From Polynucleobacter acidiphobus (GTDB lineage: Bacteria; Pseudomonadota; Gammaproteobacteria; Burkholderiales; Burkholderiaceae): DNA of 64,000 bases. Position numbers and translations under genes: made by a program. Shown piece after piece: positions 1 through 64,000 of this stretch. The notes beneath the pieces were generated by a model that searched no databases, was not told where the DNA came from, and was given only the letters and a program-made list of their open reading frames with translations. The stretch covers positions 1,080,829 to 1,144,828 of the forward strand of contig NZ_CP023277.1 in the NCBI RefSeq assembly GCF_003065385.1, written 5' to 3'. The first letter of the stretch is position 1. The number at the start of each line of letters is the position of its first letter.

Positions 1-8
1 CTAATCAT
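1..8 (-). CDS. possible start of the next copper-operon gene, cut by the window edge
   Basis: Only the first few bases of a possible reading frame are present. An AGGAG motif (minus strand, about 18-22) sits about nine bases before an ATG at position 8. This spacing suits translation of a further gene downstream of the multicopper oxidase, in the same direction. Nothing can be said about the product. An outer-membrane copper protein of the CopB type often follows a CopA-type oxidase, but that is only a guess from known operons. Confidence 0.3.
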
Positions 9-20
9 GATGTCATGCTC

Positions 21-1427
21 CTAGTGATTATGTTTGAAATGTCCGGATGGTTTAACGATATTGACCTCAACCTCTGGTTGGTTATGAACCCGATTCATGG
101 CTGAGGAGCCGGCTGATTGACTTCGCTTGATCGTAGGCAGCTGCCCCTTCCATTCATAAGCCTGGGTTCCGGGAGGCTGTTTGTACCAACCAGTATTTTT
201 GTAGTCATTGTGCGGTTGATTTTTACGAACCTTCAGGATACTAAACATGCCACCCATTTCAACCGAGCCATATGGGCCATCGCCAGTCATCATTGGAATC
301 GTATTTTCAGGTAATGGCATTTCCATTTCGGTCATATCGGCCATGCCACGCTCACCCATCACCATGTAGTCTGGAATAAGTTTTTTTATCTTTCCAGCAA
401 CGCCACGATGATCAACTCCAATTAGATTAGCCATATCATGGCCCATCGCATTCATGGTGTGATGGCTTTTATGGCAATGAAACGCCCAATCGCCCTCCTC
501 GTCAGCCAAGAATTCAAGCTGTCGCATTTGACCCACTGCAACATCAGCAGTTACTTCATACCAGCGATTAGCCTTTGGGGTCGGCCCACCATCGGTCCCG
601 GTAATTTGGAACTCATGGCCATGCAAATGAATGGGATGATTCGTCATGGTTAGATTTCCAACCCGAATTCGTACCCTATCGTTTAAGCGAACATTCAGAG
701 TATCGATACCAGGAAATACCCGGCTATTCCAAGACCAAATATTAAAGTCGAGCATCGTCATTGGGTTAGGCGTAAAACTACCCGGATCAATATCGTAGGA
801 GCTCAGTAAAAAACAAAAATCACGATTGACTTCATCAATGTCCGGATTTTTGCCTTTGGGGTGAGTTACCCAAAAGCCCATCATGCCCATCGCCATTTGA
901 GTCATTTCATCAGCATGTGGATGGTACATAAATGTTCCAGGACGACGAGCAGTAAATTCATAAACAAATGTTTTGCCCGATGGGATTGCAGGCTGATTTA
1001 AGCCAGCCACCCCATCCATACCATTTGGCAAGCGTTGACCATGCCAATGAATTGAGGTGTGCTCTGGTAGCTTATTGGTTACAAAAATGCGTACTTTATC
1101 GCCTTCAACAACCTCAATTGTTGGCCCAGGGGATTGGCCGTTATACCCCCATAAGTGGGCTTTAAAGCCAGGCGCCATTTCCCGTACCACAGGTTCTGCC
1201 ACTAAATGGAACTCTTTTACCCCTTGATTCATTCGCCATGGCAAAGTCCAACCATTGAGAGTAACAACTGGGTTGTACTCACGACCGGTTTTGGGAAACA
1301 GTGGATTTTGTGTATTAGGGCTGGTTTGAATAACAGGCTCGGGTAAGCCCGCCAAGGCGTGACGACTAACTCCAGCGGCTGCCATAGTCACTGCCGCACC
1401 ACTTAGAAATGCTCTACGTGAATTCAT
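21..1427 (-). CDS. Tat-exported multicopper oxidase (CopA-like)
   Basis: Probable periplasmic copper oxidase that detoxifies Cu(I). A Tat-type leader (SRRAFLSG, residues 3-10) is followed by a cupredoxin domain with copper motifs HWHG (H127, H129) and YHPHAD (H169, H171). A second domain has HPIHLHGH (264-271) and HCHKSHH (327-333) with methionine M338 nearby. These are the usual type 1, 2 and 3 copper ligands. At 468 residues it is shorter than the roughly 600 of three-domain CopA proteins, and only two cupredoxin blocks are visible. A methionine-rich stretch (about 355-395) resembles the Cu(I)-binding segments of copper oxidases. The C-terminal 70 residues are basic and histidine-bearing and match no domain I recognise. 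It is the last gene of a three-gene minus-strand operon (2813 to 21), starting 3 bases after the TolC-like gene's stop. Family is confident; substrate is inferred from the neighbours. Confidence 0.9.
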   Translation of the reverse strand: MNSRRAFLSGAAVTMAAAGVSRHALAGLPEPVIQTSPNTQNPLFPKTGREYNPVVTLNGWTLPWRMNQGVKEFHLVAEPVVREMAPGFKAHLWGYNGQSPGPTIEVVEGDKVRIFVTNKLPEHTSIHWHGQRLPNGMDGVAGLNQPAIPSGKTFVYEFTARRPGTFMYHPHADEMTQMAMGMMGFWVTHPKGKNPDIDEVNRDFCFLLSSYDIDPGSFTPNPMTMLDFNIWSWNSRVFPGIDTLNVRLNDRVRIRVGNLTMTNHPIHLHGHEFQITGTDGGPTPKANRWYEVTADVAVGQMRQLEFLADEEGDWAFHCHKSHHTMNAMGHDMANLIGVDHRGVAGKIKKLIPDYMVMGERGMADMTEMEMPLPENTIPMMTGDGPYGSVEMGGMFSILKVRKNQPHNDYKNTGWYKQPPGTQAYEWKGQLPTIKRSQSAGSSAMNRVHNQPEVEVNIVKPSGHFKHNH

Positions 1428-1430
1428 GAC

Positions 1431-2399
1431 TTACCTCGCATTAATGTTAGAAAAATCCATCTGGGCATCAATTAGCGCCTTTTCTAGGCGTACCGATTGG
1501 ATTAAAAAGGCTGCATTTGCATCGATGTACTGCATCACTGTCTTACGCTGATCCTCAGCATCTTCAAGCAAATGAAATACATCAATCAGCATCGCGTTAT
1601 AGCGGAGTAATTTTTCCTCAGAAATTTTCTTTTGGTTCGGCAAAACTTCTATTTGATAAGTCCTTACCTTTTGAAATCGCTCTCGGTAGTTTTCATAGGC
1701 AATGCGTGCGTTAGAACGAACTTGAACGGTAGCTGGACTGTTGATGTCACCCAAGTCAATAGCCCGCCTCTCTTTATCTGTTAATTTCCTCACATCTTTT
1801 GGGGGAGTTGGCAGGCGATTTTCCACGTCTAATTTAAGATTGCGCTGATCAAAGTTCATCCGCTGAATAAAACGCTCGGTTGCTTCTTTGGTTTTCGTTT
1901 GCAGTGATTGCATTTCTAGCTGAGTCTTTAACAGTTCTTTTTGCTGTTTAAGCTGTCCCAGTTGATTGATATTGCCAACCTTTTGCATCCGATTGGTGAG
2001 TTCTGAGGCTGCTTGAACAGCGTCCACAACATCTGCCATGTATCTTGATTTCTCCTTAAGAGCGACTAGCTCGTAATAAGATTTAGTGGTTTCATAAATG
2101 ATGGTGTAGCGTTGTTGAAGTGCTGAGCGTTGTGCTGGGGTTAGTAAATAGAAATTTTGGATCGATTCTGAGCCGGGTAAATAATTGGTCCAATCCAACT
2201 GCTGACTAAGGGATCGCTCGATCGCCTGACTTAGTGAATAAGTGGCCCCTTGGGGCAAGGCTTGCTCTGGGGCCTTTTCTTTGGCGTAAGTACGCCAACC
2301 CCCAATTTCACCAACCAGATTATTTTGCTCAATCCAAACAGAATAGCCGTGCGCTTGCAGTGCAGTACTTAAAAGTAAACCAAAAAGTATTCGTTTCAT
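1431..2399 (-). CDS. short TolC-family outer-membrane efflux-like protein
   Basis: Exported protein of about 322 residues with a signal peptide (MKRILFGLLLSTALQAHG). Most of it is long alpha-helix. The C-terminal half carries the TolC/OEP signature in which a VLPNQKK segment leads into LLRYNAMLIDVFHLL and a final helix with a Leu/Glu repeat. TolC proteins usually have 420-480 residues and two repeats. This one is shorter, and the first repeat looks partial. The ATG at 2399 is chosen over an upstream TTG at 2411 because GGAGAG lies five bases before it and the signal peptide begins there. It sits between a Cys/His-rich exported protein and the multicopper oxidase, so a role in copper export or assembly is likely. 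Whether it forms a true channel is uncertain. Confidence 0.75.
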   Translation of the reverse strand: MKRILFGLLLSTALQAHGYSVWIEQNNLVGEIGGWRTYAKEKAPEQALPQGATYSLSQAIERSLSQQLDWTNYLPGSESIQNFYLLTPAQRSALQQRYTIIYETTKSYYELVALKEKSRYMADVVDAVQAASELTNRMQKVGNINQLGQLKQQKELLKTQLEMQSLQTKTKEATERFIQRMNFDQRNLKLDVENRLPTPPKDVRKLTDKERRAIDLGDINSPATVQVRSNARIAYENYRERFQKVRTYQIEVLPNQKKISEEKLLRYNAMLIDVFHLLEDAEDQRKTVMQYIDANAAFLIQSVRLEKALIDAQMDFSNINAR

Positions 2400-2453
2400 A
2401 TCACTCTCCAATTAAAATCATGCCCAAATTTTGGGCGGACTTATCCTAGGGAG

Positions 2454-2813
2454 TTAACGAATAGGTGGTTTTGTTAGGTCAGAAATATCAACCCCAATTA
2501 AGGGTTGATTGATTGAATGAAATGATTGGCTAAAAGAATCAGATAGGTCAAGCGCTTGGGGAGCCTGCAAAAACCCAATTGCCATACATAGAGTACAAGA
2601 GTTACAACCCGAACTATCCGATGCTTGATGTGAAGCATGGGAGCTCTCTGTTGCCGATGCGCTATTTTGATGACATGCGTGCGCAATATTTGCTTCGATC
2701 ATCTGGGGCATTTGCAGTGTTTTTTGCTGGTGCTGGATGCCCATATCAATTACCGCCCACGACTGAACCGGGACAAAAACAACCAGGAGGCATATGAGAA
2801 ATTTTCTCAGCAT
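2454..2813 (-). CDS. small exported Cys/His-rich protein of the copper operon
   Basis: Protein of 119 residues with a clear signal peptide (MLRKFLICLLVVFVPVQSWA). The mature part has clustered histidines and cysteines: HACH, SSHASHQ and then C-x2-C-x2-C (CNSCTLC). These could bind a soft metal such as Cu(I) in the periplasm. I do not recognise a named family with certainty; it resembles the small DUF2946/CopL-like proteins often found with multicopper oxidases. AGGA lies eight bases before the ATG. It is the first gene of the minus-strand operon leading to the TolC-like protein and the oxidase. The metal role is inferred from composition and position. Confidence 0.7.
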   Translation of the reverse strand: MLRKFLICLLVVFVPVQSWAVIDMGIQHQQKTLQMPQMIEANIAHACHQNSASATESSHASHQASDSSGCNSCTLCMAIGFLQAPQALDLSDSFSQSFHSINQPLIGVDISDLTKPPIR

Positions 2814-2877
2814 GGATAAATCCTAGCACTTTTTCCATAGAATTGCTTTAATGTCGTTACCTTTAGGAATCAAAACA

Positions 2878-3228
2878 ATGACTTGGATAGTTACTAAATA
2901 CCTTTTAACAGCGGCAATGGTGGTATTCATTAGCGAAGTTGCCAAACGCAGTGATAAGTTAGGTGGCTTTATTGCCGCCCTACCGCTGATGACTTTGTTA
3001 ACCCTCACTTGGTTATTTATTGAAAACCAAAGTGAAGAAAAAATAAGCAACCACGCCTACTATACCTTTTGGTATGTGATTCCGACGCTGCCCATGTTTT
3101 TGGTATTTCCTTACCTACTGCCTAAACTAGGCTTTTGGCTCACGATGGGTTCTTGCGTTTTACTGACCTTCGTATGCTTCGGGATTTTTGTACTAATTAT
3201 GAAAAATTTCGGGGTCGAGCTGTTGTGA
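2878..3228 (+). CDS. DUF3147 family membrane protein
   Basis: About 116 residues with four hydrophobic segments and almost no soluble part. The N-terminal block MTWIVTKYLLTAAM followed by VAKRSDKLGG matches the DUF3147 family of small inner-membrane proteins, whose function is unknown. The ATG at 2878 is preferred to the one at 2851 because AGGA lies nine bases upstream of it and family members begin with this segment. It is transcribed divergently from the Cys/His-rich exported protein. Members are common in proteobacteria and are not specific to copper, so a link to copper here would rest only on position. Confidence 0.75.
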   Translation: MTWIVTKYLLTAAMVVFISEVAKRSDKLGGFIAALPLMTLLTLTWLFIENQSEEKISNHAYYTFWYVIPTLPMFLVFPYLLPKLGFWLTMGSCVLLTFVCFGIFVLIMKNFGVELL

Positions 3229-3248
3229 AGCACGATTATTAAAAAAGC

Positions 3249-3446
3249 CTATTGAATTTTTGCAATCGGAAAACCAGCATCCTCAATGAGATTTTGAGCC
3301 TCGGAGGTGCTAAGTACAGTTTGTAATTCAATGGATTGAGTAGGTAAATCCACCTTAACTTGTGCATTCGGATCGGCCGATTGAATCGCTCTAGTTACCG
3401 CCCTAATGCAGCCCCCGCAAGTCATCCCAGAAACTGTAAATCTCAT
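3249..3446 (-). CDS. HMA-domain copper chaperone (CopZ-like)
   Basis: Sixty-five-residue single-domain protein with the heavy-metal-associated motif GMTCGGC (M-x-C-x2-C). It is expected to carry Cu(I) in the cytoplasm to the CopA ATPase encoded divergently next door. The rest follows the usual ferredoxin-like HMA pattern, ending in the typical IEDAGFP segment. The ATG at 3446 fits better than the one at 3455, because an AAGGG motif lies about nine bases before 3446 but abuts 3455. The 54-bp gap to copA holds a perfect palindrome, so both genes may respond to the same regulator. Confidence 0.88.
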   Translation of the reverse strand: MRFTVSGMTCGGCIRAVTRAIQSADPNAQVKVDLPTQSIELQTVLSTSEAQNLIEDAGFPIAKIQ

Positions 3447-3480
3447 AAACACCATCCCTTGATCTACGTACTCATTTATT

Positions 3481-3496
3481 AATACTGTACAGTATT
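3481..3496. promoter_or_regulatory. perfect 16-bp palindrome before copA, candidate copper operator
   Basis: AATACTGTACAGTATT is its own reverse complement and ends four bases before the copA start codon. It lies between the divergent CopZ-like and CopA genes. A TTGATC (3459-3464) and a TACTGT (3484-3489) are 19 bp apart, the long spacer typical of MerR/CueR-type promoters, though the usual CueR dyad is not evident. No Shine-Dalgarno sequence is visible before the copA ATG. A protein bound here would block transcription start or translation. No regulator gene is present nearby. Confidence 0.55.
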
Positions 3497-3500
3497 CTTT

Positions 3501-5771
3501 ATGGCCAAGCCACTAACTGAATCAGCTTTTTATACCCTCGATATTCAAGGGATGACCTGTGCCTCCTGTGTTGGACGGATTGAGCGTGCCCTACAAAAAG
3601 TCCCGGATATTGATAAGGTTACAGTCAATTTAGCGACCGAGCAGGCCCGTATTCGATTAATTCCAAACTCAGCACTCTCGGTTGATGACCTGATTCAGAC
3701 AATTCAGAAAGCTGGCTACGAAGCGCACGTCCATCAACCAACACAATCCGTTGATGCCCATGAGATGGTGTGGAATGCTGATGGCCGAGCATCAGTGATC
3801 ATCAGTTTTTTACTCAGCGCACCCCTAATTGCCCCGATGCTCCTCATGCTTATTGGGGTTCATTGGTCCTTAAATGGCTGGTGGCAACTGGCCTTGGCAA
3901 CACCCGTGCAATTTGTTTTGGGATGGCGCTTTTATCGTGCGGGGTTTCATGCTTTAAAAGCTGGTTCCGGGAATATGGATCTGCTGATTTCCATTGGAAC
4001 AAGCGCTGCATATGGACTAAGCCTTTTCTTATTACTATCGCATTCAGAACATACCCATGAGTATTACTTTGAAGGTTCAGCCGTCATCATTAGCATGGTC
4101 TTACTTGGTAAATGGCTAGAGGCACGGGCTAAGAAACAAACAGGTGAAGCGATTCGGGCTTTGCAAAAACTATGGCCTAAGCACGCAAAGGTTTTACATG
4201 CTGATCAGAATATCCAATCATTAGGGAATGCAAACTATCGGATTTTGCCCATTGAGGAATTGCTCCCAGGTGACCAAGTCATCGTGTTACCAGGCGAGCG
4301 AATTCCCGTTGATGGTATCGTACTTCACGGCACCAGTCATGTGGATGAATCGTTACTTACCGGAGAAAGTAACCCCGTTAAAAAGGAAGTATCCAAGCAG
4401 GTGATTGGAGGATCAATGAATGGAGATGGCGCTTTGATCGTTGAAGCGCAGGCTATTGGTACCGAAAGTGTTTTATCCAAAATCATTTTCTTGGTGGAGG
4501 AGGCGCAAACCCAAAAAGCACCGATTCAAAAGCTAGTTGATCAGATTAGCGCCTACTTTGTTCCGGCTGTCTTACTCATTGCCCTTCTAACAGGTCTTAT
4601 TAATTGGCTGGTCCTAGAATCGGGTAGTACTGCCATCTTGCGAGCTGTTTCAGTCCTTGTGATTGCTTGCCCCTGTGCTCTCGGATTGGCCACACCGGCA
4701 GCCATCATGGCTGGTACAGGTGTCGCAGCTCGCCATGGAATCCTCATTAAAGATTCCCAAGTCTTAGAGCTTGCCCATCGAATCAATATTGTTGCATTTG
4801 ATAAAACCGGGACTTTAACAATAGGTGAGCCTCGACTTTTGGAAATTGTTCCGCTGGGTAATCAAACTCCAATACCTGAAATTTTAGCGAGCGCAGCTGG
4901 ATTGCAACTGGGTAGCGAACACCCGCTTGCCAAAGCAGTGATTAACGAGGCGCGTGCCTCAGGAACTCTTCCGCTATCGGTCTCCGATAGCACCATCATT
5001 GCAGGCCTCGGAATTGAGGGCAAACTAAATCAAGGTCCTTGGAAGGACGCTGTACTTGTCTTACAAAGCCTGGAATCAATAAGCCAGGAGGCAGATTTTC
5101 AAGCAGTTGCCGCTAAATTTCACTCAATTCTAAATAATGGTCAAACCAGTTCAGTCCTTCGCGTGAAGGGCCGTAATGAGTACATTGCCGTTTTCCTGTT
5201 TGGAGATGAAATTAAGCCTAATGCAAAGGCTGTGATTCATTCATTACATTCGGATGGAATTCAAACAGCGATGATCTCTGGTGACCGGGCTGAGGCAGCA
5301 TCAGCAGTTGCGAAGCAGATTGGTATTGATGAAATATATGCTTCTGTAATGCCAGAGAATAAAGCTCAAATTGTTCAGAATCTAAAAGAAATATCAGCCA
5401 GTAAAAATCGACGTTGGGTTGCGATGGTTGGTGACGGTGTCAACGATGCGCCAGCCTTAGCAAGTGCTGATGTTGGAATAGCCATGGCCACAGGCACTGA
5501 TGTAGCAATTCAATCGGCAGGTATCACTCTAATGCGAGGTGATCTAGCATTAATTCCCCAAGCTTTAGACATTTCTAGAAAAACCTGGAAAAAGATTCAG
5601 CAAAACTTATTTTGGGCTTTTGTGTTCAATACGGCAGGCATTCCACTAGCAGCGACTGGATACTTATCGCCAATGATCGCTGGAAGTGCAATGGCACTAT
5701 CTAGTCTTTTTGTTTTAAGTAATGCCCTTTTATTAAAAGATTGGAAACCCTGCACTCAGCATGGTGTGTAA
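3501..5771 (+). CDS. copA: Cu(I)-exporting P1B-type ATPase
   Basis: Inner-membrane pump that exports Cu(I) from the cytoplasm using ATP. One N-terminal HMA domain carries GMTCASC (C20, C23). The transmembrane metal site is C390-P-C392 and the phosphorylated aspartate is D434 in DKTGTLT. A TGES actuator loop, the HP motif (SEHPLAKA) and the hinge GDGVNDAPA are all present. The length of 756 residues is normal for CopA. The C-terminal membrane pair has the asparagine and Met/Ser residues expected in Cu+ pumps (N-x6-YN style motifs are replaced by FVFNTAG and MALSSLFVLSNA). The divergent CopZ-like gene and the copper operon to the left support copper as substrate. The start codon has no obvious ribosome binding site. 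Confidence 0.95.
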   Translation: MAKPLTESAFYTLDIQGMTCASCVGRIERALQKVPDIDKVTVNLATEQARIRLIPNSALSVDDLIQTIQKAGYEAHVHQPTQSVDAHEMVWNADGRASVIISFLLSAPLIAPMLLMLIGVHWSLNGWWQLALATPVQFVLGWRFYRAGFHALKAGSGNMDLLISIGTSAAYGLSLFLLLSHSEHTHEYYFEGSAVIISMVLLGKWLEARAKKQTGEAIRALQKLWPKHAKVLHADQNIQSLGNANYRILPIEELLPGDQVIVLPGERIPVDGIVLHGTSHVDESLLTGESNPVKKEVSKQVIGGSMNGDGALIVEAQAIGTESVLSKIIFLVEEAQTQKAPIQKLVDQISAYFVPAVLLIALLTGLINWLVLESGSTAILRAVSVLVIACPCALGLATPAAIMAGTGVAARHGILIKDSQVLELAHRINIVAFDKTGTLTIGEPRLLEIVPLGNQTPIPEILASAAGLQLGSEHPLAKAVINEARASGTLPLSVSDSTIIAGLGIEGKLNQGPWKDAVLVLQSLESISQEADFQAVAAKFHSILNNGQTSSVLRVKGRNEYIAVFLFGDEIKPNAKAVIHSLHSDGIQTAMISGDRAEAASAVAKQIGIDEIYASVMPENKAQIVQNLKEISASKNRRWVAMVGDGVNDAPALASADVGIAMATGTDVAIQSAGITLMRGDLALIPQALDISRKTWKKIQQNLFWAFVFNTAGIPLAATGYLSPMIAGSAMALSSLFVLSNALLLKDWKPCTQHGV

Positions 5772-5911
5772 ACCACAGGTCTAGTAAGTACCAGGCTTAA
5801 TTGGCCTGCCCAGTAAAAATCGTACTAAAACTATTCAAATTGTTTTCAAACTCTTCTAAACAATTTAAAATGATTTCAGCTCGATTAATACTTAGTTTTT
5901 TCAAAAAGGCT

Positions 5912-5956
5912 CTGTTAATCCGCAGGTCCCTGGTTCGAGTCCAGGTCGGGGAGCCA
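5912..5956 (+). other. orphan 3' half of tRNA-Asn(GTT): probable island attachment site
   Basis: The sequence runs from the anticodon loop CTGTTAA through the variable region AGGTC, the T arm (CCTGG, TTCGAGT, CCAGG) and the 3' acceptor strand to a G and an encoded CCA. The 5' half is missing: the five bases before the loop cannot pair with the anticodon stem, and no D arm or 5' acceptor precedes it. A break at the anticodon loop is typical of tyrosine-recombinase attachment cores. In such insertions the intact tRNA remains at the other end, so the island should extend to the left and include the copper genes. Confidence 0.8.
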
Positions 5957-5964
5957 AATTCAGC

Positions 5965-5999
5965 AAGGCTTACAGGTTAGTTAGCTTGTAAGCCTTTTT
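5965..5999 (+). terminator. Rho-independent terminator after the tRNA-Asn fragment
   Basis: Ten-base-pair stem AAGGCTTACA / TGTAAGCCTT with a run of T at 5995-5999. It probably belonged to the original tRNA-Asn transcript. Confidence 0.8.
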
Positions 6000-6010
6000 C
6001 TTTGTTTTGA

Positions 6011-6778
6011 CTATTTATAAAACTGCTGATTGGCACTCTCAATGAGTTGATTGACCTCACCACTGGTAACTGCTTTCTTGATTCCCTCAGAGAAGCCCTT
6101 CCCCAATTGCGCATAACACTTAGATTTTTTAGAGAACGCAATATACATATCTGCTGTTAAAACGCTCTTGGGCAAGAACACGAGCTTGGAGTCCAAATTT
6201 AACTTCTTAGCTTCTAATTTGCCTGGGTAGGTTCCAATAATCAAGTAGTCAGCCTGTTTATTGAGTAACTGAGTAAATGCCTGATCAACGCCATTAGAGT
6301 GCGCAACGTTCAAATCGGATTTGATATAGGCATCAAATTGACTGCCATAACTCTCTCCCTGATTAGTCACGCCACGATGCCCTTTTAGATCTGACCATTG
6401 AGTGAACTTAAAGTTGTCACCCTTACGAATCACGATCGATACTGGATCGAGCATATAAGGAGGCTCTATGTAATGCATATACTCAGCTCGGGCCGGATTT
6501 TTATAGATGCCAAAGATGATGTCTGCGCGACCATCACGTATGGCTTGTTGCGCCTTCTCCCATGAACCAAAATCCATCGAGGTAACTTTCTCAACCCCAA
6601 GACCTTTGGCAATATTGCTGACTAAAGTAACCGACGACCCTTGCAGTTTTCCGTCGGCTGCCCAAGCAACTGGCGGATATGCTGGATGACCCGTGATAAC
6701 CAATGCCTTGCATGGTTGTGCCTGGGCAATATTAGTTAGGATTAAGGTAGCTAAGATCGTTAACAAAAAACGGGTCAT
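6011..6778 (-). CDS. periplasmic solute-binding protein, family 3 (amino-acid type)
   Basis: Protein of 255 residues with a signal peptide (ending near NIAQA) and a type II periplasmic-binding fold of the SBP_bac_3 family. Visible landmarks are the N-terminal strand (ALVITGHPAYPPVAW), the middle block GRADIIFGIYKNPARAEY and the DLKGHRGVTNQGESYG hinge region. These proteins bind polar amino acids or related small ligands. No ABC permease or ATPase gene lies beside it, so it either works with a distant transporter or acts as an orphan sensor or scavenger. The start is an ATG with weak AGG upstream. Ligand is unknown. Confidence 0.82.
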   Translation of the reverse strand: MTRFLLTILATLILTNIAQAQPCKALVITGHPAYPPVAWAADGKLQGSSVTLVSNIAKGLGVEKVTSMDFGSWEKAQQAIRDGRADIIFGIYKNPARAEYMHYIEPPYMLDPVSIVIRKGDNFKFTQWSDLKGHRGVTNQGESYGSQFDAYIKSDLNVAHSNGVDQAFTQLLNKQADYLIIGTYPGKLEAKKLNLDSKLVFLPKSVLTADMYIAFSKKSKCYAQLGKGFSEGIKKAVTSGEVNQLIESANQQFYK

Positions 6779-6818
6779 CTCAAGAGCCTTTCATTTAGAG
6801 GCTTCATCATACTTGACC

Positions 6819-7637
6819 TTATTGGGCTGATTTAATACTGACCCCAAGATAAGCTCCAAAGCCTTTGGCGCTGGTAGGTGTTGTGCTCACCATATAGGTG
6901 GGTCCCAACTGAAATGAGACGTGATAGTCCAGTAATTTGACCGTTTTGCCGCCACTCAAGGTGAGCTGATTAGTAGCATTACGCGCGGTGTAATTAAAGT
7001 TCATTTGACTCGATAGGTTATAAGTCCACGCATGATCGCTGGTATAGGACAGTGTTGGTTGCACATTCAAAATATTGGCTGTGCCACCTGACAGGTCATT
7101 GCCAATTCCCCAGGAATTAAACATCGTCCAACCAATAGTCCAATTGTCTGGCGCATATAAGGCCCCAGCCGATACGCCAACACCCGTTTGTCGAGTACCA
7201 CTATTCGGATCACTGGCTGGGGTCTGGATATAGGGGCCGATTCCTGCAAACCATTTTCGATCAAACATAAATGTAAAGTAGCTTGGAAATTGAATCGGTT
7301 GCTGTTGATTGGTCACCTGTTGGCCACTGATATTGTGGTTATAGGTAAGCATCGGGTTCAGAATCAAATGGATATTCGATCCAAGCTGAAGTGGAATCAC
7401 TGGGGCCACCATATACTCATCTTGTTTAATGTTACTGTTCGCGCCGAGTTGTTGATTGGCGTTATATGTGACCTGCACACTCATTTTTGGATACAGCGGA
7501 TTTTGCATCTGCTGCCCCGATTTAGCGGCATGGCTCATGGTGCTGGTTGGAGTTTGAGTTTGGGCTTGGGCTAGTGCAACACCCTGATACGCAAGAATCA
7601 TCCCAATCCAAATGAGTAGTATGCGTGGCAAAAGCAA
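6819..7637 (-). CDS. outer-membrane beta-barrel protein, paralogue of 37512-38357
   Basis: Exported protein of about 272 residues. After a signal peptide ending near ALAQAQ, the mature part alternates hydrophobic and polar residues in short strands with many Tyr, Trp and Asn, as in outer-membrane barrels. It shares its order of blocks with the protein at 37512-38357: NPLYPKMSVQ, a VAPVIPLQLG strand, a GIGPY block and a closing SFQLGPTYMVS. Both look like the neuromedin-U or transporter-like barrels annotated in many proteobacteria. The start is a TTG, either 7637 or 7631 with AGAG nine bases before it. The first ATG (7601) would remove most of the signal peptide. Function is unknown. Confidence 0.7.
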   Translation of the reverse strand: MLLPRILLIWIGMILAYQGVALAQAQTQTPTSTMSHAAKSGQQMQNPLYPKMSVQVTYNANQQLGANSNIKQDEYMVAPVIPLQLGSNIHLILNPMLTYNHNISGQQVTNQQQPIQFPSYFTFMFDRKWFAGIGPYIQTPASDPNSGTRQTGVGVSAGALYAPDNWTIGWTMFNSWGIGNDLSGGTANILNVQPTLSYTSDHAWTYNLSSQMNFNYTARNATNQLTLSGGKTVKLLDYHVSFQLGPTYMVSTTPTSAKGFGAYLGVSIKSAQ

Positions 7638-7685
7638 AATCTCTTTTTCTATTGAGTCATGTTTAAAAAATCAGCGTACTGGATT

Positions 7686-8591
7686 TTATTGGATGGCCAG
7701 ATTCTTTGATTGCTTGATAAATAGTCCGTATTGCTGGCCAAGGCCCTGCGGATCCTCGAGCATCAATAAATGGGCAGAGTTTGGATCAATCCGAACCTTT
7801 CCCTTCACCATTCTTTCCTGTAAGGCAGTGGCACCTTTAACCAAGAATACGCCATCGTGCTGGCCCCACACTGCGAATATGGGATGGCTAAAGCGCATTG
7901 GCTCCAGAACCCGAGTGTATTGATCCACAATCGACCATACCCGTTGATAATGCGCTCGATCTACTACGTACGATTGGATCAATGACTGCTTGATTGCGGG
8001 ATCAATCTGCGGTGGCTTGGCAAATAACAGTCGCATCTCCAAATCAAACTCTTTGCTGGTTTGCGGTATAAAAGGATTGATGCCCTTCTTTAAGGCACCT
8101 TCAATCTGTGGGCTCCATGACTCAATCCCTAAGGGGGCTCCAATGAAGGCTAATGTCATCACTTGATTGGGATTATGCTTTGTATAGAGCGCAGCAATGG
8201 CCCCACCCATCGAACTTCCGCCAATATGAAAACGATTTATCTGAAGCGACTGCATGAGTCTTTGTAGTAGCTCAACTTGACGCTCAAGCTGATAGGCCGA
8301 TTGAGGAAAGGGTCGACTTGCTCCATAGCCAGGCAGATCTGGTGCAATTACCATGAGTCCCTGCTTTGTTAGAAGGCATCCCACTTCTATCCACTGCTCC
8401 TTTTGTGCAAAGAGTCCGTGAAGTAGCAACACGGTCTCCCCAGCGCCTCCTTGCAGATAATGAATCGTGCCACCCTCAACTGCTTGTGTTTTTGCTGTGA
8501 GTGGGCAATCCTTTGGCAAGGGCTGCGCCACCAGGGCGGAGCTGCCGATACCTAGTAATAGGCAAAAAAGGGTGTGGATGATTGTCTTCAC
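7686..8591 (-). CDS. exported alpha/beta hydrolase
   Basis: Secreted or periplasmic serine hydrolase of 301 residues with a signal peptide (about 1-22). The alpha/beta-hydrolase fold shows an oxyanion HG motif (58-59), the DLPGYG block, the nucleophile elbow GSSMG with S127, aspartate D246 in GQHDGV and histidine H274 in SAHLL, which make a full catalytic triad. This pattern fits lipases, esterases and C-C bond hydrolases of the MhpC type. The start codon is a GTG with no clear ribosome binding site, but later ATGs would lose the signal peptide. It lies between the barrel gene and a GMC oxidoreductase. Substrate cannot be told from sequence. Confidence 0.82.
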   Translation of the reverse strand: MKTIIHTLFCLLLGIGSSALVAQPLPKDCPLTAKTQAVEGGTIHYLQGGAGETVLLLHGLFAQKEQWIEVGCLLTKQGLMVIAPDLPGYGASRPFPQSAYQLERQVELLQRLMQSLQINRFHIGGSSMGGAIAALYTKHNPNQVMTLAFIGAPLGIESWSPQIEGALKKGINPFIPQTSKEFDLEMRLLFAKPPQIDPAIKQSLIQSYVVDRAHYQRVWSIVDQYTRVLEPMRFSHPIFAVWGQHDGVFLVKGATALQERMVKGKVRIDPNSAHLLMLEDPQGLGQQYGLFIKQSKNLAIQ

Positions 8592-8631
8592 AGTCGGTCG
8601 TAGATCATATTAATAATTTATGGGCCCTCAC

Positions 8632-10329
8632 CTAGCGCTGCGCTAGGATTTGCCTGGCAATTGTTTCTGCGATGAGCATGACTGGTGCATTGGTGTTGCC
8701 GGAGGTAATACAAGGCATCGCTGAGGCATCGATGACTCGTAAGCGTGCCACACCCCTTACCCGACACTCGGAGTCCAACACAGTATTTGGATTATTCGTT
8801 TGACCTTGAGCGTCAACCTTCCCCATGGCGCAGGTACTCACTGGATGAAAGATCGTGGTTCCTAAATCACGTGCCGCGTGCTCAAGGTCTTGCTCGCTTT
8901 GTAATTGAGTACCAGGTAATACCTCTTTGGGGGCGTAGGGCTTTAGAGCATCGCTGCCCATAATTTGGCGAGTGATTCGGAGGCTATCGACTGCCACCTT
9001 CAGATCGTCTGGAGTCGATAAATAATTGCACTGGATTTGTGGATGCATCTGGGTATCGGCTGATTGTGCCCTCACCCAGCCACGTGAACTGGGTCGCAAA
9101 TTGCATACACTGGGTGTAATCGCATTAAAGGGATGTAGCGGTTCCCCAAATTTAGGCAAGGAGAGTGGCTGTACATGCCATTCAATATTTGCTGTGGGCT
9201 GCGATGGATCACTTTTGGTAAAAGCACCCAAGGTCGATGGTGGCATCGTCAGTGGTCCAGTACGTTTGATGAGATACTCAAAGCCCATTCCCATTCGGGT
9301 GAACCAGTTTTTATAGAGTGTATTGACGGTCTTGCAGTTTTCAACCTGATACACAGTGCGGATCTGTAAATGGTCTTGCAAGTTCTCACCTACGCCCAGA
9401 AGGTCTACCTTCGTTTTGACCCCGATGGATTTGAGGTGATGGTACGCACCAATTCCGGAGACTTGCAATAGTTGGGGGGATCCAATGGAACCAGCTGCCA
9501 AAATAACTTGGTCTTTTGCATGCGCAGTGATGCGTGATCCGGCATGGATTAGATCCAAGCTAGTGACCTCCCAGGCTGCGCCATACCAGGCATTCTTCTG
9601 TTGCTGCGGATTATTTTGGGTTTGGGGTTGCGTCGGTATTAGATTGAGTTTTAGGACCTGGGCTTTAGTGAGGATTGTCAGGTTCTTTTGATGACGAATT
9701 GGATGGAGATACGCATCGGCCATCGACCAACGCACTCCCTTCTTTTGGGTCATCTGAAAATACGCACATCCTTCGTTATCACCCCGATTGAACTCCTCGA
9801 TCGAGGGAATGCCCTGCTCCTGTGCAGCTTTGCGCCAAGCATCTAAGATCTCCCATTTCACCCGAGGCTGCTCGACTCGCATCTCCCCTTGATCCCCATG
9901 CCACGTATTGGCACCCCCAAAATAGTTTTCTAGCGATTTGTAGGTTTCTAGGGTTTGGTCCCAAGCCCATCTGGAATCGCCGGTTAACTCCGCCCAGCGA
10001 GCATAGTCAGTCGCCTGGCCACGCATATAGATCATGGCGTTAATCGATGAGGATCCACCAATCACGCGCCCTCTCGCATAATGAATCGAGCGCTGATTGA
10101 GGCCAGGATCGGACTCGGTTTTAAAGCACCAGTCGGTTCTGGGATTGGCAATCGTGTAGAGGTAGCCGACGGGGATTTTGATCCAAAACCAATCGTCTTC
10201 TCCTCCGGCTTCGAGTAATAAGACTCGATGGTTTGGGTCGGCGGAGAGACGGTTTGCCAAGAGGCAACCAGCACTACCAGCCCCCACAATAATGGTATCG
10301 AACTCAAGTGATGCTGAGGTGCTCACCAT
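8632..10329 (-). CDS. GMC-family FAD-dependent oxidoreductase (choline dehydrogenase-like)
   Basis: Flavoprotein alcohol dehydrogenase of 565 residues. An N-terminal FAD-binding motif GAGSAG (16-21), an LLEAGG segment (about 38-43) and the family signature RGRVIGGSSSINAM are present. The C-terminal catalytic region has HPVSTCAMG (H495) and a NTNAPVMLIAE block (N547). This matches BetA-like and aliphatic alcohol dehydrogenases of the GMC family. No signal peptide is seen, so the enzyme is cytoplasmic. No betaine-pathway genes are nearby, and choline is therefore not a safe substrate assignment. It starts with ATG at 10329, just downstream of the SYLF lipoprotein gene. Confidence 0.88.
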   Translation of the reverse strand: MVSTSASLEFDTIIVGAGSAGCLLANRLSADPNHRVLLLEAGGEDDWFWIKIPVGYLYTIANPRTDWCFKTESDPGLNQRSIHYARGRVIGGSSSINAMIYMRGQATDYARWAELTGDSRWAWDQTLETYKSLENYFGGANTWHGDQGEMRVEQPRVKWEILDAWRKAAQEQGIPSIEEFNRGDNEGCAYFQMTQKKGVRWSMADAYLHPIRHQKNLTILTKAQVLKLNLIPTQPQTQNNPQQQKNAWYGAAWEVTSLDLIHAGSRITAHAKDQVILAAGSIGSPQLLQVSGIGAYHHLKSIGVKTKVDLLGVGENLQDHLQIRTVYQVENCKTVNTLYKNWFTRMGMGFEYLIKRTGPLTMPPSTLGAFTKSDPSQPTANIEWHVQPLSLPKFGEPLHPFNAITPSVCNLRPSSRGWVRAQSADTQMHPQIQCNYLSTPDDLKVAVDSLRITRQIMGSDALKPYAPKEVLPGTQLQSEQDLEHAARDLGTTIFHPVSTCAMGKVDAQGQTNNPNTVLDSECRVRGVARLRVIDASAMPCITSGNTNAPVMLIAETIARQILAQR

Positions 10330-10340
10330 AGAAAGATGAA

Positions 10341-10985
10341 TTACTTCTTTTGACGTCTTTCCTGAATGGCCTTAAGAACAGCTGGGGTGTTGAGCTGTTG
10401 ATCGACCATATATAGGGCGCCACCATAATTGGCTTGTATGTCGTAGCCCGAGATCCCTACGGTATAGAAGGTCACATTCGGATTAAACGAGCGGATCGTA
10501 CTGCTAGAGCCAGCCGAGAAGTTTGCCTCGACATCAAGACCTAACTGCTGACCATCAACGGTGGTCAGAATAAATTGGTCAATCGCGTCCTGGTTCTTAA
10601 AAATAATGATTTGGTATTGCTCTTGGTATCCAGCACCCAGACCCTCACCGGTCTTCATATCACGCATGAATACGGGTTGGTCTTTGTAACGCTTATCGAA
10701 CAAAATCCCCTCGCCACGAGCCACCACCACCAAGATGACGTTCACATTGGTGGTATTAAATACGGCATAGCCTGCCGCACTCTCAATATCTTTACGCACC
10801 TTAGGATCTTGCTTTAACAAAAGATTAAGGCCGTTTTCTGCCATTTTGATGGTTGCTTCGCGCTTTTGCGTAATCTCGGCTGGGGTCAATGGCTTGCCAT
10901 CTTTGCCAGTCGATTGGCATGCGATAAGAAGCAATGGACAAAGCATTGCAAGGAGGAAATGGGCTCTGCGGGTGGATCGATTCAT
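10341..10985 (-). CDS. SYLF-domain lipoprotein
   Basis: Protein of 214 residues with a lipoprotein signal peptide; the lipobox is LIAC. The mature part holds a SYLF (Ysc84, formerly DUF500) domain, recognised by the AAGYAVFNTTNV start, the GEGLGAGYQEQYQIIIF block and a C-terminal GGALYMVD segment. SYLF domains bind phospholipids in eukaryotic proteins; bacterial roles are poorly known. The ATG at 10985 is preferred to one ten codons upstream because GGAAG lies six bases before it and the lipobox then falls at the usual distance. A second SYLF protein is encoded at 53974-54519. Confidence 0.85.
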   Translation of the reverse strand: MNRSTRRAHFLLAMLCPLLLIACQSTGKDGKPLTPAEITQKREATIKMAENGLNLLLKQDPKVRKDIESAAGYAVFNTTNVNVILVVVARGEGILFDKRYKDQPVFMRDMKTGEGLGAGYQEQYQIIIFKNQDAIDQFILTTVDGQQLGLDVEANFSAGSSSTIRSFNPNVTFYTVGISGYDIQANYGGALYMVDQQLNTPAVLKAIQERRQKK

Positions 10986-11108
10986 AGTACTTCCAAGTGA
11001 TTCGTAATAATCCACTGATTTTATAGGTCATTTACTAATTCGCATTATTTTCTGGGTACCATAGTGGGTAAATATCTATACAACTGTGTGCATTTTGGAT
11101 AGCTCACC

Positions 11109-11615
11109 ATGACGCTTCGCTACCTACCCCTCAGTTTCTTGATCCTAGTGTCAACGCACTCACTTGCCCAACCCAAGCATGGCCATGCCCATGAGCATGG
11201 CAAGGGCCGCTTAGAAATCAGCGTGGATGCCAATCAAGTGGTTGGCAAACTCAAGGTACCGTTAGAAGCTCTAGTCGGTTTTGAGCGTGTGCCCAAGACA
11301 GAAGCGGAGACCAATGCCATCAACACCATGAATCAGAAATTGCAGAACCCTGGTGCATTCTTTGAAGCAAATAAAGATGCAGAGTGTTCCCCAAAATTAA
11401 TTAGCAGCACCATCGTACGCGATCAAGCCGGTAAGCATGCCGATCTGGACTATCAGTTTGATCTGAACTGTGCCAAGCTTGCCTCACTCAAGCAACTTAG
11501 TATTGGCCTCTTCTCAGAATACAAGCGTCTCAAAAAGATTCGGGTGGAGTCGGTTGGTCCTTGGGGTCAAAAATCAGTGACCGCCAAACGCGATTCCAAT
11601 ACCGTTCGCTTTTAA
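11109..11615 (+). CDS. DUF2796 exported metal-binding protein (ZrgA-like)
   Basis: Exported protein of 168 residues with a signal peptide (ending LAQ) and a histidine-rich start to the mature chain (KHGHAHEHGKG). This is the hallmark of DUF2796, annotated in some genomes as zinc uptake protein ZrgA. The C-terminal domain contains two conserved cysteines (ECSP and DLNCAK). The gene opens a four-gene plus-strand cassette. Its stop codon directly abuts the GTG start of the ABC ATPase, so translation is coupled. A periplasmic zinc or related divalent metal role fits the histidine cluster and the known naming of the family, but is not proven here. Confidence 0.82.
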   Translation: MTLRYLPLSFLILVSTHSLAQPKHGHAHEHGKGRLEISVDANQVVGKLKVPLEALVGFERVPKTEAETNAINTMNQKLQNPGAFFEANKDAECSPKLISSTIVRDQAGKHADLDYQFDLNCAKLASLKQLSIGLFSEYKRLKKIRVESVGPWGQKSVTAKRDSNTVRF

Positions 11616-12317
11616 GTGAGTAGCGCACGTCACTCCCTCGCAATTGAGGTTAAGCATCTGGAGTTTGCTTGGCCCGGGCAAGCCCCACTCTTTAGCAACC
11701 TATCGTTCTCGGTTGCCCCTGGGAAGAGTCTCTTTATCTCAGGACCATCGGGGTGTGGCAAAAGTACTTTATTAAATCTGCTCGCCGGGGTGATGCCGCC
11801 CAAGCGTGGGGAGATTTGGATCCATGGTGAACGTTTACAGGATTTACGTCGGGGTGCGATTGATCGCTTACGTGGCGAAGAAATGGGTTTTATCTTTCAG
11901 CAATTTAATTTAATCCCCTACTTAAGTGTTGCCGACAATATTTTGCTACCAACGCATCTTTATCCCAAGCGTCGTCAGGCGGCGATTGCGGAGTTTGGCT
12001 CCCTGGATTTGGCGCTCACGCATTTATTGCAACGCTTAGGCCTGGCACCCGCACTTCTCTCACAAGCAGCGCATCGGCTCTCGATTGGTCAACAGCAACG
12101 CGTTGCGGCGGCACGTGCCTTTATTGGTCGTCCATCGATTGTGATTGCGGATGAACCCACCTCAGCCTTGGATTGGCAGAATCAGACCCAACTGATGGAT
12201 CTGTTTCTGAGTCTTGCACATGAGCAACGCACTGCATTAGTAATGGTCAGTCACGATGAGCGCCTGAGTGAGCAATTTGATGAGCGCATCACCTTTGCGC
12301 AGAAGGTAGCCGTCTAA
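11616..12317 (+). CDS. ABC transporter ATPase (LolD/MacB type)
   Basis: ATP-binding subunit of 233 residues. Walker A is GPSGCGKST (43-51), the Q-loop is FQQF (94-97), the signature is LSIGQQQ (155-161), Walker B is IVIADE (175-180) and the switch histidine is H213. The sequence groups with LolD, MacB and FtsE type ATPases, which work with FtsX-fold permeases such as the next gene. The start is a GTG placed immediately after the TAA of the DUF2796 gene. It overlaps the permease start by one base. The machine probably moves or remodels an envelope component rather than importing a solute, as this class rarely imports. Confidence 0.9.
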   Translation: MSSARHSLAIEVKHLEFAWPGQAPLFSNLSFSVAPGKSLFISGPSGCGKSTLLNLLAGVMPPKRGEIWIHGERLQDLRRGAIDRLRGEEMGFIFQQFNLIPYLSVADNILLPTHLYPKRRQAAIAEFGSLDLALTHLLQRLGLAPALLSQAAHRLSIGQQQRVAAARAFIGRPSIVIADEPTSALDWQNQTQLMDLFLSLAHEQRTALVMVSHDERLSEQFDERITFAQKVAV

Positions 12318-13549
12318 TGGTTTGGTTGCGTATCGCACTCTTGAGCGCGCTGGCGCGCAAAGGCGGCTTATTGATTATGGTGCTATCGACCGCTATCTCA
12401 GTAGCGATCTTGCTTGGGGTCTTTAAGATCCGGGATGACACCAAGACCAGTTTCTCGAATGCCATCAGTGGTGTCGATTTAGTAGTAGGCGCCAAGGGAA
12501 GTCCCACCGAGCTCATTTTGTATAGTGTCTTTCATATTGGTCGAGCGACCAACACCATTGCCGCCTCCTATGAAAAATCCCTCATGGCCATTAAGCCTGT
12601 GGCCTGGGTAGTACCCGTGCAATTAGGCGATAGCTTTCGGGGCTATCCAGTCGTAGGAACGAGCGTTGAGTTCTTTACTCGGATTAAGGCACAAGGTCGC
12701 CACCTAGAATTATCCGAAGGTAAGGCGCTGACCGATCCCACACTCTTTGAGGTCGTACTGGGTTCTAACGTGGCTAAGAACACCCAACTGAAACTGGGTG
12801 GACAAATTGCCATTACCCATGGATCGGGTACTGGTCCGAAGCAAGATCACAGTAACTCGCCCTTTCGGATTGTGGGCATCCTAAAGCCCAATGGCACGCC
12901 AATCGATAACGCGGTGTTCATTTCCACCAATGCCTTTGATGCGCTCCATGACATTGAAGAAGGTGGCATCCAGTTTGCCAAGCTCAATCCGGATTCTCAG
13001 GTGAGCGCGTTCTATGTCGGGCTCAAGGATCGGGGCAGCGTGTTCTCAGTGCGGCGTCAGATTGATGCCCTACCCAATGCGGGGCTTATGGGTGTGATGC
13101 CCGGAGTTGCCTTAGATGATTTGTGGTCCACCATGGAGGTGGCTGAGAACGCGCTATTGATTATTTCTTTAGGGGTGTTGATCACCACCATCTTAGGAAT
13201 CACGGCCACCCTATTGGTCTCACTCGAGAACCGGCGTCGTGAGTTAGCGATCTTTCGGGCGATTGGGGCCAAGCCCTATCAACTCTTGCGTCTCGTGCTG
13301 TTTGAGGCTCTGTTGATTAGCTTGATTGGTATTGCACTAGGTTGGCTAATACTTCAGGTTTCCATTCTCTTATCAGCCGATTACTTCCGCACCTCTTGGG
13401 GTGTGGTCACCAGCATCGGGCTTCCCGCCACCCATGATTTGCTTTCGCTTTTAGCCCTCGTGATTGTAGTGTTACTCTGCGCCTGCATTCCCGCTATTAA
13501 AGCCTATAGAATGGCACTCAACGAAGAGTTAAATCCCCCATCCACATGA
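12317..13549 (+). CDS. FtsX-type ABC permease (MacB/LolC class)
   Basis: Membrane subunit of 410 residues. One N-terminal transmembrane helix (about 17-35) is followed by a large periplasmic domain and then three C-terminal helices, the usual FtsX/MacB topology. The cytoplasmic loop ENRRRELAIFRAIGAKPYQLLRLVLFE is cut here to its key parts: ENRRRE and RAIGA, which are conserved in the family. It overlaps the ATPase before it and the DUF3299 gene after it. Together they form a Type VII ABC system. Such systems transmit force across the inner membrane, so the partner DUF2796 and DUF3299 proteins are probably its periplasmic clients or effectors. Confidence 0.88.
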   Translation: MVWLRIALLSALARKGGLLIMVLSTAISVAILLGVFKIRDDTKTSFSNAISGVDLVVGAKGSPTELILYSVFHIGRATNTIAASYEKSLMAIKPVAWVVPVQLGDSFRGYPVVGTSVEFFTRIKAQGRHLELSEGKALTDPTLFEVVLGSNVAKNTQLKLGGQIAITHGSGTGPKQDHSNSPFRIVGILKPNGTPIDNAVFISTNAFDALHDIEEGGIQFAKLNPDSQVSAFYVGLKDRGSVFSVRRQIDALPNAGLMGVMPGVALDDLWSTMEVAENALLIISLGVLITTILGITATLLVSLENRRRELAIFRAIGAKPYQLLRLVLFEALLISLIGIALGWLILQVSILLSADYFRTSWGVVTSIGLPATHDLLSLLALVIVVLLCACIPAIKAYRMALNEELNPPST

Positions 13550-14085
13550 GACGACCCTTTTTACGCTTATCGAGTGTCAGCTTACTGGGCCTAATGCTAG
13601 GGGTGCATCCACTTCGCAGTGAGGCTACGACCTATAAAGAGATCGAGTGGGATGATCTGATGCCTGAGGGCTGGCGCAAGAAAATGATCTTGGAGGTCAC
13701 CCGCATGCGCCGCTACGGCAGCTTAATGGATGGCGATCCCAAGGCCGATGAGGCCTATGCTCGATTAAAGAAGGCTTGGGATACTGCACCATCGTCCAAA
13801 GTTTATATTGGCAAAGCGATTCGCATTCCTGGATATGTGGTGCCACTTGATGCCGAGCGGATGCAAAGCAGTGAATTTTTATTAGTTCCCTACTTTGGCG
13901 CCTGTATTCATTCGCCACCACCGCCAGCCAATCAAATTATTTTGGTCAAGCCTCCCAAAGGTTCAAAGGTGCGCACCATGGATGCCATTTGGGTCGAAGG
14001 TATCCTCAGCGAGGGTCGCACCTACTCCGAGATTGGCAACAGTGCGTATGTCCTGAACGCCGATAAGATTACGCCCTATCGTTGA
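13546..14085 (+). CDS. DUF3299 exported protein
   Basis: Exported protein of 179 residues with a signal peptide. The family signature is the central FGACIHSPPPPANQ segment, preceded by IRIPGYVVPL. DUF3299 has no assigned function. Its cysteine and histidine in the ACIHSPPP block could bind a metal or take part in redox. The start ATG overlaps the end of the permease gene by four bases, which ties it to the DUF2796-ABC-FtsX cassette. The 3' end overlaps the convergent aquaporin gene by ten bases. Its repeated co-occurrence with DUF2796 and an FtsX transporter supports an envelope metal function. Confidence 0.8.
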   Translation: MRRPFLRLSSVSLLGLMLGVHPLRSEATTYKEIEWDDLMPEGWRKKMILEVTRMRRYGSLMDGDPKADEAYARLKKAWDTAPSSKVYIGKAIRIPGYVVPLDAERMQSSEFLLVPYFGACIHSPPPPANQIILVKPPKGSKVRTMDAIWVEGILSEGRTYSEIGNSAYVLNADKITPYR

Positions 14086-14732
14086 TAAATCGTCTTACTT
14101 GCTTTACAAAACAGCATCACCATCACGAGGGCAGCAATCAATTCAGCGCTAACAAAGCCCAATACATCGGCAGGCGCAATACCCACGAAGGTATTGGTCA
14201 GACTTCTGGCCACAGCGACCGCGGGATTGGCAAAGAAGGTGGATGAGGTAAACCAGTAACCCGCGGTGACTGTGAGGGCCACTAACATTGGCACCTTGTC
14301 CTTTGCCGCTTGATCCCCAATCCGAATCACCGAGAGAAGCACGAGTGTTGAGATCAACTCACTAGCCCAAATACCAATACCCGTTCGCACTTTTGTTGAC
14401 TCTTGCAAGATCGCTAGACCAAACATCAGATGCGTTACCCAAATTCCGGCAATCGCACCACTGAACTGACATGCCCAATAGGCAAGTAGCCTGTTGAGAT
14501 TGAGATGCCCGAGCTTCCAAAACATCAGGCTTACTGCCGGATTGAAATGCGCACCGGAGATGGGACCCAAGAGGACGATTAAGACATAAAGCCCTGCTCC
14601 GGTTGCAATGCTATTACCGAGCAAAGCCACAGCTGCATTGCCATTGGAGAGGGTCTCGCCCATGATGCCGCTACCCGCCACAATTGCGAGCAGTAATGCG
14701 GTGCCGAAGAACTCGGCCGCGTAGGACCTCAT
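14076..14732 (-). CDS. aqpS: aquaglyceroporin of the arsenic operon (AqpS-like)
   Basis: Membrane channel of 218 residues with six predicted helices and two NPA boxes: FNPAV (N64) and ANPAV (N169). It is a member of the MIP family. The position, overlapping the arsenate reductase gene by four bases and closing an arsR-arsI-arsC operon, matches AqpS of Sinorhizobium meliloti. There, arsenate is reduced inside the cell and As(OH)3 then leaves passively through the channel. No ArsB or Acr3 pump gene is present in the window, so this channel is the only visible arsenite exit. Glycerol transport cannot be excluded. Confidence 0.85.
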   Translation of the reverse strand: MRSYAAEFFGTALLLAIVAGSGIMGETLSNGNAAVALLGNSIATGAGLYVLIVLLGPISGAHFNPAVSLMFWKLGHLNLNRLLAYWACQFSGAIAGIWVTHLMFGLAILQESTKVRTGIGIWASELISTLVLLSVIRIGDQAAKDKVPMLVALTVTAGYWFTSSTFFANPAVAVARSLTNTFVGIAPADVLGFVSAELIAALVMVMLFCKASKTIYQR

Positions 14733-15211
14733 GAGGCTTTGGAGTGGATTTCTTTCAGAGCCATCGAGTCGAGTTTCTCGAGCGGCATGCTGGCTAATAA
14801 ATCAACACGTTTTTTGAGACCGTTCATCACCTCAATAAATGCAAGACGCTTCTCTACATCCGTTCCAGTGACTTGCGATGGATCCGGAAATCCCCAGTGT
14901 GCGGTGGCAGGGTTACCTGGCCAGACGGGGCACACCTCGCCGGCGGCGTTATCGCAGACCGTAATAATGAAATCCATCTTGGGCGCATTGGGTAAACCAA
15001 ACTCATCCCAGCTCTTACTGCGTAATTTGGACTCGTCATAGCCCATCTCTAAGGCCAACTCCTTGGCAAAGGGATTAACTTGGGTGCCGGGGGTTGACCC
15101 TGCCGAGTAACCTATGAATAGACCACTCGGATGGGTGGAGGCTAGCGCCTCACCAAGCACTGAACGGGCGGAGTTGTGGGTGCACAAGAAGAGTACGTTG
15201 TATTTTTTCAT
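14729..15211 (-). CDS. arsC: arsenate reductase, low-molecular-weight phosphatase type
   Basis: Cytoplasmic enzyme of 160 residues that reduces arsenate to arsenite. The active loop is C10-THNSAR, the phosphatase-like P-loop, and C86 and C94 (VCDNAAGEVC) provide the relay cysteines, as in thioredoxin-linked ArsC of pI258 type. The DPSQVTG segment supplies the acid/base aspartate. The ATG at 15211 is chosen because GGAC precedes it and the family always begins a few residues before the P-loop; an upstream in-frame extension inside arsI is not homologous. It sits between arsI and the aquaporin. Confidence 0.93.
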   Translation of the reverse strand: MKKYNVLFLCTHNSARSVLGEALASTHPSGLFIGYSAGSTPGTQVNPFAKELALEMGYDESKLRSKSWDEFGLPNAPKMDFIITVCDNAAGEVCPVWPGNPATAHWGFPDPSQVTGTDVEKRLAFIEVMNGLKKRVDLLASMPLEKLDSMALKEIHSKAS

Positions 15212-15230
15212 GAGAGGTCCTGTTAATAAA

Positions 15231-15695
15231 TTAGCAACACGATTTTTTGGTGATCGATGCGATCGATACGCTAGCAATGGGGGCTGGTACACAGCAGGCA
15301 TCAGCGCTGGTTGATTCAGATTGATTGAAGACCGGAATGGAGTCGAGTGTATGGAAGGTCTCCCACGGAATACCGGCAGGATCATTGACCCAGTACTTAT
15401 CCGATTGCGCATAGCAACAGGCGGTACCCATTTCCTCAACTACCTCCCCCTGAATTTGATCAAGGCGGGTTTTCATTTCCCCTAACTCACTGGCTTCATC
15501 CACTTGGATTCCTAAGTGGTTGATCCCAACTGGGGCGCCGCGGGCTGAGATCGCAAAGTTCACTTTCGGATCCTCTAGTTGCCATTTGGCGTAATCGGTT
15601 TTGATGACAGTGGGTTCGCAACCAAACATCTTGGAATAAAACGGGATGCTCTCTGGGATGTTGTTGACTGCTACGTGGACATGAAGACGTTTCAT
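15231..15695 (-). CDS. arsI: ArsI/CadI-type glyoxalase-fold protein
   Basis: Protein of 154 residues from the vicinal-oxygen-chelate superfamily. The probable metal residues are H5 (LHVHV region), H60 (GINHLG) and E112 (PWETF). A vicinal cysteine pair C93-C94 (TACCYAQSDK) is the trivalent-arsenic site of ArsI. ArsI is an Fe(II) C-As lyase that removes methyl or aryl groups from organic arsenicals, and CadI is a close relative induced by cadmium. Extra cysteine pairs at 124-125 and 153-154 lie in a C-terminal tail. The ATG at 15695 overlaps the arsR stop. Lyase activity is likely from the CC pair and operon, but not certain. Confidence 0.83.
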   Translation of the reverse strand: MKRLHVHVAVNNIPESIPFYSKMFGCEPTVIKTDYAKWQLEDPKVNFAISARGAPVGINHLGIQVDEASELGEMKTRLDQIQGEVVEEMGTACCYAQSDKYWVNDPAGIPWETFHTLDSIPVFNQSESTSADACCVPAPIASVSIASITKKSCC

Positions 15696-16021
15696 TCGCA
15701 CACCACCTTCTTCTTGGATTTAGGGGTACTGCAGGATTGGCCCTGGCAGCAGTTATCTAATAAGAAGCCACTTAAATCCTCAATTAAGTTTGGATTTGGG
15801 CGATAAATGAGGTTTCGGCTTTGACGCTCCACTAGCAATAACTTCGCATTGAAAAGTTCTTTCAGATGAAAGCTCAAGGTTGCATTGGGAATCCCCAACT
15901 TCTCAATCAACTGACTAGGGGTCAGGCCAATATCGCCGCGTTGCACGATCAGACGGAAGATATTGAGACGGGTCTCCTGCCCTAGGGCCAGAAGAACTTG
16001 GATGGCGTCGGTATTTTTCAT
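15692..16021 (-). CDS. arsR: ArsR-family arsenic-responsive repressor
   Basis: Small winged-helix repressor of 109 residues, first gene of the arsenic operon. The recognition helix lies around residues 44-56 (PNATLSFHLKEL). The classical ELCVCDL metal motif in helix alpha-3 is absent. Instead a C-terminal NCCQGQSC supplies C91, C92 and C97, which resembles the C-terminal arsenite site of Acidithiobacillus ferrooxidans ArsR. Binding of As(III) there should release DNA and open the operon. An imperfect inverted repeat lies immediately upstream. The gene overlaps arsI by four bases. Confidence 0.9.
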   Translation of the reverse strand: MKNTDAIQVLLALGQETRLNIFRLIVQRGDIGLTPSQLIEKLGIPNATLSFHLKELFNAKLLLVERQSRNLIYRPNPNLIEDLSGFLLDNCCQGQSCSTPKSKKKVVCE

Positions 16022-16041
16022 ATTTCCAATTATATAGAAAT
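16022..16041. promoter_or_regulatory. candidate ArsR operator
   Basis: Imperfect inverted repeat with outer arms ATTTC and GAAAT around an AT-rich centre, touching the arsR start codon. Placement fits autoregulation by ArsR; the match is inferred, not compared with a known site. Confidence 0.4.
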
Positions 16042-16080
16042 ATATGACAGGTTTGTGACAAAGGCTAAAAGATTAAATAC

Positions 16081-16752
16081 TTACTTTGGAATTACTTTTG
16101 TAAGATCTTGATGGGTCTTCATAAACTGCGGTGATGTAACACCCATCGACACGTAGATGCTGGTGAGTTCTTCCATACCAATCTCGGCGGGGCTTACCCA
16201 ATCAACTGGTACATAGAGTAAGCCACCTCCAATCGGTACTGGTGCGGTTGGCACAATCACTGCATAGCAGGCCTGCTCTTTCACCATTACGGCTTGGGGG
16301 GATGAGAGCAATGCTAGAGCGGATACGCCGCCTGCCCCGCCAAAATGTACCCATACGGGGCGCATCGTTTTGAGCTCTTCGTCATCCCGCTTGGCAACCA
16401 AACTCACAAAGCTATGAATGGTGTCATAGACAGTTCGTACCACGGGTATCTTACGAACCAAGCCATTAATGATGGCTGTAAATCCCTTCTGCAGCCCCTT
16501 CTCCACCAATAAGCCAAGAATCAGTAAAGCAAGGATCACGATCGCCAAACCAACCACGTAGCCGACCCACTCCAGACCAGCAATACCTAAGCCCATCTTT
16601 GCCATTACGCTACCAACCGCACTCGATGGTCCAAGCCACCGAATCACAATGCCCACTACAAACGCAATTAGCAGAGCTGTTGCAATAAGCGGAAATGCCG
16701 CTAATAGGCCAGCTAGGAATAGACGAACAAGTTTGGATGAGCCTGGCGACAT
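16081..16752 (-). CDS. DUF502 inner-membrane protein
   Basis: Protein of 223 residues with two strong N-terminal transmembrane segments (about 9-32 and 60-84), followed by the conserved DUF502 block KIPVVRTVYDTIHSF and a soluble C-terminal half with VMVPTAP-like strands. The family is widespread in bacteria and plants and has no established biochemical role. It stands alone with about 59 bases to arsR and 36 to the pirin gene, and all run on the minus strand, so co-transcription with its upstream pirin operon is possible. Nothing in it suggests an arsenic role. Confidence 0.85.
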   Translation of the reverse strand: MSPGSSKLVRLFLAGLLAAFPLIATALLIAFVVGIVIRWLGPSSAVGSVMAKMGLGIAGLEWVGYVVGLAIVILALLILGLLVEKGLQKGFTAIINGLVRKIPVVRTVYDTIHSFVSLVAKRDDEELKTMRPVWVHFGGAGGVSALALLSSPQAVMVKEQACYAVIVPTAPVPIGGGLLYVPVDWVSPAEIGMEELTSIYVSMGVTSPQFMKTHQDLTKVIPK

Positions 16753-16788
16753 AGAATCAAATTTATTCTTTTAATACTTGAGTGTAAT

Positions 16789-17487
16789 TCACGCAAGATC
16801 GAATACCAATACCTCTGCCTCTTCCCCATGGCTAATCTCAATATCTGTCTCGTTAGCAATCATGGCAGCATCTCCACCGCTTAAGCGCTGACCATTCACC
16901 GTCAGGGTGCCTTTGATGAGATGCACATATCCTTTGCGACTTGGATCCAGTTTGAGGATTGCTGATTGATCACCATCAAAAGTACCGGCATAGAGCTTGG
17001 CATCGGCGTTGATGGTGATCGAGTCCTCTGCTCCATCGATGGAGGCTAAGAGGCGTAATTTGCCATCTTTATCTTCCGCCGGAATCGTTTTTTGCTCATA
17101 GCCTGGTTTGACCCCCGTAAATTTCGGTTGAATCCAGATTTGCAGAAAATGGGTGGTCTGATCCTTGGCATAGTTGAACTCGCTGTGGGTGACACCCGTA
17201 CCAGCACTCATCCGCTGGATATCCCCTGGCGGGATGGATTTGACATTGCCCATGCTGTCTTTGTGAGCCAGCTCGCCTGAGAGAACATAGCTAATGATTT
17301 CCATATCCCGATGGCTGTGCTCACCAAAGCCAGTGCCAGGATCAATCCGGTCCTCGTTGATCACACGCAAATTACCCCACCCCATAAATTTAGGGTCGTA
17401 GTAATTGGCAAAGGAGAACGAGTGAAAGCTCTTGAGCCAACCATGATCGGCATAGCCCCGCTCCTGGGATTTACGAATCTGCATCAT
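16789..17487 (-). CDS. pirin family protein
   Basis: Bicupin of 232 residues. The N-terminal domain carries the metal ligands of pirins in GFGEHSHRDMEIISYV (two histidines) and the later VTHSEFN and HFLQIW blocks (His and Glu). Some pirins act as quercetin dioxygenases or as metal-dependent redox sensors. It follows a MarR regulator and a flavodoxin-type quinone reductase in one operon, with the start codon one base beyond the flavodoxin stop and no separate ribosome binding site, so translation is probably coupled. The set suggests quinone or electrophile stress, a reading based on the neighbours. Confidence 0.9.
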   Translation of the reverse strand: MMQIRKSQERGYADHGWLKSFHSFSFANYYDPKFMGWGNLRVINEDRIDPGTGFGEHSHRDMEIISYVLSGELAHKDSMGNVKSIPPGDIQRMSAGTGVTHSEFNYAKDQTTHFLQIWIQPKFTGVKPGYEQKTIPAEDKDGKLRLLASIDGAEDSITINADAKLYAGTFDGDQSAILKLDPSRKGYVHLIKGTLTVNGQRLSGGDAAMIANETDIEISHGEEAEVLVFDLA

Positions 17488-17490
17488 GAT

Positions 17491-18045
17491 TTATGCGTGA
17501 AACTGGCTAGCAATTTTTGCAATCCGCTCACCATACAGCCGCGCGGTCTCGAGGTCACCGGAGTTCACCTCATCGGCACTCGCATCCGATGGGGTTTGCA
17601 TCATAGCGCCCGCAAAAGAGCCGACATAGTTCACATCATCGCGCTTAGCGGACTTGGCATTTGATGGCATGAGGCCAGTGCCGACCCAGATACCCGAGTG
17701 CTGCATCGCTAAGGTAAAGAAATAATGTAAGGTCGAGTGTTTGTCACCATTCATGGTGGCTGAGTTGGTAAAGCCGCCAAAGATTTTGTCTTTCCACTGC
17801 TGACCAAACCAGGGCTTTGAGCTTGCATCGGCAAACTTCTTGAACTGCCAACTCACACTGCCCATATAGGTGGGCGAACCAAAGATAATCGCTTTGGCGT
17901 TCTTTAATATCTCCCATTGGGCTTCGGTAATGTTTCCCTCGGCATCAATGGCGATCAATGCTGCGTTAGCGCCTTTGGCAACCGCCTCAGCTTGCTTTTG
18001 GGTATGGCCATAGCCACTATGGAATACGACTGCAATATTTGACAT
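17491..18045 (-). CDS. flavodoxin-fold NAD(P)H quinone reductase-like protein (WrbA-related)
   Basis: Flavoprotein of 184 residues. The FMN phosphate loop is HSGYGHTQKQA near the N-terminus, and the isoalloxazine loops are GSPTYMGSVSWQFK and FTNSATMNG. These match flavodoxin-like NADPH quinone reductases of the WrbA group, which reduce quinones by two electrons and avoid semiquinones. It lies between the MarR regulator and pirin. A near palindrome upstream of marR probably controls all three genes. Substrate is inferred from family and operon. Confidence 0.88.
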   Translation of the reverse strand: MSNIAVVFHSGYGHTQKQAEAVAKGANAALIAIDAEGNITEAQWEILKNAKAIIFGSPTYMGSVSWQFKKFADASSKPWFGQQWKDKIFGGFTNSATMNGDKHSTLHYFFTLAMQHSGIWVGTGLMPSNAKSAKRDDVNYVGSFAGAMMQTPSDASADEVNSGDLETARLYGERIAKIASQFHA

Positions 18046-18076
18046 GGTTTCTCCTGGTGATTTGGGTTGATTGGGA

Positions 18077-18493
18077 TTAAATAAACTGACTACGAATTCG
18101 GTCTAAGGCTTCGATGGTTTGATTGAGCTCCTTCATGCTGCACTTGGCAAAGCCCTGCTCCAAATACTGCACATGCTCTGGGAAGGCTTTCTTAAAGAGG
18201 CGCTCGCCCGCTTTGGTCAAGCCAATCTTGTAACTGCGGCCATCCTCAGCATTGGGTATCTTTGTGATCAGACCTTTTTGCTCTAAGCGCTCGAGCACAC
18301 CAGTCATCGTACCTTTCAGAATCAAGGTCTTTTCACCCAATTCCTTGCAGGTCATCGGCGGTTGATTGCCCAATGTAGCAATCACATCAAATTGGGTCAT
18401 GGTCAAACCCATGCCCTTGATGTGCTTCGTCGAATAGGCCTCAAAGGCTTGATAGGTACTCGCGAGGCTACGGATAAAACGGAGGTAAGTCAT
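18077..18493 (-). CDS. MarR-family transcriptional regulator
   Basis: Winged-helix dimeric regulator of 138 residues, first gene of the operon with the flavodoxin and pirin genes. The helix-turn-helix is around TCKELGEKTLILKGTMTGVLE (its middle part), followed by the wing with D-GRSYKI. A single cysteine (CKELGE) and another in the C-terminal helix (KCSMKEL) could be redox sensing, as in OhrR-like members. GGAAA lies seven bases before the ATG. A 37-base inverted repeat sits just upstream and is the likely operator for autoregulation. Confidence 0.9.
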   Translation of the reverse strand: MTYLRFIRSLASTYQAFEAYSTKHIKGMGLTMTQFDVIATLGNQPPMTCKELGEKTLILKGTMTGVLERLEQKGLITKIPNAEDGRSYKIGLTKAGERLFKKAFPEHVQYLEQGFAKCSMKELNQTIEALDRIRSQFI

Positions 18494-18506
18494 AGTATTT
18501 CCAATT

Positions 18507-18543
18507 AGTCTGTATGCGTACTATTTTAGTACGAGTACAGACT
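18507..18543. promoter_or_regulatory. 37-bp inverted repeat, probable MarR operator
   Basis: Outer arms AGTCTGTA / TACAGACT and inner arms CGTACTA / TAGTACG are perfect, separated by two mismatched bases on each side and a TTT centre. The site lies 14-50 bases upstream of the marR start, where a repressor would cover the promoter. Size and symmetry suit one or two MarR dimers. Confidence 0.72.
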
Positions 18544-18595
18544 ATTTGAATACCACTCCTTTTTCTGGGGAAATTGCTTACTTTTGATGAGGCGT

Positions 18596-18623
18596 GATGG
18601 TTGGCGGTAAACCGCCAACCATC
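18596..18623. terminator. perfect 28-nt hairpin after htpX
   Basis: Thirteen-base-pair perfect inverted repeat (GATGGTTGGCGGT and its complement) with a minimal loop, six bases beyond the original htpX stop. There is no T run on the minus strand, so it may stabilise the mRNA or act as an imperfect terminator. Confidence 0.55.
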
Positions 18624-18628
18624 GGGAT

Positions 18629-19516
18629 TTAATCGGCCATATTGCGCAAGGCGGCAATACGCTCATCCAATGGCGGATGGCTCATGAAGAGACGCTTAAG
18701 ACCTGTGCCCATGCCGCCTGAAATACCAAAGGCTTCTAACTGTTCGGGCAAATGAGGCTCATTGACCGACTTTTGCAGGCGTTCCAGTGCCCGAATCATC
18801 TTCTGCTTACCTTCTAGATAGGCGGCGCCTGCATCAGCACGCTACTCCCGCTGACGGCTAAACCACATCACAATCGCACTCGCCAAGATGCCTAAGACCA
18901 ACTGGGCAATGATGGTGGTAATCCAGTAGGCAGGACCATGACCACGCTCGGTCTTAAAGACCGCCCGATCAATAATGTGACCGATCACGCGCGAGAGGAA
19001 GAAGACAAAGGTGTTGATGACCCCTTGAATGAGTGCCAAGGTCACCATATCGCCATTGGCCACATGGCTCACCTCGTGGGCCAATACCGCCTCAGCCTCA
19101 TCGCGGGTCATGCCACGTAACAAGCCGGTGCTGACAGCCACCAAGGAACTGTCACGCATCATCCCGGTTGCAAAGGCATTGATGTCTGCTGAGTCGTAGA
19201 TTGCCACCTCGGGCATGCCAATGCCTGCTTCCTTGGCTTGCCGAGCCACCGTATTCAGCAGCCACTGCTCTTGCTCATTACGGGGCTGCTCAATCACATA
19301 GGCGCCGGTGGAATGCTTGGCCATGGTTTTTGATAGAGCTAGCGAGATAAACGATCCCGTAAAGCCCACTACACCAGCGAGCATCAGTAACGAGGTTAGA
19401 TCAAGGCCAACACCCTGCTCATCCAAGACCTGGCCTAAGCCAAAGATATTGATGATGATCGTGATCACCAACATGATGGCAATGTTGGTAATTAGGAAGA
19501 GAAAAATGCGTTTCAT
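18629..19516 (-). pseudogene. htpX: htpX, membrane zinc protease, with an in-frame TAG at codon 225
   Basis: HtpX is an inner-membrane M48 metalloprotease that degrades damaged membrane proteins. The reading frame has two N-terminal helices, the zinc motif HEVSH, two more helices and the SRQRE segment. A TAG stop (18842-18844) then replaces the tyrosine of the normal REYRADAGAA. The frame continues without shift for about 70 codons ([25 protein letters not shown]) to a normal TAA at 18629. The truncated product of 224 residues ends right at the glutamate that serves as the third zinc ligand and lacks the rest. It is either a recent nonsense mutation, a suppressed stop, or a sequencing error. 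Confidence 0.88.
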
Positions 19517-19618
19517 GCGTAGTACTCCTTATGACAATAGGGCTACGCTATCAGGAATTCTGCAAACTTGCAGAACACCGATTGGTTGACTGTTTCTAAG
19601 GGAATTATCAACTCAGTA

Positions 19619-19650
19619 CCAAAGCCCCAGATCGTTCACTAGGGCTTTGG
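19619..19650. terminator. hairpin between htpX and uspA
   Basis: Nine-base-pair stem CCAAAGCCC / GGGCTTTGG with a 14-base loop, eleven bases downstream of the uspA stop. No clear U tract follows, so termination is only probable. Confidence 0.5.
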
Positions 19651-19661
19651 CTAATACTTGC

Positions 19662-20099
19662 TTAGATGACGATGATGGGTAATTTTGAGTTTGCAATCAC
19701 TGCATAGGTGTCGCTACCCATAAACACTTTTTTCAGGCCAGTGCGTTTATGCGAGGCCATCAGAATGGCATTGGCCTTCACTTTCTTCGCTGCCTCAAGA
19801 ATGCCTTCATACACTTCGGTGCTGTACTCATGTAGCGTCTTAATCTTCACTTCTCCCCCAATTAATCGGGCGGCTTTCTCTAAAACCACTTTGGCGTGTG
19901 CATCGCAGACTTGCTCATGACGCTCATCGGCTTTTTTGTAATCAGCTACCTTGGTGGTGTAGACATACGGCGCCCGCGGATCAGAAATGTAAAGTAGCGT
20001 GGCACGTGCACCCGCTTCGGATAAGAGCGTTGCAACAGTTTTCATATTTTTAGCATTTACCATGTCATCCACAACGGGTACGAGTATGTGTGCAAACAT
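19662..20099 (-). CDS. universal stress protein (UspA family)
   Basis: Single-domain Usp of 145 residues. The C-terminal nucleotide loop MASHKRTGLKKVFMGSDT has the G-x2-G-x9-G-S/T pattern in altered form (GLKKVFMGSDTYAV), so ATP binding is plausible. Usp proteins protect cells in starvation, low oxygen and other stresses. A strong ribosome site (AAAGGAG) precedes the ATG. A perfect FNR-type box at 20154-20167 is centred about 61 bases before the start codon, a usual place for activation under low oxygen. Confidence 0.92.
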   Translation of the reverse strand: MFAHILVPVVDDMVNAKNMKTVATLLSEAGARATLLYISDPRAPYVYTTKVADYKKADERHEQVCDAHAKVVLEKAARLIGGEVKIKTLHEYSTEVYEGILEAAKKVKANAILMASHKRTGLKKVFMGSDTYAVIANSKLPIIVI

Positions 20100-20153
20100 T
20101 CGTTTCTCCTTTAAAAGTCCATGATCAGTTTGCCCTTATTGGAAACGCGTCTA

Positions 20154-20167
20154 TTGATATAGATCAA
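20154..20167. promoter_or_regulatory. FNR/ANR box (TTGATATAGATCAA)
   Basis: Exact match to the FNR consensus TTGAT-N4-ATCAA in the 106-base gap between divergent uspA and the GntP-type permease gene. Its distance from uspA suits class II activation at about -41 from a start site near 20119. For the permease it would be very close to the start codon. Confidence 0.72.
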
Positions 20168-20205
20168 AATAGCACTCATTACTTTCACTATCCTTATTCC
20201 TCGTT

Positions 20206-21612
20206 ATGGATCTACTCGCCATCCTCATCTCCTTAAGCCTCTTGATGCTGCTTGCGTACCGCGGCATGAGTGTTTTGATCTTGGCACCCGTGATGGCCCT
20301 GCTGGCCGTTTTACTGAGTGGTCAATTTGAAGAGTTGCTGCCTGTTTACACCCAAGTGTTCATGAAAGGGATGGGTGGGTATTTAATTCAGTACTTCCCA
20401 TTGTTTCTGCTCGGCTCTATTTTTGGAAAGCTAATGGAGTCCTCTGGCTATGCCCTAGCGATTGCAAATCACATCACACAGAAATTAGGTACTCAACATG
20501 CCCTCCTCGCGGTGGTTCTGGCCTGCGCCATCCTGACCTATGGTGGGGTATCCCTCTTTGTGGTGGCGTTCATGATGTATCCGATTGGCAAATCGCTCTT
20601 TGAGCGTTCTCAGATCTCCATGAACCTCCTACCCGGTGCCATTGCCCTAGGTGCATTCACCTTCACCATGACCGCCTTACCAGGCACCCCATCCGTACAG
20701 AACTCAATTCCGAGTCCATTTTTTGGGACCGACTCCTTCGCCGCCCCCGGTCTTGGCATTCTGGCCAGTTGCATGATGCTGGGTTTGGGGTATTGGTGGC
20801 TGCGTCGCCAGCAACAGGCCTTGGGGTTCATGTCCAATTCAGACTCTGGGGCAACAGATCGTGCGACATCGGCTCACACGAATGAGCCAGCTCCCCAGTC
20901 GATTGGATTTGCGCTCGCCATTCTTCCTATTGTTGTCATGAGCGTAACCAATTTGGTAATGGCCAAATGGGTCCTACCCCAATGGCAACCTACTTTCTTG
21001 CTACAAGACCGCTTTGGGATTACCGCCCTATCCTCACAGATCGGAATTTGGGCCATCATTATTGCCCTCTCAGCAGGTATTGCCCTGATCTATGGCATAC
21101 AAACGCTAGGCGCACGTCAACTCAAGCGCTCCAATGAAGCCATTAACCAAGGTGCAGTCGGTTCGATGCTACCTATTCTGAACACCGCTTCAGAGGTGGG
21201 CTATGGCTCGGTCATCGCGAGCCTCACGGGCTTTATTCTGATTCGGGAGTTTGTCTTAAGCATTGCTCCAGGCAATCCACTGATTAGTGAAGCGGTTGCG
21301 GTCAATGTATTAGCCGGCATAACGGGGTCTGCGTCGGGGGGCTTATCGATTGCTCTTCAAACCCTCGGTGCTGACTATTTACAAAAGGCGATTGCCCTCG
21401 GAATTAGTCCCGAGCTCTTGCATCGGGTTGCAGTGATGGCATCAGGGTGCATGGATACCCTACCCCACAATGGTGCTGTGATTACTTTACTTGGCATCTG
21501 CCAACTCACCCATCGCGCAGCTTACCGTTATATTGCAATGGTCACGATTGTCTTTCCTTTACTAACCCTCGCTGTGGTGATTGCACTAGCCTCGGTGTTT
21601 GGTAACTTCTAG
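20206..21612 (+). CDS. GntP-family permease
   Basis: Inner-membrane transporter of 468 residues with about twelve hydrophobic segments. It belongs to the GntP gluconate:proton symporter family, recognised by the AYRGMSVLILAPV start, the LTYGGVSLFVVAF block, GTPSVQNSIPSPFFGTD and the late GCMDTLPHNGAVITLL segment. Substrates in the family include gluconate, other sugar acids and some hydroxy acids. No gluconate kinase or dehydrogenase is nearby, so the substrate is open. It shares an upstream region with uspA and its FNR box. Confidence 0.85.
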   Translation: MDLLAILISLSLLMLLAYRGMSVLILAPVMALLAVLLSGQFEELLPVYTQVFMKGMGGYLIQYFPLFLLGSIFGKLMESSGYALAIANHITQKLGTQHALLAVVLACAILTYGGVSLFVVAFMMYPIGKSLFERSQISMNLLPGAIALGAFTFTMTALPGTPSVQNSIPSPFFGTDSFAAPGLGILASCMMLGLGYWWLRRQQQALGFMSNSDSGATDRATSAHTNEPAPQSIGFALAILPIVVMSVTNLVMAKWVLPQWQPTFLLQDRFGITALSSQIGIWAIIIALSAGIALIYGIQTLGARQLKRSNEAINQGAVGSMLPILNTASEVGYGSVIASLTGFILIREFVLSIAPGNPLISEAVAVNVLAGITGSASGGLSIALQTLGADYLQKAIALGISPELLHRVAVMASGCMDTLPHNGAVITLLGICQLTHRAAYRYIAMVTIVFPLLTLAVVIALASVFGNF

Positions 21613-21618
21613 TAATAA

Positions 21619-21996
21619 TTACCAAACGATGTAGATAAAGATCCCGAGTTGGATAAAGTTCACCACTACGCTTAAGCCATGCAGGATCCCAAATTTTTTC
21701 TTGTGTCCTTGATCGGAAGCACGGTTGATCGCTGGAGTGAGAACCCAGAGGGAGATAAAGAATAAGGCTGCGCATCCCACTAACAATCCCATGCTCAAGG
21801 TGTCGGTTGCCAAAAAGGAGGCAATGATCGAGACCGCTCCTAGGAAGGCGTAATACTTTGGAAAGAAATTGCGCACATACTTGCTTGCCCATTCTTGCGG
21901 CAAGACCTTAAAGACCGTTGGCGCCACGGCGATGGTGAAGAACACCATGATGCCAATCATGGCAGAAACAAGATAAAGACTGAGATTAGGGTTCAT
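21619..21996 (-). CDS. DUF4149 membrane protein
   Basis: About 125 residues with four transmembrane segments. The pattern MVFFTIAVAPTVFKVLP followed by RNFFPKYY is that of DUF4149, a family of small membrane proteins with no known role. The ATG at 21996 is preferred over an upstream frame extension that overlaps the preceding gene and has no similarity to the family. It starts four bases from the end of the TIGR03643 gene, so the two are likely co-translated. No ribosome binding site is evident. Confidence 0.78.
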   Translation of the reverse strand: MNPNLSLYLVSAMIGIMVFFTIAVAPTVFKVLPQEWASKYVRNFFPKYYAFLGAVSIIASFLATDTLSMGLLVGCAALFFISLWVLTPAINRASDQGHKKKFGILHGLSVVVNFIQLGIFIYIVW

Positions 21997-22000
21997 CGAT

Positions 22001-22255
22001 TTATTTGTATTTGTATTGGGTTGGGCAGTACGCACGCTGCACATCGGGGTCACGCAATTGCTGATGCTTGGTTTGTCGTCCTGTAACTCGCGCACGCCAC
22101 AGGCGATAGGAGCTTGGCTTTAAAACACTACGCATCAACGCTTTAACTTCGGGCTCAGTTAACTGGAACTGAGCATGAATTGCTTCAAAGGGTGTACGGT
22201 CTTCCCAGGCCATTTCGACAATGCGCGATAGCTCAGATGGATTAAGTGTATGCAT
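22001..22255 (-). CDS. TIGR03643/DUF2805 family protein
   Basis: Small basic protein of 84 residues. The sequence RIVEMAWEDRTPFEAI followed by EPEVKALMRSVLKPSSYRLWR and a C-terminal WRARVTGRQTKH matches the TIGR03643 (DUF2805) family, whose members look like short helix-turn-helix proteins. These genes are repeatedly found beside photolyases and cryptochromes in marine and freshwater bacteria, as here. Function is unknown; regulation or nucleic-acid binding is possible from its fold-like pattern. Confidence 0.82.
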   Translation of the reverse strand: MHTLNPSELSRIVEMAWEDRTPFEAIHAQFQLTEPEVKALMRSVLKPSSYRLWRARVTGRQTKHQQLRDPDVQRAYCPTQYKYK

Positions 22256-22300
22256 GTCTTGGATTAAACACGAATTTACGAAATCAGGTACAGTCGCCGA

Positions 22301-22996
22301 ATGTCCTTACTCCAAAAACCGTTTCGGGCCCTTGTGATTGGCTCCTCCGGAACCATTGGCTCTGCCTTGGCATCGGCCCTCCAAATGCACTCCAACTGCG
22401 CTGAGGTGATGGGGATCCATCGTGGGTCTGTGCCATCCATCAATTACGCTGACCCAAGCACGATCGCCACAGCAGCCGAAGTACTGGCAGCCCACCGGTC
22501 CTTTGATCTGATTATTAATACCATCGGGGTTTTACACAATGAGAACGTCTCCCCCGAAAAGCGCTTAGCGGATCTCCGAGCCACACAACTCCAAGAGCAG
22601 TTTTTAGTCAATGCAATTGGGCCAGCACTCACCATCAACCAGTTCACAAAGCTTTTAAATCCTGCAGGCAGTATTTATGCCACCCTATCAGCCAAGGTGG
22701 GCAGCATTAGCGATAACCGTTTAGGGGGTTGGTATAGCTACCGCTCCTCGAAGGCGGCTCTCAATATGCTGATCAAGACCGCTGCGATTGAGCTCAAACG
22801 CACCATGCCTAGAGCGGCATTAATTGCGATACATCCGGGCACCGTGAACTCCAATTTATCCAAACCCTTTCGGGGTGAAGAAATTGGTCGTGACCCACAG
22901 CAGGCCGCCAATGAAATCCTAGGCGTTCTATTGAAAGTTACTACCGAGGACTCGGGAACGTTTCGGTCCTACAGTGGTGAAATCATTCCATGGTAG
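22301..22996 (+). CDS. short-chain dehydrogenase/reductase (C-factor-like)
   Basis: SDR of 231 residues. The nucleotide motif is GSSGTIGSAL near the N-terminus, the NTIGVLH block corresponds to NAG, and the catalytic set is serine in TLSAKVG, Y-x3-K in YSYRSSK. It resembles the C-factor/CsgA-like SDRs of the photolyase-linked clusters in proteobacteria. Its 3' end overlaps the convergent flavoprotein gene by 14 bases. Substrate is unknown. Confidence 0.85.
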   Translation: MSLLQKPFRALVIGSSGTIGSALASALQMHSNCAEVMGIHRGSVPSINYADPSTIATAAEVLAAHRSFDLIINTIGVLHNENVSPEKRLADLRATQLQEQFLVNAIGPALTINQFTKLLNPAGSIYATLSAKVGSISDNRLGGWYSYRSSKAALNMLIKTAAIELKRTMPRAALIAIHPGTVNSNLSKPFRGEEIGRDPQQAANEILGVLLKVTTEDSGTFRSYSGEIIPW

Positions 22997-23984
22997 CAAG
23001 AGCAATTTGCTTTAATTGCTCTGCCAGGCGATAGCCACTCAACCAAGCACCCTCCACGGTAGAATTCTTCAACCAATCGCCACACAACCCCACCGCAATC
23101 GATGCATCGAGGGCAAACTCTCGTGCATTGGCTTCCTCAAGTTTGGCATAGCGCCATAAATGGCTTTGGTGTAAATCGGGCTCCACCCCAGTCAGCTCCT
23201 GAAATGCTTTAATCAAAATGGGTTCGATCTCAAACTGGGTCTGATCCACATGCGCTTTAGACCACGCATGACTCGCTTGCGCTACCCAGGTCTCATACAC
23301 AGGGCGATTAGGCTTGGAGTTATCACGCGCCAACCAGGAGAACACACTACCCTCCACAAAGGCTCCATCAAAAGGAAGATTGAGCGGTTCTTTTAAATAG
23401 GCCAAGAGAGTCCAACAGGGTAGCATCACCACTTCCTGGCAAATCGCTTTTAAGTTGGCAGAGTATTTACCAATTATGCGTTCGGCCTGCACCGATGGAA
23501 TCGCGAGCACGAGATACTCAAATGCCCCAGCGATCTGACCATGTTCTTTGGTGGTGATTTTCCAGAGATCATTAATCCGATGCAGATCCACTACCGTATC
23601 TTGAGTCAGCACATTCAGATTCCGTGCTAAGTGTTTGGCTGGTGAGGTCATCGCCGGAATACCAACATAGCGCGTCGCATCCGAGGGTTTATCGATGGCA
23701 TTACCATGATTCAAGCTCACAATCCGACCTGACCATGGTTTGGCAACCTCGGCTTCTACCCAGCGAGCGACTTCACTCTGGAATAGAGAATCACGCGCTG
23801 TAAAGTACTGGGCACCGTGGTCGGCTTCCCAGTCACCAAAATAGCGATGGCTCATACGACCGCCTACCCCTTTACTCTTATCAAAGAGTGTGACTGCAAA
23901 CCCATGGGCTTCTAGCTCTTGGGCGCATGATAGGCCAGCAATCCCCGCACCGATGATAGCAACCCGTTTTTTAATAGTAGTCAT
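22983..23984 (-). CDS. FAD-dependent amine oxidase-like protein (renalase-type)
   Basis: Flavoprotein of 333 residues with the dinucleotide motif GAGIAGLSCAQEL at the N-terminus and GGRMSHRYF-x-DHGAQYFTARD, the signature of renalase-like NAD(P)/FAD oxidoreductases. Late motifs VGLCGDWL and VEGAWLSGYRLAEQL close the FAD domain. Such genes often lie next to photolyase genes, and a role in repairing or recycling reduced nicotinamides or in light response has been proposed for the family. Its ATG directly follows the Cry-DASH stop codon, so the two are translationally coupled. Confidence 0.85.
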   Translation of the reverse strand: MTTIKKRVAIIGAGIAGLSCAQELEAHGFAVTLFDKSKGVGGRMSHRYFGDWEADHGAQYFTARDSLFQSEVARWVEAEVAKPWSGRIVSLNHGNAIDKPSDATRYVGIPAMTSPAKHLARNLNVLTQDTVVDLHRINDLWKITTKEHGQIAGAFEYLVLAIPSVQAERIIGKYSANLKAICQEVVMLPCWTLLAYLKEPLNLPFDGAFVEGSVFSWLARDNSKPNRPVYETWVAQASHAWSKAHVDQTQFEIEPILIKAFQELTGVEPDLHQSHLWRYAKLEEANAREFALDASIAVGLCGDWLKNSTVEGAWLSGYRLAEQLKQIALATME

Positions 23985-25223
23985 TTAATTCAACCAGCGT
24001 TTTCGATAAGAACCATCTGCATCATATTGCGCAATTTGTTTGGCGACATTAAACGCTCTGCCGCCCCGTGGATCAGTGCCATGACCCGCCACATACAACC
24101 AGTTACCTTGATTACTGTAAACATCATAGTCAATTAGGCAGGACTCAAACCAAGCTGCGCCCGCTTGCCAGTTGCCGTTCATGGCATAGACCCAGTGACT
24201 TGCCACAATTTGGCGCATGCGATTCGATAGAAAACCGGTCGCAGCCAGCTCCCGCATACCCGCATCGATGAGATCAATACCGGTAGTACCAGTAGACCAC
24301 TGATGAAAGGATTCGGGGTTAAAGGTGTTGGGTGTTCGCTGGCTCAATCCCATAGGTCTAAACAAGCGTTTACCGTATTTCAGCATCAGAAAGCGAAAGT
24401 AGTCACGCCAGAGAAGTTCAAACCAAAGCCAATAAGTGCCACCATTAGCCCCGTATTGTTCTTCATATTGATGAATCCGCTTTGCAATGGTGCGCGCGGA
24501 GATCGATCCGACTGCTAACCAGGGTGAGAACTTACTCGATGCGTCAAATTGACTTAAGGCATTCCGGGTCTTTTTATAACTGTCGGGCAAGCGTCGCTCA
24601 CAGTATTGTTCGAGATGCCTAAGGGCATGGGACTCACCACCATTCACAAAGAGTGTGATGGCACTCTCCTGAATCGGATCCTGCTGAGGTACCTTGGTTG
24701 GAAGTGGCGGAATTGCTTTAGGCATGGCCAGTGGCTTGGCAAACTTCAGGCGACGCTTTTCAACCCACTGTCGAAAGTTAGTGAAGACATCCGGTAGCTC
24801 ACCAATATCCATACCCAGGGTTTGAGGATCGAGCATCGTCGATTGCCATTGGGTGTGTATATTTAGTCCTGCTCTTTGTAATTCCAAAACATCCTGCTCT
24901 TCTTCAGGGGCGGCAATCGCTTCGCAATAAAGTGCATCGGCACCAATCTCTTTGTAAAGCGCTGGCAAGACATGGCTTGGCTTACCCTCGAGAACAAGTA
25001 GCGTTGATCCCTTCTCTTCTAGTGAGTTTCTTAAGTCACGAAGATTCTGGTGCAGCCATGCAGAGCGTTGCTTACTTGCTCGCTCAAAGCACCATGGTGT
25101 TTGCTCTTGCAGGGGAAGTACAAAAACCGGTAAGAGACTCTCTGAGTGTTGGCAGGCGTTTACAAATTGAGGGTTATCAAGAAGACGCAGGTCTGCTCTA
25201 AACCAATAGATTGAACAGCCCAC
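23985..25223 (-). CDS. Cry-DASH cryptochrome/photolyase
   Basis: Flavoprotein of 412 residues. The N-terminal antenna domain begins SIYWFRADLRLLDNPQF, and the C-terminal FAD domain carries DAGMRELAATGFLSNRMRQ, YDVYSNQGNWLYVAGHGTDPRGGR and FNVAKQ, which together mark the DASH class. DASH proteins repair cyclobutane dimers in single-stranded DNA and may act as light sensors. The start codon is a GTG with a weak ribosome binding site. It is the first gene of an operon with the renalase-like flavoprotein, and is close to a second photolyase-type gene. Confidence 0.93.
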   Translation of the reverse strand: MGCSIYWFRADLRLLDNPQFVNACQHSESLLPVFVLPLQEQTPWCFERASKQRSAWLHQNLRDLRNSLEEKGSTLLVLEGKPSHVLPALYKEIGADALYCEAIAAPEEEQDVLELQRAGLNIHTQWQSTMLDPQTLGMDIGELPDVFTNFRQWVEKRRLKFAKPLAMPKAIPPLPTKVPQQDPIQESAITLFVNGGESHALRHLEQYCERRLPDSYKKTRNALSQFDASSKFSPWLAVGSISARTIAKRIHQYEEQYGANGGTYWLWFELLWRDYFRFLMLKYGKRLFRPMGLSQRTPNTFNPESFHQWSTGTTGIDLIDAGMRELAATGFLSNRMRQIVASHWVYAMNGNWQAGAAWFESCLIDYDVYSNQGNWLYVAGHGTDPRGGRAFNVAKQIAQYDADGSYRKRWLN

Positions 25224-25234
25224 AGTGAGATACT

Positions 25235-25576
25235 TTAGGTTGACTGCAACTTAGCGTTCGGATCCACCATGCACTGTTTTTGAGCATTACGCTCAATCAC
25301 CTTGAGCCACTCCGGCTTAGATTGATTCGTTAGTGAATTAAGCTCACTTAATTGTTGGTCACTGGCTAAATTACGGACTACCCGCGCCACACAGGTACAG
25401 TAGTTACTAAAATCACTGGCCTCAAGACTTCTGTTCTTGACGTTTTGATGATTACGCAATTGCTGATTAATGCAATTTTTAGCAATCGGGTCGCTGCTAA
25501 CCGTGGCGATGGTTGGGCTAGACGTTACAAGCAACAAGCTACTCAATACAGTGGTGAGGGTTGGGATAGATTTCAT
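25235..25576 (-). CDS. hypothetical small exported cysteine-bearing protein
   Basis: Protein of 113 residues with a signal peptide and a helical mature region containing four cysteines (NCINQ, YCTC, QCMVD). I do not recognise a family. The spacing is compatible with two disulfides in the periplasm. It lies on the minus strand between two photolyase-type genes, ending eleven bases before Cry-DASH, so it may share that transcript. A fuller function is not apparent. Confidence 0.65.
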   Translation of the reverse strand: MKSIPTLTTVLSSLLLVTSSPTIATVSSDPIAKNCINQQLRNHQNVKNRSLEASDFSNYCTCVARVVRNLASDQQLSELNSLTNQSKPEWLKVIERNAQKQCMVDPNAKLQST

Positions 25577-25676
25577 GGGTGGCTTTCAAAAAGATGAATT
25601 CAGCATACCAAAATCCACTTATTTATGCAGGGTGTCGATCACCCTCACTCATAGCCGTGCTATTTCGAGCTACTGA

Positions 25677-27191
25677 TTAAAAGTCAAAGCCCAGTTGCGC
25701 CTTTGTTGGAGAACTCTTAGCCCTGGTGCGATGCATCGTTTTGCGAGAGCCGTGCTTTTCTAGAACTGCCTGTTTGGCGATTCGGACCTCGGCCTGCTGG
25801 CGCCGCTCATAGAGGCGGGACTTAGCCTCTTTGGTGGCAATTACCAAATCCACAATCGGTAGCGGAATCTCAAAGCCCACCCGAATGCCAAGTTGCTTTT
25901 GCAAAGCTTGGGGCATGTTCCAGGGCTCAAAGAGGTAGGTATCAGGCACTTTGCGCATCGCTGGTAACCAGGTACGCACAAACTCGCCAGTAGGATCATG
26001 ATCCATGGCTTGCTTAATCGGGTTATAGACCCGGGTGGTATTGATACCCGTGGTACCCGATTGCATTTGCAATTGGCTCCAATGAATCCCCGGTTCGTAA
26101 TCCAAAAACTGGGTAGCCAACCATTCGCCTACGGGGCGCCAATGCAACCATAGGGGGTAAGCAGCGACCGAAACCAGCATCGCACGCATCCGAAAGTTGA
26201 GCCAGCCGGTCTCGCGTAGCATCACCACACATGCATCAACCATGGGCCAACCAGTTCGTGCTGCCTTCAATGCCTCAAAGCGCTCGTGATGAAAGTCATT
26301 CTCACGCAAGCCGTCGTAGCCGCGATGCATATTACGCCACTCAATCTCGGGTTCGCTCTCAAGCTTTTGAATAAAATGGCAGTGCCAATACAATCGGCTC
26401 AGAAATGCCCGTAAACCCGCCTTTTGCCTTGCCGAAATCCCCTCTTTAGTAATTTGTGCGCGGGTGCGACTCACCACCTCACGCATACTCAGGCAGCCAT
26501 AGGCAAGATAGGTCGAGATCCGGGAGCATGCTTGCGGAGAAGTTAGAGGCGATGAGATGCCACCCCGATAGCCTTGACTGCGATGCGTCAAAAAATCATC
26601 CAAGGTCTTGAGCGCAAGACTACGCCCGCCTCGCTGACGCTGGGGTGGATCGTGCTGAAGATGTGCTGGAGGTTGAATATCTGGTAACGGCGCAATGGAG
26701 TCACTCCAGAATAAAAGTGTTGGAACTGTTTCTGGCGGGCTAGCCATATGACGCTCCCAAGCCGACTGCCAGGCATTACGACTCTTTAGGCGTCGCACCA
26801 CTCCAAACTGCGGATACTCATGCCACGGAATGTGATGGTCTGCGCACCAACGCGCCACACGTCGATCGCGGTCATATGTCCATTGATTACCGGTCTCCTC
26901 GTGCGAATGAATTGCAGCAAAAGGCTGGGATTGCCACAAGCGGTCTAGAACCTCAAGAATCTCTCCAGTAAATACCTCAAGACCACCACAATGTTTTCGG
27001 AGTTCTACATCGAGGTCCCTCAGTGACTCGGCAATAAACCTAAAATGGCCCAAGGCTATATCGGCTTGCTGCCAGAGAACTGGCTCAATGATGTAAACAC
27101 AGCGTATCGGTCCGCGTTTTGCAGCATGCGCTAAGGCGGCATGATCTTCCCAACGTAGATCACGCTTAAACCAAACGAGCTCATAACTCAT
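25677..27191 (-). CDS. photolyase/cryptochrome family protein, class I-related
   Basis: Protein of 504 residues. The antenna domain starts ELVWFKRDLRWEDHAAL. The FAD domain has the family blocks TGWPMVDACVVMLRETGWLNFRMRAM, of which WPMVDA and LNFRMR are diagnostic, and RVYNPIKQ-x-DPTGEFVRTWLP. In typical CPD photolyases a D-x-D-x-A-x-N-x-G stretch contacts the flavin; here it reads YEPGIHWSQ, which lacks the usual asparagine, so repair activity or photochemistry could differ. A basic C-terminal tail of about 60 residues (many K and R, ending LGFDF) is added. DNA repair is likely but not certain. Confidence 0.87.
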   Translation of the reverse strand: MSYELVWFKRDLRWEDHAALAHAAKRGPIRCVYIIEPVLWQQADIALGHFRFIAESLRDLDVELRKHCGGLEVFTGEILEVLDRLWQSQPFAAIHSHEETGNQWTYDRDRRVARWCADHHIPWHEYPQFGVVRRLKSRNAWQSAWERHMASPPETVPTLLFWSDSIAPLPDIQPPAHLQHDPPQRQRGGRSLALKTLDDFLTHRSQGYRGGISSPLTSPQACSRISTYLAYGCLSMREVVSRTRAQITKEGISARQKAGLRAFLSRLYWHCHFIQKLESEPEIEWRNMHRGYDGLRENDFHHERFEALKAARTGWPMVDACVVMLRETGWLNFRMRAMLVSVAAYPLWLHWRPVGEWLATQFLDYEPGIHWSQLQMQSGTTGINTTRVYNPIKQAMDHDPTGEFVRTWLPAMRKVPDTYLFEPWNMPQALQKQLGIRVGFEIPLPIVDLVIATKEAKSRLYERRQQAEVRIAKQAVLEKHGSRKTMHRTRAKSSPTKAQLGFDF

Positions 27192-27270
27192 GACAAATCA
27201 CTCTTATAAATAGAGTGATAACGATAGCATCGAAGTAAAAATTGCGTTGGGATCGAATGAACTTAAGCTA

Positions 27271-27301
27271 GGACTCTCGGTATCAAACTGCCGAGGAGTC
27301 C
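27271..27301. terminator. hairpin between APC permease and photolyase genes
   Basis: Imperfect stem GGACTCTCGG / CCGAGGAGTCC with one bulged base and a ten-base loop, at the end of the permease gene. A weak A/T tract follows only on the plus strand, so it is a probable rather than certain terminator. Confidence 0.5.
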
Positions 27302-27303
27302 CT

Positions 27304-28689
27304 TTAATTTGATACCGAACGTCGATGATTACGAATTCGGTTTAGGTATAAAGGGATAAACCCAAGGGCAAGACCACCTAAGCCAATGAGATTAGTCAGA
27401 AAATCAAAAGTTTGGGCACTGTAGATCGCAATAAAGACCATGAATAATGCTGATAGAAATGGCCAAATAACATAGCCAATTGCATGACTTGGCCCATTGG
27501 ATAATTGAGAGCGGTAGTACCAAGCACATGCAAAACCCGCAAGACTCATATAGAAACAAATTTGAAATCCAATCGCCATGATGGAGCTTGAGAGGATCGA
27601 TTTCACGGTCGGCATATACGATGAAGTAAATAACAGCAAAAGTCCTAAAACCCAGATTGCCAGGGTTGCAATCCATGGCGTTTGCCACTTTGGATGAATT
27701 TTTGAATAGGACGGATGCATCATGCCATCCCGAGACATCGAGAATAAACTCCGACTAAATTGCAGAATTTGGGTTTCGATTGTTCCAACTGTACTCAAAA
27801 TCGTACAAAAGACAGCAAGATAGTTCCATGGTTCCGGAAATAGCTTGCTTGCAACTGCGAATAAGACATTAGTATTGGCACTTGAAATCTCATCATCCGT
27901 CAATACAATCAGGACAACTACCATCATGATCGAGAAAAAGAGAATCATGTTGATCACAGACCAAAAGGCACCGGTACTTGCCGCACCAGATGCATGACCC
28001 TGACTCGATTTACTCTCCTCACTTAGGTTCATCGTGACATCCCATCCCCAGAAGAAGAAAATTGCGATTAAAGCGCCTGTCGCGAATAGTCCTGGAGAGA
28101 ATGACAATGGCGAAATCCACTGCAACGTTGGTATGCGCACCGGGGCATCCCAGTATTGAATAAATGCGCCAACAATAATGGCTATCAAAATAGTTGCCTC
28201 AATGATTGTGAAGCTAATTTGTACATAGCTGGAGTGCTTGATTCCCCTAGCCACCAGAATTGTAATTAGTGTCAGCCAAATCGCTGCAACAGCTGCAATG
28301 GCATGGGTATTCTCAACATAGCTTGGCGCAATTAATAACAGTGTGGAGCTAGCGGCTGGAATCGTTGCCGACACCATAAAGCATACCGAAGCCACCAAAA
28401 GACCCCAACCAGTAAAAAATCCCCAATTGGGTCCAAATACGTGGCCCACCCATGCATAAGCAGCGCCCGCATTAGCAGTAATTTTGCTTAGGTTCATGAA
28501 GGCTAGGACAATCCCAAACATAATGAGCCCGCAAAATAGCACGCTGCCAACCGAAAGCTCGCCTACCGAAGAAACAATCGCTGCAGTGGTTACCGCCACA
28601 CTAAATGCGGGGGCAGTTCCTGCAATACCCATGATGATGGATTCAGAACTACCTAGGGTGTTTTTAGATAGTTCGTCGGGTACAGACAT
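27304..28689 (-). CDS. APC-family amino-acid permease
   Basis: Transporter of about 461 residues with twelve hydrophobic segments. The first helix GIAGTAPAFSVAVT and the SKITANAGAAYAWVGHVFGPNWGFFTGW block fit the amino acid-polyamine-organocation superfamily. It imports or exchanges amino acids or amines. The ATG at 28689 is preferred to a TTG two codons earlier. It lies upstream, in its transcription sense, of the photolyase and downstream of an EF-hand/amidohydrolase pair, all on the minus strand. A 119-base gap separates it from the EF-hand gene. Substrate is unknown. Confidence 0.86.
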   Translation of the reverse strand: MSVPDELSKNTLGSSESIIMGIAGTAPAFSVAVTTAAIVSSVGELSVGSVLFCGLIMFGIVLAFMNLSKITANAGAAYAWVGHVFGPNWGFFTGWGLLVASVCFMVSATIPAASSTLLLIAPSYVENTHAIAAVAAIWLTLITILVARGIKHSSYVQISFTIIEATILIAIIVGAFIQYWDAPVRIPTLQWISPLSFSPGLFATGALIAIFFFWGWDVTMNLSEESKSSQGHASGAASTGAFWSVINMILFFSIMMVVVLIVLTDDEISSANTNVLFAVASKLFPEPWNYLAVFCTILSTVGTIETQILQFSRSLFSMSRDGMMHPSYSKIHPKWQTPWIATLAIWVLGLLLLFTSSYMPTVKSILSSSIMAIGFQICFYMSLAGFACAWYYRSQLSNGPSHAIGYVIWPFLSALFMVFIAIYSAQTFDFLTNLIGLGGLALGFIPLYLNRIRNHRRSVSN

Positions 28690-28808
28690 GCTCAACTTTC
28701 AAGGCTTGATGAAAAGCCAATATTGTAGAGCTGCCTATCAGGTCGCCTCCGTTAGCTGGCTAATTGCACTGAAGAATCAAAAAAGATGTTGGCTAATCGC
28801 CCAAAAAA

Positions 28809-29054
28809 TTAACGATCAGCCATTGCCATAATTTCTGCGGCGGTTACATAGCCCTTCTTCTGGGTATCAATGCGCTGGAAGTTGGCTGCAACTCTTGGCA
28901 TTCCAGCTTTTGCTTCCTCTAAGGTCAACTTGCCATCCTTATTTTTATCGGCAGCTGCAAAGCGCTCATCAATCTCGCGATCAGTTCTTGATTCTTGAGC
29001 GAATGTCGTACCAAGGGCTGCAAGCATAATTAAAGAGAATGCGGCTTTCTTCAT
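28809..29054 (-). CDS. small exported EF-hand protein
   Basis: Exported protein of 81 residues: a signal peptide (MKKAAFSLIMLAALGTTFAQ) followed by two EF-hand loops. The first, DKNKDGKLTLEE, has a full set of calcium ligands. The second, DTQKKGYVTAAE, is canonical at the first position but weaker at positions 3 and 5. Calcium binding in the periplasm is likely for the first loop. The ATG at 29054 has AAGGA about eight bases upstream. It begins 20 bases after the amidohydrolase stop and probably shares that transcript, a pairing I cannot explain from known pathways. Confidence 0.83.
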   Translation of the reverse strand: MKKAAFSLIMLAALGTTFAQESRTDREIDERFAAADKNKDGKLTLEEAKAGMPRVAANFQRIDTQKKGYVTAAEIMAMADR

Positions 29055-29073
29055 GAACACGATCCTTATGTGA

Positions 29074-30780
29074 TTACTTCAAACTGACCTGCTTGCCATC
29101 GATCCAGGTCGACATGACCTTAATATTACGAATCTCTTCAGGCTTGGTTTTACGTGGGTTCTTTTCTAGGATCACTAAATCGGCCTGCTTTCCAACCTCT
29201 AAGCTACCAACCAATTGGTCGGCAAAGATCTGATAAGCCGCATCAATCGTAATCGCCCGAATGGCATCATCGACTGAGATTGCTTGATCTGGGCCTAAAG
29301 CTTTGCTGGGAGGTAACTGCCACATCCGGGTGACCGACTCAGTAATGTAGTTCAGTGGGCCAACATTAGAGACTGGGGTGTCGCTGTGTAAGGTGAACTT
29401 ACCACCAGCACGCTTAATCTCCCCAGCGGGGTCAATCCGCTTGGCGCGATCTGCGCCAATAATCTGATTGTAAAAAGCCGAGCCCCAATAATCGACGTGG
29501 CCAATCGTAAAGCTAGGAATCACGCCCAATTTCACGGTTTGTTGCACTTGTGCTGGATGATTCACTGTGAAGTGCTCAATCCGCAGGCGTCGATCTTGCG
29601 GCTTGGAGTTCCCGGCCAAGAGCTTGGTGTAACTTTTTAAGGTTTGATCAATTGCCTTATCACCATTGGAATGGGTGGAGATCTGCCAACCTTGATCAAA
29701 GTATGACTTCATCGATTGATAAATCTCGTCATCTTTGTAATTGAGCGCACCACTCCAAGAACTTCCCTTGGGATAGGTATAGGGCTCGCGCAGCGCGGCG
29801 GTTAAGCCTTGGGTTGAGCCGTCGGAGATGTATTTAATCCCAATGAATCGCAAGCGATCATCGCCCTCATTTGACTTAATGGTTTTATAACCTGGGGGCA
29901 TCGCCTCACTAAATAGATAACCACGAACCCGAATCGGAGAAAGATTTTTAGCAAAGAGGCCTTTATAAATAGCGATTTCTTTATCAACCCCAAAATTACC
30001 ACCCACACTCATCTCTGAGGCAGTGGTCACGCCAACCGATGCCATTTTGCGCATGGTCCCTAAGATAGCGCCGATCAACTCTGCCTCGGTGGGATTGGGC
30101 ATTTTGGCCATGAATGGCAAATACGATGGTGGCTCCACTAACTTACCGGTTAACTTGCCATTAGCATCTTTCACATAAATACCGCCACCCTTTGGGTTTG
30201 GGGTTTTATCAGTTACGCCAGCAAGCTCAAAGGCCTTGCGGTTTACGTAGCCAATATGTCCAGATTGATTGACGATGAAAATCGGTACATCTTTCGATAC
30301 CTTGTCAAGGTCATCGGCATTGAGTTCCGCCATAAAGGGTGAGGTGCGTGATGGATCCACACCAAAGCCAAATAACCAGCCGCCCTTGGGTACATTCTTC
30401 AGATGCGCTTTCATTTTGGCGATCAAGGTCTCTTTGGTATCGTAAGGCAAATTAAAGTTACTCAGATTCAGTCCGAGACCCTCAAATACCGAGGTGATCA
30501 TGATATGCACGTGAGGTTCCACAAATCCGGGCATTAAGGTTTGACCCTTGAGATCCACCAACTGCGTCGTTTTAGATTGCCAATCTTTCGTGACCGCATC
30601 TTTGTTGCCCACCGCCACAATCTTTCCACCCTGAACTGCCAAGGCCTGGACCTCATCGTTTTTCTGGTTAACGGTCACAATTGGGCCACCATAAAAAATG
30701 GTGTCGGCATTGCCTTTGGCAAAGGTTAAAGAGGCTGAGCTTAATAGAACAATGGTGAGTATTTTTTTAATCAAGGTCAT
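29074..30780 (-). CDS. exported YtcJ-type amidohydrolase
   Basis: Exported enzyme of 568 residues with a signal peptide (ending LTFAKG). It is an amidohydrolase-3 (YtcJ) family protein with a composite domain first (IVTVNQKNDEVQALAV) and then the barrel. Metal ligands are intact: HVH (H90, H92) in EPHVH, HSNGD, the IEHF histidine and LHSDTP. These hydrolyse amide bonds in varied compounds; the substrate is unknown. AGGAAG precedes the ATG. It heads a pair with the EF-hand gene and is one of five paralogues between 29 and 60 kb. Export to the periplasm is notable, since many YtcJ enzymes are cytoplasmic. Confidence 0.88.
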   Translation of the reverse strand: MTLIKKILTIVLLSSASLTFAKGNADTIFYGGPIVTVNQKNDEVQALAVQGGKIVAVGNKDAVTKDWQSKTTQLVDLKGQTLMPGFVEPHVHIMITSVFEGLGLNLSNFNLPYDTKETLIAKMKAHLKNVPKGGWLFGFGVDPSRTSPFMAELNADDLDKVSKDVPIFIVNQSGHIGYVNRKAFELAGVTDKTPNPKGGGIYVKDANGKLTGKLVEPPSYLPFMAKMPNPTEAELIGAILGTMRKMASVGVTTASEMSVGGNFGVDKEIAIYKGLFAKNLSPIRVRGYLFSEAMPPGYKTIKSNEGDDRLRFIGIKYISDGSTQGLTAALREPYTYPKGSSWSGALNYKDDEIYQSMKSYFDQGWQISTHSNGDKAIDQTLKSYTKLLAGNSKPQDRRLRIEHFTVNHPAQVQQTVKLGVIPSFTIGHVDYWGSAFYNQIIGADRAKRIDPAGEIKRAGGKFTLHSDTPVSNVGPLNYITESVTRMWQLPPSKALGPDQAISVDDAIRAITIDAAYQIFADQLVGSLEVGKQADLVILEKNPRKTKPEEIRNIKVMSTWIDGKQVSLK

Positions 30781-30891
30781 TGGATCTTCCTGTAATAATT
30801 TTTTCAGAACTACTTACGCAGTTTGATATACGATATTTTTATAGTATTACAAGTTTATTTAAACTAGTAAAAATACCGATCGCCATTAGAC

Positions 30892-31737
30892 CTAGACGCT
30901 TTTGGAATCCGCCCAAACTACGCTTTGGTTTCGGCCTCCCTGCTTAGCCTGGTACATTGCTAAATCAGCTTGCTGAAAATATTTATCTGCTAAGGCAGGA
31001 TGAACTAAATCTAACTCGCTCTCTGGTTTAAAAATAGCGACACCACAGCTAATCGTAATTCGAATTGGCTCATTGTCAATCTGCGCAACAACACAATTCT
31101 GAATCTGAATTCGTAGACGCTCTGCAATCGCTAGAGCCGCATCCTCATGCGTATTAGGCAAAACAACTAAGAACTCCTCCCCCCCAACTCGTCCGAGAAT
31201 ATCAATATTTCGTAATTCTTGCTGACAGGATATAGCTAAATTTTTTAGCACTACATTTCCGACTAAATGCCCATAACGATCATTCACAAACTTGAAATGG
31301 TCAATATCAATCATAATAAGTGCTAGTGGTTGACGATTACGAAAACTTCGACTGATCTCTTGTTGTAAGCGATTAAAAGTTTCCTGACGACGAAATACAC
31401 CGGTCATCGTATCGACCTTTGCATCATGCTCAAAAATGTCACTTTGAATTTCAATGCTGGAAAATGCCCGAATAAGATAATGTATTCCCAGCACGAATAA
31501 GCTAGAAGTTATTAGAGTAATTAAGGCGTCAAGTTGATTTGGATCGCTGTCCCCAATCGCATTGATTAAAAGATTCATTTGACGTAATGCAATCGTAAGA
31601 AAACCCAGCATTAAAAATAAACAAGGTAATCGATATGCGCCTGCGCGACGAAAGAGTTGATAAGACAAATAAAATGCGCTGATTTGAAAAATCAGAGATA
31701 CAGCATACAAACTAATAACAATGAACTCACTCATCAT
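30892..31737 (-). CDS. membrane diguanylate cyclase (GGDEF)
   Basis: Enzyme that makes cyclic di-GMP. Three to four hydrophobic segments (about 3-25, 35-60, 68-90) precede a GGDEF domain whose active motif is GGEEF (185-189). An inhibitory site R176-x2-D179 lies five residues before it, so product feedback is likely. The gene overlaps the upstream HD-GYP gene by eleven bases, linking synthesis and probable breakdown of the signal in a single operon. A polysaccharide synthase lies divergently across a 147-base gap. Confidence 0.93.
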   Translation of the reverse strand: MMSEFIVISLYAVSLIFQISAFYLSYQLFRRAGAYRLPCLFLMLGFLTIALRQMNLLINAIGDSDPNQLDALITLITSSLFVLGIHYLIRAFSSIEIQSDIFEHDAKVDTMTGVFRRQETFNRLQQEISRSFRNRQPLALIMIDIDHFKFVNDRYGHLVGNVVLKNLAISCQQELRNIDILGRVGGEEFLVVLPNTHEDAALAIAERLRIQIQNCVVAQIDNEPIRITISCGVAIFKPESELDLVHPALADKYFQQADLAMYQAKQGGRNQSVVWADSKSV

Positions 31738-32914
31738 CAGCCATCATTAATTGACGAAATGTTGCATCATCCAAAATGGTGCAGGCTGCATTGACAACCT
31801 GAGAATCCAAACCAATTCCTGCATCTGCTTTGATTTGCTCTAAGGCTCGCTCCAAGCCCAACGCGGGTCGATAGGGTCGATGGTAGCTCATCGCTTCAAT
31901 CGTATCGGCTACGGCCAAGATTCTGGCTTCTGGAATGATGGCATCGCCAACAAGCCGATTCGGGTAGCCACTCCCGTCAAGACGCTCATGGTGCTGATAT
32001 ACCGCTTGCGCGATCGGCCAGGTAAATGGAATATCTTTGAGGATGTCGTACCCGGTTTGAGGATGCTCATGAATTAATGCCATTTCAGCATCACTGAGTT
32101 TGGACGGCTTGGTTAATATCTCAGATGGCGTCGCAATTTTTCCCATATCATGCACTAACGCAGCAAGATATAAGCCTTTAATTTTCTCCTCACTCCAGCC
32201 TATCTTTTGGGCTATTGCTTGCGATAGAACAGCAACCCTTTTTTGGTGCCCGGCTGTATAAGGATCACGCCACTCCATGGTTTTAGACATAGCCTCAATC
32301 GTTGCATTCAAGGAATCAACTAATTGCGCATTTAATCGTTCGCGCTTCATGATTTCTTCATCAAGCACGCGTTGCTTTTCAATGGCTCCCAGCCCAAAGC
32401 CGATTTCCTGAGCCAAACTCTTAAATAACTGAACCTCAATTTCACCAAACGCATTCGGCAAATTAGCGTAGACCGTAAGCGCACCAATTGCTTGGGGTTC
32501 GTGGTCCTTAATCGGCACTGCAATGACTGACCGAATACCATATGATTTAGAGTTCTCCCGCCAAGGTAAAAAGCGCGGGTCATTCTCAGAATCTGAAATT
32601 AGGACGGGCGAACTCGTTTGAATGCATTCTCCCGTTGGTCCGCGACCGGCTGATGTATTAGGCGACCATTTAACATCGATATTTCTAGCATAATCAGCTG
32701 CTACGCCGTGCGCACCAATTACCTGAACGGTTTTTAGATCGTCATGAATCGCTAGACCAACCCAGGCCAATATGTAAGGTGGTTGATTAACGATTGCACT
32801 ACAAACACCTTCGATGAGCTCGTCCCGGTTGTGAGAGCGTACCAAGGCAGAGGATGCCGTCGCATGCGCGAGGAGTGCCCAGTTTTGCTTCTGCAGATCA
32901 TTAAGGCTTTCCAA
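31727..32914 (-). CDS. GAF-HD-GYP cyclic-di-GMP phosphodiesterase
   Basis: Protein of 395 residues. A GAF domain spans about 25-180 (GAGRGPTGECIQT style block and IAVPIKD). The HD-GYP domain follows, with the metal pair HD (255-256 in LVHDMGK) and the HHERLDGSGYP signature (308-318), as needed to hydrolyse c-di-GMP. GAF domains sense small ligands or redox state. It overlaps the diguanylate cyclase that follows it. The opposing activities in one operon suggest local control of c-di-GMP, perhaps for the adjacent polysaccharide genes. Confidence 0.92.
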   Translation of the reverse strand: MESLNDLQKQNWALLAHATASSALVRSHNRDELIEGVCSAIVNQPPYILAWVGLAIHDDLKTVQVIGAHGVAADYARNIDVKWSPNTSAGRGPTGECIQTSSPVLISDSENDPRFLPWRENSKSYGIRSVIAVPIKDHEPQAIGALTVYANLPNAFGEIEVQLFKSLAQEIGFGLGAIEKQRVLDEEIMKRERLNAQLVDSLNATIEAMSKTMEWRDPYTAGHQKRVAVLSQAIAQKIGWSEEKIKGLYLAALVHDMGKIATPSEILTKPSKLSDAEMALIHEHPQTGYDILKDIPFTWPIAQAVYQHHERLDGSGYPNRLVGDAIIPEARILAVADTIEAMSYHRPYRPALGLERALEQIKADAGIGLDSQVVNAACTILDDATFRQLMMADDE

Positions 32915-33061
32915 AACTTAGCCGCCTATTCATAGGATTGAAAGTCAATGATACGCTTGAAAGCTTGAGTTTCGATGGATAAGTCAATCAAAATCGCCAT
33001 ACATGCGTAATTCAGTCAAGCTTTGATATCCAGACCCACATCAGTCTGTTACCCTGAATTC

Positions 33062-34366
33062 ATGGCTTATCAAACAATTAAAGCCAAATACGTGATCTGC
33101 CTCACGGCAGCGCTTGTCTGGATGGTAATCTCGATTTGGTTATCACTACCGTGGTACCACGATCTTTCTCAAGTGATTGGCTGGCCACTCGCTATTTTCT
33201 TTATCTCATTTATTGCCATTATTCCGGGCTACATGAATGCGTTTGTGATTAGCTCCTTACTGCTTGACAAGCGCCCGCCTAATTTACGGGGAGAGCACTA
33301 CCCGCCTATTTCAATTTTGATTGCGGCCTATAACGAGGCTTCTGACATTGCAACGACACTAGAGAGTATTTTTCAAGAGGACTATCCCAATACAGTCCAT
33401 GTGATTGTGATTAATGATGGCTCTCGAGATGGCACGGCTTCTATCGTTCGTCAGTTGATACCTGATCATCCCCAGCTCCAGTTGATTGATTTGCAAAAGA
33501 ATGGGGGGAAAGCCAATGCACTTAATCATGGGCTAAAAAAGTGCACGACCGATATTGTGATCACAATTGATGCGGACTCCTACTTGCTAAAAGATGCATT
33601 ACGCCATTTGGTGGGACGCTACTTATCTGATCCGACCAACACTCGCGCAGTCGCCGGCGAAATCCTGATTCGGAACTCGCGAGAGAACTGGATTACTAAA
33701 GCACAGGAGTGGGATTACTTTTTGGGGATCGCCTCGATAAAACGCGTTCAATCGCTATTTCAGGGAACCTTGGTTGCTCAAGGTGCTTTTTCGCTCTATG
33801 ACCGTAAGACTGTTGAGGCCCTTGGAGGCTGGCCCGATAAGGTGGGCGAAGATATTGTGCTGACTTGGAAAATATTGCTTGCAGGCTACCGCGTAGGGCA
33901 TGCCGAGAATGCCTGTGCATTCACAACCTGTCCCAATACCTTAATGAAATTTGTGAATCAACGCCGGCGTTGGTCGCGTGGCTTGATCGAATCCTTTAAA
34001 GAAAATTGGCCCATTCTTTTTAAAGCACAGAAAAGTACGATTTACATTTGGTGGAACACCCTCTTCCCAATCATTGATGTGGCCTACACCTTCGGCTTTA
34101 TCCCAGGATTAATCCTTGCTGGCTTCGGTATCTACTGGATCGTGGGGCCAATGACCATTGCCCTCATTCCGATGGCATTTCTGCTCAATATTGTGATGTA
34201 CAACCGCGGCAAAGCCATGTTTGTTCAAGAAAATTTGCATATCCGAAAAAATTATCTTGGGTTCGTCTTCTATGTATTGGCCTATGGCATGGTGTTGCAA
34301 CCGGCCTGTGTTTGGGGCTACGTCAGCGAAATTTTTAATCTTCGTAAGCACTGGGGCACCAAATGA
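33062..34366 (+). CDS. family 2 glycosyltransferase, PgaC/IcaA-like polysaccharide synthase
   Basis: Processive membrane glycosyltransferase of 434 residues. Two N-terminal helices (about 11-29 and 42-65) precede the GT-A domain with catalytic aspartates: VINDGS (D119), IDADS (D170, D172), GEDIV (D264) and the Q300-RRRW motif. Three or four helices follow. This layout matches PgaC and HmsR type synthases of poly-beta-1,6-N-acetylglucosamine and related polymers. The ATG at 33062 is chosen, as an in-frame TTG 13 codons earlier lies before an unrelated segment. Divergent c-di-GMP genes suggest regulation. No PgaB deacetylase gene is present, so the polymer may differ. Confidence 0.87.
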   Translation: MAYQTIKAKYVICLTAALVWMVISIWLSLPWYHDLSQVIGWPLAIFFISFIAIIPGYMNAFVISSLLLDKRPPNLRGEHYPPISILIAAYNEASDIATTLESIFQEDYPNTVHVIVINDGSRDGTASIVRQLIPDHPQLQLIDLQKNGGKANALNHGLKKCTTDIVITIDADSYLLKDALRHLVGRYLSDPTNTRAVAGEILIRNSRENWITKAQEWDYFLGIASIKRVQSLFQGTLVAQGAFSLYDRKTVEALGGWPDKVGEDIVLTWKILLAGYRVGHAENACAFTTCPNTLMKFVNQRRRWSRGLIESFKENWPILFKAQKSTIYIWWNTLFPIIDVAYTFGFIPGLILAGFGIYWIVGPMTIALIPMAFLLNIVMYNRGKAMFVQENLHIRKNYLGFVFYVLAYGMVLQPACVWGYVSEIFNLRKHWGTK

Positions 34367-35301
34367 TCAGACTACTTAGTGGATTAATCCTATTGCTCAT
34401 GACAGCACAGGTAAGTGCGCAAGAAGCCGGTTTAACGCCAAAGCATGCCGTATCAATACCAGAGGTGTATGTGTCGTCTGATAGCGAGGGCTTCTTGACC
34501 CATAAATACAAGGCTAGTATCTACCCGCTATATCAAAACGCCGACAACTACACTGGACTGCAATACCAACACAATTACTTTAGTCAAAGTAATTGGAACT
34601 CTACTGCCGAGCAATATACGTTAGTAACCAACAAAATTAATCCACGCAACGGCCTCGGTTATAACCTCAATCTTGGCTATAACTTGGAGGGTGGCTATAA
34701 ATTGCTGACGACTGATAGCAATTACTCCACCATGCTGACTGACACTACACGGGCAGAGATCATGGTGTTTCGGGATCGAGTAGAAACCCAAAACTCTCTG
34801 ATTAATGGCATTTACTACACCATGGGTGGAGTTAGTATTGAACAGCAAGTGATGGAGCGGCTGAGCATTGTATTGTTCGGGGGTAATCTCTATTTTTCAG
34901 ACACCAATACCCGCCCCACCCTGCGTGCCAGAATCATTTACGATCTGATTCCTGATTACGGCATTACGGCCCAGTTGCGTTACCGCCAGTATCGCGATAC
35001 CAATACCAGTGTTGCAAACAACTACTTCAACCCAGATAGTTATAACGAATCCATGGTGGCCTTGGGGATGCGCAAACGCATCCAAGGCTGGATGGTCAAT
35101 GGCACTGCTGGCGTAGGACAACAAAGTATTGATCAAGGTCCCAGTACCACTACGCAACTCTATGAATTAGCGCTCACGAGCCCTGTCAATGCGAATGATG
35201 TATTCTTTCGAACAAAAGCAGGATACGGTAAGTCAGCAGGCTTTTTGGGCCCCAATTATTTTTACCGCTACTTTATGGCTGAACTGATTTTCCCTTTTTA
35301 G
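34363..35301 (+). CDS. exported barrel-like protein of the polysaccharide operon
   Basis: Exported protein of 312 residues with a signal peptide ending VSAQ. The mature region is rich in Tyr, Asn and Thr with alternating strands and ends in aromatic Phe (LIFPF), typical of an outer-membrane barrel. The start overlaps the glycosyltransferase stop by four bases, so they form one operon. By position it could be the outer-membrane channel for the polymer, similar in place to the barrel half of PgaA, although no TPR domain is present. This is inference from layout. Confidence 0.72.
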   Translation: MIRLLSGLILLLMTAQVSAQEAGLTPKHAVSIPEVYVSSDSEGFLTHKYKASIYPLYQNADNYTGLQYQHNYFSQSNWNSTAEQYTLVTNKINPRNGLGYNLNLGYNLEGGYKLLTTDSNYSTMLTDTTRAEIMVFRDRVETQNSLINGIYYTMGGVSIEQQVMERLSIVLFGGNLYFSDTNTRPTLRARIIYDLIPDYGITAQLRYRQYRDTNTSVANNYFNPDSYNESMVALGMRKRIQGWMVNGTAGVGQQSIDQGPSTTTQLYELALTSPVNANDVFFRTKAGYGKSAGFLGPNYFYRYFMAELIFPF

Positions 35302-35317
35302 GAATGGTAGCGAAACA

Positions 35318-35815
35318 ATGAACGACGATATTGAAAAGATTTATGCCAAATTAGTGGCACATGAGACCGAGATCATTAACCTACGCAAGGGTTACATGAT
35401 TGTCAATGAGCGCTATACCAAAGCACTCGCTTCCTTAAAGGAACTAACCAGCAGTGCCGCTGAGGCTGCCAAAAAAGCCTGCTTAGCAGCCGAAAATGCC
35501 AAAGGAGCAACTGAGCGCTGTGCAAATGCAGCTCGTGAGGCGGCTAGTCAATCAGTCATTGCTGCGGCTGAAGCGGCGGCCGAGGCTGCCAAGTTCTCGG
35601 CAGAGGCGGCGATTCAAGCGGCGGCGGCAGCATCCTCGGCTGCAGCAGCAGCAGCTGCGGCCGTTGCCCATCAGGCAGAGGCCTCATCACTTCAGGCATC
35701 AGCTGAGGCAGCCTCAGCAACAAAACGTGCGGCTGAAGCAGCAGCTGAGGCAGTCAAGCTAGCTAACCTGGCATCCGACTCTGCAAAATCCCTTCGGCCA
35801 CTAGGCAACTCTTAA
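35318..35815 (+). CDS. alanine-rich helical protein of unknown function
   Basis: Protein of 165 residues without a signal peptide. Residues 1-50 look like an ordinary helix. From about 45 to 155 the chain is a nearly unbroken run of Ala with Glu, Lys, Ser and Gln, suggesting one long helix or coiled coil. The DNA has many GCA/GCG triplet tracts, so slippage may change its length. It begins 16 bases after the exported barrel gene, with AGGA upstream, and so ends the polysaccharide operon. I do not recognise a family. It resembles in style alanine-rich nucleoid or tail-fibre proteins only by composition. Confidence 0.75.
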   Translation: MNDDIEKIYAKLVAHETEIINLRKGYMIVNERYTKALASLKELTSSAAEAAKKACLAAENAKGATERCANAAREAASQSVIAAAEAAAEAAKFSAEAAIQAAAAASSAAAAAAAAVAHQAEASSLQASAEAASATKRAAEAAAEAVKLANLASDSAKSLRPLGNS

Positions 35816-35833
35816 GTACATTTTTTGATTATC

Positions 35834-36922
35834 TTAGGCCCAAAAAGCCTTAATTTGAGCTGCTTCCCTCTTTGCCCGCTCATACCCTGCTCTCAGAGCA
35901 GGTTGGATTTGACGGGGGTCTGTTAGATTAATTCCGTCTGGTGCTCCCGCTACAATCCATTTCACTTTCGTGCCCACACTCTCAATATCTTTGATGTTTT
36001 GTGCCATCGGATGCGGAATCTTCGTCAGAATGGGGCCAGTTACACCATCGGTGAGAGTAATCACCAGAGCACGTTTTGATCCGGCGACCACATCAACATG
36101 CGCTGGATTAGAGCACATGCCACCGTCCATGCCGTAGCGCTGACCCAGTAAGGTAGGTCCCACGATTCCTGGGAGCGAGCTGCTTGCTGCGACGGCGTGA
36201 GCTAAGGGAATCTTATTCTTTCGAGCACTGGCTTGGCCAATAATCAACCGTTCACCGGTATAGCAATCAATGGAGGATGTGAACATTTTGGGTGTTGGCC
36301 AATCGGTCTTACTATCGCCGGTGAGTAATGCTGCGAGTGCTTCAACACGGGAGCCATTCAAACGATTGTCTGCTGCTAGTGCAGCTCGACCAATCACTTG
36401 CCTCGTTTCAATGCTGCCATCGGTCGCACTCATGTTAATTTCCATGGCTCTGAGCTGACTCGCATTGGGGTTGGTCGTTGGTGCAAGTTTGGCAAAGATC
36501 TTGGGAAACTCACCAAAGAAATCCATTTCAGTACGTAGGCGTTTGAAGTGTCCTGATAACAGCGATGAACCCATATAGGAACCAGCCGAGGTTCCCACCA
36601 CCATTTGAGGCAAGCCGGCCATATCAAGACCAGCTTCCAACAGACCGTGAAAGAATCCACAGTACCAGGCGATGTAATACTCCCCGCCACCACCCAACAC
36701 CATCGTACGATCCAGACCTTTGGCTAAGGGAGAAACCTTTGGTGTCGTCGCAATCGGAATCGACAAACCGTCGTTACCAAAGATCTTCTCTGAGATCTGT
36801 TCAGCTTTCTGCGCCAAGCCCTCAGGGGGAGGTTGTTGAGCATGGAGTGGAGATAGGTAGGAAGTACTTGCGACAGCAGGCGCAGCCAAGGCAGATGTTT
36901 TTAGAAAGGTTCGACGTTGCAT
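35834..36922 (-). CDS. Tat-exported patatin-like protein, subfamily with GGGxEY oxyanion loop
   Basis: Protein of 362 residues with a Tat leader (RRTFLKTSA). The patatin-like core has nucleophile S112 in GTSAG and catalytic D266 in DGG, so lipid acyl hydrolase activity is likely. The oxyanion loop is VLGGGGEYY (77-82) where most patatins have GGGx[RK]G; the arginine or lysine is replaced. The paralogue at 45362-46459 has the same change. No ribosome binding site is clear. Its job, and whether it remains active, are unknown. Confidence 0.82.
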   Translation of the reverse strand: MQRRTFLKTSALAAPAVASTSYLSPLHAQQPPPEGLAQKAEQISEKIFGNDGLSIPIATTPKVSPLAKGLDRTMVLGGGGEYYIAWYCGFFHGLLEAGLDMAGLPQMVVGTSAGSYMGSSLLSGHFKRLRTEMDFFGEFPKIFAKLAPTTNPNASQLRAMEINMSATDGSIETRQVIGRAALAADNRLNGSRVEALAALLTGDSKTDWPTPKMFTSSIDCYTGERLIIGQASARKNKIPLAHAVAASSSLPGIVGPTLLGQRYGMDGGMCSNPAHVDVVAGSKRALVITLTDGVTGPILTKIPHPMAQNIKDIESVGTKVKWIVAGAPDGINLTDPRQIQPALRAGYERAKREAAQIKAFWA

Positions 36923-36997
36923 GGCAGTAGTAGGTATTTAGATGGTTAAGAATTGATCATTAATCTCGATGATAACGATCATGAGTTAAAGAGTGCT

Positions 36998-37459
36998 CTA
37001 GTTTTTGGTTTGTCGACGCAATGCATTTTTGTTGGCATCCAAGCCCCCTTTGGCCTTCCACTCTTCAAAGCCACCCTGCAAGATTCGGACGTTTTCATAT
37101 CCGGCAACACGTAAAGCGAACCCAGCCTGTGCGGAGAGGCTTCCAGTATTGCAATAAATCAATACCGTTTTGTCTTTGGGGATCTGATTCTTTTGGGCAA
37201 GTACCCGGCGCCACTCGATATTGATAGCTCCGGGTATACGACCCTTCTCGAACTGAGTCCGATCGCGAGCATCAATGATGAGCATCTTTTTATATTCTTC
37301 GGCAGGAATCTGCTCGGCAAAGATAACGCCGCCACCGTAATCCACGAAGTCAAGATACCCTGCCATCTCATCGACTGCAATGGCTTTGTTGTCGGCCAGT
37401 GCCGATGCACTTCCAAAAATGATGGTGACACTGAGGAGAATTGGGAGTAATTGCTTCAT
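36998..37459 (-). CDS. exported rhodanese-domain protein
   Basis: Single rhodanese domain of about 153 residues behind a signal peptide (MKQLLPILLSVTIIFGSASALA). The active loop is IYCNTGSLSAQAG, with the catalytic cysteine in CNTGSLS, and the fold block IIDARDRTQFEKGRIPGAINI is typical. Sulfur transfer or redox handling in the periplasm is likely. An in-frame ATG six codons earlier is possible, but this start gives a better signal peptide. It stands alone between the patatin-like gene and the barrel gene. Confidence 0.85.
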   Translation of the reverse strand: MKQLLPILLSVTIIFGSASALADNKAIAVDEMAGYLDFVDYGGGVIFAEQIPAEEYKKMLIIDARDRTQFEKGRIPGAINIEWRRVLAQKNQIPKDKTVLIYCNTGSLSAQAGFALRVAGYENVRILQGGFEEWKAKGGLDANKNALRRQTKN

Positions 37460-37511
37460 AAGATGGAAGGTACACATTCTAAAAAAATGTGCTATCGATA
37501 AACAACATGGA

Positions 37512-38357
37512 TTACTTCAGAATAATCAGCGTCACCGTTGCTCTCGCACCCCAGCCAGATGGGCCGCCTGGTGTATTACTGACGTAGTACATTGGACCCG
37601 CTCCAAACGAGAATGGCAAGCCGCCGATGACTGCCACTTTCGATACTCCAGCATAGAGGGGGTTGGAGGTGCGACGGGTGTCATAGTTATAGAGCGCTTC
37701 CATATTGGTACTGAAGGTCCAGGCTTCTTTGTTGGTGTAAGCAATAAAGGGTTGGCCATATAAATTGTTTTGAGTACCGAAGGTGGGATTGCCACCCACT
37801 TCCCAGGATTGGTAGGCGAGTAAGCCATAAGTCCAAGGGCCTTTGCGATTAAGCACTACCCCGGTCACACCCAATCCAGTCTGTTGCGAACCAAACTTGC
37901 CGCTATTACCAGAAGGTGAAATAGCATAAGGACCAACGCCCCAAATCCACGAGGAATTAGTATTTGGTGCATAAAAGGATTCAACAGTCACGCTGGCAAT
38001 ACCAGAACCCGTAAATGGCGAGCCACTCGGTCCCTGGACATTGATTTCACGAACGCCGGCCACAATGGGTCGCACAATGAAGGTATCTCCACCACCCAAA
38101 TCAAATGGGATGACCGGCTGGAATAATAAACTTTGCTCCGAGCCAGCTTGATTGATGCCCACCCCACGACTGTACTGATACTGAGTTTGCACCGAGATCA
38201 TGTTTGCAATGGGGTTTGCTAATTTTTTAGCAATGTCAACCGTGTCAATTCCTTTTGCTGGAGCAGCCGATGGACTAGATGCGGCCTGTTGCGCGATTGC
38301 GGTACCTGACAATGCTCCCGATACGAGGATAGCGCTAATCATTTTTTTGGTATTCAT
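37512..38357 (-). CDS. outer-membrane beta-barrel protein, paralogue of 6819-7637
   Basis: Exported protein of 281 residues with a signal peptide ending AIAQ and an Ala/Pro-rich spacer, followed by strands of an outer-membrane barrel. Landmarks such as the FQPVIPFDLGGGDTF block, IWGVGPYAISP and FSFGAGPMYYVSN parallel the barrel at 6819-7637. Its close neighbour 38374-39192 is a different barrel type. The gene pair may form an operon, with 16 bases between them. Role in export or uptake is not known. Confidence 0.75.
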   Translation of the reverse strand: MNTKKMISAILVSGALSGTAIAQQAASSPSAAPAKGIDTVDIAKKLANPIANMISVQTQYQYSRGVGINQAGSEQSLLFQPVIPFDLGGGDTFIVRPIVAGVREINVQGPSGSPFTGSGIASVTVESFYAPNTNSSWIWGVGPYAISPSGNSGKFGSQQTGLGVTGVVLNRKGPWTYGLLAYQSWEVGGNPTFGTQNNLYGQPFIAYTNKEAWTFSTNMEALYNYDTRRTSNPLYAGVSKVAVIGGLPFSFGAGPMYYVSNTPGGPSGWGARATVTLIILK

Positions 38358-38373
38358 AAATTGGTCTCAGGAA

Positions 38374-39192
38374 TCAGAATTTAAAGGTAATCGCAAGCTG
38401 TGGGCCTTGCATGGTGGTCTTTTGCAATACACCGCCGGCTTTCATGTCGTAGTACAAGGCGCGATAGGTCAATGAGGCATCAATTAATTTGCCAAAGGAT
38501 TTACCAACGCCCACCATGGCTTGCCATGTGACATTGGTAGTGCCGCCACCGCTACCAATATCGCCATAAAACGGGACATACCAGCTTGAGTCAGCAATAC
38601 GATAACGACCTTTGGCACCAATAATCGGATCAACGGTTGACGTTGTCTTTGAAATAGTCTCCTTATCAGGAGTGCCTACTAAGTTAACATTTAATGTTGC
38701 GGTCACATCAATCGCACGAACACCGAGCAATCCATCCATGTACGTATTCTTGGTATTCACAAAGGTATAAGTTGCTGCACCGGTCAAAATAGTTTGTTGT
38801 AAAGTAATTTTGTCAGCAACAGTGGCAGCTCCTCCTGCGACTGGAATCGAGCCTGAGTTTTGCAATGTTGCAGAAACGAGATCGCCCATGATTCCCCATT
38901 TACCATAGTGCGCTTCTGCAGCGATCATGCCGCCAGACTTGAGATTGCTTAATACATTGCTCGAACTGAAGTCAGCCGATCGGGCCAGACCATTGTCAAA
39001 ATCCATCGTGCCTTTGATTCCTGGAGCCCATAGGTAAGGAGTTACCTCAAAGCGCCATTGATCAGCAACGGCAGGAATCGGATTATCGGTATTTGCGGAT
39101 ACTGTACCGAACCCCAGGAGGCAGAGGGTTGCCAACATTGCATGGAAGGGGCGACGAAAAAGATTGTAAGAGATTGATTTTATAAAAATCAT
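38374..39192 (-). CDS. exported outer-membrane barrel-like protein
   Basis: Protein of about 272 residues. A longer N-terminus ending LGFGTVSA is followed by WRFEVTPYLWAPGIKG, which is the opening strand of a family of outer-membrane proteins seen in many proteobacteria, and ends in the aromatic strand QLAITFKF. The ATG at 39192 is preferred to an upstream TTG. The region upstream is AT-rich and shared with a divergent amidohydrolase. Function is unknown. The order barrel, barrel, rhodanese, patatin along the minus strand may be one transcription unit with gaps of 16 to 75 bases. Confidence 0.7.
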   Translation of the reverse strand: MIFIKSISYNLFRRPFHAMLATLCLLGFGTVSANTDNPIPAVADQWRFEVTPYLWAPGIKGTMDFDNGLARSADFSSSNVLSNLKSGGMIAAEAHYGKWGIMGDLVSATLQNSGSIPVAGGAATVADKITLQQTILTGAATYTFVNTKNTYMDGLLGVRAIDVTATLNVNLVGTPDKETISKTTSTVDPIIGAKGRYRIADSSWYVPFYGDIGSGGGTTNVTWQAMVGVGKSFGKLIDASLTYRALYYDMKAGGVLQKTTMQGPQLAITFKF

Positions 39193-39294
39193 GTTTTTTA
39201 ATGATGGGTTAAAAATGTAAATTATATTAGACAAAAAAATAGTCAAACTTTTTTTCAAGTTGTATCGAGCACTCTATTAGTAAAGGTTATATGT

Positions 39295-41055
39295 ATGTGC
39301 CAATGGTGTATTTCCACAGTCATCTCCGAACATCTCACCTCGGGCATTTCCGGTGATCGGCGCCAATTCTTAAAGTATTCCAGCGCCCTACTCGCCTCGA
39401 GCGCTGCGACCTATACCGCATCCTCGCTAGCTCAAAGCAATCAAGCCATTGAGGTCATTTTTCGCAATGGCCCCATTTATCCAATCGCCGGTGATAACAA
39501 ACGGGTTGAGGCACTTGCCATTGGTGGCGGCAAAATTCGGAGTTTGGGATCGGTTTCGGATGTGATGCGCACTGCAAGTGCATCCACTACGGTTGTCGAC
39601 CTTCAGGGCCGCACCCTAGTGCCGGGCTTGATTGATCCCCACAATCACACGGTTCTTAGTAGTCTCTTTGATTTATTGCTGATCAATGCTGGTTTTGCTC
39701 AATACAAAACCAAGGCCGATGTCGCCGCCATGATCAAATCGAGAGTAGCTAGCACGCCCGCTGGTCAATGGCTGGTGTTTGGCTTCTACGATAACTTGCT
39801 CCAAGGTGGCGATTGGTCGCTCACAGAACTGGATGCTATCTCCAAAACCCACCCCATCTACATCATCTATGTCAACGGGCACGTGGGCGCTGCCAATAGC
39901 TTGGCTTTTTCCAAAGCTGGGGTAACCGAAAGTATTGGACCTCTGCCAGGCGGTGGATTTTTTGGTCGAGGAGCCAATGGCAAGCTCAATGGCATGATTT
40001 ATAACCAGCCTGCCCTCATGAAAGTGCTGGACCATGCGATAGCCAAGCCAACTCCTGAGGTTCTAGAAAAAGCAGTCATCGCATATGCCAATAAGGCTGC
40101 AGCAGCTGGTTTTACGGCTTTGCACGAGCCAGGGACTGTGAAGCCCGAATGGATTGAGGGTCTCGCCAAACTATCCAATGTCTTACCAATTCGTTTAAGT
40201 GCGAGCTTTAGTAGTGTCGATGTCGAGCATAGTAAGCCGTTTGCGAGCCTAGGCCCTTCGCACAAAGCCCGCGTGATTCCGAATAGTCGGTTCTCGCTCT
40301 ATGGCATGAAGGTCTGGTCCGATGGATCCAATCAAGCCGAGACCGCATGGCAAACCAAGCCTTATCTCAATACCAACCGTCGTGGAACGGGAGGATATAA
40401 ATCCGAGCAAATGGTCGAGATTTGCAAGAATGCCAAAGCGGCTGGCTGGACCATGCTTGCTCATTGCCAAGGCGATGCGGCCATCGAGCAATACCTCAAT
40501 GCATTAGAAGCGGTATATGGTGCCAATCCATCGGCCGGCCTCATCCGCGTCGAGCACGCTACGATGGCAAGGCAAGACCAGATCGATCGGATGAAGCGCC
40601 TTGGTTATGAACCCAGTTTTATGACCGACTTCATCTACCTGTACGGTAATGCCTACCGCGATCAGATTTTTGGTAACCCCAGAGCCAATTTCATGGTGCC
40701 CTTTGGTGCGGCCGCCAAGGCAAAACTCAACTATACGGTTCACTCTGATAACCCGGCGGCTGGTATGCCGCTCAATCCCATGCGGCATGTGGAGATTCAG
40801 TTGATGCGACAGTGCGTTGTCGATAAATCCATCATTGGCGCTGATCAACGCGTGGATATTCAGCATGCGATGCGTGCGATTAGCATGCATGCCGCACGGC
40901 AGATTGGTTTAGGAGAATCCTTGGGCACTTTAGAGGTAGGCAAAGATGCTGATCTCACCCTCTTAGATGGTGATCCATTCACGACCAGCCCAGAGAAGGT
41001 GGGCGCCATTAAAGCCTCACAAACCTGGGTGGCTGGCAAGAAAATGTTTGGGTAA
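39295..41055 (+). CDS. Tat-exported YtcJ-type amidohydrolase
   Basis: Protein of 586 residues with a Tat motif (DRRQFLKYSS) and an extended n-region of about 20 residues. The barrel carries HNH in DPHNH, AHCQGD (in place of HSNGD), the VEHA histidine and VHSDNP, so all metal ligands are present. AAAGG lies eight bases before the ATG. It is followed after 70 bases by the DSD1-type PLP enzyme and is divergent from the barrel operon. Folded export with cofactor suggests the metal is loaded in the cytoplasm. Substrate is unknown. Confidence 0.88.
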   Translation: MCQWCISTVISEHLTSGISGDRRQFLKYSSALLASSAATYTASSLAQSNQAIEVIFRNGPIYPIAGDNKRVEALAIGGGKIRSLGSVSDVMRTASASTTVVDLQGRTLVPGLIDPHNHTVLSSLFDLLLINAGFAQYKTKADVAAMIKSRVASTPAGQWLVFGFYDNLLQGGDWSLTELDAISKTHPIYIIYVNGHVGAANSLAFSKAGVTESIGPLPGGGFFGRGANGKLNGMIYNQPALMKVLDHAIAKPTPEVLEKAVIAYANKAAAAGFTALHEPGTVKPEWIEGLAKLSNVLPIRLSASFSSVDVEHSKPFASLGPSHKARVIPNSRFSLYGMKVWSDGSNQAETAWQTKPYLNTNRRGTGGYKSEQMVEICKNAKAAGWTMLAHCQGDAAIEQYLNALEAVYGANPSAGLIRVEHATMARQDQIDRMKRLGYEPSFMTDFIYLYGNAYRDQIFGNPRANFMVPFGAAAKAKLNYTVHSDNPAAGMPLNPMRHVEIQLMRQCVVDKSIIGADQRVDIQHAMRAISMHAARQIGLGESLGTLEVGKDADLTLLDGDPFTTSPEKVGAIKASQTWVAGKKMFG

Positions 41056-41125
41056 TGTGCTCTAGAATGGCCTCATAACGCATCACGCGTTTCAGTGAAT
41101 GCGATTTGATAAAGAATAGAGAGAC

Positions 41126-42241
41126 ATGGCACCCTGGAAAGCGGCACGCGTAGGCGATCATATTGATCAGATTGATACTCCAGCTTTAGTTCTGGACCTT
41201 GATGCGTTTGAGCGCAATATGAAGCGCTTGCAGAATGCCGTCAATGAGGCGGGTGTGCGCTTACGTCCTCATGCCAAGAGCCATAAATGCCCTGAGATCG
41301 CATTACGTCAAATTGAGTTGGGTGCAGTAGGCATTTGTTGTCAGAAGGTCAGTGAGGCAGCAGTCTTTGTCGATGCGGGTGTATCGGATATCTTGATTAC
41401 CAATCAAGTGGTGGGTGAGAAAAAAGTAGCACATGCGCTTGACCTAGCTGCGCGGGCACGTATTGGGGTGCTCGTGGACCATGAAGATCAAATTAGTGCA
41501 TTCACACGTGCTAGCGCAGAGCGTCAAGTATCAATTGATGTCTATCTTGAAATTGATGTGGGGATGGGTCGCTGCGGCGTGGCATCGATTGAGCGTGCGG
41601 TCGCAATGGCCCAACAAATTGATGCTGCACCCTACTTAAACTTTATGGGTCTACAGTGCTATCACGGTAGTGCTCAGCACTATCGACTACCCGAAGAGCG
41701 CCAACAAGCCATTGCAGCGGTGTGCGCCAAAGCGGCGGCGGCTAAGGCAGCGATTGAGGGGGTGGGGATTGCGGTGGAGCGGATATCGGGTGCGGGTACT
41801 GGCTCGGTCATGCTCGAGAGTCACTCCAAACTGTTTAATGAAGTGCAAGCGGGGTCTTATATCTTGATGGACCGTGATTACGCAACTAATCAACGCGATC
41901 CCAGCGACCTGGCCTTTGAGCATGCCTTGTTTGTGAAGACCGCAGTCCTCAGTCACCCTAGTGCTAATCGCGCAGTGGTCGATGCCGGCTTGAAAGCATC
42001 GAGTGTTGACTCTGGGATGCCGGTGGTTTGGCAGCGCACCGATGCCAAATACCTGAAGGCCTCCGATGAGCATGGGGTTCTAGAGCTTACGCCCGATAGC
42101 ACCCTCAAGCTTGGTGACTATGTGATGCTCGTGCCCGGTCACTGTGACCCAACCGTTAATCTCTACGATGAGTTAATTGCGATTCGTGGAGATCGGGTTG
42201 AGGCCATCTGGCCCCTAGCAGCACGCGGCGCCCTGCTCTAA
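41126..42241 (+). CDS. DSD1-family PLP enzyme (D-threonine aldolase/D-serine dehydratase-like)
   Basis: Cytoplasmic fold-type III PLP enzyme of 371 residues. The cofactor lysine is K51 in RPHAKSHK. Conserved blocks include EIDVGMGRCGV, GLQCYHGSAQH and the metal site PGHCDPTVN near the C-terminus (His and Cys). Family members cleave D-3-hydroxy amino acids or dehydrate D-serine using a divalent metal. It follows an exported amidohydrolase on the same strand with a 70-base gap. The two might process an N-acyl or amide-linked D-amino acid in turn, a proposal from position only. Confidence 0.86.
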   Translation: MAPWKAARVGDHIDQIDTPALVLDLDAFERNMKRLQNAVNEAGVRLRPHAKSHKCPEIALRQIELGAVGICCQKVSEAAVFVDAGVSDILITNQVVGEKKVAHALDLAARARIGVLVDHEDQISAFTRASAERQVSIDVYLEIDVGMGRCGVASIERAVAMAQQIDAAPYLNFMGLQCYHGSAQHYRLPEERQQAIAAVCAKAAAAKAAIEGVGIAVERISGAGTGSVMLESHSKLFNEVQAGSYILMDRDYATNQRDPSDLAFEHALFVKTAVLSHPSANRAVVDAGLKASSVDSGMPVVWQRTDAKYLKASDEHGVLELTPDSTLKLGDYVMLVPGHCDPTVNLYDELIAIRGDRVEAIWPLAARGALL

Positions 42242-42269
42242 GCCATCAAGCTAGCGCTAAATAAGTTAG

Positions 42270-43160
42270 TTATTTTTGTTTGGCATAGTTTCCAAGATGG
42301 GCTTTAAATGATTCAGCCAGTGGAGATAACTTTTTACCCTTTAGCGTCACAATATGCCAATGCGAGATCAATGGAAAGTCCCTAAGCTTTAAGATCGCAA
42401 TCTCTCGATTGATGCTATCCCCAAGAGAATGCATCGATAATGCGGCAATTCCTAAGTTTGCTGCTACTGAATTTCGTACTGCCTCATTTGTTCCAAGCTC
42501 CAACCGAATATTGGGAAAAAAATGCTTCTTTCGGAAATACGCATCAACTGTCATACGCGTTCCAGAGCCCCGCTCTCGCATTACAAACTTCTCCTGCTTG
42601 AGATCTTTTAACTCCAAGTCCCGTCGTTTGGTTAATGGGTGATTCTTTGCCGCAATAATAGCAATCGGGTTTGACATAAAGATCGCATCATCAATCTCAA
42701 GATGCGATGGCGGCATTGACATAATGTAGAGATCATCCTGATTGCGCTCGAGACGCTGCACCACCCCATCACGATTGAGTACCTCAAAGGCAATCTCAAT
42801 ATCTGGATGCTGTTTGTAAAAATCGCCTAGCATTTGAGGGATAAAGTACTTGGCAGTACTCACTGCTGCCACCCTAAGTCGACCCTTGGTTAGGCCTTTC
42901 ATGAGCGCCATCTCTTGTTCAAAGCTTTGCCACTCATCCATCATGGCCTGTGCTGATTTAGCCAATTGCTCTCCAGCAGCTGTTAGATGAACTTTCTTTG
43001 AGATCACTTCAAACAAAGGTTCGCCAATGTTTTCACTCAGTTCCTTTAATTGCATGGAAGCGGTTGGTTGGGTTACATAGGAACGTGCGGCGGCACCGGT
43101 CACGCTACCTGTTTCCACTAAAGCAAGAAATAATCGAAGTTGACGAAAACTAACATTCAT
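42270..43160 (-). CDS. LysR-family regulator next to sbtA (CbbR/CmpR-like)
   Basis: Regulator of 296 residues with an N-terminal helix-turn-helix (about 18-37, GSVTGAAARSYVTQPTASMQ) and a C-terminal sensing domain. It resembles CbbR and CmpR type regulators of inorganic carbon genes. It is transcribed divergently from the SbtA permease across 86 bases that hold inverted repeats of the T-N11-A type, so direct control of sbtA is likely. No carbon-fixation genes are visible in the window. Effector is unknown. Confidence 0.88.
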   Translation of the reverse strand: MNVSFRQLRLFLALVETGSVTGAAARSYVTQPTASMQLKELSENIGEPLFEVISKKVHLTAAGEQLAKSAQAMMDEWQSFEQEMALMKGLTKGRLRVAAVSTAKYFIPQMLGDFYKQHPDIEIAFEVLNRDGVVQRLERNQDDLYIMSMPPSHLEIDDAIFMSNPIAIIAAKNHPLTKRRDLELKDLKQEKFVMRERGSGTRMTVDAYFRKKHFFPNIRLELGTNEAVRNSVAANLGIAALSMHSLGDSINREIAILKLRDFPLISHWHIVTLKGKKLSPLAESFKAHLGNYAKQK

Positions 43161-43163
43161 AGA

Positions 43164-43187
43164 TATTTATCTATATATAAATATTTA
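43164..43187. promoter_or_regulatory. candidate LysR binding region
   Basis: Two overlapping inverted repeats: TATTTAT-CTATAT-ATAAATA (43164-43183) and TAAATATTTA (43178-43187), in the gap between divergent lysR and sbtA. The position suits LysR autoregulation and activation. Match is by symmetry, not comparison to known sites. Confidence 0.5.
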
Positions 43188-43246
43188 ATAATTGATTTTA
43201 CTTTATAAATACTGCTGCTTATGATTTCCTCACATTTGGAGAAATC

Positions 43247-44212
43247 ATGCAAAACCTGTTTGACCCTGCTATCTTGTTTTTTGTCTTTGGCTGCTTTGCT
43301 GGCCTAATTCGTTCGAACTTAGAGATCCCGCGCTCAATTGCTAAATTCCTCTCGCTCTACCTACTGATGGCATTGGGCCTAAAAGGTGGATTTGCTCTAG
43401 CAAAAACCGGGCTTAATACAGAAATTGCCTTCAGTCTCCTGGTTGCTCTAGCCATGGCATTTATTGTTCCAGTACTGGGTTATTGGTTCTTAAAGGAGCG
43501 GATTGCGAAGTTTGATGCGGCAGCAATTGCGGCATCTTATGGATCAGTCAGTGCGGTGACCTTTGTGACGGCGATTCAGTATATGGAGCAAAGTCAGCTC
43601 AATCCAAATGCTTACATGGCGATTGCATTAGTAATAATGGAATCGCCAGCGATTATCATGGCGGTCTTATTAGCTAATATGCTGCGTCATCAAAGCCAAT
43701 CAACCCAGGGCACTCAAGGGCTTTCTCTGAAGGGCATCTTGCATGAATCCTTTACTGATGGGGCACACTTATTATTACTTGGGTCAATGGCGGTAGGATA
43801 CTTCAGTGGTGAGGCTGGGAGAACAGTAATGCAGCCATTCTCAGGCGATCTCTTTAAGGGTATGCTAGCCTTCTTCCTCTTAGATATGGGCCTGATGGTC
43901 GCCAACAATTTTAAGGAGGCTAGGAGCAACTCTCTGACCCTAATTGGCTATGCCTCGATTAGCCCATTTGTTCATGCCTCTTTAGCACTGGGCCTTTGTC
44001 TACTTTTTGAAATTTCATTAGCAGACACCATCTTACTCATGGTTCTGTCTGCAAGCGCATCATATATTGTGGTTCCAGCAGTACTCCGCTATGCGATACC
44101 AGAAGCAAATCCCTCGATCTATTTTGGCCTATCCATTGGCATCACCTTCCCCATCAATATCTTGATCGGCATTCCATTCTATGCATGGCTGGCTCAGAGC
44201 CTCGGAGGTTAA
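43247..44212 (+). CDS. sbtA: sodium-dependent bicarbonate permease, SbtA family
   Basis: Inner-membrane transporter of 321 residues with about ten helices. It matches the SbtA (DUF897) family, which imports bicarbonate with sodium in cyanobacteria; the blocks SIAKFLSLYLLMALGLKGG, SYGSVSAVTF and FPINILIGIPFY are characteristic. Members in heterotrophs may supply bicarbonate for anaplerotic carboxylation. GGAG lies eight bases before the ATG. No sbtB regulator gene is adjacent. The divergent LysR gene is its probable controller. Direction and substrate are inferred from the family. Confidence 0.88.
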   Translation: MQNLFDPAILFFVFGCFAGLIRSNLEIPRSIAKFLSLYLLMALGLKGGFALAKTGLNTEIAFSLLVALAMAFIVPVLGYWFLKERIAKFDAAAIAASYGSVSAVTFVTAIQYMEQSQLNPNAYMAIALVIMESPAIIMAVLLANMLRHQSQSTQGTQGLSLKGILHESFTDGAHLLLLGSMAVGYFSGEAGRTVMQPFSGDLFKGMLAFFLLDMGLMVANNFKEARSNSLTLIGYASISPFVHASLALGLCLLFEISLADTILLMVLSASASYIVVPAVLRYAIPEANPSIYFGLSIGITFPINILIGIPFYAWLAQSLGG

Positions 44213-44224
44213 AGACTGTCGCCA

Positions 44225-45304
44225 CTAACCAGAATCTTTGGAGGATTTTCCAAGCATCATGACCATTAATGTGACGATTGTTAGTGGCAATACAAAACTT
44301 AGCATGGTTGCGGAATAAGTTGGTAGAGCATCATGCTCTTTAGAGGCCAACACGAGATAAGTTACATATGCGCAATAGTAGAAGATAAATAAGCCACCCT
44401 CCCAGCGGGCAATTTGCCGACCAGATACAAAAATGGGGATACAGGCTAGGGAAACGGCCAGCATGACCCAAAGATCAAAGTTCACAACCGAGGGAGGAAC
44501 TTGTATGCCTGAAGGAGCCAAAATACCAATCACTCCAAGACAGCCGAGGATGTTGAAGATATTGCTGCCAATCACATTGCCAACCGCAATATCACGCTCG
44601 CCTTTAAGGGCGGCGATGATCGATGTCGCCACCTCAGGCATTGACGTTCCTGCAGCCACAATCGTTAAACCAATCACGATATCGCTCACGCCAATCGCTT
44701 TGGCAATCGCGATCGATGCATTGACAAACCAATCCGATCCAAGTACCAAAAGAAATAGTCCCGCTACTACAAGAAAAATACTCATCCATAGACTTGAATC
44801 TTTCTTAACTGGACTCCTAATCGCGAGCTCTTTGGCATACATATCTTGCGCCTGAGTTGATTCTTTTTTAGACTGCCAAATCAAAAATATGGTGTAGCTA
44901 GCGAGCAAGGTCAGTAACAATAATGCCTCTGGCATTGTAAGAGCCTCATCAATGATGAAGGCAAACAATAATGTATTGAGTCCAATCAGAATAGGTATCT
45001 CTTGGCGAATAATTTGGTAATGCACAATCAACGGCGCAATGAGTGCAGACGATCCAAGAATAAATAGGATATTAAAAATGTTGCTTCCCACAACATTGCC
45101 AACTGCTAAATCGGTCACGCCCGAAAGAGCTGCTTTGGCAGAAACTGCAAGTTCTGGTGCACTGGTACCAAAGGCAACAATTGTCAGCCCAATCACAAGA
45201 GGCGTAATACCAAAAAAAGATGCGATGCGACTAGCCCCACGTATTAAGCAATTAGCACCAATAATCAGAAACACTAAGCCGACACAAAAATAAAGAATGG
45301 TCAC
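44225..45304 (-). CDS. calcium/sodium antiporter (YrbG family, CaCA)
   Basis: Transporter of 359 residues with two inverted alpha repeats: FGTSAPELAVS and AGTSMPEVATS, each followed by GNVVGSNIFNIL or GNVIGSNIFNIL. These are the ion-binding repeats of cation/Ca2+ exchangers. About ten helices are present. The start is a GTG with TAGG seven bases before it. It exchanges Ca2+ against Na+ or H+ across the inner membrane. It is convergent with sbtA across 12 bases. Its own regulation is not visible. Confidence 0.92.
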   Translation of the reverse strand: MTILYFCVGLVFLIIGANCLIRGASRIASFFGITPLVIGLTIVAFGTSAPELAVSAKAALSGVTDLAVGNVVGSNIFNILFILGSSALIAPLIVHYQIIRQEIPILIGLNTLLFAFIIDEALTMPEALLLLTLLASYTIFLIWQSKKESTQAQDMYAKELAIRSPVKKDSSLWMSIFLVVAGLFLLVLGSDWFVNASIAIAKAIGVSDIVIGLTIVAAGTSMPEVATSIIAALKGERDIAVGNVIGSNIFNILGCLGVIGILAPSGIQVPPSVVNFDLWVMLAVSLACIPIFVSGRQIARWEGGLFIFYYCAYVTYLVLASKEHDALPTYSATMLSFVLPLTIVTLMVMMLGKSSKDSG

Positions 45305-45361
45305 CTGTTGCCTAGCAGATTCGTAAGAGTGGTACGGGCTTTATTTAAAAGGATGAATGCC

Positions 45362-46459
45362 TTAGGCCCAGAACTTTTTCATTTCTGGGAGGTCTTGCAT
45401 ACCGCGATCGTAACCAAACTTAATCGCGGGCGCCATGATACCAGGATCCACTACGCTCAGTGTCTTACGACCTGGCAACATCCCAACCACGACCAATTTC
45501 GTTTTGGTCCCACCGGCTTCTAGATCCTTCACCTCTTGCAAGATGGTGTTAGGCAAATGATTAAGGCGAAGGCCCGCCTTCTCTTGGGCAAGCGTATCGG
45601 CCAAGGCAAATACCAGGGCGCGCTTTGAACCAGCGATCACATCGCAATGGGTTTCTGTTGGGCCAATCGTGCCGTCCATACAGACCCGATCTTTGACCCA
45701 GGTCGGTCCAGTCACACCAGGAGCAGATGCACTAGCGGCAATCGCGGTTGCAACTGGTATACCAGAATCCGGAGCAATCACTAAACGCTCGGCTGTGTAG
45801 CAATCAATCGTGGTGATATACATCTTAGGCGGAATCTTTTTGAGATCACCAATGAATACTTTAATGTTCGTCTCAAACTTATCTTGTGGGATTGATTTAG
45901 CTGCCATCGCAGCATGTCCAATTGCCTGAATGGTGGCGGGATTGCCATCTTTAGCCTCAATACCCATCTTCATGACTCGCTCTTGACTGGGTGAAAACTT
46001 ATTGGTTGGCACAAACTTGGCCATGATTTTAGGGTAATCGGCTAATAGATTAAATTCAGCGGAGAATAGATCAAGGCGCCCTCCTAATAAGGCACTGCCC
46101 AGCAATGCACCCGCTGAAGAGCCCACCACAATATCGGCTAGGCGCAGGTTGACACCATTGCTTAGCATGGCGTGGAAGTAGCCTACCAAGAATGAGCTCA
46201 TATACTCTGAGCCGCCACCCAATACGAGTGCGCGATCCTTGCCTTTGCCCGGAGGGTTCTTGTACGGAATGGGATGTGCGAGTCCATCATTCCAGTTCGC
46301 AGTCGATGCCTGAATATTTTTGGCATCCTGCGCCTTTGCTTCGGCAACGGCTTTACTACATGCATTACTGGTCTGCGCTAGTGCTGAGCCTCCAGTAACA
46401 GATGCAGCAACCCCGAGTGCAGAAGTTTGTAGAAATTGACGACGGTTCGATGATGTCAT
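45362..46459 (-). CDS. Tat-exported patatin-like protein, second member
   Basis: Protein of 365 residues with a Tat leader (NRRQFLQTS), paralogous to 35834-36922. The nucleophile is S115 in GSSAG (113-117), and D261 in DGT replaces the usual DGG. The oxyanion loop is VLGGGSEY (79-86) and lacks the arginine or lysine of other patatins. Its ATG overlaps the stop of the TPP decarboxylase by four bases, so synthesis of an exported lipase-like protein is coupled to that of a cytoplasmic enzyme. Substrate is unknown. Confidence 0.82.
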   Translation of the reverse strand: MTSSNRRQFLQTSALGVAASVTGGSALAQTSNACSKAVAEAKAQDAKNIQASTANWNDGLAHPIPYKNPPGKGKDRALVLGGGSEYMSSFLVGYFHAMLSNGVNLRLADIVVGSSAGALLGSALLGGRLDLFSAEFNLLADYPKIMAKFVPTNKFSPSQERVMKMGIEAKDGNPATIQAIGHAAMAAKSIPQDKFETNIKVFIGDLKKIPPKMYITTIDCYTAERLVIAPDSGIPVATAIAASASAPGVTGPTWVKDRVCMDGTIGPTETHCDVIAGSKRALVFALADTLAQEKAGLRLNHLPNTILQEVKDLEAGGTKTKLVVVGMLPGRKTLSVVDPGIMAPAIKFGYDRGMQDLPEMKKFWA

Positions 46460-48141
46460 GCTGATCTTCCTGGAATATTGGTTTTGTAGATTTGGTTTTG
46501 CACTGTCTCTGGGAGTGGCTGACTCTCGGAAGCGGGGATCATCACCTCAATATACGAAGCGCAATCGCTCGTATTGGCTTTCTCAATCGCAGCATCGAGT
46601 TCTGCCACGGTGCTCACCCGCGCAGTGAACCAGGTATGGCATCCCATCGCCCCTGGAATTTGTGCGTAGTTCCACTGGGCTAGATTGTCATACGATGGAC
46701 CAATTTCACTTAATACGTTCTCCACCCCATAGATGCCATTGTTCAATACAAAAATGATGGGCTTGATGCCGTAGCGTCCCATCACCCCGATTTCATTGGC
46801 AGTGAGTTGATGGGAGCCATCACCCGTTACCAAGATGGTTCGGCCTTTGGTATTGGCCATGCAAATCCCTTCGGCGGCGGGGGTAGCCCAGCCAATCGAG
46901 CCCCACAAGGTCTGGGTCTGAAAACCTACTCCGTCGGGTAAGCGCATCGGTGTGGTGTACAGAACACAGGTTCCGGTTTCAACGACCAAGACATCACCGC
47001 TCTTTAGCAAGGCATGTAGACGGGGGTAAAAATTAGCAGACGTTGTTGGATCGGATGGTTTGGCCACATCAGGAGTTACGGAGGAATTGATGGGGTTTGA
47101 CTGAGAGCGTGCCTGGATCTTCTTGGTTACACCCTGTAAGACATCCTCTAGGGCAACGCCAGTAAAGATGGTGCTGCCCATGCGCACAAACTGATCACCA
47201 ATGGTGAGTTGCTTAGTTGATGCAATGGTATCTGACCAGAAGGTGGTATTGAAATCTTCAAAAACGATCCCGCCAATATCAAGTACTAGGTCAGCCCCCT
47301 CCACAATCTCTTTCACTTGGCTGGGGCTCGATCCTGCGCCGTTATAGATGCCCAAATAGCCGGGATGCGCCTCTGAAAGAGTGCCCTTATCCATGGGTGA
47401 GCATGCAAACGGTATCTTGCTCTGATTAAAGAACTCGATGGCAGTTGAGATGGCCCCATAGCGTGCCAGTAGTTGAGTGGGCAATGCCACAATGGTTTTG
47501 CTGGCCGCGATCTTACTGATGATGAAATCAATTGCAGCCTCGAGTGAAGCGGGGTCGCTGCTGGCTCGTTCAATATTGGCTAATAGGGTTCCCTTGATGG
47601 GCTTACCAATCACCGGCATTCTGGCAAGATCCATGGGCACTGTGATGTATGCCGGTGCACTGAGACGCAATGCCTCCCGAATCACACGCTCCATCTCGGC
47701 AATCGCGTTATCAGGTGTTAAGTAAGCCGATACACAACAGGCCGCTTCTGAGAGATAGCGAAAGTTGTTATACACCCCATCCCCCAAGGTGTGGTGAGTA
47801 ATCAATCCTTGGCGCTGGATTTGGGTACTAGGCGCTCCAACAATATGAAATATCGGCAAGCGCTGGGCCCTGGCACCCATCACACCATTGATGGCGCTCA
47901 ACTCCCCTACCCCATAAGTGGTTGATAAGATGGCAGCCCCCTGAATTCGGGCATAGCCATCGGCGGCATAGGCGGCGTTTAGTTCATTGGCACACACAAT
48001 CCACTCAACCCGATCGCAAGATTCAATTGCATCATCAAATGGGAAAGAATAGTCTCCAGGGACCCCGAAGACGCGATCAATGCCTAAATCGGCTAAACGA
48101 TTCACCACATATTCTGCAACGCTTGGTCCGTTTGAAGCCAT
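46456..48141 (-). CDS. TPP-dependent 2-oxoacid decarboxylase (pyruvate/indolepyruvate decarboxylase family)
   Basis: Enzyme of 561 residues that removes CO2 from a 2-oxo acid to give an aldehyde. The cofactor-activating glutamate is E53, the HH pair is H116-H117 (THHTLGDG) and the TPP/Mg motif is GDGSHQLTANE with a later NNGIYG. The HH pair distinguishes decarboxylases from acetolactate synthases. Substrate may be pyruvate, indolepyruvate, phenylpyruvate or a branched-chain oxo acid. AGGAG lies six bases before the ATG. It is the first gene of an operon with the patatin-like protein. Confidence 0.9.
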   Translation of the reverse strand: MASNGPSVAEYVVNRLADLGIDRVFGVPGDYSFPFDDAIESCDRVEWIVCANELNAAYAADGYARIQGAAILSTTYGVGELSAINGVMGARAQRLPIFHIVGAPSTQIQRQGLITHHTLGDGVYNNFRYLSEAACCVSAYLTPDNAIAEMERVIREALRLSAPAYITVPMDLARMPVIGKPIKGTLLANIERASSDPASLEAAIDFIISKIAASKTIVALPTQLLARYGAISTAIEFFNQSKIPFACSPMDKGTLSEAHPGYLGIYNGAGSSPSQVKEIVEGADLVLDIGGIVFEDFNTTFWSDTIASTKQLTIGDQFVRMGSTIFTGVALEDVLQGVTKKIQARSQSNPINSSVTPDVAKPSDPTTSANFYPRLHALLKSGDVLVVETGTCVLYTTPMRLPDGVGFQTQTLWGSIGWATPAAEGICMANTKGRTILVTGDGSHQLTANEIGVMGRYGIKPIIFVLNNGIYGVENVLSEIGPSYDNLAQWNYAQIPGAMGCHTWFTARVSTVAELDAAIEKANTSDCASYIEVMIPASESQPLPETVQNQIYKTNIPGRSA

Positions 48142-48218
48142 GACTACTCCTAGTATTTAATTGAACTTGACCATTTTAAGCAGACTCTCATAACGGGCAA
48201 CACCCGACTCATAGAGAT

Positions 48219-50027
48219 TTAATACGGCCTCTCTCGACTGGTTTCAGAAACCGGTATGTATCTACCTCCCAATACAGTACCAATAATGGGCACATCTTTG
48301 ATCTTCTGCTTGGGTACCGCAGTCGGGTCAGCTTCTAGCACCGTGAAATCTGCAAACTTACCAGGCTCAATCGAGCCGACTTTATTTTCTAGGCCCATGA
48401 TGTAAGCAGCATCAATCGTGATCATCCGCATTGCTTGCTCTACCGTTACAGCCTCAGCAGGTGCCCATTTTTTATCCCCTGAATACAGGCCCTGGCGATT
48501 AACAACTGCCCAAACTTGAGTCAAAGGTTTTGGAGTGGTAACCGGATTATCCGAATGAAGTGCCACGACAACCCCTTGACTTGTTAACATACCCACTCGA
48601 GTGGCATACGCTGCTCGATCATATCCAAGCTCAGGAAATTGAATATTTGCTCGTTGATAAAAATAGGAAGGATTGACGCTAGCAACCGCTCCCAATGCTT
48701 TGATCTTACGCACCATCATGGAGGTCGGCAGACCTAAGTGCTCCAGGGTAAAGCGATGATCAAAACGCGGTCTGCGATCTTGCAAAATTTGTAGAGCGTT
48801 CAGAGAGTTCTCAATACCAGCACTGCCATTGGAGTGCACATGGATTTGAAAGCCCGCATTCCACCACGGTTGCATCGCGATCGCCAGGGATTCGGGGGTT
48901 GGATAAAAAATGGTGCCCAAGCGAGCATCGGTATATCCAGGGCTATCCACTCGCATCGTATTACTTAAATATGCATCATCGCCCATAAATTTGATCCCTT
49001 TATAGTACAGACGATCCGTATTTAATTTTTGTAACTCTTTCACTTTGGCAATTGCCTTATCGCCGTATTTCTCTAAGAATGCATCGGCATAGGCAACTTG
49101 CATGACGCGTAACGAGGTGACATCGGAAGATGTAAATTTTTTGGCCAGTTCTTTTTCAAGTTCAATATCGACAATTCCGAAAGTCATTTCAGAGGTTGTG
49201 GTGATACCGCCCTGCTGAGCAATGTCATTGGAGTAGAGCATGGCTCTCTGAATGCGCTCCGGAGTGAAAAGATCCTTAGCTGCAAATTTCACAGCATATG
49301 GTGTTGCGATTGCACCCAGAAATTGCCCATTGAGACTGCCATCAGGGTTAAATCCAACCCCAGGAATCTTCTTGGCTTCGTCAATATTTGTGATGTATTT
49401 CTTTAATGCCGCAGAATTAAAGAAAATATTGTGTTCCGATGAGTCCCAAACCAAGATAGGTCTGGTTGAAGAAACTTGGTCCAACAACTCCTTGTTGGGC
49501 ATTCGTTTCATTGCTACGATGTCGTAACCCCAAGCCAGCAGAGTCTGATTGGGGTCAGCCATCCCTGCGGAATACTCCTTGAGCTTGGCAATGGCTGCAT
49601 CCAAATCCTTAACTCCAGGGAATGGCTTACCCCATGGGCTAGGAAGCGGCAGATACGTTAGCGGGTAACTCGTTTGTGTAACGCCTGCAAAGAAAGGATG
49701 CTGATGCGGATCGACAAAACCCGGATACAAAACCTTACCCTCAAATTGACGATCTATCCGGGTTGGATACTTATCAGTCCATGGCTTTAAATCGGCAATC
49801 GAGCCCACCGAAAGAATTCTTCCATCCGCAACTGCAACTGCTGTTGCAGTGGGCATCGCTGGATCCATTGTGACAATTTTCTTGGCCACATACACCGTAA
49901 TATTTTTTGGGGTGACAAATGAAGGTGGGTCAATGAAGCTATGGGCTAGCGAATGACTATTTGCAAAAAGAGTAGCGGAAGCGACCATTACGAAAGAAAG
50001 CAAGGTCTTGGATAAAGTGGTTTGCAT
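48219..50027 (-). CDS. exported YtcJ-type amidohydrolase
   Basis: Protein of 602 residues with a signal peptide (ending LFANSHSLA). Its core is close to that at 57997-60024: both have VYVAKKIVTMDP, DGRILSVGS and the LKEY helix, so they are recent paralogues. Metal ligands are HQH in DPHQH, HSNGS, LEHL and LHSDNP, all intact. A weak ribosome site precedes the ATG. It stands alone; a terminator and the Ntn amide hydrolase gene lie upstream of its start. Substrate is unknown. Confidence 0.88.
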   Translation of the reverse strand: MQTTLSKTLLSFVMVASATLFANSHSLAHSFIDPPSFVTPKNITVYVAKKIVTMDPAMPTATAVAVADGRILSVGSIADLKPWTDKYPTRIDRQFEGKVLYPGFVDPHQHPFFAGVTQTSYPLTYLPLPSPWGKPFPGVKDLDAAIAKLKEYSAGMADPNQTLLAWGYDIVAMKRMPNKELLDQVSSTRPILVWDSSEHNIFFNSAALKKYITNIDEAKKIPGVGFNPDGSLNGQFLGAIATPYAVKFAAKDLFTPERIQRAMLYSNDIAQQGGITTTSEMTFGIVDIELEKELAKKFTSSDVTSLRVMQVAYADAFLEKYGDKAIAKVKELQKLNTDRLYYKGIKFMGDDAYLSNTMRVDSPGYTDARLGTIFYPTPESLAIAMQPWWNAGFQIHVHSNGSAGIENSLNALQILQDRRPRFDHRFTLEHLGLPTSMMVRKIKALGAVASVNPSYFYQRANIQFPELGYDRAAYATRVGMLTSQGVVVALHSDNPVTTPKPLTQVWAVVNRQGLYSGDKKWAPAEAVTVEQAMRMITIDAAYIMGLENKVGSIEPGKFADFTVLEADPTAVPKQKIKDVPIIGTVLGGRYIPVSETSRERPY

Positions 50028-50221
50028 AAGATGAATGGATATGGATAAGGCTAATAATTGCCTTCGTTAATCAAGCTTTTTCAAGAAAAGTGTAGCAGGG
50101 TCTATCAAGAAATAACTAATAATTTAATGAATTTTTACATCCTTTCTTGAAAATATGACAACGCTGTTACATCGATTGTTTGTTAGGAGATCCCATCGAT
50201 TAATACTCAACACGCGTCAAT

Positions 50222-50244
50222 AAAAAACCACCCGAAGGTGGTTT
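50222..50244 (-). terminator. Rho-independent terminator of the Ntn hydrolase gene
   Basis: On the minus strand AAACCACC-TTCG-GGTGGTTT is followed by a T run, a strong tetraloop terminator 28 bases beyond the stop at 50272. Confidence 0.85.
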
Positions 50245-50271
50245 ATTAAGTATCTAGACCGATTTTAAATA

Positions 50272-51354
50272 TCAGGGAACGATTTTCTGCGCCTGATACT
50301 TTTGATCAATCTTGATGGTGACGATCCCCGGCTTATCAAAATTGATTGTCTTCAAATCAACCATTCTTAGAGGCTGATAGTCGTAGGTTGAAAAGTAGTA
50401 CTGACGGTTATTGATATCCCCAATGGTGCTCCATTGCGTGAACTCCATAAAGGCCTTTGGGCCAGCAGAAGATCGTACACTGCCCCTAGGAACGTCAAAG
50501 TTATGGAACACATGCTCAGCCAAGCGTACATTCTCATCGGCATTTTTTGCTGGCACGATCGTTGAGGCAAAGGCAACGGCGCGCACAAACCGAGATGGCG
50601 GTGTATTGTCCCCTGGCAATCCTAGAAAGCCGGCACCATTACCAGTTGGATTGATCATTTGACCCATTACTTTTTTTCCAGCTGGTTGAACTGGTGACAA
50701 ATTCACATAATTGGATAAATTCGTTACATGCCAATCGAATGGGGGCGAATTCGTCATTACGCCAAATGGATTATCGGTGGCTACTAATTTTCCATTGAGA
50801 GGCTCAATCACCAAAACACCGCCCTTAGCATCGTGCAGTACGTAATGAAGCGGTGGCACAACCTTCAAATCACCCTGCTCAACCGCCACCACAGAAATAG
50901 TATTGAGGGCGGCCTTTACTTCAGAGACATTCTCAAAATTTGAGAGCGCCCACACTAGAAACTCCCAAGGGGCCAAGGTTTTTTTAGGATCTGCATTTGC
51001 AGGACTTGTATAGGATGCATATCCTGGGAAATAGAGCATGCCTCCAGTCATTCCCTTTTCATTCATACCATCCACCACGATCGGCTGATTAAAGCCATTC
51101 AGACCAACCACGCCATACTTACCCACCCAAGTAGCGCCTTTGGTATTTTTGGGACCAGTGCCCACAAATTGGGTCTTTCTTGGCATCACCACTAAGTTCG
51201 AATACATCGGAAACTCGAATTCCATGGTGCGACCATAGACTCGGCTACCGTCTTCGGCAACCAACTGAAAACTGGTACAGGCAACTGCTTGACCAATTGG
51301 CGTCAGTCCAATCGACAAAGCCGCAAGTAAACAGGCTAATTTCTGAAGCTTCAT
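50272..51354 (-). CDS. exported linear amide C-N hydrolase (choloylglycine/penicillin V acylase family)
   Basis: Protein of 360 residues. The signal peptide ends AVA and is followed directly by C26 (CTSFQL), the catalytic N-terminal cysteine of Ntn hydrolases. A GRTMEFEF block with arginine, VVDGMNEKGM and the NSPPFDWH segment belong to the choloylglycine hydrolase family. These enzymes cleave linear amides such as bile-salt conjugates, penicillin V or N-acyl homoserine lactones. With no bile salts in a free-living host, an acylated amino acid or signal is more plausible. AGGAG lies six bases before the ATG. It is monocistronic with its own terminator. Confidence 0.9.
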   Translation of the reverse strand: MKLQKLACLLAALSIGLTPIGQAVACTSFQLVAEDGSRVYGRTMEFEFPMYSNLVVMPRKTQFVGTGPKNTKGATWVGKYGVVGLNGFNQPIVVDGMNEKGMTGGMLYFPGYASYTSPANADPKKTLAPWEFLVWALSNFENVSEVKAALNTISVVAVEQGDLKVVPPLHYVLHDAKGGVLVIEPLNGKLVATDNPFGVMTNSPPFDWHVTNLSNYVNLSPVQPAGKKVMGQMINPTGNGAGFLGLPGDNTPPSRFVRAVAFASTIVPAKNADENVRLAEHVFHNFDVPRGSVRSSAGPKAFMEFTQWSTIGDINNRQYYFSTYDYQPLRMVDLKTINFDKPGIVTIKIDQKYQAQKIVP

Positions 51355-51565
51355 AAGAACTCCTATGGGGTTGGTATTAACTTTTGGAACTATACATAAG
51401 TTTTATAACGATGAATTCAGTTTTACCCTAATTTTTACATTCCGGATGAATAGCAAAAGCATACCAATGGGTGCACCAATTTGAGTCTTTCATCACAATC
51501 AGTACTTATTATTTAAGGATCGCGCTAGCATGGATATAATGAATCAACTAATTGAGAGGATCATC

Positions 51566-51931
51566 ATGAAAAAACTCCCTTTATTCCTATTATCTGCTTT
51601 GGCATTTTCTTTTTCTGCTGCAAGCCATGCACAAGAGAAAATTAATGTTCTGAGCACGCAACAACTGGTTAATGAATGCAAAGCACCTGTGAATACTGAG
51701 CCGCGTACCTTTTGCGTTGGGTTCACTAAGGCAGTGTACGAAACCTATTTAGCGACCCGCCATCCACAACATGCGGTTCCCTATATCTGTATTAATCCGA
51801 TCCCACGGCGTGATGATGTGATTAATGGCTTTGTGAAATGGTCTAATGAAAATCCCGAGGCGCGTGATAAGCCGGCCGCTGGGGTCTTCTTGGGATATCT
51901 TGCCATGCGTTATCCATGCCCCAAGAAATAA
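51566..51931 (+). CDS. exported Rap1a/Tai-like protein
   Basis: Exported protein of 121 residues with a signal peptide ending ASHA. The mature part (LVNECKAP, FCVGFTKAVYETYL, PYICINP, WSNENPEARDKPAAGVFLGYLAMRYPCP) matches the Rap1a/Tai immunity-protein fold with four conserved cysteines. In type VI secretion such proteins neutralise amidase effectors, but no secretion genes occur here, so it may be a housekeeping periplasmic homologue. The ATG at 51566 has AGAGGA six bases upstream; an earlier in-frame ATG at 51530 is weaker. It precedes a glycine-zipper lipoprotein by 37 bases. Confidence 0.78.
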   Translation: MKKLPLFLLSALAFSFSAASHAQEKINVLSTQQLVNECKAPVNTEPRTFCVGFTKAVYETYLATRHPQHAVPYICINPIPRRDDVINGFVKWSNENPEARDKPAAGVFLGYLAMRYPCPKK

Positions 51932-51968
51932 ATCTGAGATCCATCCATCTATTTTTTAGGAGTCACTA

Positions 51969-52241
51969 ATGAAAAAAATTCTAGCTGTCGGAGTTGTTGC
52001 TATCGCCCTTACTGGCTGCTCCAATATGGATAGCACCCAACAACGTACCCTCTCCGGTGCTGCCATTGGTGCAACTGCAGGGGCAGTTGGCACTGCCATT
52101 TTTCATGGCAATCCCATTTGGGGTGCAGTGGGTGGTGCAGCGGTCGGTGCCGCCTCTGGTTATTTGTATGACTCATACAAGAAACAACAAGCTTCGGAAT
52201 ACAACGCTGGTTATCAAGCTGGCAAAAGTGCTAACCAGTAA
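51969..52241 (+). CDS. small glycine-zipper lipoprotein
   Basis: Lipoprotein of 90 residues: lipobox LTGC at 14-17 and a glycine-zipper (GAAIGATAGAVGTAIFHG, GAVGGAAVGAASGYLYD) that may pack into a membrane, followed by a charged C-terminus ending AGKSANQ. Similar small lipoproteins (YMGG-like, OmpA-linked) lie in the outer membrane. AGGAG precedes the ATG by six bases. A strong terminator follows. Specific role is unknown. Confidence 0.85.
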   Translation: MKKILAVGVVAIALTGCSNMDSTQQRTLSGAAIGATAGAVGTAIFHGNPIWGAVGGAAVGAASGYLYDSYKKQQASEYNAGYQAGKSANQ

Positions 52242-52270
52242 ACCGGCGTAGTGGTTTAGTGGTGCTATTC

Positions 52271-52298
52271 AAAGGGGCCCGATGGCCCCTTTTGTTTT
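52271..52298 (+). terminator. Rho-independent terminator after the glycine-zipper lipoprotein
   Basis: Stem AAAGGGGCC / GGCCCCTTT with a four-base loop and a TTTTGTTTT tail on the plus strand. It may also slow transcripts of the convergent dadA gene. Confidence 0.88.
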
Positions 52299-52347
52299 AC
52301 TGAACATGCAACTTAGTTGATCTGAAACAATCTATTCAGAATCCTTT

Positions 52348-53616
52348 TCAAGCCACAGCGACCTTCCCTAGTGATGGCTTGGGATAAAAGCGGGGCTGAT
52401 GTGCCGATCCATCAATGATGTCTGCGATCATCTCGGCGGTACATGCCGATAGTGTCCACCCCAAATGGCCGTGACCGGTGTTATAGAACACGTTGGCCTG
52501 CTTGCCTTTCCTAACTCTAGGAAGCATATTGGGCATCATCGGACGCAGGCCTGCCCATGGCACAACCGAGCGCGTGTTCACTTTCGGGAAACATTGCTCT
52601 ACCCAGTTCACAAGAGGCTTAATCCGATCCATCCGAATATCACGGTTTTCGCCATTAAACTCTGCAGTGCCGGCAATCCGGAAGCGATCAAGTCCCAAGC
52701 GACTCGTGACTAGTTTGGTCTCATCATCCAAGAGACTGACGGTTGGTGCGCCCTGCTGACTTCCCTCATCATTGAGGTTCACCGTAATCGAATAACCTTT
52801 GACAGGATAAACATTCAAGCGATCGCCCAGTTGTGCAGCTAAATCACGACTGGCGATGCCAGCACACACCACAATGTTGTCAAAGCTCAATTGCTCTTGG
52901 TGTTCGTTGTTCTTTAGCTGAACGTGAACTTTCTCGCCATTCGATTGCACCTGGACCACCTCGTGATCATGAATGAATGTCACGCCGAGTCGTTCGCAGG
53001 CTTTGGCAAGCCCTACGGTGAACTTATGAATATCACCCGTAGAATCACTCTCCGTGTAATACCCGCCGTAATACTCTCCGGAGAGTGTGGGCTCAATTAA
53101 TTTCATCTCAGACGGTGTAACGGCTTCGCGTTGTAATCCACCCATTGCTAGGAGTTTGGATACTTCACCGGCATGCTTAAATCCGGCTTGATCACGGTAA
53201 ATATGCAAGATCCCCTCTTTTTTGAGATCAAAATCAATACTCTCCTGCTTTGCCCAGCTAAACAAATGGTTTCTGGCATCAATCGCCATCTTGGCCGTTT
53301 GAATGGTATTGGCTTTGTAGTTTGGGATCGCTGCCATAAATTCAGCAAACCAGGATGCTTTATGCCAACTGGGTTTCATATTGATCAGTAGCGGTGCATC
53401 CTTTTTGAAGATCCATTTGAGGCCTTTGAATACCGTACCCCAGTGGTTCCAAACCTCGGCATTTGAGGCGGAGAGCTGACCGCCGTTGGCAAAGGAGGTT
53501 TCCATTGCGGCATAGCGATGCCGTTCAATCAAAGTAACGCGATAGCCGCGCTTGATAAGTGCGTAAGCAGTAGTGACGCCCGTAATGCCGCCACCAATAA
53601 TGACATAGGATTTCAT
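52348..53616 (-). CDS. dadA: D-amino-acid dehydrogenase
   Basis: Flavoprotein of 422 residues that oxidises D-amino acids to 2-oxo acids and ammonia. The FAD motif is IIGGGITGVTTAYAL, and the C-terminal block NTGHGHLGWTLSACTAEM is characteristic of DadA. The ATG at 53616 is chosen rather than a TTG at 53631. The leader carries a tandem glycine riboswitch (53671-53849), which implies that glycine turns it on, so glycine or a D-amino acid made alongside it is a plausible substrate, as glycine oxidases belong to the same superfamily. No racemase gene is next to it. Confidence 0.9.
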   Translation of the reverse strand: MKSYVIIGGGITGVTTAYALIKRGYRVTLIERHRYAAMETSFANGGQLSASNAEVWNHWGTVFKGLKWIFKKDAPLLINMKPSWHKASWFAEFMAAIPNYKANTIQTAKMAIDARNHLFSWAKQESIDFDLKKEGILHIYRDQAGFKHAGEVSKLLAMGGLQREAVTPSEMKLIEPTLSGEYYGGYYTESDSTGDIHKFTVGLAKACERLGVTFIHDHEVVQVQSNGEKVHVQLKNNEHQEQLSFDNIVVCAGIASRDLAAQLGDRLNVYPVKGYSITVNLNDEGSQQGAPTVSLLDDETKLVTSRLGLDRFRIAGTAEFNGENRDIRMDRIKPLVNWVEQCFPKVNTRSVVPWAGLRPMMPNMLPRVRKGKQANVFYNTGHGHLGWTLSACTAEMIADIIDGSAHQPRFYPKPSLGKVAVA

Positions 53617-53670
53617 GGTTGGTCCAATCAATACGTCGGGGGTTAAAGCTCATTGGCACCATGCGCAATG

Positions 53671-53849
53671 AACACCCCCTCTGTTTTGGACCTGAGAGAT
53701 TCGCAAGTCAGAGACTTGCTTGCTCCTGCGGTGCTTTAGTTGACGTAACTAAAGGCTCTTCAGAGTTTGCAGTGATATCGGTTCTTTTGCCTGAGAGTTT
53801 CCGGGGTGGTTGCTCCTTCGGCGCTGTCAATACAGTCTCTCCCGATACC
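53671..53849 (-). ncRNA. tandem glycine riboswitch in the dadA leader
   Basis: On the minus strand two glycine aptamers lie in tandem. The first (about 53849 to 53777) has CGGGAGAGA, GCGCCGAAGGAGCAA and CTCTCAGGCAAAAG-ACCG. The second (about 53770 to 53671) has GCACCGCAGGAGCAAG and CTCTCAGGTCCAAAACAGAGGGGG. These match the two-aptamer gcvT consensus. A short linker of about 55 bases to the dadA ATG is the expression platform, and it contains TTGGACCAA around the likely ribosome site, so control of translation initiation is possible. Glycine riboswitches usually control glycine cleavage or export genes; dadA is a less common target. Confidence 0.93.
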
Positions 53850-53973
53850 AATCCTACAACTACGACTTCATTCTAGGTTTGCCTGATCAAGACTGTCAAC
53901 TGCATAACTCTGGCTTCATTTCACCTATTGAAATTAATCCAGGAATCGTGTCTGGCGCCCTATACAAAATCTC

Positions 53974-54519
53974 TTACTTTGCAAGCTTTGTAATTTTGTT
54001 GCCCTGAATACCAAGGCCAGCCATGACGCCCTTTTGTGCCGTGATGAACGCATAAATGTCGTCTTGGGCAGTAATCGTGGTTGTGGAACTGGCTGCGCCT
54101 TGATCGACTAACACTACGCTAGGGCCTACACCTACCTCAAAACCCTGGGTTGAGTCTAGGGCACTGAGAGCAGACTCTTTCATAAAGAAGAGCACATAGC
54201 CAAATTGCTGAGCTCCTGCCTGTAAACCATACGAGCCGCCAGCAGTGTTGTAATAAGCGACTGGTCTGCCTTGTTTGAATAACACCCCATCACCATATTG
54301 GCCTCCCAAAATAAAGCCGGCTTTTGTGACTACTGGAAACACTAAGGTAGCAATGGCTTTCTCGCTCAGTTTTTTCGCACTCTCATTACTGGCTATTAAT
54401 TGGCTCAGTACAACTCGTGCATCGCGATCCAACTCTGAACGACTATCCGCATGGACAATTCCAAAGCTTAAAGCGAATGGGATTATTAAAAATGCAATGA
54501 AACGTTTAATAGAAATCAT
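53974..54519 (-). CDS. exported SYLF-domain protein
   Basis: Protein of 181 residues with a signal peptide ending IVHA. The SYLF domain is seen in VVTKAGFILGGQYGDGVLF, the GGSYGLQAGAQQFGYVLFFM block and GVMAGLGIQGNKITK. It is shorter than the paralogue at 10341-10985 and lacks its lipobox. The ATG at 54519 has AAGG seven bases upstream. A phospholipid-linked envelope role is plausible by family; function is open. It lies between the riboswitch region and the following amidohydrolase gene. Confidence 0.84.
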   Translation of the reverse strand: MISIKRFIAFLIIPFALSFGIVHADSRSELDRDARVVLSQLIASNESAKKLSEKAIATLVFPVVTKAGFILGGQYGDGVLFKQGRPVAYYNTAGGSYGLQAGAQQFGYVLFFMKESALSALDSTQGFEVGVGPSVVLVDQGAASSTTTITAQDDIYAFITAQKGVMAGLGIQGNKITKLAK

Positions 54520-54560
54520 AGTGTGCCTTAGAAAAACTAATGATGAGACTAAGATAAATA

Positions 54561-54596
54561 AATGGGATCCTGTTTGAGATTCGTGGTGTCGGCAAG
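54561..54596. repeat. degenerate copy C of the 'TGTCGG' intergenic repeat
   Basis: ATGGGATC, a spacer of 14 bases and TGGTGTCGGCA correspond to ATGGGATC, 15 bases and TGGTGTCGGCA in copy B at 60157. The hairpin part is missing. Homology is weak and may be chance. Confidence 0.4.
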
Positions 54597-54632
54597 AGGG
54601 AGAGCAAATAAACAGGGTTCTACTCAAACTAA

Positions 54633-56315
54633 TTAATTTGGTCTCTTAAACAGAGATTTACCCTGCTTGATTGTTTCTAGAACCTGAATGTCTTTAATTT
54701 CATCGGGATTGACCTTTAATGGGTTTTTATTAAGGATGACTAAATCGGCGAACATTCCCTGAGCAATCATTCCCTTAGTCCCTTCTTCTTTGTACTGATA
54801 GGCAGCATTCGTTGTAAAACCCTGCAAAGCCTGATACGGTGTGATCCGCTGATCGGGACCAAGAAGTGTGCCCTTCACTGTCTTACGATTGACTGCTGTC
54901 CACATTGAAAATAGAGCGCTAGGTCCTGAAGATGGGGTGTCATTGTGGATACCAATCCGCAAGCCAGCATTTTGAACCCACTTGAGAGGGTTATGATTGG
55001 CGGCTCGCTCAGGCCCAACAATTTGTTGATAAACATCGCCATATAGCCATAAATGATTAATCAGCATGATGGGTAATACCTGTTTTTCTTTAAATTGCTT
55101 GAGCTGATCTTGACGGGCAAACATGGCATGAGAAACCACGGTTCTGCGATTTTCAGTAATACCAGTCTCCTTGATTGCCTTATCTAAGGCAGCTAGGGTC
55201 ATATCGATACCAGCGTCTCCATTACTGTAAGCAAAATATTGAATATTTTTCTCGTAAGCAAGTTTTGCATAATGGTCAATGAGGCTTTGTGGGTTATATG
55301 GAAAACCCCGCCAATCTTTATCAAAGCCCGTAGTAACCAAATACGGCTTGGTCATGTATGCCAGACGCAGTTGTGGCGCGCCATCGGTAGGCACCATCAT
55401 GCCGGCTACCTTAAATCCTTGCTTTCCTTTGTTATACCTCCCAAAAGGATATTGTGGATTTGCTTTGAGTAGCTGATCCACCACATCATAGGTTGGCAAG
55501 GCAATTAGATCAATTGATACGACTCCCTTTTCAATAGCTTTCTGCATTGACTGAATATCACTCACCTCAGCTTCATAGCTCTGGGCGGTCGTAAAACCAT
55601 TCTCTAAATAGATCTTCTCTGCCTTTTGGTATGTTTGGAAGGTTAAATCCTGCGAGTACTTTCCAACGGCTTGGGCAATAGCGCTCAGGTAGGGCATACC
55701 TATCAACTCACCGGTCAATTCACCAGTTTTAGGATTAATTGGAATAAAGCCTGATACAGCTTTAGTAGCTTTAGTTATTCCAAGTTTTTTAAGCCCAGCC
55801 GAGTTCGCGATCCCCGTTAGGGTCGAGATGTTTGCAATTAATACTGGTTGACTCGGAAATGCTCGGTCCAAATCTGCTAGCGTCAATGGACCATCGCTTA
55901 GGAGTGGGTCAGCATAACCAGTTCCAATGAGCCAACCGTTAAATGGCTTGCCCTCATTCTTTAATCGTTCAATTAGTTGGGCTTTGGTCTTGGGAGGCTT
56001 ATCTGAAAAGTAGGCCAAGTTAACGCCCAAGGTATTTTGAGCGATCAACGTAAAGTGTCCCCAGGAGTCAATAAAGGCTGGCAACATCGTGCGCCCATTT
56101 AAATCAACCAGTTTTGGACCCTTACCCGCGACTGTCATTGCCTTGGCTTTATTTCCCACATAGGTAATTTCATTACCTTGCACCACGACCGCTTCAACGT
56201 ATTGAGGAGCATCTCCTTTCATTGTCAGAATGTCACCATTGAAGTAAACCGTTGAGTTTTGAGCCATTGCAACGGTTGAAAGGAGTGTGAGTATGAGACT
56301 GATAATTTTATTCAT
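54633..56315 (-). CDS. YtcJ-type amidohydrolase homologue with lost metal ligands
   Basis: Exported protein of about 560 residues (signal peptide MNKIISLILTLLSTVAMA). It has the composite and barrel blocks of YtcJ amidohydrolases (LTMKGDAPQYVEAVVV, TMLPAFIDSWGH). The first metal histidine of the HxH motif is a tryptophan (W85-G-H87), and the HSNGD motif reads YSNGD. Two of the metal-binding histidines are therefore missing, though the SHAM histidine and IHNDTP remain. The enzyme may use one metal, another mechanism, or be inactive. The ATG at 56315 starts the signal peptide; a GTG 14 codons earlier is less likely. Confidence 0.85.
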   Translation of the reverse strand: MNKIISLILTLLSTVAMAQNSTVYFNGDILTMKGDAPQYVEAVVVQGNEITYVGNKAKAMTVAGKGPKLVDLNGRTMLPAFIDSWGHFTLIAQNTLGVNLAYFSDKPPKTKAQLIERLKNEGKPFNGWLIGTGYADPLLSDGPLTLADLDRAFPSQPVLIANISTLTGIANSAGLKKLGITKATKAVSGFIPINPKTGELTGELIGMPYLSAIAQAVGKYSQDLTFQTYQKAEKIYLENGFTTAQSYEAEVSDIQSMQKAIEKGVVSIDLIALPTYDVVDQLLKANPQYPFGRYNKGKQGFKVAGMMVPTDGAPQLRLAYMTKPYLVTTGFDKDWRGFPYNPQSLIDHYAKLAYEKNIQYFAYSNGDAGIDMTLAALDKAIKETGITENRRTVVSHAMFARQDQLKQFKEKQVLPIMLINHLWLYGDVYQQIVGPERAANHNPLKWVQNAGLRIGIHNDTPSSGPSALFSMWTAVNRKTVKGTLLGPDQRITPYQALQGFTTNAAYQYKEEGTKGMIAQGMFADLVILNKNPLKVNPDEIKDIQVLETIKQGKSLFKRPN

Positions 56316-56409
56316 GGGCAGGAATAATGGTTTTAAGCTTGTTAATTGAATTCTCACAGATAAATTGATTGTAAGGGAGCCTCATTACCGGGAAGATTAA
56401 TTGACCCTT

Positions 56410-56480
56410 GGAGCTGGGTTGGGCCAATCCAAACTTTATGTCGGGGTCATATTCAAGCGTTTGTCGGGAAAACCGACATT
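56410..56480. repeat. copy A of the 'TGTCGG' intergenic repeat
   Basis: Shares a 25-base identical core (56457-56481) with copy B at 60200-60224 and a similar left part (GGAG-T/C-TGG...). The core forms a hairpin TGTCGG-GAAAA-CCGACA. It lies in the 164-base gap between an amidohydrolase and the MFS gene. Nothing else is evident in that gap. Confidence 0.75.
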
Positions 56481-56521
56481 TTGATCGCAGAAATCTTTCT
56501 AACTCAATTTTATTGTTTACA

Positions 56522-57709
56522 TTAAATAAAAAAATTCCTTTCAGATCTCTTAAAAACCCAAAACGCCATTAAGAAGAAAGCAATGATTGCGCAGCTGCCT
56601 GAGAACATAAATGCATAAAAGGGGCTTATGGATTCATAGATCCAGCCAAAGATAATTGAGGCCGGTAATAACATTAGGCCATTAATCAAATTAAACCAAC
56701 CAAAGGCCGTTCCCGTGAGACCTTTGGGTGCTAAATCAGCAACCAAGGCTTTTTCAACTCCTTCGATTGCTGCTTTAAATAAGCCATAGACAATGAATAA
56801 CCCAAAGACTTGATAGATGCTCGCACTTGGTAACCCCATGCCAATATAAAACAATGCAAATGCAAGCCAAGCAATCAGAATAAAGCGCTTGCGCCCCATG
56901 GTATCGGATAGCGCTGATAACGGCGTTCCAAAGATGGTAGTGATCAGCGATATCGCAGCCCATAGAAGCGGGATTTGCTCTTGAGGAACTCCCAATTCTT
57001 TGGCTCGGAGCAGCAAAAACATGTCCGAGGAATTACCTAAGGCAAAAATTGCGGCCACAATCAAGTAGCGCTTAAATTCAATGGGCATCCCCTGTAAAGA
57101 CCAACTAAAGCGATAACGTGTTAAAGCGCTGGTTTGGGAAGGTTCCTGAATATAGAGTGCTAACCCAATCGCAATGACTGCAGGAATAATGGCCCACAGG
57201 AAAATGTCTTGGATTGGCATACCCTGAGCCAGCAAGAATGCTGCCAGCAATGGTCCGATCACGGCGCCCGCATTATCCATCGAGCGATGTAGGCCAAACG
57301 TGACGCCACGTTGGTTCTCAGGTACGGTTTCTGCCAAAAGAGCATCTCTGGGTGAGGTTCTCAAACCCTTACCCATCCGATCGGTAAAACGGATCGCGAC
57401 CACCCATAACCACGAATTAGCGATGGCAATGAGAGGACGACTAAAGCCCGCCAAAACATAACCCAGAACGATCCATGGCTTGGCTTTTTTGGTGCGATCC
57501 ACAATCACACCCGAAACCAATTTAAAGATACTGGAAGATGCCTCAGCAATTCCCTCGATAATGCCCAGCGCTTTGGGTCCTGCCATTAATACTGTTGCCA
57601 AATACAGCGGCATTAAGGGATAAACCATTTCACTGGCGGCATCGTTTAGAAAACTAATAATGCCAATTAGCCAGACGGTGCGAGGGAGCGCGAGGATGGT
57701 TTTAACCAT
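56522..57709 (-). CDS. MFS transporter
   Basis: Transporter of 395 residues with twelve transmembrane segments. The loop between helices 2 and 3 is GVIVDRTKKAKPW, and that between helices 8 and 9 is SDTMGRKRF, both standard MFS motif A variants; helix 4 holds RFTDRMGKGLRTSPRDALLAE. This resembles drug or metabolite exporters of the MFS_1 group. It lies between two amidohydrolases, so it could move a product or substrate of those enzymes, an inference from position. ATG start with no strong ribosome site. Confidence 0.87.
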   Translation of the reverse strand: MVKTILALPRTVWLIGIISFLNDAASEMVYPLMPLYLATVLMAGPKALGIIEGIAEASSSIFKLVSGVIVDRTKKAKPWIVLGYVLAGFSRPLIAIANSWLWVVAIRFTDRMGKGLRTSPRDALLAETVPENQRGVTFGLHRSMDNAGAVIGPLLAAFLLAQGMPIQDIFLWAIIPAVIAIGLALYIQEPSQTSALTRYRFSWSLQGMPIEFKRYLIVAAIFALGNSSDMFLLLRAKELGVPQEQIPLLWAAISLITTIFGTPLSALSDTMGRKRFILIAWLAFALFYIGMGLPSASIYQVFGLFIVYGLFKAAIEGVEKALVADLAPKGLTGTAFGWFNLINGLMLLPASIIFGWIYESISPFYAFMFSGSCAIIAFFLMAFWVFKRSERNFFI

Positions 57710-57996
57710 GATGCTTCAACTCTAACACCATAGTTAATCGACAGTGGCAGGTAAATCAAGCAGTTTTAACAACAACGCATTGGGCAGCAGTTAAGCCAGT
57801 ACCGCGTATTTAAATCGATTGCCTACCATTTAGAGGAATTGGCAGATCTGAGAAGCACAATACTATCAATGACTTATTGCGTCCTAGGTTAAGCAAGTGA
57901 GTGGGCACTGGAACCAAATAACCTCAAAGTCAAAATAAAAATATACTCTTTCTTAAGCTAATTTATGCGCTAACAGCGGGGTGTTTAGTAGTAGCA
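57710..57996. other. 287-bp intergenic region, divergent promoters likely
   Basis: Gap between the divergent MFS and amidohydrolase genes. It is AT-rich near 57930-57960 and must hold two promoters, but no operator, hairpin or small gene stands out. Confidence 0.4.
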
Positions 57997-60024
57997 ATGA
58001 CTCATTTATCAAAAATTTTGTTTGTTCTGTTGCTATCTTGGAGTATGCTCGCGCAGGCTCACGATACCAAGCGTCCCCGTATCGGCGCTCCGAATCAGCA
58101 AACCCCTGCAGGCGTTCCCGAAAACTGGGGTACCTATTGCGTTACAGAACTTGCGCCCCTATTCCGTGAGGCATTGGCACTATACGGCTCCAATAATCTA
58201 ATGATTAGCAAGCCCTATGGTGGTCAATTTAGTAAGGCTCCAAACCTTTCTTCAGGTAGCAACCCCCTACCGCGCGTGTTACCGAAAATTCCGTTTACAC
58301 CCCCTGTCCATATTGGACAGAAAGATAAAAAGATCACAGTCTATGTGGCTAAGAAAATTGTCACAATGGATCCTGGATGGCCATATGCTACTGCAGTAGC
58401 GGTTCAAGATGGACGCATCCTCTCCGTTGGCAGCTTTGAGGATCTCAAACCCTGGCTCGATAAGCATCCCTATGAAATCAATACTAGCTTTAAAGATAAG
58501 GTGATGTATCCCGGCTTTATCGAAGCGCACGGCCATCCGGTCATGGGCGGGATTGCAATTAGTCTTCCACCCCTGACCTACTACCCCTTACGTAATCCCT
58601 ATGGCCCTGAATTCCCAGGCGTAAAAAACTATTCCGAGATGATTACTAAGCTCAAAGAATATGTCGCACAAGCCAAGTCCCCCGATCAAACGATCTTGAC
58701 CTGGGGCTTTGACTCGGTGGCCATGGGTGGCAAAAATCCTACCAATATAGATTTAGATAAAGTCTCCAAAACCAATCCGATCATCCTATGGGATGCCTCA
58801 GAGCACTTTGTTTTTGCGAATTCAGCAGCCATTAAAAAGTATGGCGTTACGAAAGAACAGTTAGCTAAAACGATTGGTGCTGGACGCAATCCTGATGGAA
58901 GCTCCAACGGTCAGTTTTTAGGTACCGAGGCAGCAAAGCTCATTATGCTAAAACCCCTCGCTGAAATATTAACGCCCGAGCGAGGCCTATACAGCTTACG
59001 CTACATTAGCGCACTCATGCAGCAGGCAGGAATTACCACCACGGGCGATCTTTTCTATGGCGGCGTTAACTTAGATCTCGAAAACCAACTGGTCAATGAG
59101 GTATTCGGTGGACCTAATGCAAAGGCTCGAATTGTGCATGTGGTTGATGGCATCACGTTCATGGGTATCTACGGCTCCAAAGCGATTGACCAAGCCATTG
59201 CATTACGTAAACGCAGTAATGATCAAATCATTTTTAATGGTGTTAAATTTTTTGCCGACGATGCATTTGTAAGCCTTGGGATGCAGTTGGAATGGCCTGG
59301 ATACATTGACTCCGATAAATACAAAGGGCTATTTATGTTTAATAGCCGCGATGATTTTCTCAAAGCAATGCGGCCTTGGTGGCAAACTGGCTTTCAGATT
59401 CATGTCCATTCCAATGGCAGTGGCGGCAATCAAATTACCCTTGATGCACTCGAGATCCTACAGGCTGAGCACCCTCGCTTTGATCACCGCTTTACCTTCG
59501 AGCATTTTGGTATCTCGACAACCGCACAAGGACGTCAATTAAAGGCCTTGGGTGCAATTGTTAGTACCAATCCGTACTATGTCAGTGAGCGTGCTGATAT
59601 CAATGCCAACTATATCGGCACTGATCGTGCATCCTTAGCTGCTCGAATGGCCTCTCTCATTAATCAAGATGTGGTGGTTGCACTCCATTCGGATACCCCC
59701 GTCGGAATCCCATCGCCCTTACTGGAAGTTTGGATTGCAGTAAACCGGGTCGGCAGTCAATCTGGCAAAGTACATGCGCCCTATGAGCGGGTTTTAGATG
59801 TCAATCGGGCAATGAAAATGGTGACGATTGATGCTGCTTATGCTTTAGGTATTAATGATCGGGTTGGCAGCATCGAGGCGGGTAAATTTGCTGATTTTGT
59901 GGTGCTTGAAACCGATCCACAAGAGGTTGATCCTCTCAAAATTAAGGATATCCCAGTTGTTGCAACAATCCTTGGCGGTCGCCCTACCCTCACTTCCGAA
60001 ACTAAAACACCAAACTGGAAGTAA
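57997..60024 (+). CDS. exported YtcJ-type amidohydrolase with an extended N-terminus
   Basis: Protein of 675 residues with a signal peptide (LAQAH). Between it and the amidohydrolase core (VYVAKKIVTMDPG) is a segment of about 85 residues with a conserved-looking NWGTYCVTELAPLFREALALYG and Pro-rich stretch, absent from the closely related 602-residue paralogue. Metal ligands are HGH in EAHGH, HSNGS, FEHF and LHSDTP. The gene ends only five bases before an orphan tRNA-Arg fragment. Substrate is unknown. Confidence 0.88.
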   Translation: MTHLSKILFVLLLSWSMLAQAHDTKRPRIGAPNQQTPAGVPENWGTYCVTELAPLFREALALYGSNNLMISKPYGGQFSKAPNLSSGSNPLPRVLPKIPFTPPVHIGQKDKKITVYVAKKIVTMDPGWPYATAVAVQDGRILSVGSFEDLKPWLDKHPYEINTSFKDKVMYPGFIEAHGHPVMGGIAISLPPLTYYPLRNPYGPEFPGVKNYSEMITKLKEYVAQAKSPDQTILTWGFDSVAMGGKNPTNIDLDKVSKTNPIILWDASEHFVFANSAAIKKYGVTKEQLAKTIGAGRNPDGSSNGQFLGTEAAKLIMLKPLAEILTPERGLYSLRYISALMQQAGITTTGDLFYGGVNLDLENQLVNEVFGGPNAKARIVHVVDGITFMGIYGSKAIDQAIALRKRSNDQIIFNGVKFFADDAFVSLGMQLEWPGYIDSDKYKGLFMFNSRDDFLKAMRPWWQTGFQIHVHSNGSGGNQITLDALEILQAEHPRFDHRFTFEHFGISTTAQGRQLKALGAIVSTNPYYVSERADINANYIGTDRASLAARMASLINQDVVVALHSDTPVGIPSPLLEVWIAVNRVGSQSGKVHAPYERVLDVNRAMKMVTIDAAYALGINDRVGSIEAGKFADFVVLETDPQEVDPLKIKDIPVVATILGGRPTLTSETKTPNWK

Positions 60025-60028
60025 CGGT

Positions 60029-60073
60029 TAGCCTGCGTAGCAGGAGTCGAACCTGCGACCTACGGCTTAGAAG
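60029..60073 (-). other. orphan 3' half of tRNA-Arg(TCT): probable island attachment site
   Basis: On the minus strand the sequence runs from the anticodon loop CTTCTAA through AGGTC, the T arm (GCAGG-TTCGACT-CCTGC) and an acceptor strand to a discriminator G; the CCA is changed to CTA. The 5' half is absent, since the bases before the loop cannot pair with the anticodon stem. This mirrors the tRNA-Asn fragment at 5912, which also breaks at the anticodon loop. The layout implies an island to the right (60074 onward), with the intact tRNA beyond the window. Confidence 0.75.
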
Positions 60074-60156
60074 GGCTGGCTAATCTGCTTTAGACAATGT
60101 CAATTAATGGCTTAAAGTGCCCTGATTTGTGTGTTCGTCAAAACAAGGGTCGTCAT

Positions 60157-60223
60157 GGAGTTGGATGGGATCTCGTGTGGGTAGTCATGGTGTCGGCAGG
60201 CGTTTGTCGGGAAAACCGACATT
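60157..60223. repeat. copy B of the 'TGTCGG' intergenic repeat
   Basis: Full copy of the repeat: a left part GGAGTTGG, a TGGTGTCGGCA block and the 25-base core (60200-60224) identical to copy A, with the TGTCGG/CCGACA hairpin. It lies in the gap between the tRNA-Arg fragment and the PanB-like gene's terminator, a position where attachment arm sites or other recombination elements are found. Confidence 0.75.
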
Positions 60224-60234
60224 TGAATAATGGA

Positions 60235-60262
60235 AACAAAAAAAGGCCACGCGAGGTGGCCT
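60235..60262 (-). terminator. Rho-independent terminator of the PanB-like operon
   Basis: On the minus strand AGGCCAC-CTCGC-GTGGCCT is followed by seven or more T. It lies 25 bases beyond the PanB-like stop. Confidence 0.88.
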
Positions 60263-60286
60263 AATTGGAGACATGCAAAACTAGAA

Positions 60287-61174
60287 TTAAATTTGTTTTC
60301 TTTTTTCGACCATTCCTAAAAACTTTTCATACTCTTTTTCGTCAACTGAGTAACTGTGGTCATCATCAGGAAATTTTCCAGATTTAACTTCACCAATATA
60401 TTCTTTGATACCTTTTACCGCAACTTCAGTAAGATTCGCATAACGTTTTGTGAACTTTGGCTTGAAATCAGAAAAAACACCTAAGAGATCATGGCACAAA
60501 AGAATCTGACCATCTGTCCCTACTCCGGCACCAATTCCTATGGTTGGAATTTCTAGTTGCTTGGAAATAACAGTCGCAATCTTCGCAGGAACAGCCTCAA
60601 ATTCCAACATGAAGCAACCGGCATCCTGAATCGCAAAAGCATCTTCAAGAATTTTCATGGCAGTCTCTGCTGTTCTTCCCTGAATTCGAAATCCTCCAAA
60701 TACAGCAACGGTATGGGGAGTCATTCCAATATGTGAAGCAGTAGGTATGCCAGCATCAACCAGAGCCTTAAGGATGTGAGCTTGAGATTTCCCGCCCTGA
60801 GGCTTTACAGCATCACATGCAGCATCTTGCATGAAGCGAGTGGCGTTCTGTAGGGCGCGGTCAATTGTGTTGTAGCTTTGATAAGGCATGCACCCCAAAA
60901 CAAAAGTATTGGGGGCTCCCCTGCGTATGGATGCTGCATGCATAACCATCATATCCATGGTTGCAGGAATCGTATTGGGATGACCATGCGCGATCATGGC
61001 GAGACTATCGCCAACCACTGCAACATCAACACCGGCTGTTTCAGCCCATTTTGCAGATGTGTAATCAGGAACTGACATATAGACCATTTTTTCACCGGTC
61101 TTTTTTGACTCCCGAATCTCTTGTAAATTTCGCTTCTTTTTTTCAGTTGCGCCTGACCCTACAGGTATATTCAA
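60287..61174 (-). CDS. PanB-like (ketopantoate hydroxymethyltransferase family) protein with altered metal ligands
   Basis: Protein of 295 residues in the PanB/PEP-mutase-like barrel family. Conserved family elements are D56 (VVGDSL), K124, H148 (HIGMTPH), GGFRIQGR, E193 (EAVP) and IGIGAGVGTDGQIL. Two of the three metal-coordinating residues differ from PanB: the aspartate of ADLPF is C95 and the glutamate of VKIEGG is Q126. Enzyme activity on ketopantoate is therefore doubtful. The start is a TTG with AGGAG six bases before it; the earlier frame overlaps the upstream gene. Its operon with an oxygenase and a TRAP transporter suggests catabolism of an organic acid. Confidence 0.82.
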   Translation of the reverse strand: MNIPVGSGATEKKKRNLQEIRESKKTGEKMVYMSVPDYTSAKWAETAGVDVAVVGDSLAMIAHGHPNTIPATMDMMVMHAASIRRGAPNTFVLGCMPYQSYNTIDRALQNATRFMQDAACDAVKPQGGKSQAHILKALVDAGIPTASHIGMTPHTVAVFGGFRIQGRTAETAMKILEDAFAIQDAGCFMLEFEAVPAKIATVISKQLEIPTIGIGAGVGTDGQILLCHDLLGVFSDFKPKFTKRYANLTEVAVKGIKEYIGEVKSGKFPDDDHSYSVDEKEYEKFLGMVEKRKQI

Positions 61175-61194
61175 AATATTCTCCTTTAATTTGA

Positions 61195-62100
61195 CTACAT
61201 CATTACCTTTTCTGCATCTTCTTGTTGCTGCAATGAAAAAATCGAAGAGTAACCGCCCGACCAATCTGGTGGGATAAGACATGGCAATGGATCATGATGG
61301 GCAAATTGAGCCCTTTTTCCGGTCAAGATTACCTGATCATGTTTTGGTTTTAACGGGTTCACTGTATATGGGAATGCATCTGCTGAAGTCAGCGTATAAA
61401 GCAATAAAGGCCTTCCCAAATTAGATTGATTTGCTGGTGATCCGTGTATAGTTCGACAATTATGTAAGGTTAAAGAGCCGGCAGGCCCAGTTAAATAAAC
61501 GGCTTTTTCAATATGAACCTTTTTAATATCTCCGTCAGACAGGCAGCCAACCCATTTTCCTGTTTCATCGTACTGACTCATCATTGGTTCAAGCAAATGA
61601 CTTTTTGGGATTACGCCTAATGGTCCTTGATCCATTCCACAATCATACAAATAGGTACCGATTGTTAATGGTGAGTAGTTGGTATGTGGCCAGAATGAAA
61701 TATCGTAGTGCCACTTCACCTCTTCACCACCCTTTTGCCATTTGAAATTTAACTTGGAATGATGAAATTTCACATCGGGACCTACTAGGTCAGCGACTGC
61801 ATCTAGCATGGGCGATTTACTTACATATTCCCAGAAAACTGGGTGATGCTCTGTCGGATTGGATACTCGCCGCAATCGAGGATCAGAAGGTGTATGATCA
61901 GGCTCAAGATCAAAGATCATGTCCGATTTAGTCACCTTCTTGCTTCGCTCAACAAGCTCATTAGTTGCATCGCGTAATTTGGTCAACCATTCATCATCAA
62001 TGAATTTCTCTAACAAAATATATCCATTATCGAAATAATCCTCACGCTGCTTTTGTGTAAGAACGCGTGCTGGAATCTTCAGAATTTGTTCAGGGGTCAT
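61195..62100 (-). CDS. phytanoyl-CoA dioxygenase (PhyH)-family Fe(II)/2-oxoglutarate oxygenase
   Basis: Protein of 301 residues with a double-stranded beta-helix oxygenase core. The iron ligands are H131 and D133 (WHYDISF) and H219 (IHGSPA), with R230 (GRPLLLY) for the 2-oxoglutarate. The family hydroxylates small molecules such as phytanoyl-CoA, ectoine or phosphonates. AAGGAG lies about nine bases before the ATG. It sits between the TRAP large subunit and the PanB-like gene, suggesting that it oxidises the transported substrate. Substrate is unknown. Confidence 0.88.
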   Translation of the reverse strand: MTPEQILKIPARVLTQKQREDYFDNGYILLEKFIDDEWLTKLRDATNELVERSKKVTKSDMIFDLEPDHTPSDPRLRRVSNPTEHHPVFWEYVSKSPMLDAVADLVGPDVKFHHSKLNFKWQKGGEEVKWHYDISFWPHTNYSPLTIGTYLYDCGMDQGPLGVIPKSHLLEPMMSQYDETGKWVGCLSDGDIKKVHIEKAVYLTGPAGSLTLHNCRTIHGSPANQSNLGRPLLLYTLTSADAFPYTVNPLKPKHDQVILTGKRAQFAHHDPLPCLIPPDWSGGYSSIFSLQQQEDAEKVMM

Positions 62101-62111
62101 CTTAATTCTCC

Positions 62112-63434
62112 TTATCTAAAGTTCAACATCACACTTGGTAAATAAGTTACCAAAGATGGAAAAGTCATCACAATTACTAAAGTCAAAGACTGAAGTACGA
62201 TAAATGGAACAACGCCACGATACATATGCTTAATATTGATTTCCTCAGGAGCAACAGCGCGTAAATAGAAGATTGCTGGCGCCATCGGAGGTGTTAGATA
62301 AGAAGTCTGAATCACAATGAGAAATAGAATACAAAACCAGACTGGGTCAAAACCAGCGCTTGTTATCAGTGGCGTAAAAAGAGGTACAAAAATTAGGACA
62401 ATTGAAATCCAATCAAGAAAAAAGCCGGAGAGGAAAATAATCGATAGCATCAATGCAAGGAGTACCCACGGACTTAATTGCATTTGATTGATGATGTTAT
62501 TTGCAGTATTGATCCCACCACCTCCTATAAATACGCCTGTAAATAGAGATCCCGCCAATAAGACCGCCATAATCATTGCGGTTATTAGCAGCGTTTTTAT
62601 TAATGCTTGATACAAACCTTTCCAGGTAAAGTTTCTGTATAGAACTGTTAATAAAACTGAGGCGATCGCTCCAATTGCAGCAGCCTCGGTCGGGGAAGCT
62701 AAACCAAAGAGGATGGAGCCTAAGACTGCCACGATCATGAGTAATGGGGGCACAAGATTTTTTGTTGAAATCCAAATTTTTTCTCGAAAGCTGGGCTCTC
62801 CAGGCTCGGGTGGAATGCGAGGACCTCTATCAGGGTAAATAACACACAAGGTAAAAATATAAATTAAATACAGAGAGGCCATAATTAGGCCAGGAAATAC
62901 CATTCCGTACAGTAAGTCACCCACAGAGACTGTAGCCAATGGGCCCATGACGACCGCAACAACGGACGGAGGTATGATTGTTCCAAGCGATCCACCAGCA
63001 CAAATAGTTCCCGAAATTAAACTTTTGTTGTATTTGTAGCGCAGCATAATCGGTATGGTTAAAAGTCCTACTACGGACTCTGTAGCGCCAATAACTCCAC
63101 TAGAAGCTGCAAAAATAATGCACATAATGACGGTCGCTAATGCCAAACCGCCGGGTAAACGCCTTGTCCAAATATGGATAGCTTCAAATAGCTTATCTGC
63201 AATTCCTGATTTTTCAAGAATTGCGCCCATAAAAACAAATAATGGAATCGCTGCAAAAACAAAATTTGACGAAATATCTTCTATTTTTTCAATAAATTGA
63301 AAAATTACACGATCGCTAAAAATATAGAGCCCAAATAGAACGGCCGTAATCATCATTGCAAAGGCAACTTGTACACCCAAAAACATCAGTACAAATGCCA
63401 TGGGTAACATTAGGAATGGAATAATGTCACTCAT
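62112..63434 (-). CDS. TRAP transporter large permease (DctM-like)
   Basis: Inner-membrane subunit of 440 residues with about twelve helices; the DctM signature is seen in LLTIPIMLRYKYNKSLISGTICAGGSLGTIIPPS and the C-terminal LDWISIVLIFVPLFTPL. It forms the transport channel of a TRAP system that imports carboxylates or related compounds with sodium and a periplasmic binding protein. It overlaps the small permease gene by eight bases. The binding-protein gene (dctP-like) is not in the window and may be to the right. Confidence 0.92.
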   Translation of the reverse strand: MSDIIPFLMLPMAFVLMFLGVQVAFAMMITAVLFGLYIFSDRVIFQFIEKIEDISSNFVFAAIPLFVFMGAILEKSGIADKLFEAIHIWTRRLPGGLALATVIMCIIFAASSGVIGATESVVGLLTIPIMLRYKYNKSLISGTICAGGSLGTIIPPSVVAVVMGPLATVSVGDLLYGMVFPGLIMASLYLIYIFTLCVIYPDRGPRIPPEPGEPSFREKIWISTKNLVPPLLMIVAVLGSILFGLASPTEAAAIGAIASVLLTVLYRNFTWKGLYQALIKTLLITAMIMAVLLAGSLFTGVFIGGGGINTANNIINQMQLSPWVLLALMLSIIFLSGFFLDWISIVLIFVPLFTPLITSAGFDPVWFCILFLIVIQTSYLTPPMAPAIFYLRAVAPEEINIKHMYRGVVPFIVLQSLTLVIVMTFPSLVTYLPSVMLNFR

Positions 63435-63930
63435 GGCTAACGGCCTTATATTTCTGGAGAGATTTCATAATCTCTGCATAGACTTGTAATGCAAGTAGGG
63501 CAAATGCGATTAGGAAAACAACTCGAAATGGCCATACTGGCATATTCATTGCTGATTGGCCACTACGTTCACCTTTTATAAATCCAGAAACCAAATATCC
63601 AGTTAAGCCGTACGTTAGCCACAACATCAACGGTAAAATGATTGAATAGGAACAAATATCAATTAAAGCTCGCGTCTTTGCGCTCATTGCTTGGCTAAAA
63701 ATATCAATTCGAATAAATTGACCCTGCTGAAGGGTATATGCCATCCCTAATAAAAAGTGGCTACCGGTTAGCATGTAACCAACCTCATAAGCCCAAATAG
63801 TAGGCGCCTCAAATACATATCGGGCAATTACTTCATATGTTGTAGTAAGTACCAGTGGCACCAAGGCAAGAGAGGCCAAAATTCCAATATTGCCTGTCAA
63901 ACGTTCAATCTGATTAACAAACGGACTCAT
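63427..63930 (-). CDS. TRAP transporter small permease (DctQ-like)
   Basis: Membrane protein of 167 residues with four helices, the DctQ layout. Typical elements are the charged TTTYEVIARYVFEAPTIWAYEVGYML segment and the QGQFIRIDIF loop. It pairs with the large permease that follows. Its upstream region has a strong minus-strand hairpin with a T run, so readthrough from a gene to the right could be limited. Start ATG with weak ribosome site. Confidence 0.9.
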   Translation of the reverse strand: MSPFVNQIERLTGNIGILASLALVPLVLTTTYEVIARYVFEAPTIWAYEVGYMLTGSHFLLGMAYTLQQGQFIRIDIFSQAMSAKTRALIDICSYSIILPLMLWLTYGLTGYLVSGFIKGERSGQSAMNMPVWPFRVVFLIAFALLALQVYAEIMKSLQKYKAVSHE

Positions 63931-63950
63931 GTTTTACTTTTCTGATGTGA

Positions 63951-63984
63951 ATGGAAAAAAGGAGGTCTAACTTATTAGACCCCC
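63951..63984 (-). terminator. terminator-like hairpin before the DctQ gene
   Basis: On the minus strand GGGGGTCTAA-TAAG-TTAGACCTCC is followed by six T. It stands just upstream of the small permease gene. It may end a preceding dctP transcript or act as an attenuator that lowers permease expression relative to the binding protein. Confidence 0.78.
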
Positions 63985-64000
63985 TTTACACATTACTTTT

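Follow-up and report, generated by a model that had tools for sequence, protein, structure and literature searches.

A tRNA-Arg(TCT) 3' half in Polynucleobacter acidiphobus as one of the repeated attachment sites separating gene blocks at a single tRNA gene

Organization of the tRNA-Arg Locus

The window, i.e., the whole 64,000-nucleotide stretch of DNA analysed, corresponds to bases 1080829-1144828 of the P. acidiphobus genome (1.85 Mb, one contig). Gene content and a 91% protein match to Polynucleobacter sp. UBA962 point to the same genus. Near the right end of the window, the 3' half of a tRNA-Arg(TCT) is found on the minus strand (60029..60073), forming the attachment core of a site called f3. 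Read on this strand, its 45 bases (CTTCTAAG...CAGGCTA) run from the CTTCTAA anticodon loop to a CTA end and differ at three positions from the corresponding part of the intact tRNA-Arg(TCT) in this genome. A preliminary description of the window, made from the letters alone, had reported a break at the anticodon loop, a change of CCA to CTA and a position abutting the end of an amidohydrolase gene. Comparison with the intact tRNA-Arg(TCT) places the start of the half at the anticodon loop, the sequence agrees with the change at the 3' end, and the stop codon of the amidohydrolase lies at 60024, four bases away. No tRNA is called at 60029-60073 by ARAGORN or at the Rfam gathering thresholds, which is expected for a site consisting of half a tRNA.

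Upstream of the half lies a conserved arm of ~150 bp (60074..60222, minus strand; family F3), which is part of the right-hand island. Its outer end carries the palindrome TGTCGG-N5-CCGACA (60205..60221), 131 bp from the f3 half. A 91-base query taken from f3 retrieved two further halves in the genome, f1 (E 3e-26) and f2 (7e-23), together with the intact tRNA (5e-14); apart from these three, the genome-wide DNA search gave no full-length match to the half. With a model trained without f3, the arm and half of f3 score 181 bits, compared with at most 8.8 bits in the reversed window and at most 14.7 bits in 20 first-order Markov simulations. The E values and the distance from these controls argue against a chance resemblance. 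An exact-pattern scan for arm and core in the GTDB collection gave zero matches.

The intact tRNA-Arg(TCT) is located where the preliminary description had proposed to search for it, to the right of the window (genome 1186497-1186573, minus strand), 45.6 kb from f3, and is the only one called by ARAGORN in the 136 kb fetched. Between it and f3 lie f1 (genome 1159450) and f2 (1149972), all on the minus strand. The ~150-bp arm is present upstream of the three halves and absent from the intact tRNA. The tRNA-proximal island A, 27 kb long, contains an alternative oxidase, a coq7-like gene, a recombinase module and metal-efflux-like genes, and has both arms. A reading of the genes between f1 and the tRNA as core genes was dropped, the coq7 homologue being present in only 3 of 24 genomes. 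Island B (9.4 kb) carries GntR, allophanate hydrolase, ABC transporter and fumarase genes, and island C (9.1 kb) PanB, PhyH, TRAP, GntR and formate-THF ligase genes. The latter begins at f3, its left part occupying 60074..64000 (minus strand) and its right end being f2, ~5.1 kb past the window. The "second island border" first proposed at f3 is thus a real border, but not a lone one: it is the outermost well-preserved site of a three-island array. The island predicted to the right, with PanB-like, oxygenase and TRAP genes, is island C. An integrase had been expected on the same side; tyrosine recombinases do occur there, but two islands further on, and none was found in the TRAP island itself.

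Within the window, island C encodes, all on the minus strand, a PanB-like ketopantoate hydroxymethyltransferase (60287..61282, PF02548; the true start is probably within the ORF), a PhyH-family dioxygenase (61195..62100, PF05721) and the TRAP transporter proteins DctM (62112..63434, PF06808) and DctQ (63427..63930, PF04290). DctP, GntR and others continue the island beyond the window. This cargo is not common to all relatives: in the stretches fetched from the 18 other genomes, only G121 has homologues, covering three of nine island C genes (E up to 1e-30). Relatives of the PhyH protein were found at 61 GTDB loci, one of them labelled Polynucleobacter, in a search that may omit the records nearest to the window's genome. 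Homologues of PanB, DctM and DctP occur near 24, 39 and 28 of these 61 loci, respectively. The full set (GntR, a hydroxylase-like protein named by eye without a Pfam match, DctP, DctQ, DctM, PhyH and PanB) is present together at four of the 14 loci listed out of the 61 (L279, L281, L284 and L289). Since the PhyH relatives lie, by title, mostly in betaproteobacterial metagenome assemblies, island C was probably acquired horizontally.

To the left of f3, an F3 site model built without the window copy detected two decayed sites, both intergenic and on the expected minus strand. One is an arm/core site (alignment at 57822..57890, 17.6 bits), and the other an outer arm (56406..56479, 22.7 bits) with its palindrome intact at 56462-56478. 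A weaker match at 54562-54596 (11.3 bits) is not claimed, as it falls under the best Markov simulation (14.7 bits). The decayed sites flank an MFS transporter gene (56522..57709, minus strand), a probable one-gene cassette. The amidohydrolase gene (57997..60024, plus strand) lies between a decayed site and f3; because the decayed copies bracket single genes, it is probably a cassette too. The only close orthologue among 186 genus genomes (81%) belongs to G058, where tRNA-Lys(TTT) lies on one side of it and, on the other, a tRNA-Lys half whose arm looks F1-like by eye. Locus L262 of that genome (contig 6, bases 259371-267239) carries two tRNA-Lys halves after the tRNA-Lys(TTT), an F1-like arm accompanying one of them, which suggests that systems of this kind exist at other tRNAs.

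In the window's own clade, no empty-site locus was found. As a left anchor for this clade, the flank of G002 and G035 gives only a weak link (54-58% protein identity) to the window at ~28.8 kb, where a small EF-hand-like gene (by eye, 28809-29060) resembles the gene downstream of tRNA-Arg in these two genomes; the array may once have extended left as far as this point.

Two further features of the window were recorded. Two tandem glycine riboswitch aptamers (53679-53854, minus strand) lie upstream of ORF 52348-53631, which is FAD-dependent oxidoreductase-like by eye. The tRNA-Asn companion fragment of the preliminary description also exists (5912-5956, plus strand) and is identical to the 3' half of tRNA-Asn(GTT). 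The intact tRNA-Asn is at genome 1069233-1069308 (plus strand), with an integrase gene adjoining it (1069394-1070314). Together with the perfect 3' half, they indicate a classical island of ~17 kb spanning the left edge of the window.

Arrays and Empty Sites in Related Genomes

Stretches were fetched from 19 genomes, 18 of which, all from the same genus and picked because they carry arrays, have at least two sites. These delimit 61 internal segments of 0.7-27 kb (median 4.7 kb) when up to six mismatches per site are allowed, and 67 with up to nine. Ten of the 61 segments contain a recombinase and 51 do not, the latter meaning no match to three local profiles (IntS, IntL and a mid type). A whole-genome PF00589 search covered 12 of the 19 genomes and, at its cut-off, missed the IntL of the window's own genome. 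The longest series belongs to G069, with ten halves and the tRNA spread over 51 kb; no PF00589 match was found in its array stretch, and no IntL match in its genome.

The outer flank of the G004 array was searched in 186 genomes, of which 157 gave a match; in most of these, it covers no more than the tRNA half or a portion of the flank. Among the 19 ancestral-flank loci examined of 30 fetched, ten have an intact tRNA-Arg directly before the flank, i.e., an empty site, six (G004 included) have a half at this position, and three are uninformative. As the same flank follows either the intact tRNA or a half, these arrays are insertions that separate the tRNA from the sequence ancestrally adjoining it.

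Reordering is visible in G063. Two cassettes, P (4.6 kb) and Q (3.9 kb), are each present twice, in the orders P-Q and Q-P, with identities of 98.7% and 98.0%. The two copies of a cassette agree to 98-99% in their cargo and own arm; identity falls to 72% for the neighbouring arm of P, and beyond Q the sequences are unrelated (46.9%; no arm is present there in one copy). Both compared pairs of halves are identical, and the half beside one Q copy has five mismatches. This places the exchange points in or next to the 45-bp half. Cassettes are shared between genomes as well, and their alignments start within three bases after CCA in G031/G121, G007/G011 and G018/G154; the G129 copy of the G031/G121 cassette aligns only from about base 75.

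Two side observations were made in these genomes. One perfect tRNA-Arg half of G031, accompanied by an F1-like arm, lies far from the array (L178 position 1715, genome ~1575.7 kb), a possible ectopic insertion. In G031, G018 and G065 (L079/L080, L085/L086 and L088), a third recombinase type of 338-354 aa is encoded just before a second complete tRNA-Arg(TCT); these islands bring along the whole tRNA.

Arms and Palindrome

Three arm families, named here F1, F2 and F3, comprise 15, 13 and 12 sites, one G069 site being excluded from F3. They occur in 27, 32 and 7 of 151 genus genomes, respectively, and F2 or F3 in 38. Within a family, identity between sites is 64-70% over 100 bp on the arm side, the families having been sorted by the last bases of the arm, and 28-29% over 100 bp on the CCA side. 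The motif CATTG begins 36 bases before the core CTTCT in all three family consensuses. When family profiles are compared, the best-ranking offset is zero for F1/F3 and F2/F3, and zero comes second for F1/F2, at a low overall similarity.

The palindrome TGTCGG-N5-CCGACA forms the outer end of the arm. It lies 130-131 bp from the core CTTCT at nine of the 12 F3 sites, 142-183 bp from it at six F2 sites and 114 bp at two F1 sites. In 926 kb, 38 copies were counted, 17 of them upstream of a site versus 0.48 expected at random placement, and five shuffles of the searched sequence held 0-1 copies in all.

A second arm is present on the CCA side of some sites. It resembles the first arm in inverted order (by eye) and has the same palindrome end at several sites. 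It was detected in six of seven IntS/IntL islands, in none of three mid-type islands and in 14 of 57 recombinase-less segments, nine of the sites having served as seeds of the models (two among the six scoring IntS/IntL islands, six among the 14 other scoring segments). A test pooling all recombinase types, itself partly circular, gives p=0.03. Lambda-type attachment sites have two arms, and the complete islands resemble them in this, most cassettes being one-armed. In islands B and C of the window's genome, no second arm was found, so that these islands may not be excisable.

IntS and IntL Recombinases

Island A encodes two proteins with a PF00589 match: IntS, called at 207 aa (at 188 aa in five relatives) and reduced to the catalytic part, and IntL, of 407 aa. 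A clamp-loader-like ATPase is encoded between them, and a DUF6641 protein beside the pair. IntS and IntL are also encoded together in the arrays of G063, G168, G032, G016, G011, G012, G007 and G152.

The IntL clade, defined by full length and at least 53% identity, is represented in 23 of 151 genomes; this number leaves aside G171 and G155, whose copies are partial (55%). F2 or F3 arms are found in 18 of these 23 genomes versus 5.8 expected (Fisher p 5.7e-9), or in 18 of 25 if the partial copies are added (p 6e-8), both p values overstating independence since the genomes are related. F1 arms (27/151 genomes) are not associated with this clade (5/23, p=0.39). The correspondence is incomplete in both directions: F2/F3 arms are absent from five of the 23 IntL genomes, and this IntL is absent from 20 of the 38 F2/F3 genomes. 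Among candidate stretches listed for an F1-arm recombinase in three F1 genomes (G004, G069 and G031), no shared candidate was evident.

The palindrome also lies 68-72 bp before IntL in seven of ten genes of this clade (five exact, two with one or two mismatches) and in none of four genes from other clades; the window genome's own IntL is one of the three without it. Homologues of IntL of any clade occur in 79 of 151 genus genomes. In a sample of 300 genomes of the order, IntL-like proteins were found in ten, three of the same genus and seven others; as at least four of the 300 belong to the genus, the rate outside it is seven of at most 296. None was found in plasmids (E up to 1e-20) or phages (1e-10).

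The window's genome encodes a second IntL/IntS pair (L257/L258, 1638601-1643408), some kb from a tRNA-Met(CAT); a neighbourhood of this kind is also seen in G168 and G023. Each IntL clade may serve its own tRNA.

Proposed Origin of the Array

The array, its unit boundaries, the empty sites and the reordering with exchange at the half are established by sequence comparison, as is insertion at the anticodon-loop core. The most probable explanation, to which we assign a probability of about 0.75, is that f3 is the attachment site at the far end of one cassette and that the array results from repeated site-specific recombination at the tRNA-Arg(TCT) 3' half, mobility being deduced from these patterns. 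A cassette would then consist of a tRNA 3' half, cargo genes and a ~150-bp arm. With every insertion, which would take place at the anticodon-loop core, an intact tRNA would be restored and the earlier 3' half pushed outward, with the incoming cassette's arm now in front of it. IntS and IntL of island A are the candidate recombinases and the arms their predicted binding sites, with IntL presumably binding and IntS helping. Cassettes without a recombinase may move in trans or in cis with their neighbours, and are possibly served in trans by IntS/IntL. As most recombinase-less segments are one-armed, some of them may be fixed relics. One-armed cassettes could, speculatively, have arisen by the capture of genes adjoining the tRNA.

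A more specific proposal is put forward tentatively. A long tyrosine recombinase and a partner consisting only of the catalytic part would together capture single genes or operons as one-armed cassettes at the tRNA half and shuffle them in trans in an integron-like manner, being tied to their sites by the palindrome before their own gene. Related systems would operate at other tRNAs, as at the tRNA-Lys of G058.

It is rather unlikely that the arrays are instead an accumulation of independent islands, each inserted serially with its own integrase before losing the recombinase and one arm, with nothing acting in trans. Degraded sites do exist (the CTA for CCA, and those at 56.4 and 57.8 kb), one tRNA is shared by several arm families as well as by a third type of recombinase, and the second arm is missing in 43 of the 57 recombinase-less segments. 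Such decay fits poorly with the recombinase-less cassettes of G063, which were recently duplicated and reordered (98-99% identical) by exchange at the half, and with the 51 of 61 segments lacking a recombinase (local profiles), down to 0.7 kb in size. In addition, an ORF ends within 10 bp of CCA at eight of 79 sites (an uncontrolled count), unlike what random deletion would leave.

Reshuffling by homologous recombination between the ~195-bp repeats, without a site-specific recombinase, is considered improbable. The repeats are long and numerous, and the loss of mutS and mutL, which would ease recombination between unlike sequences, has been reported for the Polynucleobacter PnecC cluster, not specifically for the window's genome (PMC5644125). 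Random exchange, however, would often hit the arm, whereas the G063 exchange lies in or next to the 45-bp half, and an empty tRNA can receive its first insertion only through a site-specific event. Finally, tRNA pseudogenes exist, but a chance match or a pseudogene remnant of a duplicated tRNA with no island link can practically be dismissed, given the same arm, strand and break at three sites here and in many relatives, and the empty sites in relatives. Repeated site-specific recombination at the half is thus retained as the preferred explanation.

Comparison with Known Systems

The closest described system found is that of the tandem ssrA islands of Dehalococcoides. The Polynucleobacter array is a variant of these islands, of additive islands at tRNAs and of cis-mobilizable elements, with more of its parts resolved. 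As described, the ssrA islands are bounded by RNA-gene 3'-end repeats with a motif beside the repeat and use a module of one large and one small serine recombinase, 15 islands being without the module (PMC3146451). Tandem 3'-end repeats, a motif next to them, a large and a small recombinase and module-less islands are thus common to both. The target and the enzyme differ: ssrA and a CcrB-like serine recombinase in Dehalococcoides versus tRNA-Arg and PF00589 tyrosine recombinases here, which places the array outside that group. A long arm with a palindrome common to the recombinase gene is found here, and the portions of the Dehalococcoides account considered describe none (PMC3146451).

Additive flexible islands, in which strain-variable cassettes bounded by tRNA-end repeats are added at a tRNA, have been described in Alteromonas, Actinomarinales and Methylophilaceae (PMC4119200, PMC7771536, PMC10872708). 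Here too, cassettes at the same tRNA location are present or absent between genomes, in this case between species. In the descriptions considered, such islands are presented as patterns, whereas the present array has been resolved into units and arms, with empty sites, reordering and two candidate recombinases identified. Cis-mobilizable elements, as described, have no recombinase and are kept between attachment sites beside a complete element (PMC5704250). In agreement with such tandem accretion, 3'-end direct repeats delimit the elements of the array, with one intact proximal copy, and most elements are without integration genes (51/61 segments, local profiles). Compared with the cis-mobilizable elements described, up to ten halves occur per array (G069), and the cassettes consist of one or a few genes.

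The layout is also integron-like, with arrays of small recombinase-less cassettes having one conserved site each. The recombinases are not IntI, as TIGR02249 gives only 38 bits for IntS and 19 bits for IntL at a cut-off of 265, and the site is a tRNA half plus an arm, unlike in integrons. Tycheposons are tRNA-targeted cargo elements with a tyrosine recombinase. Judged by their description, only island A, which combines tRNA insertion and a tyrosine recombinase, can be likened to them (PMC10872708). No description of such an array in Polynucleobacter was found in the literature searched, which did not cover Hoetzinger et al. 2017 (AEM).

Taken as one of the repeated attachment sites separating interchangeable gene blocks at a single tRNA-Arg of freshwater Polynucleobacter-like bacteria, f3 belongs to an array that is a tRNA-based counterpart of integron gene cassettes. 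Through its arms, its two recombinases and the palindrome common to both, the movement of recombinase-less cassettes in "additive" islands becomes directly accessible to experiment. Genes of metabolism (for transporters, oxygenases and hydrolases) are seemingly added and swapped as cassettes at one tRNA in these small genomes, and a stray tRNA fragment becomes a readable record of gene gain.
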